The notes under the pieces: generated by a model
The model's database searches: none
Told to the model about the DNA's origin: nothing
What the model saw: the letters and a program-made list of their open reading frames with translations, nothing else
Position numbers and translations under genes: made by a program
Shown: piece after piece, positions 1-64,000 of the stretch
Position numbering within the stretch: the stretch's first letter is position 1
Layout of the letters: every line of letters starts with the position of its first letter
Assembly: GCA_028554645.1 (NCBI GenBank)
Contig: JAQOOI010000020.1
Span: forward strand, 233,501 to 297,500
Direction: 5' to 3'
Length of the DNA stretch: 64,000 bases
Source: Omphalotus guepiniiformis
Taxonomy: Eukaryota; Basidiomycota; Agaricomycetes; Agaricales; Omphalotaceae

Positions 1-330
1 AACCTGCCTCACCCGAAAGTACCGGAGATCATCTCAACAGACAATCCCTACGATGAGCTCCAGTGAGAAAACCTTTCAGTGGATTCACCCCAGAAGAATA
101 CTGGCAGAGAAGGTACTACGTACATCCGTAATCCCCCTATATTTCCTTCTACTGAGGCGGAACTGTCCATTGGTGTGAATCCCCGACATTCCGTCCGTCC
201 ATCATCCCACTTTTCACAAGCAATATGGCATGCGATCGGAAAAGAAACGAGTAATGTCCGAGTAGAGGTTCAACTCACTTGTATCGATTCATAATCTGCG
301 TGATTCCGAGATGAACATCACCGCCGAGTC

Positions 331-429
331 GAACCCATGAACCAACATAAACTCACCCTGAAGTCGAAGAGGTACTTCAAGAACCCATTAACAACATAAG
401 CTCTCCCTGAAGTCGAAGAGGTACTTCAA
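331..429. repeat. Tandem duplication of a ~50-bp unit
   Basis: Two adjacent copies of a roughly 50-bp unit both begin with gaacccat and both end with gaagtcgaagaggtacttcaa. The first copy spans about 331-380 and the second about 381-429, with a few substitutions and a 1-base length difference. The surrounding sequence is noncoding as far as can be seen. Confidence 0.85.
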
Positions 430-3400
430 GAAGTGGATATCACGCGCTAGCTTCGGGCGTCAGGGACTCGCAAACCACTGTGAATGGTGCGATTCACCAA
501 AACTGAGCTAATTTTATCCCATAATTGCACCTCGACAAAGTTTTTCTAGCCTTATCTTGTCCATTCGAGCTGCCAGTAAGGCTCACTGGCATTGAGTTAG
601 TTTTTGCTTGAACTGAAGAATTGAAGCGAATGGTTTGATCAGAATCTCACTGGTACGCAAGCCTCAAGGATGAGCATTACTCCTAGGCGGATTTTGTCAG
701 TTCAGAAGAAGTCCAAAGAAACGTCATCGAATGAGAAAGTTATACCTCAGGTGTATATGTCAGCCGCTCCAACTGCGCGACTATTGCATATATTATTTGA
801 ATGAATTGTGATACAAAGCACTTACACGCACCGATACTTATCAGCACGTAAGGGTATTTTAGCGACCTTCAAGCCGCGAATTAGTAAGTATCTAAAAGCG
901 GGAGCTCAGGAAAGTCCAGCTTACGGTACACTAGAGAAAGACTGACAAGTACGTCCGCAGTACATCGGTACTTTTACATTGAAATATCGTTGGAAGACTA
1001 ACACCGTAGAAGAGAAAAACTGTCAAAATTCAGCTCGGCGCCATCTTACAGAGGAGAGTCCTCACCTTTTCTTAGCTATCTCTCCTGACGGTGCTTTTGT
1101 GCTTCCGAAGGTAACACGCTCGGCGCTTAGAAGCCGGAAATGTGCAAACCAGGTTGATCTCAGGGGTAAGGGTTGAATGAATAAGACTTTAGCTGTTGTG
1201 GATGTGTTAGTAAATATTCGTGCTGCCTGCTAGATAAGATGAGATTTCTAGCTTTGGACCGTTTGGATCGGGGGTACACCATTTTTCATGTCGAGGCTAC
1301 CATTCTCATAGCACTTCATGCTATAGAACTTTTTGAACCAAAGTACAAGACTCGAAAGCAATCGGAAGGAGAGAACCAACTCCGAGCATCGTTACGATTC
1401 GAGACTATGCTCGAAAGGAGTTAATGAAAGTAGAAGCCCAAGCTTCGACTATCAGAACCCGATCTAGACAGCCTTCGAGAGACGCGCGCGAAAATAGCAA
1501 CACCGCCCACTCGACGCCCTCGATAAAAGATTAACCAAAAAAAAGACACCAGTGGGATGTGAACACCAATTGAAATGATCATTGATACCACCGATATCAC
1601 TGCCGATACACAAATCCGCGCAAACCACGCACCGGGGTCGAGAAAGTATAGGAGAAGCTGAATAATCCGCAGATGGCAGTACGTATGTAAATTCTTTAGT
1701 AGCACTTGAATCTGCCCCTAGGAGATGATTATCAAAAAAAAAACACTCACCGTCGAAACCTATACAATACACCTAGAGCGCTCTATTCTCAGCGTTTTGG
1801 GGTCAAGTCGTTCCCCTCAAGAGGAGAAGGCTAGTACGCAGGCTTGAATCTCTTCTCACTTGCGTTGACCGTGCATCAAGGGTGTTCCAGTTGCATCAGA
1901 TGTCAGAAAGCTTGTACGTAGATCGATTTCACCACACGAATGCATACGAGTTCGCCGTTGGTGTAAAAGGTCTCGAAACATGGGCCCGTATAAATCCTCG
2001 GAAATCAAGATTAGAGTCACAGTGCAAATGCGAACCCTGTATGCGTCCATATGATCCCTAGACAAGAAAAGAGCGATTGTAAGTACGTACCATCGGCGAG
2101 GAGTGTCTGGTTCTGGGTCAAGAACCATCCGATTGTGTGCACTATCAGCCAAATGTCGAATAAATCATATAGAAAAAATGTTACATACATAGTCAGCGGA
2201 ACGATCCGGAAGAGAAAAAGAAAGAGGAGAAGAAAAGACAAAGGCCCAAAAGTCTCGAGCCTCCCCGAACCCACGAAGCCAAAGCCATGATACGCGATGG
2301 TCGCACCTTATTCGAAGCACGATTCTTACTGCATTATTGCCAAAAGGAACCACGAAATTTCAAAGAAAGAAAAAACAAGGACGGGGGGCCGAAGAAAGGA
2401 TGTACAACAACTCATCTGTATAGATATCGTCTGCTTGGTCGAAAGGTCTGGGCCACCAGTATGCGTACAAAGACGAACAGGCCAGGAGACTGCCAGGAGG
2501 CCAAGTAACAGGAGCGTCAACTCGGCCGACGCGTCCTATCGCAGAATCCAATTATTTCGTTTTATGAGAAACATAGTGCTTCGAAATTTGGTGCCTGGGT
2601 TGAATAGGAATGTTGTATCCATCACTGAGGACCATTATTACATGAGACTGCGGAAAACATCGATTAGAAACCAATACACGAGCGCAAAATGACTGAACTG
2701 CGCGTAACGCGGATGCAAACCCAGGTGACTAGAAGCTACCCTCTTTTTTGCATCGATATACATACCACGAAATACGTAACAAAACATATCGCTAAATCGA
2801 AAACATGGAGGGGATCCAGGGCACTACAGAGAAAAGAAAATGAGGGGGATACCAAGGGAAAAATTTGGTCTGGGTCACGCACCTCTTGACACTGCAGTAT
2901 AAAATATATCGGAAGCAGTAAAATCGACCAATCAGTAAGTCACACTCCCGAGCCCGAGGCCGACATTCCTCCCGCCCCTCGCTCAACTCGAAGCTCCCAA
3001 TCACGAACCGACATTAAATCTTATCAAGCAAGTTATAATTGGCAACAAAAACGCCACTCACGCCGCCTACTGCTCATTGGTCGGGCTTATCAACGCTTGG
3101 TAGGGCCGTTTATGTTGAATGCTCATAGGTATGCATCACCGGCGGCATGGATCTGCATCCTGCGAATAAGCGAGATTTGAAAATCAGCTTTGGAGCTCAT
3201 GAATACATAGGAATGGAAGAGTACAAAACGGGATGTATGCTGGGTAGATCTTGAAATCATCATGATGGGGAACAAAAGAGATTGGCGCCGCCACAAATGG
3301 TACGCCACTCACCAACACTCACCGCCGTATGTGTATTTCCAATATTCTCTCTCCCCCTGCAGGCTGCAAGGCAAGGTTGACGTTTAAAGACCGGGTCGAG

Positions 3401-3984
3401 ATCAAGATTCAGAGACCGCGCCGTTCGTACGATGGGAAGTGCAGATACATACACAAGTTATAACATGCATATATCCAGACCTAGACCATCGAGTCTCGAG
3501 ATACGCAGTAATTGGGTATTGATATATTGAGTGCGCATGTATCTTCGGATCGTGCGAGCGGCTTTTCTTCCCTTCATGCATATTGAAAGCACGGTCGTAT
3601 TCAGAGTTCCTGTCGGACTTCGTCCGAGTCCAAAAATATTGAATACTTTTGCCGGATATTTTCAGTCGTCTACTTGTAGCGACGCGAAAAATAAAAACGT
3701 TCGCGGAACGCGAGATGTATCCGAGTTTCTAGTGCACCATCTACATTCGACCCTGAGGCCTGAAATATGAGTGTGTGCTCGTAGAAGTCGATGATGAAGC
3801 CAGTAATATGTCACGATGTCACAGAATTCCTCAGGATGTCGGCACCATACTCGGCAGTATTGCGGCATACCTGCCGTTGTGCTCTGCCGACCGGCAACAT
3901 CTCACTCGAGGGCTTGAAGTCTGAAGCCAGGCCTGCATCCAGTCTCTTGTAAGTATTGTCATAAGCATATCTTCTGTGAGTAAC

Positions 3985-4914
3985 AGTGCCCCTGCTGCGC
4001 TGTGTAGATTGGACTCTAGGTTTTCTTGTAACTTGTTTGACCCTTACCGATAAAATCGTGCCAAATATCGGCTCATGCCAGGTGCGTACAGGTGCGTACA
4101 TAGGTATGTGATTCAGGTCCTCGGATCGTGAGGATAACTTAGTACATAACTTCAATGCCAAGTCTTTAAAAAAAACTTGAGGTGACTCATGGTAAGTATA
4201 CTTGGACACCTCCGACGCGATGATCCGGTCCTGCTAATTATCCGTACTGTAAATGTGTTCATTTTCCCTCGGGCTCAATTATATAACTCCAGTTCGACCT
4301 TGTCTCCTTTCAAGACTCCGTCTAAGGAATGGGACTAAACCAGACCTTACAGATTGTCTAGATTTCTGATAGTTCAAACGAAATCAACACATCGTTATCT
4401 TCCTGTACGCGCGATGTTGCGGGATGAGAATGAGAAAAGAGTCAAGGAACAGATTTCTTGCTTATCGTATACCTGTGTCCAAAGTGCCCCTGCTGCGCTG
4501 TGCGGGCTCAGAAGGTTTCTCGTTTGACCCTTACCGATGAACTCCTGATCCAAGTTGAATGTCGACTCATGACTGCGTAGGTATGTATTGATTCAGGTCC
4601 TTCCGCTCGTGAGGACAAACAACCTCGATACGTACCACGTCTGAAGAACTTGAACTGACTCAATCAAGTAAACTTGAAAACCCCCGATGATGAGATTCCG
4701 TTGATTGTCCGTAAGATTTTCCCTCAGGCTCCAGGCTGATTGTGTCTCCTATGAATCTGTCTAGTCTAGTAATCATGGGACTAAACCAGGCCCGCTGTAA
4801 GTATATCCCAGTGATTGTCTAGATATCAGACAATTCAGATGAATACAATACATACCATGTATCGTTTTCTTCCAGGGCGCGCGATTGCAGGATAAGAACG
4901 AAAAAAATGAACAG
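3985..4914. repeat. Diverged direct tandem duplication, ~450 bp per copy
   Basis: Copy A (about 3985-4452) and copy B (about 4483-4914) are collinear. Both begin with agtgcccctgctgcgctgtg. Both then share blocks such as gtttgacccttaccgat, ggtatgt...gattcaggtcct, ggactaaaccag and gattgtctagat, and both end near a GAACAG motif after a gcgcgcgat-type block. Substitutions and indels are many, so the event is old. Neither copy carries an open frame preserved in the other, so this looks like duplicated noncoding DNA or a very decayed element. Confidence 0.8.
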
Positions 4915-6320
4915 GTTTAATCCCTCCGCCACCGCAGAATAGTTCTCTGCGTACGTAGAATCGATTCGCACAGTCGTACCAGACCATTGTACCAGACCAT
5001 TCAGTCATTAAACAGAAGTCACAAGAACATTCGGACTGTCATTTGAAAGGAAGTTAGTTTTCACGACAAACGATGTCAAACTCAAACCCCGAGTCCCTGA
5101 TATACAGTACAGAGTCCAGCTCCTACAAGTTCGGCCAATGTTGAGGTTACTTACAGCTTCTTCGGCGGTCCTGGATTATGAGGAACCAACTTATTCTAAT
5201 CAATTATCCATGTTTTCCCAGAACTTGCCGGTTCCGAAGGTCCGTGAAGGCTCAGAGACACTTAGTAAGACGAGCAAAAGTCTATGTCAGAAGTTTCATC
5301 ATACAGAGTTAACGTTCTTGGAGATTGATTGTTGGGCGCCTTGCAGCTGTGCCCTTGCAGTGCCTCGCCCTTGACGGGAGTGAAGTGGGTGGGGACAGTA
5401 GGTGATTGCGGAGGTAGATGTATGGTGAGAGTAGTGAAATGAAGAGCGAGAATGAAAGAAGTGAAGGGGCGAGTTTAACTTTGAGACCAGTATTCGATGC
5501 TGATGCAGGATGGTGGAAGGTTTACACAAGGCCCATCTGTCAGCCTTTTCCCACGATTTACTTGTTTTCTTCCTTGGCTCGACGACGTGTCGGTGTCGAC
5601 GTTGTTGAGTACGATACCTCTGTTGCTTCACGACTCACAAATCAGATATCTCGAAGTGCATGATATCATTCTGCTTTTACTACGGTCGGGATAAACCGAC
5701 CAAGGCGCCAAACAACAAGAACAAAAAGACCGCAACGCGTGCGTGGTGTGACTGTACGGAGTCCTTATGCCCTTTTCAGAGGACCGTAAATATCGAGGGG
5801 TCTGTCTTTCAAGCGTGAAACTGTAGCTGGTCCTAATTGTTGGTCCCGTTCCACCGTAGATGTCGGCGCGTGACACTGAATGATCATCTATCGTGTCGTC
5901 CGTGTCGATCTTCGTCAAGTCTTTCTCAACTCGATTTCTTCCGTCTGCTTATCTCCTACTCGCCCGGTATGCACTGCAAAAAAGGAATAGCCGAGAACTT
6001 GCAACTTTACTGCCGCCTCAAATTAGATGTACTGGTTTTGTTAAGTCTACATCTGGTCCCGACTACTTCACTTCGGTAGAGGAGGTTGCGGAATCGGCGT
6101 ACTTCATTGGTCCCGGTCTTGAAACTTGTCGGTGGCTCATTAGCGGAAGCAGGGTGCATCTTGTGGCATGTCATCTAGTAAGCTAAGAACGGCAGTTGAG
6201 GTAAACAAGAAGGCCTGTTCCTGATAATTGATGCCGGAAGTAAGCGTTAGTACATACATCATGCTCGCTGGCATTGACTTAGTTTCTCACCCACAGCCAG
6301 AAGAATGAAAATTTGATTCC

Positions 6321-6430
6321 CCGAGTCGAGGCTTCACACCATCAGGAACATCGAAACAGAAAAGTGTATATTGAATAATATACAAAAAGGTCGAATATGA
6401 GCTTGTTGATGCACCACCCCCGTCAAGAGG
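6321..6430 (+). promoter_or_regulatory. Conserved promoter/5' leader of KRE6-like copy A
   Basis: The roughly 110 bases before the ATG share ordered blocks with the segment upstream of copy B: cgagtcgagg, aacatcgaaacagaaaa, an AT-rich tata segment, acaaaaaggtcgaa, and ccacccccgtcaagag ending just before the start codon. Intervening bases have diverged more, which suggests these blocks are constrained core-promoter or leader elements. No factor can be assigned from sequence alone. Confidence 0.5.
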
Positions 6431-8935
6431 ATGTCCTCATCTCAACCCAAGTCGACTGAACATGTTGCTGATGATGGCGCCTCTGCCTCCTTTGCGGAAT
6501 CATCAACCTCCGTATCCCCACGAGGTGTAATCTTCCCCAGCCACCCTGTATATACTCTCGTTGAGCACTACCAGTCCCCAATGCCCCAGACTCCTCTCAC
6601 TCCCAGCACTCCCCCCGTCAACAGTGCCGAGAACGCCGGAATCCACTACCCATTACCGGACGTCTTAGGAGGAGGCGGCCCGTTCTCTAGTCGTCCTACG
6701 ACTGCCGATTCTCCCAACTACAACTCAGTTCCGCCCACACGCAGCGCTGTCAACTCCGTCACCGGAAGTCTCGCCGAGCTTCCCCGCGTGTCGTCGTCGG
6801 TCAGTCACTTCTCCAGTCGTCCAACCACCGCCGACTCTCCCATCTCCAGTTCTGTCCGTATGTCGACTGGCGGGAGAATGAGAGAAGCGTTTACTTCGCC
6901 TCCCTCGCGTCCGCTCACGATATACTCTTCGCCGTCTGCGAATATGCTCAAGTCAAAGCGCGGGAGACCCAAGTCTACTATGCTTATACCTGACGAGGAC
7001 GGGAAGAACCCTATAGAGAAACCCTGGCTCTCGAAACGTGACCCCTATGCACGCATTGCCTATACGTTGACCTATGCGATGATGTTCCTCGGTGTCGTTG
7101 CTAGTGCGCTCAAATGCTTCTTTGATTATCGGAACGTGCAGTTGATCGACCCTAAGAACCTCTGTCTTGTCCTTGACGAGGAGTTCGATTCCGATCAAGG
7201 CGTCTTCGGGGACAACGGCACGTTCTTTAGGGAGGTCGATATGAGTGGGTTTGGGAATGGGGAGTTTGAGATGACGACGGATTCGACGAACAATTCGTTC
7301 GTGGCAAATGGGCATTTGTATATCATGCCTACGCTCACGAGTGATTCGGTGCCTATGAGTGCGATTCTGGACGGGCACGTGTATAATATCTCTGATTGCA
7401 CGTTCAATATCACCCAGGGAGAGTCGTATACCGATTCGGAGAGTTCTGAACAAAGTTCGTTCTCTACTGCATTTATCTTTTGTGATTCTTTCATTGACCC
7501 GCTCTATCGTAGACCCTACAGGATCGAGTAGCTCTGTGATAGGTGCTGACACGCCCTTTGACGCAGAAGCGTACTATAAAGCATGCTCAGCTGTCTCGAA
7601 CGCTACTACCGGTACTATCATCAATCCCGTGCAGAGCGCCCGACTGAGCACACGAAGGAGCGCAAGTATCAAGTACGGAAGGGTGGATGTCCGAGCGAAG
7701 ATTCCTACCGGGTGAGTATGACTCTGAAGTGACATCTTGAACGGAACATTTTGCTGATGAGTTTTCTTTTCCCCTTTCACAGTGACTGGGTAAGCATTTA
7801 CCTGCGTACATGGTCCAAAAACAGTTTCTCCACGCATATATGCGGTCTTTTTCTCTTAGATGTGGCCTGCAATATGGATGTTACCCGTAGACGACACTTA
7901 CGGATCTTGGCCTTTAAGTGGTAAGGTTCCCTTCCACCTGTCCCCCTTGTCATTTTAACTCATGGGTACCGCTTCCCCCTATACAGGTGAAATCGACATA
8001 ATGGAAGCCCGGGGTAACGGTCCTTCCTACCCAAAACAAGGCTCGGACTACGTCCGAGGATCCCTTAACTGGGGTCCTCTCTCCTGGCTCAATGCCGTGT
8101 CGAAGACGTACGGGTGGTGGAAGATGAAGAGGGGGAGTTATGATCAAGGATTTCATACGTATTCTTTGGAGTGGACGGAGGATTTCATCCGTATGTGTTT
8201 TTATTTTGGATGTTCGAAGAGGAGCTGATTGACATCCTTCTTTCTTTCCTTCGTTTCGATAATCACCCAACTTCGATACAAAACACCATTACTCAACAAC
8301 ATGACACACTTCCTCCTCCCGCGCACCGCACCCGCAGCCGTATCTACGTCGACACCCGCCTCCACCATCTCCTCGAGCTTCGCATGAATCACGAGTCGTT
8401 TTGGCAACGAGGTGACTTTCCCAGTGTCGTGCAGAATGGTTCGCAGTCTATTGTACTTCAGAATCCGTGGGTGAACGGTACGAATGCAGCACCGTTTGAT
8501 GAACGTGAGTTTGGCTTGTTTCCGTCTCGTTTCATGACATGCGTTGACGTTTGGAATTTGCGGAATAAGGGTTCTATCTTATTATGAATGTCGCTGTTGG
8601 AGGTACTAATGGGTGGTTCCCTGATGGGAGCGGCGGGAAACCTTGGTTGGATGGGTCGCTGAGTGAGTCCTTTTCTGCTTCTCCGAGGAGTTCTCGTTCT
8701 CGTTGAATTGTGAGCGGCTGGCTGACCTATGTTTGGGACTTGTGTGTGTAGCTGCTATGAAAGACTTTTTGCTCGCACAGGATCAGTGGTATCCTACCTG
8801 GCCGCAGGATTTAGAGCAGAGGGCTTTCGTTATGTGAGTTGTTGTTTTTACTCGGGCTGATTGGTCGTGAATGCTGACCGGAACTTTTCAAACAGTGATT
8901 CCGTTAAGATGTGGCAGCTATGCTCTGCACAATAG
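6431..8935 (+). CDS. SKN1/KRE6-type beta-glucan synthesis protein (GH16), copy A
   Basis: Members of the SKN1/KRE6 family (Pfam PF03935, GH16-related) are type II membrane proteins needed for cell-wall beta-1,6-glucan. The N-terminal ~180 residues are Ser/Pro/Thr-rich and cytosolic in type. A basic stretch (KSKRGRPK) then precedes one membrane segment at about residues 215-235, then the luminal GH16 domain. The GH16 acid/base signature reads GEIDIMEARGN; other family blocks are DWMWPAIWMLP, NVAVGGTNGWFPDGSGG and QDQWYPTWPQDL. The protein ends in DSVKMWQLCSAQ. About nine exons join in frame, including a 7-nt exon (7783-7789, TGACTGG). At 8190 the donor used in copy B would shift frame here because of two extra bases; a GT four bases downstream restores it, adding two residues. 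The ATG at 6431 matches copy B. It faces copy B tail to tail. Confidence 0.88.
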
Positions 8936-9682
8936 ATACACAGGCTTACTGTTACCTGTAAGCACGCTTGCTTTAGCGCTCAATTCGGGGTTCGAGACCG
9001 ACGGAGACCGCGTTGTTTCGGCTTTCGGCCTGTGCGACTTACCATGTCGGTTAATATGATTCTGACCTCCTCACTGTTCTTGTACACGTACATACAAACA
9101 CTACGCACTGCTACCTTTTACTTGCTTTCGTCTTTGGACGCAAGGAAAACGTTACATATTCACATATCAGTTTACTTATATCAGTATTCTCCCCCTACTA
9201 TCGTAAATTCATACAGTACATAACGCTGTTTTCTTCCGAATCCTTGTACCCCTCTAGTATTATGGACAAACATGATAGACTTGCTTGCCTTCAGTTATTG
9301 CTAAGTGCATATTGCCGTGTACGGCGCGGCGCGGTATGGCTGTCGGCTGTCGGGGTACACATATGGGCTTCACGACAATTTTAGTTTGCCCGAAGCAAAG
9401 GTGATTTGCCAAGGACTCGGAGACTGGAGTATCACGGGCGCGCGGCGAGTTCATTGGATGAAGCGCTGGATTGATCATTCTACACCTTTGTACACTCGAC
9501 GCTTGCACGCTTGGGCGGATCTGCGAGATTCATTATAAAGGAACCTCAATTTCTACAATGTGCTTCAGGCTGGCCCTCCCATTTTGCTGTTCAAGTTACC
9601 GGTAACCGTACAGTCGACGTCCTCCTCAACGCTCAAGCTCAGCTTCACGAATCAATTGCATTCTCTTGTCTCTCTGAACAAC

Positions 9683-10564
9683 ATGCTATTCGCTACTACT
9701 AGTTCATTCGTCACGCTCGCAACGGTGTTCATCACGTCTTCACTCTTCCAGACGGCTCATGCATTACCTGTAAGTGGGTTCCTAATCTGCCTCTGTTACC
9801 TGCGATACTCAACTATAAGTTTTATTCAGACCAACCTTACCCAACGAGCTGCTGGGCCTTCACAAAAACTAGAACCGCTTGGATTCTTTGGCACACATCC
9901 CGGCAAGCAGTATCATGACACGCAGGATCTTGGGAGATTATCAACAGTCGGTGACTCTTCGCCCCCTTATCTTGATGGGCTTCGGATTGCAGAATCGTTG
10001 GATAGGTGCGATTTGCATGTTTATTTTGTATACGCGCTTTTTTAACAATGAGGATTCCAGCACCGTCCAATACACACGACTGTCTGTCCAAAAAGCCGGA
10101 CTCCAGGCGGAGAAAGCGCAGATTTGCCTAGTCTACGCAGACAAGACAGAATGGCGTGCACTCAACAAGGTGAGTCATTTATTCTCCACTGTGTCTTTCC
10201 GCTTACACTATTGCTTCAATAGGTCTGGGTAGAATCCGCAACACAGTCCAGTGGGCAAACAGTGCGCTCCCGGGCTTCCGCAGTGGCCTCTAAAGGAGTC
10301 AGTGCACCTATAAAGATCGGTAAAATAGGTCCACTTTCGGGTAACGAGATGTTTTTCCCGAGAGGTTCATCCGACAGAAAACTCAAATGGAAGTGTTTTG
10401 ACTTCGCCACAATTGCATCAGATCCACGGTTGAAGCAGAACGTGAATCAATGTAGCGTCAACTATGTAAAGATGGCTTCGACGTGGAATGTTCAGAACCT
10501 ACCGCTTCGGTACCGGCTACCGAAGTTGACGTCGTCGGACACGAAATGCATATATTTGATGTAA
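9683..10564 (+). CDS. Predicted small secreted protein, family unknown
   Basis: A four-exon model gives a protein of about 230 residues. The first ~28 residues are a typical signal peptide: a short N-terminus, a hydrophobic core and an AHALP end where cleavage is likely. Introns at about 9774-9830, 10008-10060 and 10171-10221 have GT-AG borders and keep frame. The mature part has no domain I recognise. It contains four cysteines, with segments ending WKCFDFATI and NVNQCSVNYVKM in the C-terminal third. It lies in the spacer of the inverted KRE6-like duplication, on the copy A strand, and has no second copy. A secreted cell-surface or effector-like protein is possible but is inference from the signal peptide only. 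Confidence 0.6.
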
Positions 10565-10846
10565 CCTAGAATGTCTTGTCTTTTCAATGCAAATCCGTGT
10601 TACATTGTCTAGAGTTAGTATTGCCCTGTCACTCGCCCTGAAGTTACGTTTTCCATTGGAAAGGAAGAACCGGAGAAGTCAGAAATTGCTTCGTAGAAAT
10701 AATGAGAAAGTTTGGAGAGAATTGGATAGCTGTTATACGATGTGAGCGAAGTCCGAGTTATATTCTCGAGAGACTCAGAGAGAGACTTGATGCATGATGC
10801 ATGATGAGTCACCGTGCGAAAAGTGACCTAAGCGCATCCGGGGTCA

Positions 10847-10890
10847 AGTTGTTGCGGCTGGCGCATCCGCTAGCGCTAGCCGCAACAACT
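10847..10890. repeat. 44-nt imperfect palindrome (hairpin)
   Basis: The two ends are perfect 13-nt inverted repeats (agttgttgcggct and its complement). After one mismatch the pairing continues for several more bases toward the centre. It lies in the spacer between the convergent KRE6-like genes, about 280 bp after the secreted-protein stop. It could be a terminator-like RNA hairpin, a factor-binding site or a relic of the inversion event; the sequence does not decide. Confidence 0.75.
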
Positions 10891-11227
10891 CTAACTATGC
10901 AGTATCAGGACTACAACAGAAACAATCCCGCCACTTACTCCGTTAAGAGTGGTCTTGGCAGCTAGAACAAAATCTCCAAGAGCCCATACGATCTCGGTTC
11001 CGCAATTACCATCGACAATATCGCATCCCCTCCAAGCACCACCTGGACAGATGTCAAAACCAAATGAAATTCCAAAATACAGAGTTAAAGCATGAGCGTG
11101 TACATAGTATTAATGCTCTCTTCATACCCTGTCATGTCCTCGCACCTTCGCCGTCACCGTAACAGTCGTCTTCAACAAGCTCAGAGGAAGTATGCCGGTT
11201 AACGGTTACAGATGTCTGTCTATGCGG

Positions 11228-13693
11228 CTATTGCGCAGAGCATAGCTGCCACATCTTGACGGAATCACTATTCGGATAATTTCGCTCAGCATTCGCCATA
11301 TCTTCAACACGGTCACACAAGCAAAGTGGTTGGGGGCGGGATGGATCAACCCCGAGCAAAAGCAAAAGCAACTCACATGACGAAAGCCCTCTTCTCCAAA
11401 TCCTGTGGCCAGGTAGGATACCACTGATCTTGCGCGACAATAAAGTCTCTCATGGCAGCTACACACAAGTCCCAAGAAACAAAGATCAGCCAGCAGCTCG
11501 CAACTCAGCGAGAATCCGGGGGGAAAAAGACTTACTCAGTGACCCATCCAACCATGGTTTCTCGCTCCCATCAGGGAACCACCCATTGGTACCTCCAACA
11601 GCGACGTTCATGATGAGATAGAAACCTAAATTCGCAAGTCACGAACCTCAACACATTATCAAAACGGAACAAGACAATCAACTCACTTTCATCAAACGGA
11701 GCTGCCTTCGTACCATTCACCCACGGGTTCTGGAGTATAATAGACTGTGAACCGTTCTGCACGACTTCGGGGAAATCACCACGTTGCCAAAACGACTCCT
11801 TATTCATGCGGAGATCGAGGAGATGGTAGAGGCGGCTGTCGACGTAGATACGCCTGTGGGAGAGGGATTAAGGCGTGTCGTTAAATCATCGAAGGAAGAA
11901 ACACTGAAAGTAGAAGACACATACATAAAATCTTCCGTCCATTCCAGGGCATACGTATGAAACCCTTGATCATAGCTCCCCCTCTTCATCTTCCACCAAC
12001 CATAGGTCAGCGACACGGCGTTAAGCCAGGAGAGAGGGCCCCAGTTGAGGGAGCCTCGGACGTAGTCTGAGCCTTGTTTTGGGTAGGAAGGTCCGTTGCC
12101 TCGAGCTTCCATTATGTCGATTTCGCCTGTATAGGCGGAATAAATATTAGTGAAGAATAAGAGGAGAGAGGGAAAGCAGGGATGAAGGGGAAAAAAGCGT
12201 ACCACTCAAAGGCCAAGACCCGTAGGTGTCGTTGACGGGTAACATCCATATCGCAGGCCACATCTAGAAGTAAGAAAGTCCATATATGTGCATCAAAAAA
12301 CTGATCATGGACCTCATACACAGGTGAGTGCTTACCCAGTCACTGTAAAAGGGAACAAAGAGACTCGTCAGCAAAAAGATTCTCTCCAAGTATTCACCAG
12401 AGTGGACTGACCCTGTAGGAATTTTCGCTCGAACTTCCACCCTTCCGTACTTGATACTTGCGCTCTTTCGCGTTGTCAATCGGGCGCTCTGCACGGGATT
12501 GATGATAGTACCAGCAGTAGCGTTCGACACAGCTGAGCATGCTTTATAGTACGCTTTAGCATCGAAGGACGAGTCGGCGCCTGCAGAGGAGGTAGAAGAT
12601 CCTGAAGCTACAAAGCAATATGTCAATAAAAGAACAATAAGGCGTTGGAAGAAGCATTGAACGTACTTGGGTCACCATTCTCAAAAGTGGTATACGACTC
12701 TCCTTGGGTGATATTGTATGTGCAACCAGATATGTTATACACAAGCCCATTCCAGATCGAATCCATAGGCACCGAGTCACTCGTGAGCGTAGGCAAGATA
12801 TACAAATGCCCATTTGCCACGAACGAGTTGTTCGTCGAATCCGTCGTCATCTCAAACTCGCCATTACCAAACCCACTCATATCGACCTCCCTAAAGAACG
12901 TGCCGTTGTCCCCGAATACACCTTCATCAGAGTCGAACTCTTCGTCGAGGACAAGACAGAGGTCCTTCGGGTCGATCAACCGCACATTCCGATAGTCAGA
13001 GAAGCATTTGAGCGCACCAGCGATGCAACCGAGGAGCATCATCGCGTAGGTTATACCATAAGCGACGCGTGAATAGGGATCGCGTTTCGAGAGCCAGGGT
13101 TTCTCTATAGGGTTCTTCCCGTCCTCGTCAGGTACAAGCATGGTAGACTTGGGCCTCCCGCGCTTCGACTTGAGTGTCTGCGGATTGTTCACGGACTGGG
13201 AAGAGTACATCGTGTGCAGGCGGGAGGGAGGCAAAGCAAACGGTTCTCTCGTCCTCCCGCCATTCGACATGTGAACAGCACTGGAATAAGGAGAGTCGAC
13301 GGGTGTTGGACGGTTGGAGTAGTGGCTGATCGACGAAGATACTCGAGGGAGCTCAGCGTGGCTGCCGGTGACGGAGGTGAAACCGCTGCGAGGAACGAAG
13401 TTGTAGTTGGGAGAGTCGGCAGCTGTAGGGCGGCTGAAGTTGTAGCTGTCGCCTGAGTCTCCTCCGGGGGCGTCCGGTAATTGGAAGCGGGTGTCGGTGT
13501 TCCCCGCGTTGTGGGCTTCGAGGGTGCTGGTGTTGAGAGGCGTCGAAAGCACGGAAGATGGGTGTTGACCCAGAGCATATACAGGGTGGCTGGGGAGGTT
13601 TGCAGCTCGTGAGGTCAATGTGTTTGTTGATTCTGCATCGGAGGCGCTATCTTCAGTGACACTTTCCGTTGACTTGGGTTGAGATGAAAACAT
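11228..13693 (-). CDS. SKN1/KRE6-type beta-glucan synthesis protein (GH16), copy B
   Basis: This is the inverted paralogue of the 6431-8935 gene, with the same predicted role in cell-wall beta-1,6-glucan. The order is the same: low-complexity Ser/Thr/Pro N-terminus, KSKRGRPK, one membrane segment at about residues 220-240, GH16 domain with GEIDIMEARGN, and DSVKMWQLCSAQ end. The N-terminal ~180 residues have diverged most; the membrane and catalytic parts are close to copy A. The 7-nt exon is conserved at 12336-12342. The intron near 11930 uses a standard gtatgt donor directly in frame, unlike copy A. The first intron donor is gtacgt here but gttcgt in copy A. The ATG at 13693 follows a leader block shared with copy A. 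The gene looks intact, so both copies may be active. Confidence 0.88.
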
Positions 13694-13790
13694 GCTCTTG
13701 ACGGGGGTGGATCCTTCACAAAATTTTCGACCTTTTGTATGTCATTCCAATATATTCTTTTTCTGTTTCGATGTTCAAGGCCTCGACTCG
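13694..13790 (-). promoter_or_regulatory. Conserved promoter/5' leader of KRE6-like copy B
   Basis: On the minus strand the ordered blocks match copy A: ctcgagtcgagg, aacatcgaaacagaaaaa, an AT-rich tata stretch, acaaaaggtcgaa, and ccacccccgtcaagag directly before the ATG. Their conservation against a more diverged background suggests shared regulation of the two paralogues. Confidence 0.5.
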
Positions 13791-14165
13791 AGATCCAAAT
13801 GTCAACCTTCTGGCTGTGGGTGAGAAATTAGTCAATGTCAGCAACGATGATGTATACTCAGGCTTACTAGTGTATCCGTCATCATTTACTAGGAACAAGC
13901 CTTCCTGTTTATCCGACTTCCACACATACATCCATCAGTTTCGCGCCGAACTCGTCAATGGACCACCGACAAGCTGAAGTGTCCGGGACCAATAAACACG
14001 TCTCCACGAGCTCCGATCCACCTAGACACTTGGTACTACCAATGCCGAATGATTCAGACCAGCAGATCTATCCCGAAGCGGCAGTAAGACTCCCAGTTCT
14101 CGGCTGATCCTCTTTGCAGTGCAGACCGGGCGAGTAGGGGATAAGGAGGATAAGGAGAAGATTGA

Positions 14166-16800
14166 AAGAGACTGAACTGAGGAAGATCAACACTACGTTA
14201 GATAGCTAATTAGAAGAGAGTACACCACGCACATGCTGATATGTCGTCCTTTTGTGCGTCAAAGAGTGGAATATCTGACGTATACATAATTCATGACGCT
14301 GAACTGTAAGGTCACGTCGAGACTGAACATAGTCGAGCGAAGGTTTCAAGGGAAAAAAATGTAAATCATCGGAGAAGCTGCAAAGTTCCAAAAACAGTGA
14401 TTCCTAAGTTTTCGGAAATCCGTATCGCCGGTCCGGGCCCTCCTCACCCACTTTCATTGGTCAAAGAACTACATAGCTCTCATTGCCTCTGAGCCTTCGC
14501 GGACCTCGGAACCGGCGCTCTGGCAAAGTGCATTAGAATAAGTTGTTCCGTTCAGGACCCTTCACCGCCGGGGATACTGTATGGGTGCTGTGCTGAGTAC
14601 TGCATCAGTGTGGCGTAAATTTTTAATTGGCTTGCGGCTCATGCAAAAATTTCCGTTGAAATGGCAGACCAAGACTTCAGTATGGTGTGATTTCCTTGAA
14701 CGGTCTGGCTGTGTGTTTGTACGTATGCAGAGTCTTCGTCTTGAACGGTGAAGTCGATATCTAAGGTGGGAGCGAAATGTAAGTGATACTACGTTCCGTT
14801 CTCTTGCTCTTTTTCATGACGCGACAGCCTGCGACAGCGCGCAGGGAAGGAAGGAAGTATGTATAGTATTACCGGCATGGGTCCAAGTAATGTAGCATGT
14901 ACTCTAGGCTCTCTTGCCAGCTCGTTTCTAGAAATTCAGGCCACATGGCCTGTCGGTCCGTACGGTCCGACCTCATTTCGTAGAAACGGCTGGTCCAAAC
15001 GGTAGCCATTTTGGCGCGTGCAGCCAAATGTGACATTGAACTTAGGCTCAACAACTTCAAAAATTTTGTATTTTACAGACTATGAGATTTACCCGTTTTG
15101 AAGAACGCTGATTCGAATGGTATAGATGTCAAAAAAATTTTTTTTTTAACAATTTGCAGTGTTGGTCTGGATGTGTGCAGCGTGCTGAGTCAGAGTTTGA
15201 TGACCTCGAGCATCCCTTCTACAGTACAAGTAAAGCTCAAAAAAAATCATATTTCTATGACATATCTCATTCTGTTCTGGTTGACGAGAGACAAAGATTC
15301 ATATAGGTCTCTCGAGAAATTTTTTTTATAAGTAAAAGCCAAAATTCTTTGAAGTCCAATGTCACAAACCGTGACCCTGCCAAAGTGACAACGGTCAGGA
15401 CCAGCCGTTCCACAAGAGCATCTATTGTTTGTTGCGCAAACAACTAGTTTTGGATGTTTATCGTCCAAACATGCTCGCGTGGACGGCTGGTCGCGAGCCT
15501 ACATGTACTCATTGATTAATATCATCGGATATATCGGATATGTACCTGCCCTGCATGTCGCGGTTCAAGCTCAAGTGGGATCCTGGATTCCTTCCAATTG
15601 CAAGGCTCTTCTGTCTTCTTCAGGTTACTTTGTATGTAGCCTAAGCACGTGGGATCAGTAAAAGCAAAAGAACACCTGGCAGAACAAGGCCTATGCTATA
15701 TGCGTACGACGAACCTGCGTGGCCACACTTTATCATCTCTTATCATGAGACGGAATCAATGATGGAGACCAAAAGAGAAAATGAAAACTTCCACGGACAA
15801 TGAAAGAAGAATGATTACTCCTTCGACGGTGATACCCCACTTGAAAGCCTGACAAGAGTCTAGTAAGAACCTGAATCTAGAATGTCACGGTGCGCATATC
15901 ATTGTTTGATAACTGAGACATTTGAACTGAACTAGTAAAGATGCAGATATATCGGTAAGGTTCAGTATATACACTGTAGTGAGTGGAGTAAGTACATATC
16001 GGACAGTGACACTACCGCTCGGCGCTAGATAACATTTTCGATCGGAGATCGCGAAGGCTTTTTCGGCAGCACATGGCAGTGTTGATGTACCTTATTACTT
16101 TTCTTTCTGAACTTCACCTTTCTGTGACTCTCGTCTCACAGCATTGTCTGTCGCTGCCGATACTCTATCTGGAGTGCTTCTTGCCTTGCCTTAATCGCCC
16201 TTCGCAGTTCCGTCTTGGCTCTCGAACTTCGAAAACAAATTGCTCGCAGATAAAGAACCAACCTGAAGTCTACACTTCTCATCAAGGCCTATAGAGGCCT
16301 ATAGCCATCCCCTTAGTAAACGAAAAAAGAAACCAACTACGTAGCCTGGTGCCTCGCCTCTTGAACTGCACTTCTACACGGCAGAAGTGTACGACGAACG
16401 GCACTCATGCATGAAATGCTGTTCTTTGGACATACGTCTGACGGTCTGATGTATGACCCGCATTGTCCTACTGTATCGGACTACATAGCAGTACCTTCTC
16501 ACCCGGCCATGGAGCGATACTTATGACGGAGCCTGTAAGATCTTTTTTTTTTTTTGTTCGAGGGACCTAGAACAAATGCTAGATGCCATAGACATGGAGT
16601 ACCTGAATTTCGAAGCAAGCATTTGTCCGAGCCTGCCAATTGAACAATCAAGTTGAATCGAATTCAAGCTGTCGGGATTTCTACTACAAGCTACTATACA
16701 CGGATTTCCTTTAAAACGAGATCGATTGCATCCTTGACTTATCATATTCTACGACTCGACTTTCACCCATTTGTTCTTCAGCCCACAGTAATAGAGGGCT
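14166..16800. other. Intergenic, no gene recognised
   Basis: This 2.6-kb stretch separates the KRE6-like copy B promoter from the GT2 gene. Open frames are short on both strands and lack recognisable domains. Minor features are poly-A/T runs near 15130 and 16540 and a short tandem repeat (aggcctatag twice near 16285-16304). The last few hundred bases are the likely GT2 promoter. Confidence 0.5.
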
Positions 16801-19800
16801 ATGGACTATGATAATGACGATGCTATCCTTCACTTTCTTTGGGCCAAAGTACGTTTTCTTTTCCGTTCGATTTCTCGTCTGCTAATCATCATGGATCATA
16901 GACCCAAGGGGATGCATGGTTCAAGCCAACGGAGGAGAATGTCTCTTCAGGTGTTTGCCTCCGTGTCGAACCCGGATTCTTTCGAGTTTTCCCTTACGAA
17001 AATCGCTTTCTGATTCCGTTCGAGGCCGCCGTCCGTGCCCTCAACCCGCTCGTTGCGATAAAAATCAGAAGCGCTGCGGTTCATGCAACTGTTGCCACTA
17101 TGTATGCAGCGCTCTCTTTGTCGTAAGACTCGTACTAAAATCTTCTCATTAGCTCAGCGGACGCGGATGCATTATATCTAGATGTTGGGACCCGTATTCA
17201 AGTTTTAGACACTATTGGACAACTCCCTGAAGCAGACAAAGAGCAATGTGGAGCTTTCGTCGTACGTCCATGACAGGATATCGAATTCTGCTACTCTTAA
17301 CTCACGACTACTAAAGCGTGATGAACGTATTCTCATCGTATGGTCAGACGATTTGGACAATATCGTTGAACTATGCCACGACTTCGAGGTCAAGTTAATG
17401 AAATTCGTCTGGCGCCAACGGCATACTGGTGCGGCATCGTTTAGCATGTCTGGTAGCTACTCCATCTCGCCTTCTACGGCGGCTTCAATCGTCGACCTTA
17501 CCGAAAAGGACAAGAATCTCCCTACTGAGATTCCAGAAGACTCTTCAACAGCGAGTACTTCATCGCCAGCGAATAACACACCTAAATCCAAGTCGAAGTG
17601 GGCCTGGAGCTGGAAGCTTTCGTCGAAGAAAGTGTCCAGTGGCACAGAATCTGATCCGGAAAAGGGTGCTACGCCTCAAGCACGTCCCATTCGCCTATTC
17701 GCTCCTTTCTATGGCGGTTTCGGTGCTGGTCTCTCTATTTGTAAGTTTAATCATGTCTGCTCTACCCTGTCGATCTCATCTGATTCTTTGTAGTCTTCAT
17801 CTGGTGTGGTGCATCGGTTCTGCTACAGGAGTATCGACTCGACCATGACGCAACGAGGTTTGCCTTGCTTGCTACCGCCCCGTTCCTTCTATGCGTGTCG
17901 CTAGTGAGTCATCAGTCTATAGTGTGTAAGGGACAAGTCTCATCCGAATCCATTCTCCTAGTTTTTTGCACTACAAGTCATTTCCTCCATATCCTTCTTG
18001 TACGAAATTTTCTTCTCTCATAATACCCATTCACTCATTGATATATCATCGCTATTTTAGGCTAGGTCCTGTCGCTCAGTATCACGAAAACTCCCGCTAC
18101 TACTCTGCGATTCCCCCTGAGGCCAATCCTGAATTGGATACTCATCTCCCTCATGTTACTATTGAACTGCCGGTATACAAGGAGAGCTTGGAGGAAACAA
18201 TGTTCGTCGATTTTACTCACTCGTGCATGCGCATGCGGAGCCGGACCCTCGATCAATGGTGGGGTCGAAGAGTCCGTCTCCGGTATCCCATTTGCCATTT
18301 AGGCTTCTCATTTCTTTCGGGGCTTACGGGTGTATCGGCTTTTATGAGTTGACGCTGACATTTTAATTTCTGTTTAGCTCTCCTTCAGTGATTTCAATTA
18401 AAAAGGCTATGCAGACATACGCTCGGCAGGGTGGGACGTCGGCCATCTTCGTACATGATGACGGGTTACAGCTAATCAGCCCTGAAGAGCGAGAGAAGCG
18501 GATTCGGTTCTATGCCAATCACAACATTGGATGGGTCGCTCGACCACCTCATTCCAGTGATCCTGATGGATTCAAGCGGGCTGGTCGTTTCAAGAAGGCC
18601 TCAAATATGAATTACGGATTGGCGTTGTCGTTGAAGATGGAAAAGAAGATTTTGGAGCTTGAAATGTTGGAGAAGACTGGACGGGAAGTCGCTGAAGAGG
18701 GCAAGTGTTTGGAAGACCGCGCGTTGGACTTGGCCATCGAAGAAGTATTCGTAGAGACCGGCAAAAAATGGAAGCCTTGGGCTTGCAATGGCAGGTCTCT
18801 CCGGGCGGGCGATATCATCCTCATTGTCGACTCGGACACTGTCGTACCAGAGGTGAGGCTGTTTGTCAGTATCTATAGTATGCTGCATGCTTACTTCTTC
18901 ATTTTTTAGGATTGTCTCCGAGATGCAGCGAGAGAACTAGCTGAATGTCCGAACGTTGCTATTATACAGCATGAATCTGGTGCGTAAACCCCCCACAGCA
19001 ATGCCGAGACAAGGGTCTTATGTTTTTTTTCCTCATCTGAAGTTATGCAGGTTGCTTACCATTATTTCGAGAATGGTATCGCCCATTTTACTCGCAGAAT
19101 CAATAGGTGTATATCTATGGGGTGTGCTAACGGGGAGATCGCTCCTTTTGTGGGCCACAACGCCTTCCTGCGGTGGTCCGCTATCCAAGATGCCGCTTTC
19201 ATCGACCCGGATGATGGTGTGAAGAAGATCTGGTCAGAATCTAACGTCTCCGAGGACTTTGACATGGCTTTGCGGCTACAGGTGCGGTTGTTGTCGTTTT
19301 GGATTAGTTCAAACCTTTTCCCTGAACGTTCGTCGATTTTAGCTCAAAGGTTATATTATTCGCTGGGCTACCTACTCTGAAGGCGGCTTTAAGGAAGGCG
19401 TATCTCTCACTGTCGACGACGAGCTAAACAGGTGGCAAAAATATGCTTATGGTTGCACTTCTCTCGTGTCCCTCCGTTCGACTGAAGGATTGACTACTGC
19501 TGCTTCAGGTTGCAACGAGCTCATTTTCAATCCTCTCATACGTTGGTGGAAGACGGGACCCATCACTAAACAACTGCGGACGTTCTTGTGGTCCGGCGCT
19601 CCAGTGCACTACAAGATCAGTATGATGTCCTACATGTTCTCGTACTACGGCCTCGCGGCCTCCGCGTTGCTTTCAGTGCTCAACTACTTGCTTTTGGGAT
19701 GGGCATTCGATGTCGATGGGTACTATTTGAAGAGTTTCGAGATCTGGCTAGCCTGTACGGTGGTATTCCCTGGTGCAGGGAACATAGGGTATACATTGCT

Positions 19801-20442
19801 CGAATACCGCCTCGGTCACCGGAATATCTTCTCCGCATTCCTCGAAAATATCACCTGGATTCCCTTCTTGTGAGTCTTCATGAATCTGACGTATCCCCAG
19901 ACGCTTGCTTACAATGGCGAACTTAGTTTCTTCTTCTTTGGTGGTTTGAGTGTGCATTTATCGACTGCATTGCTTGCGCATATGTTCTCCTATAACATCA
20001 CATGGGGTGCGACGAAGAAGGTGAGTTATTCGTGCGATACGATGTACAGGCTAGATCTCATGATTTTTGCATTACAGGAAGTCGAGCGGTCAAACTTCTT
20101 CATTGAAGTGCCTCGAATCTGGAAACGTTACTGGCCCGTCATTCTTATGGGAATCATTACCGTTGCTGCTATAATCGTTTTATCTCTACCCCTCGTCCCC
20201 CCTTCGTGGAGGATTCCCGGCACATCTTGGGCTGTCATTCTTCCTCTCGCGTGAGTACCCTACATCAATTTGCTATACGCATTACTGAGATTCGATTCCA
20301 ATTTTTCAGTATCGTTGTCTCTGGACACTTGCTTTTCCCTGTGAGTATCATCTCACCATCTCACGTTCCCGTGATATACAAGCATACTAACATCTTCATC
20401 AAGGTTGTACTCAACCCCTGGCTCATGATCTTCTCATACTAA
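16801..20442 (+). CDS. Membrane glycosyltransferase family 2 polysaccharide synthase
   Basis: This is a fungal processive GT2 of the group that includes the Zymoseptoria tritici hyphal-growth GT2; the sugar product of that family is not settled. The model starts at MDYDNDDAILHFLWAK (16801). It has an N-terminal soluble domain, a Ser-rich linker with KSKSKWAWSWK, two or more membrane segments, then the catalytic domain. Catalytic features are VHDDG, DSDTVVPED, the acidic motif SEDFDMALRLQ, and WQKYAYGC where related enzymes have QxxRW. C-terminal membrane helices follow (FFFFGGLSVHL; VILMGIITVAAIIVLSL). More than ten introns are needed. Two are uncertain: near 17130 a 30-nt intron or a ~51-nt one starting at gtatgc, and near 18201, where the donor appears to be gttcgt. 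The neighbouring KRE6-like pair gives a cell-wall flavour to 6-20 kb, but no functional link is shown. Confidence 0.8.
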
Positions 20443-21134
20443 ACAGCGATACGCCTGTTGGTTCCGCATGTACATTTTCATTCATTTTATCCTACATTTA
20501 CTTTTAATTATCTGTCACCCATGCCAACTCGCTCACTTCCCGTTTTCTCGTTTTGGGTCTTAAAATTATCACTTTGGAACTATGTATTCTCCACACTTCT
20601 CTTTGAATAGGGACTTTTGTCACTCGTATAGCCGCGCCGCACATCATACATGTTTAACCCAGTCGTTTTCAATAGATATACTATTATATCTTAGCGTTTT
20701 TATCTCCCACATATACATATGTACATCTGTACTATTCTTAGGTGACTCCAGCACTTCGAATATAGAATTGAGTCATGAAACCGGTATTTTCAGAATCGAC
20801 AACACATTTTTAGTGCCGACGAGACTGTCGGTTTGTTTGTCACTCGTAAGCTTTACTTCTTTAGCAAGCGGGGAGTCCTGTGTATAGGGCTTCGAGCCGA
20901 TTCGTTCTGCAGCGACTAAGAACGAAGTTCCCGCAGTACGCTTACCACAGTAATCTAGGAGCACTCGCAACATCCTCAGAAAAATCCATTCCTTCCAGTC
21001 GATAGTATTCACTCTATTCAATCGAGTTTGTGCATTCACCGAATAGCCCTTCAGAGGGGCATGATTTGTCGTTCAAAAAATGATAATAGAATATTGGAAG
21101 AAAAACAAAGAGAATAAATCGAGGATAAGTACCC
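20443..21134. other. Intergenic between GT2 and F-box-like gene
   Basis: AT-rich 692-bp spacer between two convergent genes, holding the GT2 3' end and the end of the F-box-like gene. I see no open frame with recognisable content and no RNA gene. Confidence 0.6.
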
Positions 21135-22590
21135 TCACTGACCAAGACGTATTTTTAAACAATACCCTTCATCAAGACTTACAACCCCGCAAGCAACGTG
21201 CTTCGCTAAATTATCCCCGAGGGAGATGCTGTACTCGAAAGCCCGATAGAACTGAAAGGCCACCTGCCTTTCGATCTTAGCCGTGCCTCTCCTCCCTTCC
21301 GTTAGCAGCCTACTCTTTTCCAATCTCCTGTCCAGAGCTATCCAATCTTCGGAATTTGTATTAAGTACTTCGTAGTTGGTCCACCACTTCAAATTGACTG
21401 TAAGATTGAACTTTTCAAGCCTTCCCACCTCGTCTGCGGCATCAATTAAGTTCATGGAAAGTTTGAAGAGAGATGGAAACCCCGTGCGTCCGAAATCTGC
21501 TCCGAAGTCCATGCTTAAGGTGACATTCTTCAGAGAGGGTAGGTTCGAATTGATTATTGCGAGGAAAATATCGTTGTGCGTGGCTGAGCGGAATTCAATT
21601 ACTCTTGTTAATCAGAGAGGGCTCATCTATAAGAGACTTACGTTTCATAATCAATGTAATCGTCTCTAATGTCTCCCCCGACTTCTTGCAGAGGTCCGTC
21701 ACCGCCTCTCCTTCCATGCCTTCCATCAGTCTCAAATCCAGTAACAGATTCCTCAAGCACATCACATTCACCGTAAACCCTGGTTGATGGATTAACAAAG
21801 ACTTTGCCAATGACGCCGTTCTATAGCCCAATTCTAGCGATTCAAGACACGATGACGGCGTGGACTCAGACATCGGAGTCTCAGCGTATTGAGCTGCTGG
21901 TGAATATCGGGGTGTATAGGAGACAGGTCCAAACATCCCTAACGAGAGATAGTTCAACGACGAGCAGTTTTCGAGCAGCTCGTAAAGTGCCTTCATAGAC
22001 TCTGCCTTTTCAGCTGGAAAACCTATCTCTACACCATGTAATGCGCACGGTGCGCTCAGTATACGCTGCAGCGATATTTTCAACGGCAATGAAAAACAGT
22101 CGAAGCGAGTTTCTTGACGGAAGGATATTATGGACAGTCTTTCTAGGTTGTTTAAAGCGTCGAGAACGAGCGGGAGGGTGTCATCGTTGTAAAGCCAGCT
22201 TGTGGGTAGCTTCGAATCAGATCCATACACCATGTCATCCAGCGCGTCATCCACAATAACCAACGCTTTCACCAGTGGTGCAAGTCTAGGAGACTGCTTC
22301 AGCAGTGAGTGAAATGATTTGGAGGAACCATAGTTCCTTTGTTGTGTTCTGACACAGTTTTCAGCTAGGCGCCATGTCCAGTTTACCCCGTCTGATCGAC
22401 TTTGAAGCACGACCGAGGAGAATATGAGGGCCTGGCTCCGAGAGAGTGTACATCGCGAAACGAGAGCCAGTGACCTGAGCGTCACTAAGTCGTCGCTGAG
22501 GTGATCAATGGTGGCGTCGAGGAGCTCTTGAGGGAGCGCTACTGCTCGTACAGGTGGGAGTGAAACGTCGGCTATGGGCGCGAGCATCAT
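21135..22590 (-). CDS. F-box-like/leucine-rich-type protein
   Basis: The N-terminus carries the degenerate F-box motif common in Agaricomycetes (LPQELLDATIDHLSDD followed by TLRSLALVSRC). Such motifs bind Skp1 in SCF ubiquitin ligases; the rest would select a substrate. The remaining ~380 residues are leucine-rich, with irregular repeats such as LPLVLDALNNLERLSI and LLENCSSLNYLSL, as in F-box/LRR proteins. Two exons are joined by a GT-AG intron (about 21585-21642), giving ...LIMKPTHNDIFLAIINSN.... I start at the MM pair (22590) because the upstream in-frame extension has no ATG. Mushroom genomes hold dozens to hundreds of such genes, and the substrate cannot be inferred. Confidence 0.7.
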
Positions 22591-23241
22591 TGGGGAGAGA
22601 ACCAAGTTCACAAGTTTCCACTGTGCTAGTGATATCGTACGACTTGAAGACGAATGCTCAACGTGTAGCGGAATATTGAGTGGCGTTGCCCTACCTCGGG
22701 TTATTTAAGGTAAGTTTATGTAGATGACAGATGGATTGTTGTATCAATCAATGCAAAGTGTCTTACCTGTAGCTCATGCATTATTACATGTATATGTATA
22801 TTCAGTATGTATGGTCTCCACGTGTGCGGGGTACCAACAACCTAAACCATTGGAGTAAGATTGCATGCGGTTTGGGATGAGTGGAACAAGTGGAAGCAGA
22901 GAAGCTTAGGAAAATACTTCATAGTAGATTCATATCGCAGGGTGTACGATAAATCATAATCAAGACCAGAGGTTTTTCTTGAAATATCCAAGTCAAAAAC
23001 AAGGAAGAACGAAAACGCGGAATGAAAGTGACTTCCACACTAAAGTGGCGCCCGTGTATATATGGAAGTTTGCGGACAAGTTACGCTTTGGCCATTGTCT
23101 TGTTTTTTTCCACGTGCCTTTGCTTGGTACACAAGGCTATGCCAATCAACAGCACGACCTTGCAAATCTAAAGACTCAAAGGCATTCTCCGCTTGTTAAC
23201 TATCCAGTCTATCCTTCATCAGTGGCCTCTGTGAAGGTCGG
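22591..23241. other. Intergenic between divergent F-box-like and SAC3 genes
   Basis: This 651-bp divergent spacer should hold the promoters of both genes. An open frame from about 22979 overlaps the SAC3 first exon in another frame, and I treat it as spurious. No clear TATA box or repeat stands out. Confidence 0.5.
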
Positions 23242-26200
23242 ATGGAGGTTACAACTGCAACTCGCACGAATCGGCTTCGTGGAAACAACATACATGACAG
23301 CGGACGACGACCTCACTCACGAAACAAGCAGTGGGTCGCAGGAGGGGAGACTCGAAGTGGGACGAGCACGCCACATCTTGCTGATGGAGAGCGTTGGGAA
23401 CGCGGTGGGCATAGAGGCGGGGGTAGAGGTCGAGGTGGGATGCATTGGGAACCGCGGAAACCAGTGAAGAATCTACCTACGAGTGAAAACGTCGCCGTGG
23501 ATGAACAATTGACTGTGCCACCGGAGGATCCTGTGCTCGAAACGCAGGAAGAACGCGAGAAATTTTATCAGGACGTGCGTTTCTGGTTCTACTGCCTACT
23601 ATGAGCAACTCAAATGGGAATTTGTTTTTCTTTCACGGCAGCTCGTCAAAGCAAGAGAGGTGGAGAGGAAGAAGGCCATTCAGGAGGGTACAATGGATGA
23701 TCCGCTGGTTCCAAAGAGACTTGAAGATGCGATAACGATGGTTGGAACATGTCAGGATATGTGTCCGAGATTTGAGAGGTACCGGAGGGAAAGGGAGAAC
23801 AACTTGTTCGAGTGGGAGACGGTACGATTTACTTTCAGTCTAAAACTGGATCTTACACACATCTTTTCTCTTTCCTTAGATTCCTGGCACTAAGCGCGTA
23901 GATCACAAAAGAGCTGTGAAGATGTATGAACGAGCAGCAGGCGACAAGACGCTACCATCGGACTTACGACCACCACACGTATTAAAGGTATCTGCATTGG
24001 CCCATCGCTCAGTAGTTCGATTACTCAAGATGTATACAGAAAACACTTGACTATCTGTTTCATGACCTCGTTCCACGAGCAGGCTTCTCACCCACCTTCA
24101 ACTTTGTTCGCGATCGTTCGCGTGCAGTTCGGAATGATTTCACAATGCAACACGAGCAAGGAGAGTTGGCTATCGAATGCCATGACCGCTGTGCTCGCTT
24201 TCACATACTCGCATTACATTTTGAGCGTGGTCGCCGAGACTTCTCTTTTAACATGGAGGAGCAGCAACTTATGAATAGTGCGTGTCGGCCCACCTCTATC
24301 CTATTTATCTCTTACTGACACTCTGGGTCATTAGCCTTGCAAAGCTTGAAAGAGTTTTATGAAGATCAACGGGGTTCCTACGAGTCTCCAAGCGAACTCG
24401 AGATGCGTGTGTACCACCGACTTATACATATCCGAGATCAAAAGGAGCGTCATGAAGATGTTCCTGAGCATATCAGGGAGCACCCTGTGTTCAAGCTTAC
24501 CACGGAGTTCAGATTACACGTGCAGAAGAAAAGCGAGCCTATCAGAAAAAACTCCCCTCTTGTCGTTGACGGAGAGGCTATGCAAATCTTCGGTCGGCTG
24601 GCTGGAGTGTTAAGGGAGATGGGCAACGTGGTGATGATTTACCTGGTGGCTTGTATACTCGAGCATCTTTTTGGGAAAGATGCGATTGATAATATCGAGA
24701 GTATTCGAGGGGAGTTGACTATACCGAACGTTATTGACGGAGTATCGGTGAAGGACGTAGTTGACGATGAGGTGGAAGAGGCCGATACCGTACACGATGA
24801 GATGCTGGAAGGCGACGAAGAGGTTCCTGAGGTGATCGATGTCACTGAGGATCAAGTTCAAGTGCAACCTTCCGCACCTCAGTGGCCCAGTGGCAGTCCG
24901 TTCGGTGCGAAAGCCTCGACGTCTATCTTTGGAGTCTCAGAATCTTCATCCCCTCAACCCCCGCAACCCCAAACTCAAACTCGTTCTGCGTTTTCTAATT
25001 TGACCACGGCGTCAACTAACCCATTTGGCACTCAGAATGTTTTCGGCCCTTCCGCTTTTTCTGCGAGTCCGTCATCTGCACCTTTTGGTGGCGCGATCAA
25101 CGGTTTCTCTGCGTTTGCGCAAGCCGCACAAGCTACTTCAGCGTCTCTGAGTAACGGGCAGGCGTCATCGGCTAGCTCAAATCCTCTGTTCCCAGCATCA
25201 GCTTCATTACCCAGCAGCAGCAACACACCCAAACCAGAATTCTTAGGCGCCAAACCCAATGTTTTTGGAAATATCTCAACAGAAGCAAAGACAGATTCGA
25301 CACCATTCCCTTCATCTGTTCCTTCACCTGCATTTCCTTCTGCACCACTTCCTGGTTCGACTCCTTCGTCTTTTGGAGAAGCAACGAAAATTTTCGGTTC
25401 TCCTGTTAAGGCTAATGGACTGAAACCATCCCCACTGAATCCTCAGGCACCTTCCTTTTCACCTTTTTCAACGTCCGCACCTGCGCCGCCATCTACAGCT
25501 GCGGCACCAAAAATGTCGTTAGCGGATGCACCTCCGCTGTCTTCATCCTCAGCAGCAACACCCCCTGCTACAACTGCTGCACCAAACGTATTCAACGGTG
25601 GACTCTCGTCGTTTAATCCGACACAACTGAATTCTACGGCACAACCAAATACCACACCTACACCTTCATTCTTCAACACCACCTCTTCACGGGCTCCCCC
25701 TCCCCTCAAGCTTGATATCGCCACGCCAGTGCAACCCGATGCAAGTACGGCAACACCACCAGCGTCTTTCGTCCCTCTTCCTATGACACCTACGACGTCG
25801 TTTGAACCATCGCCTGCCCCAAGGCCGGAAACCATATCTCTCCCGTCGACACCAACATTACCTCCAACAGCTACTCATCCACGGCTCGATCTTCTTAAGG
25901 GAAGCTTGGTCACGTCTGGCTTGCCGACAAGCGGAAGCAGCGGTGACATTCTGAGCCCACTACAGTTAAATTCCCCTACGTTGTCACGACAAGGCAGCTT
26001 GAATTTTCTACATAATTTTGGACCGATAAGTACACCTAAAATTCCTTCGTCTTCTGCAAGGTCCTCGTTCTCGTTTGAAGCGTTACCGCATGTCCCGGCG
26101 AGCCCCAGCCCTCTTAACGGGGAATTCAAGAACAAAGGGAAAGGAAAAGGCAAGGCTACCGAAGATGATTTGATAGAACCGACAGAGGAGGAAATTGTGC

Positions 26201-28543
26201 AGGCCGAGGCATTTGAGAGATGCAGTACAGTTGTCAAGACAGCTTTCGCGCTTTGGCGCAATAAGCATGCCGAACATGCTGCTTATGCCGAGGCTGTTCG
26301 ACATGGAGAATCGTATAGGAATCGCATTCACAGTCAGCGGAAGAATCAAGCAACAAACGGTGTGGTTGCGTTGCCCAACGAGAAACGACGGCGGATGTCG
26401 TCTTCGGTGGGCTCGATGGTCTCTGACATGCCACATACCGAGATGGACGATATCGACATGCGGTCTCCATTAAAGAAGCGTGCAAGACGCCGGATATCCA
26501 AGGAATCGAAGGAGTATCATGTTCCAAGAACGGATGAAGAGTTGGCTAGACGTTTGAAAGAGGTGCAGATCAATTTGTTTGCTTTTCTGGACGGAACGGA
26601 AAAAGTTGAAATGATTTCTCTTTGTCTTTGCTTCATGCTTCTCTTCCCTCCAACTTCCTTTTCGACGCTAGAACCAAGAAGAACATCAACGTCGATGGGC
26701 GCCTGGGTCGTTTTTGCAGGTGCTTAGGAAGCATGTCAAGGGAAAAGCCGCAGCATTGCTGGCTGGTGAAAGCGCGAAGGCGCTTGCACAATGCTGGCGT
26801 GTCTGGCTCTCGATGAACCCAGAGGTTGATGGTACGGCGATTTGGCTGGAAAAGAAGTTCGCTGTACCAGAGGCTGGTGAATGGGTTTCACAGGCGGTGT
26901 TTTCGATACCGTTGGTTCCTAGAGCTCCTTCGGGGTACCCAGGCGTCATTGTATTTGAGTGCACACCTCTGGATGGAGTCAGCGACGAACTTGAACGGTT
27001 AGTTTGGGATTTCATTCTTCAAGTTGTTGGACTTAGGAAACTCTTTTTGTGACTATAGAAAATATCGCATTCTAGACGACTGCACTCGTCTTCGTGATAT
27101 CCTTCAATCGTTGCCTGCCAAACGCTATTTTGTCCCTTCGCTCTTGTTATTCCACTGGAGTGAGGGAGAAGGCTCGACAGTTTCGCAAGACTTGCTTGAT
27201 ATGGTTTGTGGGGAATTATCGTCCACCCAAATACCTATTGACCCTCCTGTAGATTTCTGCTTTCTTAGAAGAAGATCTGTTAGCCAGCATGCATACCTTC
27301 TCAATCACGGCATCTACGAAAGACCTAGATGCAAAATTTGGTCAAGCCTTGGAGTCACTCTCGATGGACATCGAAGGCAGATTAGTTCGAACGCTGTCCT
27401 TTCCTGGTGAGCATGAAGTCGCCGTCTACTTTTCGGCAGTACACTAACCGTTTTTGCTTCCTCGTTAGCTGTGTTCAAGCTCTTCGATGAGCTCTTCGAT
27501 TCGTTTATACAGGAGTGGATGGAAAATTGCTCTACGATCGGAGACTGTAAGTCCTGCCACGTCACAATGTGTAACGAGGATTAATGAATGGTTCGTATAG
27601 TAGGCTGGGGTTTATTCGGAAGGCTGCTTTCTTCCGTGATTGACCTTCTGAACGAAATAATAAAGCTTGCCTCTGGGTTGATTGACAAAGCCTGTGGGAC
27701 CCCTATGCCTGAATTCCCGGCTAGTGAGGTAGACGATGTTGAGTAAGTCGCCCATGTTCACGTCAAGTGATCGTAGTGTTCTGAATGCTTCTTGGTTCTG
27801 CTAGGTCGATATACGAGATTGCTATCCAGTGGCTTTCCGATTTGAACCTGCCTCAGCACACAAGTGCTATCACAGCCGACCTGCAAGCGCATCACGATAT
27901 GGGCAAAAGTCCGTGACACTATTTCGCGTTTCTCCATCGTTGCTGAAGCCTTTCTCTATATTTAGTATTCCCCGCACAAATCTTCATAGATAACTTGCGC
28001 GACCTGGTTCGGTACCTTGCCGAGATTTCACTAGGCAGTGGCACTCTTTCTTCATCGTCATCATCCAATATGGTATTCTATATCCCGGCTTCCGAGATTG
28101 AGAATGCTCTGCAAGCATTTGCGCAGGCGGTTCAGCCTCACCAGGCTTTGTTATCGCAGACCCTAAATCTGAGACTTCGACGATCTCCGAAGAGACGTAG
28201 TAGTCTGTCTACAGCCGATAGTCCAACGAGCAGGTTCGTGCTTCAACCTTTGTTTTTTATTTTCTTTTATTTGCTGAAACACGCACTACCCTTTAGTAAA
28301 CGTCTTCGTCTTTCTGCTTCTGCTTCTGCTTCTGCTTCAGTAGGCTCGTATCTCAGTCGAAGCCCGACTCCAAACCCGAACCCGAATTCGAATTCCAGCC
28401 CCTACATGAATGGACGACATAGTCCCTCGCCAAGCGAAAGCAGTTTCTCCGTCGTTGCGCCTTCACCCGAGGCGCCTGCAGTTACAGTCTCGATGCTTCG
28501 TGCGCTGACGAAGAATTTGAAAGAAAAATATGGAGGCCCATAA
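23242..28543 (+). CDS. SAC3/GANP-domain mRNA export protein with FG repeats
   Basis: SAC3 is the scaffold of TREX-2, which couples transcription to mRNA export at the nuclear pore. An Arg/Gly-rich N-terminus (GHRGGGRGRGG) precedes the SAC3 domain, with the signature GTCQDMCPRFERYRRE and conserved blocks KMYERAAGDKTLPSDLRP, HDLVPRAGFSPTFNFVRDR and ELAIECHDRCARFHI. Next is a long Ser/Pro/Ala region with about eight FG or FG-like motifs (SPFGAKAS, IFGVSE, NPFGTQNVFG, PFGGAI, VFGNIS, SFGEATKIFGSP), like nucleoporins and the FG part of human GANP. A C-terminal globular part (WLSMNPEVDGTAIWLEKKF; RYFVPSLLLFHWSEGEG) follows. The last exons include ALESLSMDIEGRLVRTL and end at KNLKEKYGGP. About ten introns are needed. 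The junction near 27200-27265 could not be resolved in frame. Confidence 0.85.
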
Positions 28544-28892
28544 AATCTGGGAGAGAGGAGCCTGTAATTTATTTAAATACTTTCTCTGTCTTGGAAATTG
28601 CTCTGAATGATTGTATTACTACTTTTTTCATTGATGATGCTTTGCTGTAAAAGATATTGAGGACTGAAAGCTGTGCGCAAATGAGGAAAATCTGAATTCA
28701 AAAGTTCTTGAGAGGAAAATACACTTCGACAGTTACAATGTAAACCCAGGCCTAAACACCTTAGAGAGAATCTTTTTTCTTCTAGATTCGGATAAATACT
28801 CTTCAAACCAAATATCCTACAGAAATTTGCCCCCCTCTTTATCTCACAGCAGTACATAGATTGTCATATCTCCAAATTCCAGCGTTCAACGT
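28544..28892. other. Short convergent 3' spacer
   Basis: 349 bp between the stop codons of the SAC3-type and FHA genes. It is AT-rich, probably overlapping 3' UTRs, with no gene or repeat seen. Confidence 0.6.
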
Positions 28893-31800
28893 TCAACTGA
28901 AAGCCAACGCCGTCCAAGTGGCTACAGCACCAATCGTCACGGCCGTAGCAGTTTGAGCCATGACACTCACAACCTTGCGAGCCCTCGTCCTCGCACGTTT
29001 CGTAGGCGGAACACGGACACCGTCGACGTTCGTCGTCGTCGTCGTCGTCGTCTCGGCGTTGGGGATTGAAGATGAAGAGCTGGCAACAGAGTGGGAAGGA
29101 GCCCCAGAGTTTTCACTCGCACTCGTATTGACGCGTTCAGCGCACAACTTCCTCCAGTGTTCCTCGCTCTCACTGCACCAATCATCCATACTCGTACCAC
29201 GCTCGCGATCCCGATCCTCAATGCATCCATCGTCAGTATCATCAACGCGTTTCCGCTTCAACGACGATGGCGGGGGGGAAGTAGCAGCCTAGTCCGCATG
29301 AGAATGACTCGTGACTGGATAGTGGAGAATACGTACCTGAGCTTGAGCAACTTCCTCTGCCTCCTTGCGAAGGGCAGAAATCATTTTCATATCATCCTCA
29401 GCTTGTCGTCGGGCCTCCTTGAGTGCCTCCATCTCTGTCACACTACTCTCGTGCAGCGTGCGCATCTCTAAAGACACGACGAACATTTCAGTCAGCAATG
29501 GACAACCTCAAAAGAAAAAAAACACGTACTAGCCACTAAACTCTGCAGAGATTCATCGCTCAACTCCCTTACCTGAGCCTCCTTCTCATCTTCCAAAAGG
29601 TCAATAGCACTCTGCATATCGTTGATGCGCAACTGCAGCCCATCAACATGACCCGTAAGATCACTTCTCACATTATCAACATCATCTCTTAACGCGTCAA
29701 CATCCTCACGCATGCCGTCGAAATCCCTCGACATGTAATCAAACTCCCTCCGCAAGAAATCGACATCGCCTTTAGCCCACTCGACGTCTTCTTTCATTTC
29801 ATCAAAGTCTTCTCTATTCCCTTCAACCTCATTCCTCACACTGTCGATATCACCCCTCACCATCTCGATATCCCCAGTCGTGGTCTCTACATCTCCCCTT
29901 ATACCATCCACGAGTACTTGCATATCCCCAATATCGGACTTGATATCGCCAAGCGAACTCAGCTTTTCGCTCATAGTATGCATGTTTGAATTGACGCAAG
30001 ACTTATACTTCTTGCGATGAATTTGAAGGGCCAAAATGTCTTTCTGCAAAGCAAAGCATAAGCACAACATCCAACTATCAATTTGGTTGACGAACCTTCA
30101 TCGTAACTATCTGATCTTCGATCTCCTTGTAGTCGACCTTGACTTCAGCCTCGACTTTAGCCTCACTCGCGACGAGCTGCTCATCATTTCCTCCAGTAGT
30201 ACTGGCCATCGAAGCATCAACGGACTTGTCGACAGTATCGACAGCAGACGACGAGCCGAATCGTACCTAAAACTGGTCAGCCTAGGAGCACAAAAATCCA
30301 CAAAAAAAACTCGCGTACGCCCATAGCCATAACTCTAGCACGCAATTCATTCAGCTTCTGTTGGGAAATCCGTGCAACCTGGAAAGCCGCGTTCAGCCGT
30401 GGAGAAACTCCAGAAGATGCAGCAATCTCTTTAGAGACAGCAGGGTCTGTGGGATTGGCGGTTATCGTGTCCACAGCGTCCGCGGCAACGTCCTTCGAAG
30501 CACTTTCCGCCATAGCGTCCTCGAGATCTGGATCGCCATGCACTTCATCAAAGACAGCTTCGTCAACAGCCCGAAGAGGATCCTCATCCAAAGAAGGGGC
30601 AACAATTCGAGCAACTTCAGTTGTAGTTAGCAGCACATCGTCACCAGCTTCAACATCACTTTCCATCTCTCCTTCAGCATCGTCATCACCATCATCATCC
30701 TCAACGTCCACGTTTTCGGCCTCGTTCTTTCCATTATCATCGTTATGTTGATCCAAATCGTCGACATCGACGACATCGATTCCATCAAGGTCAATGATAA
30801 AAGGAGGTTTCGCTTCTTTATCCTTGACGCTGGTTCTGTCAACACTTTCAGTGTTGGTGCCAGCAGAAGGAGCGTCATCTTCATGGCTTGTTCCAGGAGT
30901 CGTATGCGAGTTCGAGGGACCATTATTCGGTGGAAGACGATCAAGGTCTGAACTCAACGGCAGAGGACGGAACGGTGGCATATACAGGGATGACATCGCA
31001 CCACTGCGATTCCACAAAGACATTCCAGACGAAGAAGGTGACGTGATGAAAGGGGCAAGACGTATAGGACCTCCATCGATATCGTTGCCAACCTGTCTTC
31101 GCAGGAGCGGAGGAAGAGGTGGTAGAGAAGTCAGAGGAGGTAGCGTCTTGCGAGAACTTGATGAAGAGGGCGTCGAGGGCACTCCTGTTGCAGCTTTTTC
31201 AGCTACACGGGCAGAAGATGGAGGTGGGGAAGGGGTAGCTAGATCCATCGGCGAGGACGACCTGGACCCTCTACCGGTACGTGATCCAAAGATTATTGGT
31301 CTAACCGGAGATACACCAAATGTGCTGCCCGAGGGCGGTGAAGGTGGTGCACCAAAGATTATTGGTCTAACCGGAGATACACCAAATGTGTTGCCCGAGG
31401 GCGGCGAAGGTGGTGCAAACAAATAGCTTGAAGGAGAAGGGAAGGAAGAACTATAATTCTGTAGAGACGACGCAGATATGTTCGGATCAGAGTGCTGGTG
31501 TAGGCTACAGAAGATAGACCCCAGATTACATTCCTGCCTCATTGCACCCGAGGCTGATGTTACAATTTCCACAGAGTCAGAATCTTCATTGGACGAGGGA
31601 GATTGGGATGCATCCATGTCCTCTGATGATGAGGAAGATGATACGGAAGAGTCATCTGAGGATAAATCAATTCGGAGTCCGTACCGGCCCGAGCTCGACG
31701 TGGACCTGGTGAGGCTAGTGGGGGTTTTTGGGAGCTGGGCGGTGTTAACAGGAGAAGAAGAAGCAGCAGCGATGGAATGCGAAATGGGAGCAGGAGGTAT

Positions 31801-32440
31801 GTAGATGAGTTCAACTCTGGCTACGATTGGCCTGACTACCTCGTTGTTCTTGCCGACTGATTTGCCAAACGTGATGACATCACCATCATGCAGCATGACA
31901 GGCGTCTGTGTCACTATCATCGTCGAGGAAAGCTCTCTGGGCTTGCGAATGTGTGTACCATGATGAGAAGAGGTATCAGTGATGTAAAGCTATAGAGGAG
32001 GTAAAGTAGAATTAATGAATTATGCAGCGTGGGATAAACGTATCAACGCACCGAACCAGAATCAGAGAAGGTGAACTGAGCATGAGTCCTACTAACGACA
32101 GGGCACCTGAACAGTGCCCTCGAAGGATCACTCATATGCTTATTTCCTTCTTGACTTGGCGGCCTACGACCGACCAATACAGTATTCGTATTCGACTTTC
32201 GAAACATCATCTGATAACCTGGCTCATCACCACACTTCTCCACATGCAAAATGAAACCTACAACGAACAATGAAAGAAAGTAAGTACTAACATACTCGAC
32301 AAACTAAGCAGAACTGCCAGACCAGACATTGACCCCCCTGTGGAGGGTCTTGGGGCATGCTTGACGCCCAGACACTGGATCTCGTCTTCAAGCATCCTTA
32401 CTTGAGAGTTCGACGAAAGATACCGATTTGTGAGGACCAC
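28893..32440 (-). CDS. Tail-anchored FHA/coiled-coil protein, SLMAP/Far9-10-like
   Basis: FHA domains bind phosphothreonine. Here the FHA domain is N-terminal: VLVGRRP, VVSRTHAQF, DTSSHHGTHI and LHDGDVITFG, in the expected order. A long Ser/Pro and acidic low-complexity region follows, then a regular heptad coiled coil encoded at about 29530-29960, a basic patch (PPTKRARTRARK), and a hydrophobic C-terminus of ~20 residues ending ATWTALAFS, typical of a tail anchor. FHA plus coiled coil plus tail anchor is the layout of SLMAP and fungal Far9/Far10/PRO45, membrane subunits of STRIPAK. That assignment rests on architecture, not close sequence identity. The start is ambiguous: the open frame allows ATG at 32440, or MSGLAVLLSL at 32329, nearer the FHA fold. 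The low-complexity part contains a 66-bp in-frame tandem duplication, and a GTC-repeat run encodes poly-Thr near the C-terminus. Confidence 0.65.
31286..31417 (-). repeat. In-frame 66-bp tandem duplication in the FHA gene
   Basis: Two adjacent 66-bp copies (31286-31351 and 31352-31417) differ at only two visible positions. Each encodes 22 residues around PPSPPSG-TFGVSPVRPIIFG. Near identity marks a recent event. The unit keeps the frame and carries a possible SP phosphosite, so copy number may vary between strains. Confidence 0.9.
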
Positions 32441-32627
32441 TGAGCGATGTCTGTGCGATGGATGAAAGGATCGAGTGAAAGGTAGGAAGCGAGGTTGCGG
32501 GCCCGACTCCCCCTTTATCCCAAGACTCAGCCCTACTGTTGCCTATTAGGGATTCGGAGTTTCAATGGTCACACACATGAGTCATGCGACTGCACCGGCG
32601 CCACATAAAATAGGACTGCTCAAGCGC

Positions 32628-33018
32628 TCAAGTCTCCCAGAGCTTTGAAACGAAATCATCAATCACCCAAGTGGTTCTGAGTAACCAGGCTCCTGCATGT
32701 TTGCCGTCAACCATGGAAAGACCACTCTGCGCACCGCACCCGGACGACGTTGATATCTGATTCGAGCACAGTGCTATCGTCACCGAGCAACTGAAAGCAA
32801 CCTGCGAACACGCAGCTGTTACAGCGCTGCGAAAAAAAAATAATCCAGATCTTAGCCAGGAGTTCAATATACGACAAAAAAAACGTAACGCACTCAATAT
32901 CTTCAAACAAATCTCCAAAAATCGTGGATAACCATCTCATTGTCCAAGGGCAGATCAAGAGACCACATACAACCACAACGAGGACCTCCCGGAAGAGCGA
33001 TAGCTCATTCGCGAACAT
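32628..33018 (-). CDS. Small hypothetical protein with N-terminal hydrophobic segment
   Basis: A two-exon model starts at ATG 33018 (MFANELSLFREVL). It runs through a strongly hydrophobic stretch (VLVVVVCGLLICP), and joins across a gtgcgt...cgcag intron (about 32830-32892) to a second exon that stays open to TGA at 32628. The product is about 107 residues, Cys- and Ser-rich in the second half (AACSQVAFSCSV, SSGCGAQSG). The early hydrophobic segment could be a signal anchor or signal peptide. No family is recognised and no copy is seen elsewhere. Support is only an intact frame across a canonical intron, so this could be spurious. Confidence 0.35.
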
Positions 33019-34057
33019 AGCACGCTTTGGTTCCGACAGAAGTCACTGAGAACGACGTGAAACTGCTGGATTGTGGGTCAACCAACGCTTGCAAGCAATA
33101 GTGGAACAACTCACCAGTAACGTAACGTCCAACCAACAAACTCAGTTCCCGGGCCTTCAGCGGTCACTTGCATCGACCGAACATAACGAAGAATGCCTAG
33201 AATTTATTACAGGCTACCTGCTCCATTGAATAGAGCAACCGCGTATCGAAACGTTGAACAATGCGACTAGGTTCAAACATATCCGCATAGGCCTACTCAG
33301 CATTTTCATTTCAGTAGAACCTTGAAAACAGAAACAACCCACACACCGTTCAATCTCATTGTTTGACTGAAAAAGCACAGCGTTTTCGGTACCACTGGCA
33401 CCAGACTGTTGCGACTGTACTGGTAATGGTAGGAAATCAGGCTCGAGTGCGGACAGTACGCGTCGTTCGCGGTTCGGTACATCGAGAAAAATGCTCAACA
33501 ATAGTATTGCCTTATTTGGGCATCGCGGGGTTCTGATGTCACGTGTGCGTGTTCTTAGGCATTGCGCAACACCCTCCATCCTTTTTGAAGGTTTCTTCTC
33601 GTCTCTCGTCTTTCGAGTTTCGCTGACTTATATGTATGTGCCTTTCAAGGGTCACCGGACTAATCCCTTCGACCAACGCAGCCGTACTTCGATGTGATAC
33701 TAAAAGATGGACAGTGGAAATCTCAGGCCTTCCAACCCGGCCTGGTCAGGATAATCACGGAAAATTTTACCGCCAAGCTAAGGACGTACTTTGCCTCGAG
33801 GACTGAGAAGGGAATATCGATGGCAATCAATTGTCATTCACTGTGGTCTCAGGCGGGGCTCTCACGTAAAAACTATGATGGACCGAAATGCGATCGGATA
33901 TCGGACTGTGGGGGAAAAGTAGGTAAACCCGACGGTATGTATGCTTTGTCAGTTGCACCCCTGTATTCTATAAAACCCCTCGACAAGTCCTGATGTTTTC
34001 AATTCGCAGTTCAAGAATCTCAGACTTGCTCTTATCACTCGTGTTAGTCTTTTCAAG
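33019..34057. other. Intergenic upstream of the first SDR gene
   Basis: About 1 kb without a recognisable gene. Short open frames exist on both strands, but none carries a known motif or links by plausible introns. The right end is the likely promoter of the SDR gene at 34058. Confidence 0.5.
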
Positions 34058-35329
34058 ATGTCTAAACCTTTAGTATTGGTACGTGCAGCTGTTTTCGGTT
34101 TCCTTTTGGCGCGTTCAAATATCAATATCTGACTTTGTATTCTTATTCTTGAAGGTTACCGGTGGAACTGGATTCATCGGATCGCATGTCGTTTCTCAAT
34201 TACTCGAAAATGGGTACCGTGTTCGCGGAGCCGCACGTACAGCTTCAAAGCTTCGAGGGATTTTCCCAGAGACTACTCCGGAACAACTGGAAATTGTTGA
34301 AGTTCCTACTCTCACATCGGATTACACGGATGCTTTGAAAGGTGTTGGAGCTGTTATTCACGTCGCGAGTCCTTTATTCAGTAAAGGTGCTCCCGCGGAG
34401 GAGATTTTCCATGTGAGTTCATTGATAGATTATTTCGTTCGACTTTTTTTGTTGATGGGTAGGGTCTGTGATGAAGGGTGCATATGATGGAACGATCCAC
34501 ATTGTTGAACAGGCGATTGCTTCTGGAGTGAAGAAAATCGTGATCACTGGTACCTATGCCAGCTTGTTCGACAGTGAGTATACTATGCACGTTTTGTCAT
34601 TATCAACACTGACGACGGTCTCTCACTTTAGATTTCGAAGCTGCATTCACTGACAGAGTGTATACCGAAAAAGATTTCTGTTCTGTAACACTAGATACTT
34701 TCTCACTAAAACAGGAAACACATTACATCTATCAACAAGCTAAGACTTTGGCTGATAAACGGGTATGGGAGTTTGCGCGCGAACATCCAGATGTGGATTT
34801 CACAGTCAGTGAGTAACTCAGGCTCTTGAAAGTTGTTTTCGTGGACTGACGATGTGTTACAGTTCTCCCTCCAGGAGTGTACGGCCCACTTGTCCCGAAC
34901 TACCCTATCAACGAATCAACTGCTAGCATGGGCACCAACGCCGTAATATACAAACTTCTCACCGCCGGCCCCGACGCCTACCCTCCTAGCCCCATAGGTC
35001 ATATAGCAGATGTCCGAGACATTGCTCGTGCACATATAGCTGCACTCACCGCCCCACCTGTCCCTGGACGTAATAAGCGGTTCATCATAACGTGGGGAAC
35101 GTACACGATGAAGAAGATCGCGCAGCTTGTGAGAGAGAAGAGACCTGAGATGGCGGAGAAGTTACCTAGGGAAGATGTTGAGTGTCCGCGGGCTAGTAGT
35201 GCGCCGTTGGATACGGAGTTTGCGAGGGAGGTGTTGGGGTTGAGGGAGTATATCCCGTGGGATGAGACGGTGATTGAGGCTGTTGATGTTGTTAAGGAGT
35301 GGGAGAAGAAGAATGGGTTGAGGAAGTAG
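34058..35329 (+). CDS. Extended SDR, NAD(P)-dependent epimerase/ketoreductase type, copy 1
   Basis: The Rossmann signature TGGTGFIGSH follows MSKPLVLV directly once a 5' intron is removed. The catalytic region is clear: ITGTYASLF supplies the Ser/Thr segment and YQQAK supplies the YxxxK pair. Downstream blocks LPPGVYGPLVPNYP and GHIADVRDIARAH match the dihydroflavonol-4-reductase/GRE2-like extended SDRs, which reduce aldehydes or ketones with NADPH. About five exons are needed. One acceptor is set by comparison with the 61-kb paralogue: AAG before GGTGCATATGATGG, giving IFH-GAYDGT against IFE-SAYGGT. The protein has about 340 residues, normal for the group, and ends KKNGLRK. The substrate is unknown. 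Confidence 0.85.
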
Positions 35330-36210
35330 GTGTTTGTTGATGGATGTGTCGGAACTTTTTTTTTTGTTTGTATACGTTCTTTGTGTATTATAGACTAGAG
35401 AAGAAACATTATTGCGGCTTGTTGTTCTTGCTGATTTTGCTGACGTTGATCCAACACCTGCAGAGTTGTTTTCGATTTACCTGGTATTTTAGCCCGGCGC
35501 CTGTCAAGGGACATCAGCTAAGAGAAACATCTGAGCGCTGATTCGAGACGACTGGAGTCCTCGTCCTCCAAGTTTAAACACTAGCATGTGAGCCCTAAAT
35601 AATAATCGAAGCTCGGAGAGTCGCGTCCACGAGAGTCGCGTCCATGAATAGGAAAATCATTCAACCGTGGGTGGTTCTTTTGTATGCGTTACGCGTAGGC
35701 GAGCATGGCAAGTCCAGGGCAGGTCTATTACGATGATTATAAGTGTGCAAATGCTGGCAGTGGGGAACTCGCTGGAACTCGACTTGGGGGAGGCTCGGGG
35801 CCCGACTGGGGCCCCATGATCAACAAGTGCGAAAGCTCGGATTCCCACGATTCATCTATCATTCCCGACGTGCATCTACTATAACACCTCAAGGATTCAT
35901 CGATTCTCTCTTTCTTCAATATACGTTATGGATCAAATTATGCCATAGGATATGCGGATTAGTCCGGCGGGACATCAACATTGCTAATGTGAAGTGGTAG
36001 TACTAGTAACAGTGGTGGTTTAAGCTTTGGTGTGAGACGTTCGTTACATGTATGTAAGGAAACGACTTATATTCGTTTGTTCTTCTGGGAATGGGAATGG
36101 GAATGAATAAGCATCTCTTTTCTTTTCTTCTTTCCACCAGGATCACCACTCCCTCGTCTCCGTCTCCACCTCATTCGATCCCCGAGCTCCAATAACGCTA
36201 CCTACCTCCA
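35330..36210. other. Intergenic, no gene recognised
   Basis: 881 bp between the SDR stop and the alpha/beta-hydrolase start. It contains the SDR 3' end and a short direct repeat (gagagtcgcgtcca, twice near 35618-35645). No coding frame with recognisable content was seen. Confidence 0.5.
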
Positions 36211-37710
36211 ATGGAAGTCGCACCACCCCTCCAAAACCCCTCACCAACACCAACACCAACACCATCAACATCTTCCCCTTCCCCTTTCCATCGTACATCA
36301 CTCCAAATACCCTCCTCTCGACCAGGTTGGAACCTCGACACATGGGTATACCTACCAACCCTCGGAACATCTCCTTATCCTATAGTTATAATGTACGCTC
36401 TTCCGCTTCCGAGTTCCGAGTCCACCGTACTATACCGTACAGTGTCAGTGTCAGTGTCAGTGTGCTAATAAGCGCTTTGGATTTTGGATCTCTGATCTCT
36501 AGGGCAAACGGATTCGGGTTAACGAAATCCTTGGGTCTTTCATCTTATGCGGAGGCGTTTGCTAGGGCGGGGTATGCTTGTTTGGTGTTTGATTATCGGA
36601 GGTGGGGGCTTTCAGGTAAGTGTCCCTTGGTTTCGTTATCGCTGCTCAGTGATATGTAATACATACGAGAATGCTAATGGCGGGGGTGATAACTTGAAAA
36701 TGAAAATAGATGGAATCCCTCGAAATGCGTTGTTCATTTCTGAACAAGTAGGGGATTATAGAACTGCGGTTGAGTTTGTTAAGAAAGATTCGAGGTTTGA
36801 TTCGGATAGGGTTGTTCTTTGGGGGTTTAGTTTCGCTGGTACCGTTCGTTCTAAGCCCTTCGTTGAGTGGGTTAAGATAAACTCATGACGATGTTTTCTA
36901 GGAGGACACGTATTAACACTCTCCGCAGAGGTTCGTTCATTTTCTCCTCAAATCCCATCTTTAGCTACCACTAATATCTTCTCTTCCCTTTCAAACCTTT
37001 CAATAACCACCAATACTTAGTACGGCCACACCATCAAAGCATCAATAACTCAAAGTCCCTACCTAGGCCGACAACTCCCATTTTCCCTCACCCTAACCTA
37101 CTTCAAATTCTGGTTCTACGCCCTCCTAGACCTTTTCAAACAAACACTCGGGTTCAGTCCCGTATATATACCCATCACAGCACATCCAGGTGAAATTGGG
37201 AATATCACTGCGGTGGGCGCTGTGGAGGGGTTTTATTCGCTTACTCGGGATCCAAAGTGAGTAAAGGGCCGCGGGCTAAGTTCTAATTTCTTACGTGGTG
37301 GTGCTGGATTCTCCTCATAATGTATTGACCTGGTTTGGTTTTGTGGTTGTTATTAGGGAATTCGAGAATAAAGTCTCCGCGTCTACGTTCTTACGAATAC
37401 CAACCTACAAACCTATACGCACGATTCATAAGATCGAGGTTCCGATATTGTTCGTTGTTTCCGAGAATGATGTTATTAGGCCCCCCAAGGGTGTTTTGGA
37501 GGCTGCTGCGCTTGTACGGGGCTCAGAGGTGCTTCAACTTAAAGGAGGTGAGTGTTATTGATAGTTGAAGTCTGATTGTCTAGCAGAAGGAAGTTCTCAT
37601 GGTTTACACAGGACACTTTGATATGTTCTCTGGAGGGATTGATTTTGAGAAATCGGTTGAATCTCAGGTTGGGTTTTTGAGGAGGCATGTACCGATTGTA
37701 ACAGTATAGT
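36211..37710 (+). CDS. Alpha/beta hydrolase
   Basis: Six or seven exons join in frame to give a protein of about 320 residues. The nucleophile elbow is GFSFAGGH (GxSxxGG type), split by an intron between G and GH. The acid residue is likely Asp in VVSENDVIRPP and the base His in KGGHFDMFSG, so a full Ser-Asp-His triad is present. Strand and helix blocks (PIVIMANGFGLTKSLG; YACLVFDYRRWGLSG; VGDYRTAVEFVKKDSRFDSDRVVLWG) fit the serine aminopeptidase/dienelactone-hydrolase-like group. The N-terminus holds a short Pro/Thr/Ser-rich stretch and no signal peptide. A repeat of gtcagt in the first intron (about 36440-36462) is the only odd feature. The substrate cannot be predicted. Confidence 0.8.
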
Positions 37711-37818
37711 ATTTGATTGTTGTGGTTGGGGGCGTATAATGTGAATGATTACAAGCAAGCAGCAAGCCCCGTTCAAAAATGCCACGGTGATCAAACGATG
37801 CTCGGAAAGTTGTTCGTT

Positions 37819-37905
37819 GCCCGCCTAGCTCAATCGGATAGAGCGTCAGACTTTTATCCATTGGAGGGCAATCTGAAGGCTGCGAGTTCGACCCTCGCGG
37901 TGGGC
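37819..37905 (+). tRNA. tRNA-Lys(UUU) with a 14-nt intron
   Basis: The acceptor stem GCCCGCC pairs with GGTGGGC (one G-U). The D arm is GCTCAATCGGATAGAGC, the anticodon stem TCAGA/TCTGA, and the T arm GCGAGTTCGACCCTCGC. The anticodon loop reads CTTTTA, then a 14-nt insert (37857-37870), then A, restoring the usual CUUUUAA loop with anticodon UUU. The insert sits just 3' of position 37, the standard site for eukaryotic tRNA introns. The CCA end is not encoded. Confidence 0.92.
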
Positions 37906-38131
37906 TATTTCTGAAAAGGTGTCATTTATTTTAATCTCTTTGCGAGAGACCTGTTCCGGGATTTACAGCAATACACGAGTCATTGTGGAAGATTTCTCTT
38001 CTGATTTGGCTAAGGGATCTCGTTACTATTCTGAAGGAACAGTAATAGTGCCCGACTCTTCTTGTACTACTATTCACCTAAACTAAATACCACTCATCGA
38101 CACACCGAAACCATCCCATGGCCAAACGCCC

Positions 38132-39280
38132 TCAAACGCCCATCGACATCCTACAAACCCCAACTAACCACTTCACACCCTCCAAAACCCCATCAACAAT
38201 CCAGATACTCTCACCTTCCTCGGTTCCTAAAGCATCCACGACGCCTTTTCTGATTGATTCTTTCAGGTTTGACATTCCTGCGCATCCGAGGCAGATTATT
38301 TTGACTCGTTTTGGGTTTGGGTTTGGGTTTGGGTTTGGGGTTTCTTGAGGAGGAGGAGGGGGAGGAGGAGGAGGGATGGGAGAGGAAGAAGGGGTGGGAT
38401 GAGTGGGGATGGGGGTGGGGATGGGAGAGGGAGGATTGACCAGTCGCGCGGCTGCGGCGGATATTTTGGATTGAACGATGTGAGGAGGGAGAGCGTGGAG
38501 TTGTGTTGCGGTTAGACCTGTTGTTTCGACTCCTGCGAATCGACTACCATGCGCATTACTAGGGGGGGTACTAGGGGCGAGTCCGAGAAACGTATGAACG
38601 GCATTAGATAGAGATTCTTCCCATATTTTACCTGTTGTGACGATTCCGAATGTCGCTTGGGGTGGTGGGTCGATATCGAGTTCGAGTTCGAGTTCGGTGG
38701 ATGAGGATGAGGGTGAGGATGAGAAATCGTGGTATTGGGAGAGTAAACCGAGACTTGTAATAATACTAGCTTCGAATATCCCAATAACATGTTTCTTCCT
38801 CCTCCCCCTCCTCCCCCTGCTCCCCCCATCACCATGCCCTTGCCCATCCGAACCATGCACCCCACTCCGACTTTGCCCCTCGATCTCCCGTATCTCCCTC
38901 CCAATCATCCCAACCAATGGATGCTCAGAATAACACGCAACTAAAAACCCATCGTATGACTCTGATGAGGATGAGATCAAAGGTTTAAGATAATCGAAAC
39001 AGTATTCTGCGCTTTTTTGAGCGTCTGAGGGGGAGTTTATGCTTGGGAGTGCGTCTGGGTGTGGGTATGAGGGGGTGTCATTGTTTAGCGGGTGCGCCGG
39101 GTATGGGTGTGGATGTGGGTGTGAGTGTAGGTGGGGCGGACTCGAGGGTGCAGTGAAATAATCACACGAAACATCAGGGTAATAAGCCAATAACTGTGTT
39201 ATTGATTCTTTGAGAGAGGATGTTAGGGTATTTGTTGTGTTTGGGTTTATAATCAGTAGTTTTATGCTTGACATGGACAT
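38132..39280 (-). CDS. DCG1: DCG1-like Asp/Glu/hydantoin racemase-family protein
   Basis: The intronless 382-residue frame starts with IKLLIINPNTT, the N-terminal signature of the Asp/Glu/hydantoin racemase superfamily and yeast Dcg1, which is linked to allantoin/nitrogen catabolism. The two catalytic-type cysteines are visible: one in FLVACYSEHPLVG and one in IICLGCAGM. The protein exceeds the family's usual ~240 residues because low-complexity inserts break it: a His/Pro run near residues 50-65, a Gly/Arg segment near 145-165 and long Pro/Ser/Asn-Pro runs near 295-325. The inserts lie between conserved blocks, probably in surface loops. The gene is divergent from the NSE3 gene, with 333 bp between starts. 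Confidence 0.8.
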   Translation of the reverse strand: MSMSSIKLLIINPNTTNTLTSSLKESITQLLAYYPDVSCDYFTAPSSPPHLHSHPHPHPYPAHPLNNDTPSYPHPDALPSINSPSDAQKSAEYCFDYLKPLISSSSESYDGFLVACYSEHPLVGMIGREIREIEGQSRSGVHGSDGQGHGDGGSRGRRGRRKKHVIGIFEASIITSLGLLSQYHDFSSSPSSSSTELELELDIDPPPQATFGIVTTGKIWEESLSNAVHTFLGLAPSTPPSNAHGSRFAGVETTGLTATQLHALPPHIVQSKISAAAARLVNPPSPIPTPIPTHPTPSSSPIPPPPPPPPPQETPNPNPNPNPKRVKIICLGCAGMSNLKESIRKGVVDALGTEEGESIWIVDGVLEGVKWLVGVCRMSMGV

Positions 39281-39613
39281 AAGTAGATGGGATGGCAGTC
39301 GCGAAATAAAGATTCGTATACAAGTACCTGCGCCTTCAAATTCTCAATATCGTGACGTAATCCGGACCGTGACGCCGACATCAAGTTGTCCGTTTCGTCA
39401 CAGCTCACGTGCAAACGCGCCTTCACTCAGTCACAGACTCACACGCGCGCCTTCTTCCTCTTCTCCTCTTCCTTCAACCTTCCTTCCTTCTTTCGTTTCG
39501 TTCCACCAACAAATCCAAATCCAAATCCAAATCCAAAAAACCAACACATACCCCCCGGTTAACGAAGACGAAAAAAAAGGAATCAAAAGGAATTAAAATC
39601 CAAAACAAAAGAA
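39281..39613. promoter_or_regulatory. Divergent promoter region DCG1-like / NSE3-like
   Basis: 333 bp separate the two divergent start codons, so both promoters must lie here. Two cgtgac elements occur near 39352-39374 and a tcacgtg element near 39404. A C/T-rich tract followed by an (aaatcc)n repeat (about 39512-39537) lies just before the NSE3 start. No experimental support. Confidence 0.4.
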
Positions 39614-41330
39614 ATGTCTCGTCGTTCACAAACGTACAAATCAACCCAACCTCAACCTCAAACACGTCGTTCCAAAGCCTCCGCCGCACCTCCTCCTCCG
39701 CGCGGACAACGACATACGCATACACACACAGCGCGTGTAGTCTCCGACGATGAGGATGATGATGCAGAAGCCGAAGGTGAAGGCGGCGAAGGCGAAGAAG
39801 GTGGTGGTGGGGATCAGATGGACGTGGATGTTGATGTTGGGTCTCAGGGTGTAGATGCTGTACGTGTTTCTTGATTTAATAAAAGGATGGATGGTGATGC
39901 GGATGTGTGGGTGTGGATCTTTGGGGGGGGTGTATAGGAAATCACACGAAAAGCGAATCAGTTGGCTCGATTGGCTTTGTTTAATGAACATCGGAGGATG
40001 CCTTTGAGGAGGGAGGAGATTTCTAAGAAAGGTACGGTACTGCAGTGTCTTTGCTTGCGGTGATACGAACATACGCTAACCTCGACGTGTCCTTGTGTCT
40101 TGTTTTTTGGGTTCGTAGTTCTAGCGAACAACCCACGCGTATTCGGACGTGTATTCGATAACGCACAAGCGATACTTCGTAATACGTTTGGTATGGAGAT
40201 GGTAGAGTTGCAATCTCGTGCTGCGTTGGATAAGGATATGATGGGTGGTGGTCCGGGTGGGGCGGAAGATGAAGAGCTTGATGAGGCAAAGAGAGCTATT
40301 GGGTTGAAGAAGAAAGGTATGTGTACCTATTCTATCTCTTTCCTTGGTTCATGATCATGATGATCAATTCACTCATTCACACTTCGATAACATTGGTTTT
40401 ACCAGCCACCGCAACAGGATCAAAAACATACATTCTCCGCTCAACACTCGATCCAACACTCATCGAGTTATCTTCACTCGTAGATCAAAAAATCCTCAAT
40501 GCTGAACTCGAAGATGCTTTTCCTCCCGATGCTAATGGCGATGCCGATGCAGACGATGAAGAAGAAGATGATGAAGAAACGGTTAAAACGAGATGTTATG
40601 GAAGTATCTTATCTTGGAGCGCTACGGATCATCCTGTGCCTATTGGAATACTTTATGTGATTTTATCGTTGATTTTAGTTAGTGGGAGGGTTATTGGTGA
40701 TTGTGAGTTTCTCAACCCACCCTTACCTTCCATCTGTCTAAAAACAACCCCCCGCCGCTGATATTATGTTATGTTATGTTATACGTTATACTAGCTGACC
40801 TACGAACCCACCTCCGTCGACTACACCTCCCAACTCAAACTCAAATCCCATTCTTACCCCATACAACACAACGATCGATGAATATCGATACGTACCTCGG
40901 GATATTACAACGTCAGGGATACATCGATCGTACCATTGTAGGTGACACTGGTACTAAATCCAAGGCCGGTAAAGGGGGCACTGCTAAACGCGCTCGAGTG
41001 TCTGGAGCGGGGGGACAAGATGATGAAGGAGGTGCGGGGGTAAAGTATGAGTGGAGATGGGGACCTAGAGGACAGAGTGAGGTTGGGGAGAAGGGTATTG
41101 CGAGGTTTGTGGCGGAGTTTATGGTTGGTGTTGATGAGGATGAGGGTGAGGGGGATGAGCAGGGTGCGGGTGGAGGTGCGGGTGCGGGTGGGAGTGGGAG
41201 TGGGGGTAGGGGCGGAGGTGGAGGTGGAGGTGGAGGTGGGGTGGATGGGGAGAAGAGGAGGAAGAAGATTGAGAAGGTTGAAGCGGGGATTGAGAAAGCT
41301 GCTGGTGGTGCGATTAATGGGTTGAAGTGA
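39614..41330 (+). CDS. NSE3: MAGE-domain protein, NSE3-like subunit of the SMC5-SMC6 complex
   Basis: NSE3 is the MAGE-family subunit that, with NSE1 and NSE4, forms the DNA-binding head module of SMC5-6 for DNA repair. MAGE blocks are visible across several exons: KANQLARLALFNEHRRMPLR, then REEISKKVLANNPRVFGRVF, then NAQAILRNTFGMEMVELQS, and YILRSTLDPTLI. Next come HPVPIGILYVILSLILVSGRVI and DTYLGILQRQGYIDR, and the winged-helix-like end VKYEWRWGPRGQSEVGEKGIARFVAEFM. The N-terminus is basic, then acidic and Gly-rich. The C-terminal tail is a Gly run of recent simple-repeat origin followed by KRRKKIEKVEAGIEK. About five introns separate the blocks. Confidence 0.78.
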
Positions 41331-42083
41331 AGTGAAGTGAGGGTTTTGCTTTATTTTTCTGTTTTCTAGTTTTTATTCTATGATGTGGTAATTTATCGTA
41401 CTTGCGGTATATACTCTTATACGTGTGTGTATACGAATCATTATTAGCCTTCTCACGACTTCTCATCCATCTACCATATCAAGTATAAAACTACTGATTA
41501 TAGCCTTCCTCGAAGTATCAACCACACATTTACCAGCCTCAAAACCTGGGCCTGATGTTTCGTGTGATTACTTCACTGCACCTCTACATACCAACACCCG
41601 CTAAACACCCCTTCACACCCAGGCGCACTCCCAAACATAAACTTGAACACCGCTCAAAAAAGCGCTACTAGTACATACTCAGGCAGTTTCGAGTGTCTAA
41701 ACCTATAATCGAGTCCGAGTCCGTCCGAGTCATACGATAGGTTTTCAGTCGCATCGCTTGTTATTCCGAGCATCCGAGCATCCGAGCATCCGAACATCCG
41801 TTGATTGGGTTGATTAGGAGGGAGATAAGGGAGCCTACTTATATGTGCGATCGAGGGGAAGAAAATCGGGAGCAACGTTCAAGTGAATAAGGATATAAAT
41901 AAGATTATAAACAGATTTATATAAATACACCATACACCATACACCATACATATCCATAATCATATCCCGGGCCAATATAGATATAGTATACACCACTTAA
42001 ACGTTAAACATCGAAACGTTAAACATCGAACGTTCTAAACTCCCACAGACTCTGACTCCAAGCCTACTTAACCCATCCCGGGC
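41331..42083. other. Convergent spacer with simple repeats
   Basis: 753 bp between the NSE3-like and PLC stop codons. It contains a tandem array of catccgag/catccga units (about 41769-41802), an acaccat array (about 41928-41950) and a duplicated cgttaaacatcgaa block near 42001-42028. No gene seen. Confidence 0.6.
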
Positions 42084-44184
42084 TTACACCCTCCTAACAA
42101 AAACCCTAACACAAACACTCGCACCATTCTCATTCTCATACCCATCCCTTCCTCGGAGTCTAACGAATCTCCATACCCCTCCATCCCTATCCCCATCTGC
42201 GTACTCGCGGTCAAGGTCAAGATCCCCACCCGCACTGCCGCCTAAATCCAACCAATCAACCCTCCCACAAACCCACCCCACCTCCCTATCCTCACCAACC
42301 TCCGAAACTCTCACTCCGAGACGGAGGAATGCGAGTGGATCGGTTGGGTATGTCCAGTCGATTCGAGGGAGGGGAGGCAACGGCGTAGGTGAAGGCAACA
42401 GCGAAGGCGAAGGGGAGTTCTGAGGTGAACTTGAAGGGGAAGTTGGTGGGAGGGGTAGGAATAAGAGGTCGGAGGAAGTGGGGGACTCGGATGAAGTGGG
42501 GGACGCAGAGGAAGCGGAGGAAACGGAAGGGGTGGTAGGAACAACCGGAGAATCCCATGAGAAACAGTGTTCTTTGAGTTCGTGGTGGAGTTCGGCGTGG
42601 ATGTAGGTTTTTGTAGAGGGTTTGGTTGGTACTGCGTTATTGTTAGGTGAGGGGTGCCGGTGAGATCAAATACGAACAGGAGAAACAAAAAGACATCGAC
42701 TCACACGAAATCCCACCTAAAAACTCACAAACCAACCTAACCTCCCCTCCCCTTTCCCCTTCTCCCTTCTCACCCCCACCCCCACCCCCACCTTCCCCCT
42801 CCCCTCCCCCCTCCCCACCCCTCCCACCCCTCATCCACTGCGGCTTCTCAACCCACCCCCCACTCCCCCCAAACAACCCCTCCCAAACCACCCACCCCCG
42901 ATCCCACCTCTGCCAATTAACAGCAACAATCTGCGTTCCTATCCTCCAAAACCCCAGCGTATCAACATTCGAAGAATTTATCCTCGTTCCTTTGGGGTAT
43001 ACCCTCCTCAGGTGTTTTTGGGCGTTTTCGTGGAGCGGGGTCAGGGAAGGGAGGGTAGGGAGGAGGGAGAGGAGGGTTGGTTCGGAGATGTTTAGGAGGA
43101 TGTGGGGTGGGGTTAGGAGGGCTGTGTGTGTGGGGGAGGGGGTTAGTGAGATGAGAGGGTAGGAAGGTGGGTTTGAGGGGGGGGAGGGGGTATGGGGGAC
43201 GTACGTTCATCCAACCACTTTGTCGAAAAAGGTTTCATACTCCTAGCATAAAACCCCAACTCAGCCAACTCTTCCGAAATCTTCCCCCTTTCAACTTTCC
43301 CAACAAGTACCCGAGGTATATCTTCACCCGGAACTTCGGATTCCATCGTAGCAGGCGTATCAACCACGACTAGATTTTGTAACCCTTCTACTATGACTTT
43401 CTCTTCATCTTCTTCGATTCGATCGAAATCTTCTGGTGGGTAATATTCTACCATTAAGATGATTCGACCTCTTAATTCTCTTGGTGTGGGTTTTCTCCTT
43501 AGTTCCACATCATCATCCTTAATAACAAACCCCTCCTCCTCCCCCTCCTCCCCGCCGCTGGCACCACCCAACCTCCCAACAACCAACTTCCCACCCCAAA
43601 CCCTCCTCAACAACCCCACAAGTTCCCCCTGCCCCTCAACACCCACATGACACTCCAACGAAATAAACACAGGCCACGATTCCTCCCCCACCACATCACC
43701 AATAGCCACCGCCACATCTTCAAGTGGGATTGATGTCGATAGGGTGTACCCGTGGGTTACGATTAGTCCGTGAGTTGAGGGCCATACGTCAATTTCGATA
43801 CAACGGGCTGGGGAAGGGTGTGTTAGGACGTGGGTGTAGGATGTTGAGGATGAGTGGCCTAGGAGTTGGTGGCCTAGGAGGTAGGTGTTGTGTGAGGATC
43901 TGCGGAGGGAGGGGGGATTAGTTCGTTAGTTTGTTTTGGACCTTGGTAGGATTGGATTGGATTGGATTGGATTGGATTGGATTGGATTGGATTGGATTGG
44001 ATTGGATTGGATTGGATTGGATGTGGGATACGCACGATATAAAGTAATCTGTTATAGGTAATGTATCATCCACATCTGGTACTCTCACGAAAGGTGTTTC
44101 GAGGAGTTTTGGGATGGAGATACCTTGTAGAGTTAGGTAGGCGTGAATTGAAGGTGCGAGTCGGATGGTTTGTGGGTTGGTCAT
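42084..44184 (-). CDS. Phosphoinositide-specific phospholipase C (short fungal form)
   Basis: PI-PLC cleaves PIP2 to IP3 and diacylglycerol. The catalytic X domain is clear after splicing: YFISSSHNTYLLGHQL, CIEIDVWPS, THGYTLSTSIPL and WPVFISLECHV, supplying both catalytic His positions (SHNTYL and HGYT). The Y domain reads HLRRVYPKGTRINSSNVD, then TLGFWRIGTQIVAVNWQRWD, with WVEKPQWMR. A C2-like C-terminus (LAFLRLGVRVSEV; WRFVRLRGRDGYENENGASV) ends in CVRVFVRRV. There is no PH or EF-hand region: the protein starts MTNPQTIRLAPSIHAYL about 50 residues before the X domain, as in the short basidiomycete forms. The first intron carries a 14-unit pentanucleotide array. Acidic and Pro/Ser low-complexity runs interrupt the X-Y linker and the Y-C2 linker. 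Confidence 0.85.
43951..44020. repeat. (ATTGG)14 pentanucleotide microsatellite in PLC intron 1
   Basis: Fourteen uninterrupted copies of attgg (tccaa on the gene strand) lie inside the first PLC intron, between the YFIS-encoding donor and the SSHNTYL-encoding acceptor. A perfect array of this length is likely to vary between strains. Confidence 0.95.
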
Positions 44185-44472
44185 TGTTTGGGTTCAAAGT
44201 TTGTAGGGTTAGTGTTTAGAATAGTGTTTTGGTTTTTACTCCCATCGGAGTCGGAGATGATGATACTTAGCACTGTGGCAGTACTTAGTTACTTCGACCG
44301 GCGTCTAATCTGGCGCCCTACAAAATGTTTCAGCTTCAGCTTCAACATTTCAATCTTCGATCCGTATCATCTTCACAAAAAGTACACACAACCAATATTC
44401 CACACAGCGTACAAACCACAAAAAAAATATCATACACTCAATTCCCCCTCCCTCCCTTCAACATCGGGACCA

Positions 44473-45921
44473 TTAAACCATTCCCCCCCCCACCAGTATA
44501 AACACAACGAATAAACCCTCCTCAAAACATCCCAATCCCCATCCCAATCCACTAAACATCGCCCTCTTCGAACAATACTCCGATTTAAAACTAGCAACAA
44601 ACTCATCACTATCACTATCAATCCGCCCATTGAACCTCCCTCCGGGCCCCCCAACATCAAACGGCCCAGAAGGTGTCATTGCCTTGACATTTATAGCAAA
44701 AACCCGATAAAAATCTCTAACATTAAATCCGAGTGTTCCCCGGGGGTTAAGACCGATAGACCCAGTCCTAGAAATCCCAATAACAAACTCAACATAATCA
44801 GTCGTTAGACTCTCCAAAGCGTTCGTTAGATCGGATTCTATAGTTTCGGGTGAAAATATAGACTCGTAGATATCTTGAGGTGAGTGGCCGTAGAGCGAGA
44901 TGGCGTTGGTGAGGAGAGTTGAGGTTAGGTATTTGCCAGTGGGAGGAGGGGGGAGGTGGAATGAGGTAGGTTTGACTTCGGATGAGTGATTGGATGAATC
45001 TGATCCTTCGGATTCGAAACCGGATTCAGATTCGACTTCCGGTTCATCTTCAAATGCCCGCGCCTCTCGAATAACACTCAACGCAGCTCCAACATCAACA
45101 GGATCAGAATCAACGCCACCATATCCACCTCTATTCATAACCGCTTCCCCGATCCGTTTCAAGAAAGAGTCATATTGCCAGTGAGATTGTATCGCGAACC
45201 GATGCGTAGATTTTTTTTTTCAGTTCAAAATTCCTCGACAACCCTCCTTCCCCCCTTACACAGACAAAGCTGTCACGCAGTGACGACGTACCCGTCCGTC
45301 GTAGAAGAGAAGTGGATTTTGAGAGTATTGACTCGGAGGAGGAGAGGGTGTGAGGAGGAGTACGGGGTTATGGAGATAGAGTGTACCAGAGCCAGAAGCT
45401 TTTTCCTGGGAAGGTAAAAAAGGATAATTATCAGCTACATAGGATATCCCGAGGCGAGGAAGAATAGGCCAGGGAATTGAAACGCACCAGTACCAGCATA
45501 CCTACACGCTCGTTCAAACATCTTCTTATACTGATCCAAAACTAAAACTCGACCGTTCGTATTTTCGAGTTTGGTACCGATGTGGAGGTCACCTGGTAGG
45601 AGGTGTAGTGTTTCCGTGCTAGTAGTACTACCAGTATTACTGCTACCAGGATGACTAGCGCTAGCCGCCACACCAGTGAATACGAATCCGACGTAGGGGT
45701 CAAATGCGAGTCCGGGTACACCGAGTCCGAGTGGGTATTGGTTTTGCGATACCCCGCCGGAGAGTTTCATGCGAGCTGTGTATAGCGTCGCAGTGGGAAG
45801 CGAAATTGGACCATTCAGGGAGTTCGCGCCACCCATGGACAAGTTCGGGTGTTTCGGATGAGGATGAGGATGAGGATGAGGGACTCGGAGGAGGGTTGGT
45901 CCATGTCCATTGAGATGTCAT
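44473..45921 (-). CDS. Hypothetical multi-exon protein, model uncertain
   Basis: At least three coding-like segments lie on the minus strand: a start MTSQWTWTNPPPSPSSSS (45921) or MGGANSLNGPISLP, a block with LPGDLHIGTKLENTNGRVL and DQYKKMFERACRYAG, and an exon (about 44473-45162) with GKYLTSTLLTNAISLYGHSP and YVEFVIGISRTGSIGLNPRG. The intron after YAGT (gtgcgt...tatgtag) keeps frame into DNYPFLPSQEKASGSGTLYL. The next junction, near 45170-45290, could not be solved because no AG acceptor fits the frame. I do not recognise a family. An indel in the assembly or a decaying gene would both fit. Confidence 0.35.
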
Positions 45922-46126
45922 CGACTCAGATATCGTTTTGAGGTTTTGAGGTTATGTGTTTGTTGATTCAGTGTGAGAGTGGGTTGCTTTTTGCTTGGGA
46001 TGATCAATGGCAGAAAGTTATAAGAAGGGCGAATCGAAGGAATATGGAGGGAAGACTTACGTACCAATGGGTTGACAGGAAAGGAAAGGAAGAGAGGCCG
46101 CAAGTACTTTGTCTCATATAAATCCA

Positions 46127-46658
46127 AATCGTGGCGTAACGCATAGCGCATAGTATCCTATATACTTAGTACCACCAGAGTCTTGCCCGCGTTCAATAAG
46201 GGTGCGATGGGTTGATAAAGTTTCATTCCTCCTCACGCATCCCACAAATCCCACAAATCCCACAAATAGAACAGGGAACAAGAAATCAAGCTTTCGATGT
46301 ATTAGCCTGCATCTGCGTCTGAACCTGAAGCCTGAAGCTTCGCCTGCATAACACTCATAACCGCATTCATATATCTCTCTTTCTTTGTATCGTAGAGTTT
46401 CGAGGTTCGTACGGATGTAATCGACTTTGGGATTGGGATTGGTGGTGTTTGATTGCTTGCTTGGGGTCGTGTCTAATGCAGCATATAGCGAGTTTGTAAG
46501 TAGGTAGGTGGTGGAAAGGAAAGGAAAGGAAAGGAAAAGTGCACGGAACACACGTACGTACTGATATTGACTAGAACATGTTCGGGATTACATAGCTTCC
46601 CAAGGACGTATAGAGAGTTTGTCAGGATGGGTTTATCTGGGGATTCCCAAAGAGTCAG
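46127..46658 (-). pseudogene. Partial prefoldin-5 copy, 3' half only, frameshifted
   Basis: This segment is collinear with 49589-50183 of the intact prefoldin-5 gene, in the same orientation. It keeps the 3' flank (tcgtggcgtaacgcatagc..., the tcccacaaa triplets, tcaagctttcgatgtatta), the last coding exon and part of the preceding one (matching [16 protein letters not shown]). [12 protein letters not shown] is still readable, but the frame then shifts (RYKEREIYECGYEC in place of [10 protein letters not shown]). A deletion removes residues in the LVPL block. The first exons and promoter are absent. It cannot make prefoldin 5. Confidence 0.85.
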
Positions 46659-47460
46659 TACGTTCTTCCATGAAGCTATTCACCAGCGGAAATAGGAGAA
46701 GAGGTAAGAACGGTTACCGACCATGAAGAATTCGGCTCGCTGTGAAATTAGGGTGTCACTCACCTCTTTCATCTTGGGTGCATATATGCGCCTTCCTCGT
46801 GAGGATTCGGCAGACTGTGTCTTCGTCGCTTTATTTGATACGTTGCCCGTGCTCCGCTACTTGTCATCCATCTGTCCGGGATGAAATGCTCGAACGTCTT
46901 GAAAAAGCGTTGCAGCCTCCGAAAATCTTCATTGTCAACAGGTTTCGATCGTGATGAGAGCTGCGATCAGGGATGGCTCAGAGAATAATTCGTCTTTGAT
47001 GCGGTTGAATCGTTGTCATATCCTCCTCGTGTTTCGTTCCATGATTTCAACAACTAAGCTGAGCAGTGAGAGTGGTGAAGCGGTCAAAGCAGCGGAAGCA
47101 ACGCCAGAATTCTAAACGTGGGCAGGCACACGTGATCACTGTCAATGCTTAATCTTATCAGATCTAGACTCCTTCATCCGCAATCTTGATTCTTGTCTTT
47201 GATTAACTTGTTCCCTGCACTCACTCTATCTCGAATTCAACCATACTGAAAGTCGCGCCCAAAGAATGCTTGCGCTCTCAGGAGAACGAGGACCTGAGAC
47301 TGTTGGCGTGTAAGTAACGGTGGAGGCAATGGTAGTCTCCGAATGTTTTGTGTACGACTAAGCAGGCTACCTCTTAAGGATGTTTGTGTACTCGGCTTCA
47401 GGATTATGGATACAAATATTCCGTCTTCTTTTCAGCGACTAGTCTGCTAGGAAGCAAGAA
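46659..47460. other. Upstream region of the four-zinc-cluster gene
   Basis: 802 bp between the prefoldin-5 fragment and the Zn-cluster gene. It probably contains that gene's promoter. A short ATG-initiated frame followed by a gtaagt donor near 47264-47310 (MLALSGERGPETVGV) could be an upstream noncoding or alternative exon, but I could not connect it. No additional zinc-cluster unit was found here. Confidence 0.45.
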
Positions 47461-49134
47461 ATGGATATATCTCCTGATCATGACCCTTCACAAAGTACGA
47501 TCAATTCCTTTCAATATTTTTTAACTTATGTTTAGTATATGCTACAGATGCTTCGAAAAATCATGAAGTCCCCCCTTTCAATTTGCCTTTTAAGACTCCC
47601 AGTAAGTATTTTTCCACATTTTGGCCTCTCTTCTCGATTCCTTATACCTGCTTTAGTCTGCATCTCGTGTTATCAAAATAGCATTGAATGCACTATAGCA
47701 CCAGATTGTCTTACTTGCGACTCATGCGTGAAGAAGAATATAGGCATGTATACGCCAGTCTCATGTTCACTCTTTAGTGGCTAAGCTAATGTTGTCTTTC
47801 GCAGAGTGTAGAGAATATCACTTCCGCGGTAAGTCGTCGTAACCCATTTCCTGTCATTTATTCATTTGTCACCTCTCAGTTGTTGAAAAAGATTCTCAAC
47901 GACGTACGCGCTGCTGGAACTGTATGTACACATTCTTTTATTTCGTTCTCTTCTTACTATTCACTGTTCCGCTTTTCAACAGCCTGCATTTCATGTCGCC
48001 AAAACAAGACTCGATGCAGAGGTTCAGATGGTTTTGCTTGCGACGCATGCATGGAGAAGAATATAGGTACGTATCTCGGTCTAGTACTAAGTACTGTGTG
48101 GCGGTTAATTCGGATGACTTGCTCTGAATCACAGAATGCAAATTCACAAAAGCGAGGGACCTTAAACCCAAAATTGTCAGAAAAAAACGTCTTCACGTTC
48201 ACATCCCCATTGGTATATCTGGTCTTCTCAATCTTTGGTCTCTTCTCAATCAATATCACTTTTCCCCGGCACCCGCTTTCAGCCTGCACTTCATGCCATG
48301 AAAGAAAGATTCGATGCACAGTTTCAGATGGTTTTGCTTGCAACTCATGCAAGAACAGGAATTTAGGTACGTAGCTCGGTCTAATACCGTGTGGCGAATA
48401 GTAATGATGATTTGCTCACAGAATGCAAATTCCCAAATCCTAGCCCCATTGGTGGTATATCTGGTCTTTTTAATCTTTGGTCTCTTCTTGATCAATATCT
48501 TTCCCCGCTATTAGCTTGCATTTCGTGCCGTCGAAGAAAGGTTCGATGCATAGTATCAGATGGTTTTGCTTGCGACTCATGTAAGAAGAGGAATTTAGGT
48601 ATGTATACTCGACGAGGTGTACGCTTTACTGTGGTCTGTGTGGCGCCGGCTAATGGCATTTTGATCACTTTGCAGTATGTAAATTTGAAGAGAAGAAATA
48701 CTATTCGTCGAACAATGAGGTATGAATGAATGGTATTTTATTAATAACAACAACAACTCATGTCCGAGTCGTTGTAGGTTGAAAGCCCTGTTTCCACTGC
48801 TTCAGAGTCGCTATCCGAGTCGTCGAACAGTGATCACGTAGCCTTCCCCCCGCCCGACGCTCAGACCAGTCTTGACTGGTCTACAATCTCTCAGGGAGAT
48901 GAAGCTACATCGATCACATCCTCCTCCGAGTCCTCGGAGTCGCCATCAATCCTAGTAGATGGATGCATTTTTAAAATATGGCAGCCCCCTCAGCTTCCTT
49001 CCGTTGGCACTTGCGAGTTTCCTTCAGCCTCTGGTGGTGGTGAAATAGCGATTGTACCTCTCTCAGTCTCGGCTGATTTGAATTGGTGGACAAGGTTCTC
49101 CTCTCCATCAATTTCAGAAGTTGACATATCGTAG
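47461..49134 (+). CDS. Protein with four tandem Zn(II)2Cys6 clusters
   Basis: Twelve exons (47461-47494, 47548-47601, 47657-47743, 47805-47828, 47880-47921, 47983-48066, 48135-48212, 48283-48366, 48422-48451, 48515-48598, 48676-48719, 48778-49134) total 1002 nt and stay open for 333 residues. Introns 1-10 are all phase 1. Four units each follow CX2CX6CX7-8CX2CX6C, the fungal binuclear zinc-cluster DNA-binding pattern. The X6 segments are YQNSIE, RQNKTR, HERKIR and RRRKVR. The sixth cysteine of each unit starts the next exon. Clusters 2-4 share SDGFAC; cluster 1 lacks basic X6 residues and so probably lacks normal DNA contacts. The linker after cluster 2 is basic (KIVRKKR). The C-terminus is Ser/acid-rich without a fungal transcription-factor middle domain. 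Donor 3 appears to be GC (gcatgt). A nuclear regulatory role is inferred from the clusters only. Confidence 0.8.
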
Positions 49135-49588
49135 ATCCATCCTTTCATGATCAGTCGGTGCTCTTTGTGCTCTTCGTGCAGCTTTCGCTTTCCTTGTCTT
49201 ACGAAATCGTATGATACATACGTTGTATCTACGTACTTGATGTTACTAGTCTACTGTCTAGCTCAGCTGATTCCCAATATAATTGATTCCTGTGTACAGA
49301 GAGATTTGATCTGCATTCTGCATCTTAGTAAGGAAGATGACTCGGCGCGCACTGATGCAGCACTTCAGAGCGTTTTGTTTCGTTTCTCGCCCCGAGTGTT
49401 AAATGCTGCTCTGTAGTGGGGAACGGATGAGTTCTGGTGATTCGGGAGGAATGAATTGAACGCACCTGGTTGGTCTCCATAATGCCAAGCGTCGTCCAAT
49501 CGGCGTAATGGGTATGCTCGATCAAACATCGTAATATAGATATGGAGCAAAAGGAGGGGAGTCTTGAGGGAAGACCAACGCACCTATG
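49135..49588. other. 3' flank of the zinc-cluster gene
   Basis: 454 bp between the zinc-cluster stop and the start of similarity shared with the prefoldin-5 fragment. No gene recognised; small frames on both strands look random. Confidence 0.5.
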
Positions 49589-50183
49589 AATCGTGGCGTA
49601 ACGCATAGCACATACGTAGTATCCTATATGGTACCACCAAAGTCTTGCCGCGTTCACTATGTAAGGGTGCGATGGGGTTGATAATGTTTCATTCATTCAT
49701 TGCCTGCCTCCTCACGAATCCCACAGATCCCACAGATCCCACAAATCCCACAAGTAGAACAGGAAACAGAACACAAAAAATCAAGCTTTCGATGTATTAC
49801 TCTGCGTCTGCGTCTGAACCTGAAGCTTCGCCTGCATAACACTAATAACAGCATTCATATTATCTCTCTTTCTCTGTATCGTATCTTCTAGAGTTTCGAG
49901 GTTTGTACGGATGTAGTCGACTTTGGATTGGTAGTGTTTGATTGCTTGGGGTCGTGTCTTTTGGGGTATATTATATTGCAGCAAACAGCGAGTTTGACAG
50001 CGAGTTTGTTAGTACCGCTGGTGGGTAGTGGGTGATGGGTTGTGGGGATCACGTACCTTTTGCACGAAATAACCCGTACCGACATCGACGAGGACGTGTT
50101 CGGGGTTACATAGTTTCCCGGGGACGTATAGAGAGTTTGTTAGTGGGACGAGGATGGGTTTATCTGGGGGGTCCCGAAGTCAG
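49589..50183 (-). repeat. Intact-gene copy of the segment duplicated at 46127-46658
   Basis: This is the 3' part and 3' flank of the prefoldin-5 gene, repeated in direct orientation about 3.5 kb to the left as a degenerate fragment. The two copies bracket the four-zinc-cluster gene. Differences include several small indels in both coding and flanking parts. Confidence 0.85.
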
Positions 50184-50597
50184 GACAGGAATTTTTCGTG
50201 TGTGTGGAGAGCGAAAAAAGTATGGAGCGAAAATGAAACAGAAACAGAACAGAAGGAAAGAAACAGAAAAGAAACTCACTTTGATTCCCCGGCTTCAAAT
50301 CATTAACATTCTCAATACAAGCTTTAAATTTCGCTTGGGCTTGTTTTAGTTGAGCGAAGGAGTTTGTTAGGTGGTTTAGTTCCTATCATACATAAAACAA
50401 GAACAATGACGATTAATCAGTAATCAGGTTTCATTCCAATTCGAGGTTCATCAGTATTGAGTCCAGATTGAATGGAATTGATGAAACGAAACGAAAGCAA
50501 ATGATCGCAAATCACTCACTTCTTCAAACTGTCTCCGGATATCACCCAGTTGACTTAGATCCAAATCCGAGAGGTTGATTTGCTGAGGTTGCGACAT
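49781..50597 (-). CDS. GIM5: Prefoldin subunit 5
   Basis: Prefoldin is a cytosolic hexamer that hands nascent actin and tubulin to the CCT chaperonin; subunit 5 is one of its two alpha-type subunits. Four exons give about 160 residues. The N-terminal helix is [20 protein letters not shown], then [16 protein letters not shown], then the beta-hairpin region [20 protein letters not shown] and [13 protein letters not shown]. The C-terminal helix is [20 protein letters not shown], with VMQAKLQ near the end. All family hallmarks are intact, unlike the fragment at 46127-46658. The ATG at 50597 gives MSQPQQINL. It is divergent from the DENND11-like gene across 205 bp. Confidence 0.9.
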
Positions 50598-50802
50598 CGG
50601 ACAGACGTGTGCGTAGCGCTTGAAGTTGGAGGACGTGGGCGTGGGCAGGACGTGGGCGTGGGCAGGACGTGGGCGTGACTCTGACGTGACAGGACGTAAC
50701 GATGTGACAAAGGGGTGACAATCTGAAGAATTTTGCCTCAGGGCTCTTATACTGTAATTCCAATTTTACCAGAACCCCTTCGATTTGATCAATGACATTG
50801 AA
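50598..50802. promoter_or_regulatory. Bidirectional promoter with ACGTGGGCGTGG repeat array
   Basis: 205 bp separate the divergent start codons of prefoldin 5 and the DENND11-like gene. About 2.8 copies of a 17-bp unit (ggacgtgggcgtgggca) lie at 50631-50678. A tgacgtgacaggacgtaac segment with a CRE-like TGACGTGA follows at 50682-50700. Repeated ACGTG/ACGTA cores suggest clustered sites for bZIP- or bHLH-type factors; this is inference from motif shape. Confidence 0.55.
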
Positions 50803-53404
50803 ATGCCTGAATCTGGCAGAATAAACGAACCTCAGGATTTAGGTATGTACGGTACCTTGGTTTCTCTTTCTGTGTTTCGTTTTTGGCAAAGCAAGCTGAT
50901 GGAACGAACGAACTTGAACGAACTTGATGGTTTACAGTTGCGCTATTCCATGCTTCGTTTCATCCTACGAGAGGGAATGTTATAGATTGGTTTATGAAGA
51001 GTAGTGAAGGTACGCCCCGCCCCCCAAAAACACTTCAAATGGAAATGGAAATGGAAATGCGACTGACGAGTGGGGTAGATTTATCGTTGGATAGTTTAGA
51101 GTTTAGTGCGTTACCTAGTGGTCTTCATCTTGTTGAACAAGATGTTATGTACGTCCCCTCCTCCCTCCTCCCTCCCTCACTCACCCTCTCACTCTCCCCC
51201 CACTCACACCCTCACTCACACTGTCACTCACTCATACGAACTCGTAATCCTTCGCAACCGCAGATACTTCTCCAAAGAAGGGCACCACGGCGTCTGCGCA
51301 TTCCTCCGTGTAAAATCAAACGAACAAGGTCATAGAGGATATCGACTCTCTTCGTTAGGTGTATTACTTGCAAAGTCTACGCGTCCGAAACCTTGGAAAC
51401 ATGCGTTGGCTTTGAAGGGTCTTGTTGGGGGGTTGTATGCTCGGTTGGGAGCGGCAGCTGCGGTGGACTCGGCAACTAGAGCGGGAGTGGGAGCGGGAGA
51501 GGGAGTGGGAGAGGGAGTGGGAGAGGGAGTGGGGTTGGGGTTGGAGGAAGAAAGGGATTGGGAACCTCTGAAGAGGTATTTTGAGGAACATAAGGTTAGA
51601 AGACCTGATCTTAATGGAGCTGGTGATTGGTTGGGATGGAGTTATGAACTTGATAATGTGAGTCCGAGTCCGGGATACATACACGACAGAAACTCGTTTT
51701 CTAACACACTATTCATTGATAATGCCTCTTCAAACCATCCTCATCCCCATCCTCATCCCCATCCTCACCCTCACCCTCACTCAAACTCAAACTCAAACCC
51801 AACACTCCACCTCCCCCATCTCCTACGTATCCTAGGTCCTTCTACTATGACGCTTTATAAGCATGTTATAGGGAGGAAAAGGGTGCTTATTTATACGTTA
51901 CCGCCTGTTGAGGCTGCTTGTATACTTTGTCATGTTGCAGCGGATTTTTGTTATGAACAGCAGCAGCAAACGCCTCAGGCGGAGGCAGACGCGGGGGTGG
52001 ATGCGCCTGGGACTGGGACGGGATCTGGGTTTGGGAGGTTAAAGGGTAAATGTCGAGAGAGTATAAGTGTACTTGGGATGATCACTTTAAGTGATGTTGA
52101 TCGGTTAGAGAGGGAGAGTCGGACTGGGAGGGGTTGGATTGCGTGTATGTACTCACTTCCGAATTCTCTCCTTTTTTTTCGAACCTTGACTAACGAATGT
52201 AATAGGCACGACAGATGCGATTTTCCTGGAAAGACCATCATATTATGATTTGCTTATTGATTTGACGACGTCGACGCCTAATAAACCTACACGTCCGACG
52301 TTTTATTCTTCAAGACCGGTTTCTGCGTCGGCTTCGGCCCCGGCGTCTACAACGTCGAGAGGGTCTACGGCTACGCCCAAGCATAGTTTGTCTGTTATTC
52401 GGTTTGCTTGGAGTGATGTGAAATTGGTATGTGTACTCTAGTTGAACCGAGTTACATAGCATACACCCCTTTCTTATCTCCCTTTGTACCAGTGGAACGA
52501 ACTAGAACGTATCCTCCAACTCGACGCTACGAACAATTACCATACCCACCCCCCGAATTTCCCATGTTGTTCGTCTTCGTCGTCGAACCCACAAGGTGTT
52601 TCTGATCAAAAAGGAAAGTTTGTAACGGCTTGGACGGATGTTTGGAGAGTCTATGAAGATGTTTGTCTTGTTTGTGCGGGGTTGTGGATGGGTTCTTGGA
52701 AGGGTACGAATAACTTGAGGGCGTCGCCGTATTCTACGAGGAATAGTAATGATGAGGGGAATTGGGGGAGTGTTAGGATTGAGGGGGAGGATTATTTGAT
52801 TGTTGATGGGGTGCTTGGGGATGACCAGGGGTCTGGGGAGGAGGGGTCGGGGTCTGGGAGGGTAAGGAGTTTGGGACTGGGGATTGAGGGGAGGCCGGTT
52901 GTACAAGGACAGAATCTGGGTGGGACGAGTAGGAGTTTGAAGAGGACTAGTGCGATGTCTTGGTCTACTGGGAAGAGTAGGAAGATGTCGACTACGACGA
53001 CGACGGAGGATGAGGGAGATACGGCGAGAGGATCTGGGGATGGGGATGTTGATGCTGATGTGAATTTAGAGATGCGAGAAAGGGAATATGAAGAATATAG
53101 GAAAAGAAGAGAAGATGGACAGTTACTAACTACACTTGCTTTGCTTCAGACTTTTCATGCGCATACTTTGTTTCATTTATCGATTCTCGAGTCGTTTTTA
53201 CCTGCGGACAGGCAGTCTCCAGTTGGGGAGGATGCTGTGGTGTATTTGACACCGAAGGATGTGTTGATGTTTGAGTTGGGACCGTTTAGTGGTGTTGATG
53301 AGAGGTATTTGGAATGGTTGGGTGGGGAGTATGGTGGTGGAACGAGGGTTTTGGTTAAAAGGGGTTGGAAAGATATTTTTGGGATTGTTTTTGGGTATGG
53401 CTGA
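50803..53404 (+). CDS. DENN-family protein, DENND11/LCHN (DUF4484)-like
   Basis: DENN-type proteins act mainly as exchange factors for Rab GTPases in membrane traffic. Spliced exons give VALFHASFHPTRGNVIDW near the N-terminus, then LSLDSLEFSALPSGLHLVEQ, YFSKEGHHGVCAFLRVK, HGHRGYRLSSLGVLLAKST-type blocks, LHLPHLLRILGPSTMTLYKH and GRKRVLIYTLPPVEAACI. Later come ITLSDVDRLE, a DLTTSTPNKPTRPT motif, and a long C-terminal part with DGQLLTTLALLQTFHAHTLF. The order matches fungal LCHN-like/Anr2 proteins; the Rab target is unknown. Low-complexity inserts (GEGVGEGVGEG near 51490; HPHPHP runs near 51740) sit between conserved blocks and come from simple repeats. ATG 50803 gives MPESGRINEPQD and fits the first gtatgt intron. 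Confidence 0.65.
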
Positions 53405-53897
53405 TTCTGTTTTGGACACTTCTTATGATATTATTGATACCCTTACGATACCATTCTTATGTTTGTACATACATATTTGAACTTGGAGTTATTCTTGGAT
53501 GTACATGTGTCGATATATGCGCTGTGCAGGCGCTGTATAGAGAATCGCCTCCGAGACTTCAGAGTCATACTGAGCTCTTCAATTCTTACAGCTGGTACCA
53601 TTTAAATACACGATTCTGCCACTCAACGTACCAACAGCTGTCCACTCAAGCAGTGCGAGTCACTTGCGGGGCGGGCAATGTCAAAGTGGGTGACCAACTT
53701 GGGTCAGTTTCATTGATTGATTGATTAGTCATACACACACGGGACCATAAGTAACGGCTCTTCAAGCCGTTCTTACCTTCTTCAACGTTAACCCTCACAA
53801 TCTTAGCAGAAATGGCAGACAGCAAGGTTTTTATCATCTCGCTTCACTTATGTATTCCTTGTACTCAATACTCATCGTATATTTCCCATAGATCGCT
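53405..53897. other. Intergenic between DENND11-like and PIN genes
   Basis: 493 bp, tandemly oriented genes on both sides. It contains a short attgattgattg run near 53713-53725 and the likely promoter and 5' leader of the PIN gene. No gene seen. Confidence 0.55.
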
Positions 53898-55123
53898 ATG
53901 TCTCGCGCACTAGGCGCTGCATTCCTTAATCATCAAGTCGAACAGCTCGAAAAGTCCGTGAACAGCCATACCGGGGCTTCCTCCAAAAATTGGAGAGATA
54001 GGAAATTTGATAGGGATAGGGATAGGACGCCTTCGAGCAATGGTGTTGGTTCTTTCCCTGCGAAGCGTCAGACTAACTCGTCACCGAGTAAGGGACCATA
54101 TGGGAATAAGAAGAAGGGCGGTGAGGCTACGAATCAGAGAATGACGGCCAGAGAGGGTCCCAAGGTTGGGGATCAGGGACAGAGGAGGCGTATGAGTGAC
54201 GAAATGGAAAAAGATGCCGATGTGGTGGTCGTTGATGCCAGTGTGCTGGTGCATGCAGTGAATCACCTGAAGAAATGGTGCAGGAATGGGAGGGAAGAAG
54301 TAATTATTGTCCCGCTGGAAGGTTTGTCCTACCGCCACTTCTTTCTGTTATTCTTACGACTTATGAACTGCTTCTAGCTCTGAATACTCTTGATCTTCTC
54401 AAAAAAGGGACAACGTCACTTGCTCAGCGAGCTAGGACCGCATCTCGTATACTTGAAGCTCAAGTTGGTACCAACCCTCGTATTCGGGTTCAGCGTGATG
54501 AAGCATTTGTGCTTTGGGATAATATCAAGTTTGGGGAAGTCGAGGCTTCTGATGATAAATGCGCCACAGGTAGCTCCCCAGAGTGGGTCCGTCGGACTAT
54601 TTGCTGTGCCCAATGGGAAGTTGACAACGCTGCACCTCCTACTGGCTCGAAGCTTAAAGTGGCATTGGCAGTTTGCACTACTGCGAATGCTTCGCCGCAG
54701 AGTCCCACTACTAAACTTCCGGTAGAGGAGGAACCTGCCTTGTTGACGCCTGTCCCTCTTCCCGCGCCGTCTCATCATGCCCATGCTAATAAGCATGAGC
54801 CGCGCACTAACGGAAGTCAGGTTGCGAACTGGGCTTCTAAGGCCGGGATCCCCATCATCGATGTCAAGCCTGCTCCGCCTCAGTCGTATTCTCCTAACAA
54901 TTCGGGTCACCCACGTTCGTCCTCTGAAGAAGATCGGCCGAAGCGTATTATCTCCAACAAAAGCGGAGGTCGTCGTCCTCCTACTAGTGAAGGGGACAAG
55001 CTCAAAGGCGGTTTAGTTGAACGATCGCCTGCAGTCCTCGCGATGATGGAAATGGTGAAACGTCCGGACAGCAAGGCTGTAAGAGTGCTTGCGCGCGGCG
55101 AGAAACTTGATCCGGATACTTGA
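53898..55123 (+). CDS. PIN-domain protein, possible NMD4-like factor
   Basis: PIN domains are nuclease-type folds. The core here reads VVVVDASVLVHAVNHLKKWC, then REEVIIVPLEALNTLDLLKK, then GTTSLAQRARTASRILEAQ, with the first acidic residue in VVDAS and another in LNTLDLL. A single intron (about 54321-54376) splits PLE and ALN. About 110 Ser/Lys/Arg-rich residues precede the domain and a long disordered Pro/Ser region follows, ending RPDSKAVRVLARGEKLDPDT. The closest well-known relatives by pattern are Nmd4/SMG6-type PIN proteins in nonsense-mediated mRNA decay. That link is moderate; nuclease activity cannot be judged because not all acidic positions are certain. Confidence 0.65.
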
Positions 55124-56114
55124 AATCTACGGTTGATTCTGATGGTGTTCACCCACAAACCATGCATTGAAGAATCGAATCCTCTCTGTTCCCTTCCCCC
55201 TCCCCCTTCCCGCGTGCAACATCGGAAAAAAACGGAAATGGATTGGGCGTTTTTGGTCGGGCTTTTTTCTCTCACACACAATTTTCCCTTCGTACTCTTT
55301 ACTAGATTTTCAATGTAACCTGGTCTGGGTCGGAGGAGGGAGCTGTGGTTTTCCGACTTCATCATGGTATGTTGGACTCATCATCTATGTGGTTAATACT
55401 AATTGTGCTTCTTTGCAGCCGCTGAACGTTCAGAGTTTACCGATGACCAGTTTGGGACGCAGATCCCTCTGTACGCAATTGTTAACAGGTGGTGGAACTG
55501 GAGTCGTTCTTACACCTTCTGTTGCTTGCGAAGGAGAGCTTATATGTGGCTTGCGTGGTAAAGATCCGAACGTTTTTGGATCAGACACCGAGTGGAACGT
55601 GTAACTCCTTGGGATAGTAAACGACTTTTTGGTCAAATTGTTCGGACTACCCTCTTTTTTTCTTTTTCTCGTTCAAGACTTTTTCTCCTGCCAGTGGCTT
55701 GATTCTTTTAGTGCGGTTCGATGGAATTTCGGTCGGTTTCTAACGTTCAAACTTTTGAAGGCGATTGGACTCACGCACGGTCGCTCTACGTAACTGTCAG
55801 TGTTATCTTGGCTTTTTTGTTTTTTATTTATCGGTTTTTTGTGTTTCTGTTTTTCTGTATCCCATCCCTTTTTCCTACGTATATGTCTTATGCACATGCC
55901 CCCGTCTCTTTTTCTCTTCAAACCCTTGTTTCAGGTTATCCTTTTTCTTAAAATGAAAACATGCTTTTTGTGAAAAAGCGTCCCCACTGCAAAAGTCAGT
56001 AAGTAACGCTCACGCTGTGACGATCTGCACGTGAGTTTTTCAATTTTGTTCGTTCGAGTCTCAGCGCGTCTCTGAGTCTCTTCTCAACCTTTTTTTTCAT
56101 TTTTACACGCGCTG
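55124..56114. other. Intergenic with possible untranslated spliced segment
   Basis: 991 bp. A canonical-looking intron (about 55370-55420, gtatgt...ttgcag) lies in it, followed by a 54-codon frame ending at 55604 (MTSLGRRSLCTQLL...). No family is recognised. It may be the 3' UTR of the PIN gene. T-rich sequence near 55640-55960 likely belongs to the promoter of the next gene. Confidence 0.4.
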
Positions 56115-59100
56115 ATGGATCCCACAGCACATCGAGATGATCTCGATGCGCATTCAGGCGTCGAGACGGCTTGTTCTAGTTCTGTCAAAACTCAAACGCA
56201 ATCTTCATCGCACGTACCTTTGCCAGGTACTAGCGGTTTAGGACCTACGCCGAGCGAACTTGACGTGTCGGAGTATGGTTTCGCGGTCCAAGGTTCTCGA
56301 AGAGAGTACGAGGCTTTGAGTTGTGGACGTGAAGACGTGAAGGAGGATGGGAGTGGAAGTGGTGGTGCGCTCTTTGAGAGTGGACCGGACGCGCGTCTTG
56401 AATCCGAATCAGGGACTGAGGTTCAGTCGGGGTCTACACCCCATTTGCATCTGCAGTCTTCCCCGTCTGAGGAAACACTTAAATCCGAATTGTCGACTCG
56501 GAGTGAGGGGTTGCAGGAGTCGCATCCACCTTGTCCTTATCCTGGTGTGTATCCGGGTTCGTCGGATGCGAACGCGATGGAAGTGGACGATGACGACGAC
56601 GGCGACGGCGAGGTCGAGTCCGCTGAGGAATCGGACGCTGAGGATCTCAAGGTTTGATGAATTTCACTATATTTGCCTCTTGAAGTTTGACTCACACTAT
56701 TCTACTTCTCGCCAGGGTGACCTTCTAAGCGCTCTTTCCAACAAGTTCTCTTTCAAAGGCTCCTATGCCTATGCGTCTTCATTACTCGAAGCTCCCAATC
56801 CCTGTCTTAATATCGATGGACTTGGACCAGTTGGTTTACCTCTTAGCCCACGCGACGCGCGTGGAGTTATTGCTGCTGCTGTGCAGGCACCGTTTGGTCA
56901 TGGTGCTGAGACAGTGGTGGATACTGTTGTGAGAGATACGTGGGAGATTGATGCGGATAGGGTGAACTTTGAGAATCCGGAGTGGCGGGAGTATGTTCAG
57001 GGTACTGTGGTTAGGAATGTTGTGGATGCATTGGGGGTTGGTGTTCAGGGCGGTAGTATGCCTAGAGCTGAGCTGTATAAGCTTCTTGTGTATGAGGAAG
57101 GATCACAGTATGTTATTCTCGTTTCACTCCGAAAGATGGGTTTGCTGACTGGGATGTTGGTTTTTTCTTAGCTTCCTGCCACATCAAGAGTAAGTCCACG
57201 TTCTGTATATATTTGTGCAGCTCTGAATGTTCCTCGGATTGTAGTACTGTCAAAACGCAGGGTATGTTCGCTACGATTGTCATTATTCTGCCTTCGCCAT
57301 ACACAGGTGGTCAAGTCCATGTATCGCACGCCTCATCGAGTCAAGTCTTTGACTTGAACTTGACATCAAACCCTCTGCTGACAACCTCTGTCCTCGCATG
57401 GTACACCGACGTCAAACATGAAGTCAAACCAGTCACTTCTGGATATCGGCTTGCCCTTTCGTATAACCTTGTCCACGTCACTCCTGGGGTACCACTTCCG
57501 GCTCTACCAGGTGGGTTTGAGAAGGAAGTGGCGAGATTGAGGACTATACTCAGGAAATGGCGGAAAGGAGCGTATGTGGATAATTCCTCGGGTGTTTTGA
57601 GTCATATATTGGATCACCAGTATAGCCCTGCGAGTCTTTCACAGGGGGTTAGAGCACTCAAGGGTACCGATGCGCATCTTTTAGCGCATTTGATTCCGGT
57701 GGCGAAGGAGCAGGAATTCTTTTTGGGGCTTGCGAGTTTGGAGTGTCATCAGATTGGGAACCCTGGGGAAGAGGATTATGGGTATGGGGGTTGTTATTAT
57801 AAGCGTCCTAGACGTGGGTATGACCGTTGGGGGTGTTATGATTCGTTTGATGAAGATGAGGAAGAGGATTGTCCTGGGATGGGTGAAGTTCAGGAGACTG
57901 ATATTACGGTGAATAATCTTGTTGATATGGATGGTAATAAGCCTATTGGGGATAATGATTTACCGATTGGGGAGGAGGAGTTGGTGGATGAAAATGCGTT
58001 TGAGGATGCTGATCCTGATGAGCAGGAGTATGAGGGATATATGGGCAATGTATGTTGAAGTTTTGTTGGGCCCCTTTGTTGGCATGCTGATGAGTTTCTC
58101 TTTTGATTAGGGGGCTGGTAGTGTTGAACAATGTATGTCCATGTACATAATGCTTTTTGTCAGACTCTAACGGGACGTGTATGTCATAGGGTATAAACGC
58201 ACTGTGCTTGTGCTCATGCCCCAAGATGAGGCCGAGTCCATCTTGTTCCGCGCTGGAGGGTCGACATATGCGCTTGACAAGCTCAGGGTATCACAAGCCG
58301 CGTCTAGTCATCCATCGGAAGATGATTTGCGACTTGCAGATTTGATCGTTCGAAATTTGTCTAGCCAGCCAGCAGCGGTTCATTTGACTATGGCTCGTTA
58401 TACTGTTTCGTGGAATAATTTGGATTTATGGCGGAGAGTCTTGAAAACGTGTAGTATCTCGACTCTCCCAGTGGATGACCTTGTGAAGGGATGGAAGGTG
58501 TTCAGTTTTGCTTCCGCTCGTATGAGGTGAGTTATGGTTTTTAGAATGCCTTGCGGATTTTGAAGAATGTGGGTGTGTTAGTTTCGAGGATATGATTTCG
58601 AGGTGTTCGAAGTTGGCCGATAATATTAAATTTGTTGAAGCACTCGCTTCTCGCGCAACTCCGGGACCAGAGCAAGAGGTTCTTCGAGGTTGGCAGCGGT
58701 ATATTGTTGGTGGACTCTTGACGACGTTGAAAGCACCAACTGTTGATGATGTACCCACCCTCCTTGGTGTGATGAAGACGAAAGGCATAAGATACATTTT
58801 GAATACGTCAGTTTTTTCCTGTCGCCCCCACAAGTCTTTTTTACAATATCCTTTTTTCCGTAGGATCGTTCCGCAATTGGAAGTCAACTCGAAGCTACAT
58901 AACTTTTGGGTGGCTTTTCTGAAGGCGTTGCAGAAATATAGGATAGTGATTTGTGCTGCTGGGACCTCTGCTGGAGTATCCTCGAATGGAATGCCTGCGG
59001 GCTGTGGGTCTGAAGAGGAGTATGAAAACCTTGTTCGGCGATGTCTAGAGATGGTTCTGAAGAACTGGGAAAGCGACCTTTCGATTGATGCCACTCCAGC

Positions 59101-60757
59101 AGGGCATAACGGCCTGACATACTCATTGTATAGAGCACCCCCCGTCTCTACAATCACGTATTACGCTCGCGTGGTGGAGATTCTGGATCTTTCTCTCGAG
59201 TTAGGTGATCTGGACCAAGCGAAACACTTCCTCGATCTCGTATGCAAGAGCAAAATACCCACGGATAACTTTGCGACGTTGTACACTTCTTTGATTAATC
59301 ATATTCACCAGCGACGAGCTTCTGATATGTTTTCGCCTCCGTTCACCGAGTTCATGCAGCTCATGGTTGTGTCAGTGAAGACACCAACTGACAGTGATGT
59401 TCCGTGGTTGATGGAGGTGCTCCGGCTCAAGGGTATTCCATATTTCTTGAACTCGTAAGCTACCTCTTGCTGTCTTTTTGAAGCTGCTCATCAGATTTTG
59501 GGATTTAGGTTCATGCCTCAAGTTGAGAAGGACCGGACTCTGTACCCATTTTGGAAGACTTTCCTCAAGGCATTTCAAGGTCAACGGGCGAATATTGCCA
59601 GTTCTTCACAGGCTAAAAACCCAGCGGACAATATCCAGGAGCAGATGAAGACATTCACGGAACGTTGCCTCAATATTGCTGTCGCGTCATGGGAGCATGG
59701 CATGAGCAATCCACGTCCGTATTACTACACTCCCGTAACGACACCTCAGTCTCGCGTTATGGAGCTTGTAGAACTTTGTACGTCGATGGGAGCCCTGGGA
59801 CCATGCACGGCATTGTTTAGGTCACTTGTCAAGCGCCAAGCTATGACAGAAGAGAATTTCAGGACTGTCTACAACCCTCTAGTTCCTCAGCTACAACAAC
59901 ATTTGCGTAGCAAAGGCCTCAATATCTTGTCGTATCCATTTGTCGATTTGATGCGGGTTCTGATTGGGGCATATCTCCATAATGTTTTGGGCGCTAAACC
60001 TCAAAAAGTTGTTACGACTCGCAAAGTAGGATGTGGATGTAGCGACTGCAACGAGTTGGATAAATTCATGGTGTCGGACAAGGCTGAAGAGACTTTCCGT
60101 TATGCTCAAGCGAGGAGGACACATTTGGAAAAGCGTCTTAAAAACGCTCGGGATATAGTGACCACAGAGACGATTCGATATGGAAGTCCGCATGGTCTCG
60201 TTGTGAAGAAGGTACCATCTGTTGTGGCATGGTGTACTTGGTCGTCCCGGAAGCAACAGGCGACATCTTTCTTGAAGAACATTGGGCCCGACGATCTTCT
60301 TAGGAAAATAGGTGGATCAAGGTATACGGATGTTTGTCGGGCTCTCGAAGGGACTCAGCAGTTTGTATTACCCTGGAATAATGTGGCGCCTGCGGCAGCA
60401 GCAGGAGGCTCGGGCTCTTCAGTCTCCGCAGGTGCCTCATCTTCTGTTACGGCCAATACGGTACCACTTTCCACTGCACACTCTACTTCTGCAGGCTCGA
60501 CTTCCAAAGCTCCTGTTGCTCCTACATCTACTTCGAATATCCAGTCCTCAGTCGCCCAACGCACAGAGTTAATAAACAACGCGCTTCAAGCTCCCTCTCA
60601 TCCCACTCCCGCTGCTTCCGCCCAAGCAACCACTAGTGCACTTAGTGCACGCCTACCTTCAGCATCATCCTCTACAATGCAAACTACTACTTCAATCGGA
60701 AAAAAGAGAAAGAAGGCACCGATCTCTAGCGTTGTTATTGATTTGACGGAAGATTAG
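56115..60757 (+). CDS. Large 2OG-Fe(II) oxygenase (prolyl-4-hydroxylase-like) protein
   Basis: The spliced catalytic part reads KLLVYEEGSHFLPHQDSE...KTQGMFATIVIILPSPYTGG and VLAWYTDVKHEVKPVTSGYR. This gives the HxD iron ligands (HQD), the distal His (KHEVKPV) and the 2-oxoglutarate-binding Arg (SGYR), so the jelly-roll centre looks complete. Before it lies an acidic, Ser-rich ~180-residue region and a conserved block ending LLSALSNKFSFKGSYAYAS. After it come acidic inserts and a long helical C-terminal region seen in related mushroom proteins. About eight introns are needed. The last residues are basic (KKRKKAP), then SSVVIDLTED at the stop, a classic SUMO-interacting-motif shape. Substrate unknown; nuclear location is inferred from the basic patch and SIM. 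Confidence 0.75.
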
Positions 60758-61225
60758 CTCGTAGTACGGTACAGACTCGGAGTCGTACTGATTATAATGT
60801 TCATACTTTATTTCATCACTTTATGATCTTGTAGTTCTGTAGATATATTACAATTCTTGTGTAATCCGTGCGTGCAGGCTGCCTATGAAGATGTAGAATA
60901 ATTGAGAGATTCACCCAGGATTTACTCCATGCAGTGCGCGTGACCTGGCGCGTTCTACGACTCTTCTGAGTTCTACTACAGCATCATTAGTAGCTGTCTA
61001 GCTTCTCTCTTACGCTTCGCAGAACACTGTTCAGCATGTTCTCGTGCCAACATCAAGACGGGAACGAGACTGATCCGGGAACTGTCTTTTTGCAGCTGTA
61101 CATTGATTCGACCCAGTGCAAGTCTAACCAAGTATAGTTTGAACAGCAGGCTACTGGCCATATAAACAGGTCTCGATGCTTTCAGAATCAAGTGATACAT
61201 TTTATAATTCTCACTGGAGTCTTCG
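60758..61225. other. Intergenic upstream of second SDR gene
   Basis: 468 bp containing the end of the oxygenase transcript and the promoter of the SDR copy 2. No gene or repeat recognised. Confidence 0.55.
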
Positions 61226-62488
61226 ATGCCAGAACCGTTAGTGCTGGTGCGTTGTCAAAATGAATCCTTCTCATCCTTGACCCTCACATTATTCAAGGTG
61301 ACTGGTGGAACTGGGTTCATCGGCTCGCACGTAATATCCCAGCTATTGGAACAGGGCTATCGCGTTCGTGGGACTGCTCGCTCGACGTCAAAGCTCCGAA
61401 TAATATTTCCTGATGCTGCACCAGAACAGCTGGAGATTTTTGAAATCCCTACCCTAATATCGGACTATACGGACGCGTTGAAGGGTGTTTGGGCGGTTGT
61501 TCATCTCGCCAGTTCATTGTTCACTAAAGGAGCCTCTTCAGAGGAGATTTTCGAGGTGAGCTGGTCGTGGTGGCTTTCAACTTTTTCACTCGTTGACTAT
61601 TGGTTTGCAACTGTCCATGGTAGAGCGCCTATGGAGGAACTCTTCATATCGTTCGGCAGGCGATTGCATCAGGAGTGAAAAAGGTCGTGATTACGGGCAC
61701 TTTTGCTAGCTTATTTGACTGTGAGCCCCATGTTATGACCATTCTGGTTCTAGTATATCTGGTACTGACGTTTCATTTTAGCTGATTTCAAAGCTGCTTT
61801 TGGCACTGAGGTTGTTACGGAGAAGGACTTTGGTTCTGTTACACTCGAGACTTTTGACTCTAAACAAGAAACGATGTTCATTTATCAAAAAGCCAAGACT
61901 CTTGCCGACAAGAAAATATGGGAATTTGCGCGCGAATACCCAGATGTAGATTTCACAGTCAGTGAGTAGCTCTGTACTCTTGCCTGATTATCGCAGTCGG
62001 TTTACTGAACGAAAAAGTTAGTTCTTCCCCCGGCAGTATACGGCCCTCTTGTACCCAACTATCCCCTCACTGATTCTGCCAGTAGCATGGGCACTAATGT
62101 GACGGTTTACCGGCTGCTCACTTCTGGGCCTGATGTTTACCCTTTCAGTCCCGTTGGTCATCGGATAGACGTACGTGATGCCGCTCGTGCTCATGTTGCT
62201 GCACTCTCTGCACCGACTATTCCTGGGCGTGACAAGCGGTTCATTGTCTCGTGTGGGACCTTTTCTATGAAGATGATTGGAGATCTTGTAAGGAAGGAGA
62301 GGCTAGATATGGCTGGAGGGCTACCGAGGGAAGACGTCGTACCTCCGGTACAGTCTAGTGCGCCGTTGGATACGACCTTTGCGAAGGAGGTGTTGGGATT
62401 GTGTAAGTATATTCCTTGTGAAGAGACGGTGCTGGCGGCGGTTGATGTTGTTGCGCGGTGGGAGAGAAAGAACGGGCTCAGGAAGTAA
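61226..62488 (+). CDS. Extended SDR, NAD(P)-dependent epimerase/ketoreductase type, copy 2
   Basis: This paralogue of the 34058-35329 gene has the same intron positions and similar length (about 340 residues). MPEPLVLV joins directly to TGGTGFIGSHVISQLL after the first intron. The catalytic segment is ITGTFASLF with YQKAK as YxxxK, so Tyr and Lys are kept. Then come LPPAVYGPLVPNYP, GHRIDVRDAARAHVAAL and a C-terminus ending ERKNGLRK. The exon after IFE begins SAYGGTLHIVRQ, which helped set the acceptor in copy 1. One visible change in the cofactor half is SSLFTKG against SPLFSKG. Same strand as copy 1, about 27 kb away; substrate unknown. Confidence 0.85.
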
Positions 62489-63379
62489 AGGACAGCATGC
62501 ATGAACCGTATTGCAACATGTTGTGGTCCATCGCTTATTCATTGTTCGAACCTCCTTGCTTTGCGAATCCCATCTCGTGCTTGCGTGAAGGCGATGTTCG
62601 TCAACTCAAGTACAAGGAGGCTCCTGTGTGATAGTAGAAGCAATTCTGAAATCAAGACCGAGTTTTCGGTGTAGGAAAGTAAGCTACGAGCATATTAAAC
62701 GACTTTGATCAGTGCGGTGTAGGACAGACAAACATTTAAACGAACCCGAATGTCATGGTCAACTACACCGACTTACATGGGCAGAGAAACTAAGTATAAA
62801 TGTAAACGGTTCTGAATCTACTCCGTAAGTCTACCCATACTACCCAATAGTGGCCACAGTAAGACTTGGTTCGAAGGTTCTTTCAAATTCAAAGTTGAGC
62901 CCGGGTGGCAGTCATCGGGCCCCCGAGGCTCAGACTGACGGGTCGCTACCACCTGCCGTATGGAATGGGTCGACAAACTGAAGAGCAAATATGGTCTGCG
63001 GCTGCATTGACTCTATATGTCAAGGTCAGTATATCTTTGAACAATTCGTCAATTGGGACAATACTAATGGACCTTAATCCTACAGGGTGCCTTATGGGTT
63101 CGCTTTCGCAAAGCACTTCGGGCGTGATTAGGAGCTTTATCTGAATATTGTATTCTGAGCATGTATAATATATAGTAGTAAATACCCAACAGGACTTCCT
63201 CCACTGCATATCACAGGATTGGAAATAAATACATGCATGTGTGTGCATGGACAATGTGAGCTGTAGCGATAGATGTGAGAAGAGGAGTGGCCAATTAAAT
63301 ATAGAAACAGGGGACCGTCGGCGGTCTTAGGTACAGCGTAACTTCGAAATACCGACAGCAAGCAACTAGAGCAAACCAT
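62489..63379. other. Intergenic, no gene recognised
   Basis: 891 bp between the SDR copy 2 stop and the 3' end of the edge gene. Open frames are short. I saw no RNA gene or tandem repeat. Confidence 0.5.
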
Positions 63380-64000
63380 TCAATCATCCATATCAACGTC
63401 GCCGTCCGCGTCCATCGATAAGGACGAGCTGAGACGCCCATTATTACTGCCTTGAAGTCGAAGAGCATATGCTGCCTTCACCGATGCTGGTCCTTTTGCG
63501 CCATAGTGTTCTTGGAGAAGGTCATGAAGTAATTCAACCTGTGAATCTTTCGTCTTCCTCTTTTTCTTCGGGACTCTAGCTTCTCCGAGAATAAGACAGC
63601 GAAAGCAATCGATGTAATCATCGATGTCAGTCGTAGAGAGTTTACGAAGAGTCTCACGATCCCATTTCGAGGGTAGAGTGAGACTCTTCAGCCGCTTCAC
63701 GTTGTCGTGATTTAAAGTCGCTTTTGCTTTCGACCGATGGAGCTCGTTAATCTTCCGGATATGCTCTCTCTTCACGTTCTTCAGTTTATCAGTCGGATGC
63801 TCCTTGGACAATCGAGATATCAGGTCTTCATGTCTCAGACACACGAGAGGGTGACCGTCGCCTCCGTCAGGGTCATTAATATCGAGGTCTGGAAGATTGG
63901 CCTCGGTAGGGAATGTGGCGATGACGCGTAACAAACTGTGTCGGCCAGCCAAGCGGGTTTCCCGATGCGGAAGACTGTCGAGTGCGTCGAGGACGGCGGC
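63380..64000 (-). CDS. Hypothetical nuclear-type protein, 5' end beyond window
   Basis: The minus-strand frame is open from the window edge to TAA/TGA-type stop at 63380, so the start is outside. The visible ~206 residues begin AAVLDALDSLPHRETRLAG. They carry DGGDGHPLVCLRHEDLISRL, a Lys/Arg-rich helical stretch (KLKNVKREHIRKINELHRSK), STTDIDDYIDCFRCLILGE, a likely nuclear signal PKKKRKTK, and an acidic C-terminus (MDADGDVDMDD). I do not recognise a domain. The basic patch suggests a nuclear protein; that is inference. Confidence 0.6.
   Translation of the reverse strand, partial: AAVLDALDSLPHRETRLAGRHSLLRVIATFPTEANLPDLDINDPDGGDGHPLVCLRHEDLISRLSKEHPTDKLKNVKREHIRKINELHRSKAKATLNHDNVKRLKSLTLPSKWDRETLRKLSTTDIDDYIDCFRCLILGEARVPKKKRKTKDSQVELLHDLLQEHYGAKGPASVKAAYALRLQGSNNGRLSSSLSMDADGDVDMDD

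Follow-up and report, generated by a model that had tools for sequence, protein, structure and literature searches.

The interval 47461-49134 of the window, by which we mean the whole 64,000-nucleotide stretch of Omphalotus guepiniiformis DNA that was analysed, is probably a real protein-coding gene one of a small family of Zn(II)2Cys6 regulators that lack a fungal_trans domain and evolve by birth and death. Proteins with Zn(II)2Cys6 clusters are a chief family of fungal regulators and are mostly seen as having one cluster per chain, often working as dimers. Our best reading of the sequence is that zinc-cluster regulators have arisen and decayed within the small family, and that the member in the window has reached four clusters. 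More than one cluster per chain also occurs elsewhere in this genome; the unusual part is that four clusters stand on one exon skeleton that is shared with a two-cluster sister and a probable one-cluster sister. The present analysis adds to the first-pass annotation of the window cluster exons that appear to have been copied in tandem along with some introns, the existence of two-cluster, probable one-cluster and decayed relatives, and unrelated genes of this genome with at least two clusters per chain (C20 and probably C16).

One spliced frame with four cluster exons

The first-pass annotation had proposed one gene model in which four clusters follow one another and the frame is kept throughout, and rebuilding the model from the bases reproduced it exactly, with 12 exons, 1002 nt and 333 amino acids. 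Its parts are as follows (relatives are named by their contigs, C65, C75, C57 and C69, and are described below):

47461..47494, forward strand: exon 1, with the start codon, ending in phase 1; C65 and C75 have a similar first exon ending in phase 1, as does, judged by eye, the decayed copy on C69
47548..47601, forward strand: exon 2 (NASKNHEV..), phase 1-1, with an alternative acceptor at 47536
47657..47743, forward strand: exon 3, with the first five Cys of cluster 1, phase 1-1, without the basic residues of the recognition helix
47744..47804, forward strand: intron 3, with a GC donor (GCATGT)
47805..47921, forward strand: linker 1, made of exons 4 and 5, both phase 1-1
47805-47828, forward strand: exon 4, with the sixth Cys of cluster 1, phase 1-1
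47880-47921, forward strand: exon 5, the second part of linker 1, phase 1-1
47983..48066, forward strand: exon 6, cluster 2 (CISCRQNKTRC...), phase 1-1
48135..48212, forward strand: exon 7, with the sixth Cys of cluster 2 and a linker with the basic stretch KPKIVRKKRLH, phase 1-1
48283..48366, forward strand: exon 8, cluster 3 (CTSCHERKIRC...), phase 1-1
48422..48451, forward strand: exon 9, with the sixth Cys of cluster 3, phase 1-1
48515..48598, forward strand: exon 10, cluster 4 (CISCRRRKVRC...), the most canonical of the four, phase 1-1
48676..48719, forward strand: exon 11, with the sixth Cys of cluster 4, phase 1 to 0, which is also the phase pattern of the final linker exons in C65 and C75
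48778..49134, forward strand: exon 12, an acidic Ser-rich tail (SLDWSTI, ADLNWWTRF) with the stop codon TAG at 49132-49134; the end of this tail is found again in the C57/C69 copy

Three splice sites deserve comment. Use of the exon-2 acceptor at 47536 instead of 47548 gives a model of 1014 nt and 337 amino acids; we favour 47548 because C65, whose N-terminus is similar, reads NASEASAV at the same junction (..Q|NAS). Ten of the 11 introns are GT-AG, and the GC donor of intron 3, the only one, is needed because cluster 1 then gets the ..KNI|EC junction seen in the other units. The softest intron of the model is intron 9, whose donor GTGGTA is weak and is followed 3 nt further on by GTATAT. Since this intron measures 63 nt and is stop-free, its retention would stay in frame; the spacer between clusters 3 and 4 counts 9 residues in the model, 10 with the next donor and 30 if intron 9 is retained. 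By a loose pattern, a branch-point-like site is present in all introns except intron 4.

The introns between units are 51-77 nt long and all of one phase. With the units consecutive as well, we think it unlikely that the locus consists of four separate small genes or unrelated transcripts. Exons 2-10 form nine consecutive internal exons, each a multiple of 3 and of phase 1-1, and copying, loss or skipping of a cluster exon with its linker therefore keeps the frame. Exon skipping could thus yield isoforms with fewer clusters. It might even be that alternative splicing of these exons leaves one- or two-cluster proteins as the main products of the locus, the full four-cluster chain being rare or absent, given that any skip among exons 2-10 stays in frame. 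The sixth Cys of each cluster lies on its own linker exon, however, and only paired skips would give a good cluster; we judge this explanation quite improbable.

Three clear cluster matches and one borderline match

The 333-residue model contains four non-overlapping matches to the pattern CX2CX6CX5-12CX2CX6-8C, in the form CX2CX6CX7-8CX2CX6C, at residues 31-60, 82-110, 136-164 and 174-202, and the spacers from the sixth Cys of one cluster to the first of the next are 21, 25 and 9 residues. Against the whole protein, Pfam Zn_clus (PF00172) scores E 1.2e-17, with three stretches under the E threshold. Four hits to this profile had been expected; clusters 2, 3 and 4, searched singly, are clean matches (26.5, 30.9 and 30.3 bits), but cluster 1 is borderline: its 20.6 bits, divided between two stretches, fall just short of the cut-off of 21. 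Beyond Zn_clus, Pfam gives no match to the protein at E up to 0.1, and a search of NCBIfam returned 0 families. The absence of a fungal transcription-factor middle domain, also claimed earlier, was borne out: the Pfam search finds no Fungal_trans (PF04082) in the protein, and an exon-by-exon scan finds none on its contig, C21, against 65 matches elsewhere in the genome (a much-split domain could escape such a scan). Among solved structures the nearest is PUT3 (E 0.0018 with cluster 4, 0.0035 with the whole protein), and a profile built from six cluster units gave 0 matches to the PDB at E 0.01.

In regulators of the Gal4/PUT3 type, a single cluster goes with a coiled-coil element for dimerisation and, commonly but not universally, with a fungal_trans domain. 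The window gene shares with them the Cys spacing and, in clusters 2-4, a Lys four residues after the second Cys (C2+4). It differs in having four clusters, no fungal_trans match and, by eye, no obvious coiled coil after cluster 4. In Gal4 the CGG triplet is read by Lys18, which stands four residues after the second Cys, and we take the C2+4 lysine of clusters 2-4 to be its counterpart. Clusters 2 (CRQNKTRC), 3 (CHERKIRC) and 4 (CRRRKVRC) also have an Arg before the third Cys, and the C2+4 lysine is present in both C65 clusters (A and B) and in C75. Cluster 1 (CISCYQNSIEC) has Ser at C2+4 and no Arg before the third Cys. From the retained lysine and arginine and the comparison with Gal4 we therefore expect up to three DNA-reading clusters per chain; since cluster 1 is without the basic residues of the recognition helix, no more than three look able to read DNA in the manner of Gal4. 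The idea that all four clusters are equal CGG binders is too strong, as it is not supported for cluster 1.

The lack of a middle domain and of an obvious coiled coil by eye, together with a non-basic cluster 1, would also suit a chain whose clusters serve as a zinc-binding scaffold for protein contacts, or as a dominant-negative partner, instead of reading DNA. That clusters 2-4 keep both the Lys at C2+4 and the Arg before the third Cys speaks against such a role, as does the resemblance of the single-cluster C75 to an ordinary regulator (its tail judged by eye), and we hold it to be very improbable.

The last 131 residues count 19 D/E against 5 K/R and are 24% Ser, with SLDW and LNWW motifs. 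Acidic activation domains have features of this kind, and the acidic, Ser-rich tail looks like such a domain.

An open frame alone is moderate evidence

The frame preserved through the introns had been said to argue strongly for a real gene. With at most 11 introns allowed, each 40-80 nt long, and a minimum of 24 nt for internal exons, the longest spliced frame was 1374 nt on the gene's strand and 654 nt on the opposite strand. Among 1000 dinucleotide shuffles, 8 reached at least 1002 nt (longest 1125, median 411); with introns limited to 45-80 nt, the count was 0 of 40. Free choice of splice sites can yield frames in random DNA, and openness by itself is therefore moderate evidence: the frame is indeed kept, but 8 of 1000 shuffles do as well. 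A chance open frame is accordingly unlikely on these counts. In our reading, the case for a real gene is carried by the conserved cysteines and by the paralogues, kinship being stronger evidence than openness.

Relatives on a common exon skeleton

We searched the 42.5-Mb assembly, which has 80 contigs and, as fits an agaricomycete, 32 matches to DUF6533, a family typical of mushroom-forming fungi. One relative is on contig C65 (locus L048, positions 3151-2270, minus strand), an intact two-cluster gene of 167 amino acids in seven exons with junction phases 1/1/1/1/1/0. It shares with the window gene the first exon, N-terminus, layout and cluster type, and likewise has no Pfam domain other than its two Zn_clus stretches; it differs in its two clusters, its smaller length and its short tail.

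An intact single-cluster gene on C75 (L055, 1844-3242; 366 amino acids, five exons, phases 1/1/1/0, one Pfam stretch) was picked from the genome-wide list of Pfam Zn_clus matches. It has the phase pattern of the window gene and the intron between the fifth and sixth Cys, and shares with C65 that intron, the exon phases and an MQTS start; it differs from the window gene in its single cluster and in its long tail, which has no match there. Short local matches tie it to the family of the window gene and C65 (tblastn 0.007, blastn 3.8e-4), and whole-protein searches in both directions linked it with neither C21 nor C65 at E up to 1. Kinship of C75 with the window gene and C65 is probable on these features. 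C75 was one of six loci inspected among those whose Pfam match ends near profile position 26-28; in these six the shared place and phase of the intron was seen by eye only in C75, and the loci on C61, C63 and C78 and the two on C22 were dropped as family members, the shared intron not being visible in them.

A decayed copy with stops and missing Cys lies on C57 and C69 (L047 and L046). By eye, it keeps the start, the second half of a cluster like that of unit 1, the end of the last unit and the tail end. The two contigs, of about 315 kb each, are 99.4% identical over 4561 bases, the 4.5 kb compared, and are therefore probably alleles; both haplotypes may be present in parts of the assembly, in which the window gene occurs once.

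The common skeleton can be written as exon 1 (phase 1), exon 2, n repeats of a phase 1-1 cluster exon with its linker, and a tail (phase 0), with an intron just before the sixth Cys. Here n is 2 in C65, 4 in the window gene and 1 in C75, with kinship probable for the last. The linker is one exon throughout, except for linker 1 of the window gene, which is split in two.

Zinc clusters elsewhere in the genome

A genome-wide Pfam scan for Zn_clus, made exon by exon, gave 75 matches at E up to 10; sorted by hand, they represent at least 68 loci, at least 4 of them with more than one cluster within 2 kb, these counts being lower bounds. Two loci, on C20 and C16, share with the window gene the presence of more than one Zn_clus per chain (probably so in C16) and differ from it in having other cluster sequences and longer spacers and, in C16, a TEA domain match. 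The C20 locus (L049:3098-4126, minus strand) encodes a single chain with two canonical clusters separated by about 150 residues; an intron interrupts one of the two, and their sequence type differs from that of the cassette family. The C16 locus (L050) has three Zn_clus matches over about 1.2 kb and may be one gene or two. One open frame (L050:2483-3418) matches both the TEA domain (5e-11) and Zn_clus (4e-5), and two more Zn_clus matches lie within about 1.1 kb in another frame (L050:3270-4247); C16 is possibly a TEA plus zinc-cluster regulator.

A survey of fungal dual-specificity transcription factors covers chains with two different DNA-binding domains (Shelest 2017, PMC5415576). Such factors resemble the window gene in having more than one DNA-binding domain and differ in that theirs are of different types; repeats of one domain type were not counted in Table 3 of that paper, and the pairing of TEA with a zinc cluster is absent from the same table (PMC5415576).

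Zinc-cluster matches at C4:35985, C13:5002, C15:181233 and C1:2717 have the same or nearly the same score (30.1, 30.1, 30.1 and 28.2 bits); two lie no more than about 5 kb from the start of their contig, and the four are perhaps a repeated gene. A pattern scan of viral_contigs gave 2 pattern stretches and no relative.

Probable growth of the array by copying of cluster exons

Units 2-4 of the gene form a tandem array:

47980..48619, forward strand: array of three tandem repeats (units 2-4), with spacing of 300 and 232 nt

The introns take part in the repeat. Identity reaches 90% (z 12.7) between the introns that precede units 3 and 4, 82% (z 8.7) between those within units 2 and 3, and 78% (z 8.5) between those ahead of the two C65 clusters (cA and cB); most of the remaining comparisons among introns of the gene give z of only 1.9-4.6. 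For the intron ahead of cluster 1, the best matches are the C65 introns (z 7.4 and 8.9). These values indicate that some flanking introns were copied along with the cluster exons. The linker exons show no clear likeness except between units 2 and 3 (z 4.7), and therefore either diverged or were not copied whole.

A tree of whole cassettes groups units 2, 3 and 4 together (93% support) and leaves both C65 units outside this clade, and the node joining unit 1 with units 2-4 has 68%; a tree of the units from coding sequence only is poorly supported (47-56%). The separation of the units 2-4 clade from the C65 units places at least the last two duplications in the window gene's own line, and the evidence suggests that the array grew by repeated copying of one phase 1-1 exon.

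Surroundings of the gene

A neighbouring gene, on the minus strand, encodes what we take from its translation to be prefoldin subunit 5. A decayed partial copy of its 3' part lies at 46127-46652 and is 72% identical over 617 columns to 49589-50179. The copy is upstream of the four-cluster gene and about 3.5 kb from the intact prefoldin gene, with the four-cluster gene between the two. No remnant of a second copy of the four-cluster gene was found beside the broken prefoldin copy by tblastn of the masked window at E up to 1. A GGATT pentamer array of roughly 75 bases is present at 43929-44033. Pfam matched SAC3_GANP, Asp_Glu_race and DENND11 in a search of 10 of the 34 single-frame ORFs of at least 150 amino acids in the window, and the other seven had no match; these genes have no bearing on the four-cluster gene.

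Constraint on the fold or drift of a young paralogue

The six Cys columns are invariant in the seven units of the three intact genes, and at least 54 amino-acid changes fall in the other 26 columns. The corresponding P of about 1e-5 assumes an even spread of changes and is biased, the window units having been picked by their Cys pattern. In the four window units alone there are 27 changes, none in a Cys column (P 0.004). Neutral change was simulated from unit 4 in two sets of 2000 runs each; all six Cys survived in 48 runs when the divergence equalled that of unit 2 and in 176 when it equalled that of unit 3. Estimates of dN/dS between units lie at 0.30-0.81 in 18 of 21 pairs and at 0.99 (unit 2 with cB), 1.40 (units 1 and 4) and 1.93 (units 2 and 3) in the others; with very few synonymous changes, there are too few sites for these ratios to serve as proof of selection, and we rejected them in that role. 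A fair statement would be that constraint acts on the fold and is weak or not detectable elsewhere.

Such a pattern has to be weighed against a young paralogue that drifts under relaxed constraint, its array an open by-product of tandem duplication with little or no function, at an earlier stage of the decay seen in C57/C69. The recognition residues missing from cluster 1, the GC donor, the dN/dS above 1 in two within-gene pairs, the existence of the decayed relative and the position of the gene next to a broken prefoldin copy, that is, on duplicated ground, are all in line with drift. Yet all 24 cluster Cys are present, the model is open at both ends, and a neutrally changing sequence that had diverged this far would in most cases have lost a Cys; we regard drift as unlikely. 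A real gene of the birth-and-death family is still the best explanation; the points counted against it include the sub-cut-off cluster 1, the one GC donor, the one weak donor, the decayed C57/C69 relative, the weak selection signal between units, the less than firm kinship of C75, the low likeness of most other introns and linkers and the poor support of the coding-only tree.

A possible serial reader of DNA

If the gene works as its sequence features suggest, the protein would enter the nucleus by means of its basic linkers, and the stretch KPKIVRKKRLH in the linker between clusters 2 and 3 could be the nuclear signal. Clusters 2-4 would contact CGG-like triplets as a single chain, not as a coiled-coil dimer; clusters 3 and 4, which the model separates by 9 residues, would make the tightest pair. 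Cluster 1 may act as a structural or protein-contact module, and the acidic tail, with its Ser and aromatic residues, would recruit the transcription machinery. A broader and more doubtful proposal, which we put forward tentatively, is that the array does with Zn(II)2Cys6 clusters what poly-C2H2 proteins do with their fingers: copying of symmetrical exons would add DNA-reading modules, a monomer would read several CGG-like triplets serially, and the module number could be adjusted by splicing.

Members with one, two and four clusters on one exon skeleton, with kinship probable for the one-cluster member, would show how a domain can multiply inside a gene, and the family offers a direct test of whether the zinc cluster can act as a serial DNA reader.
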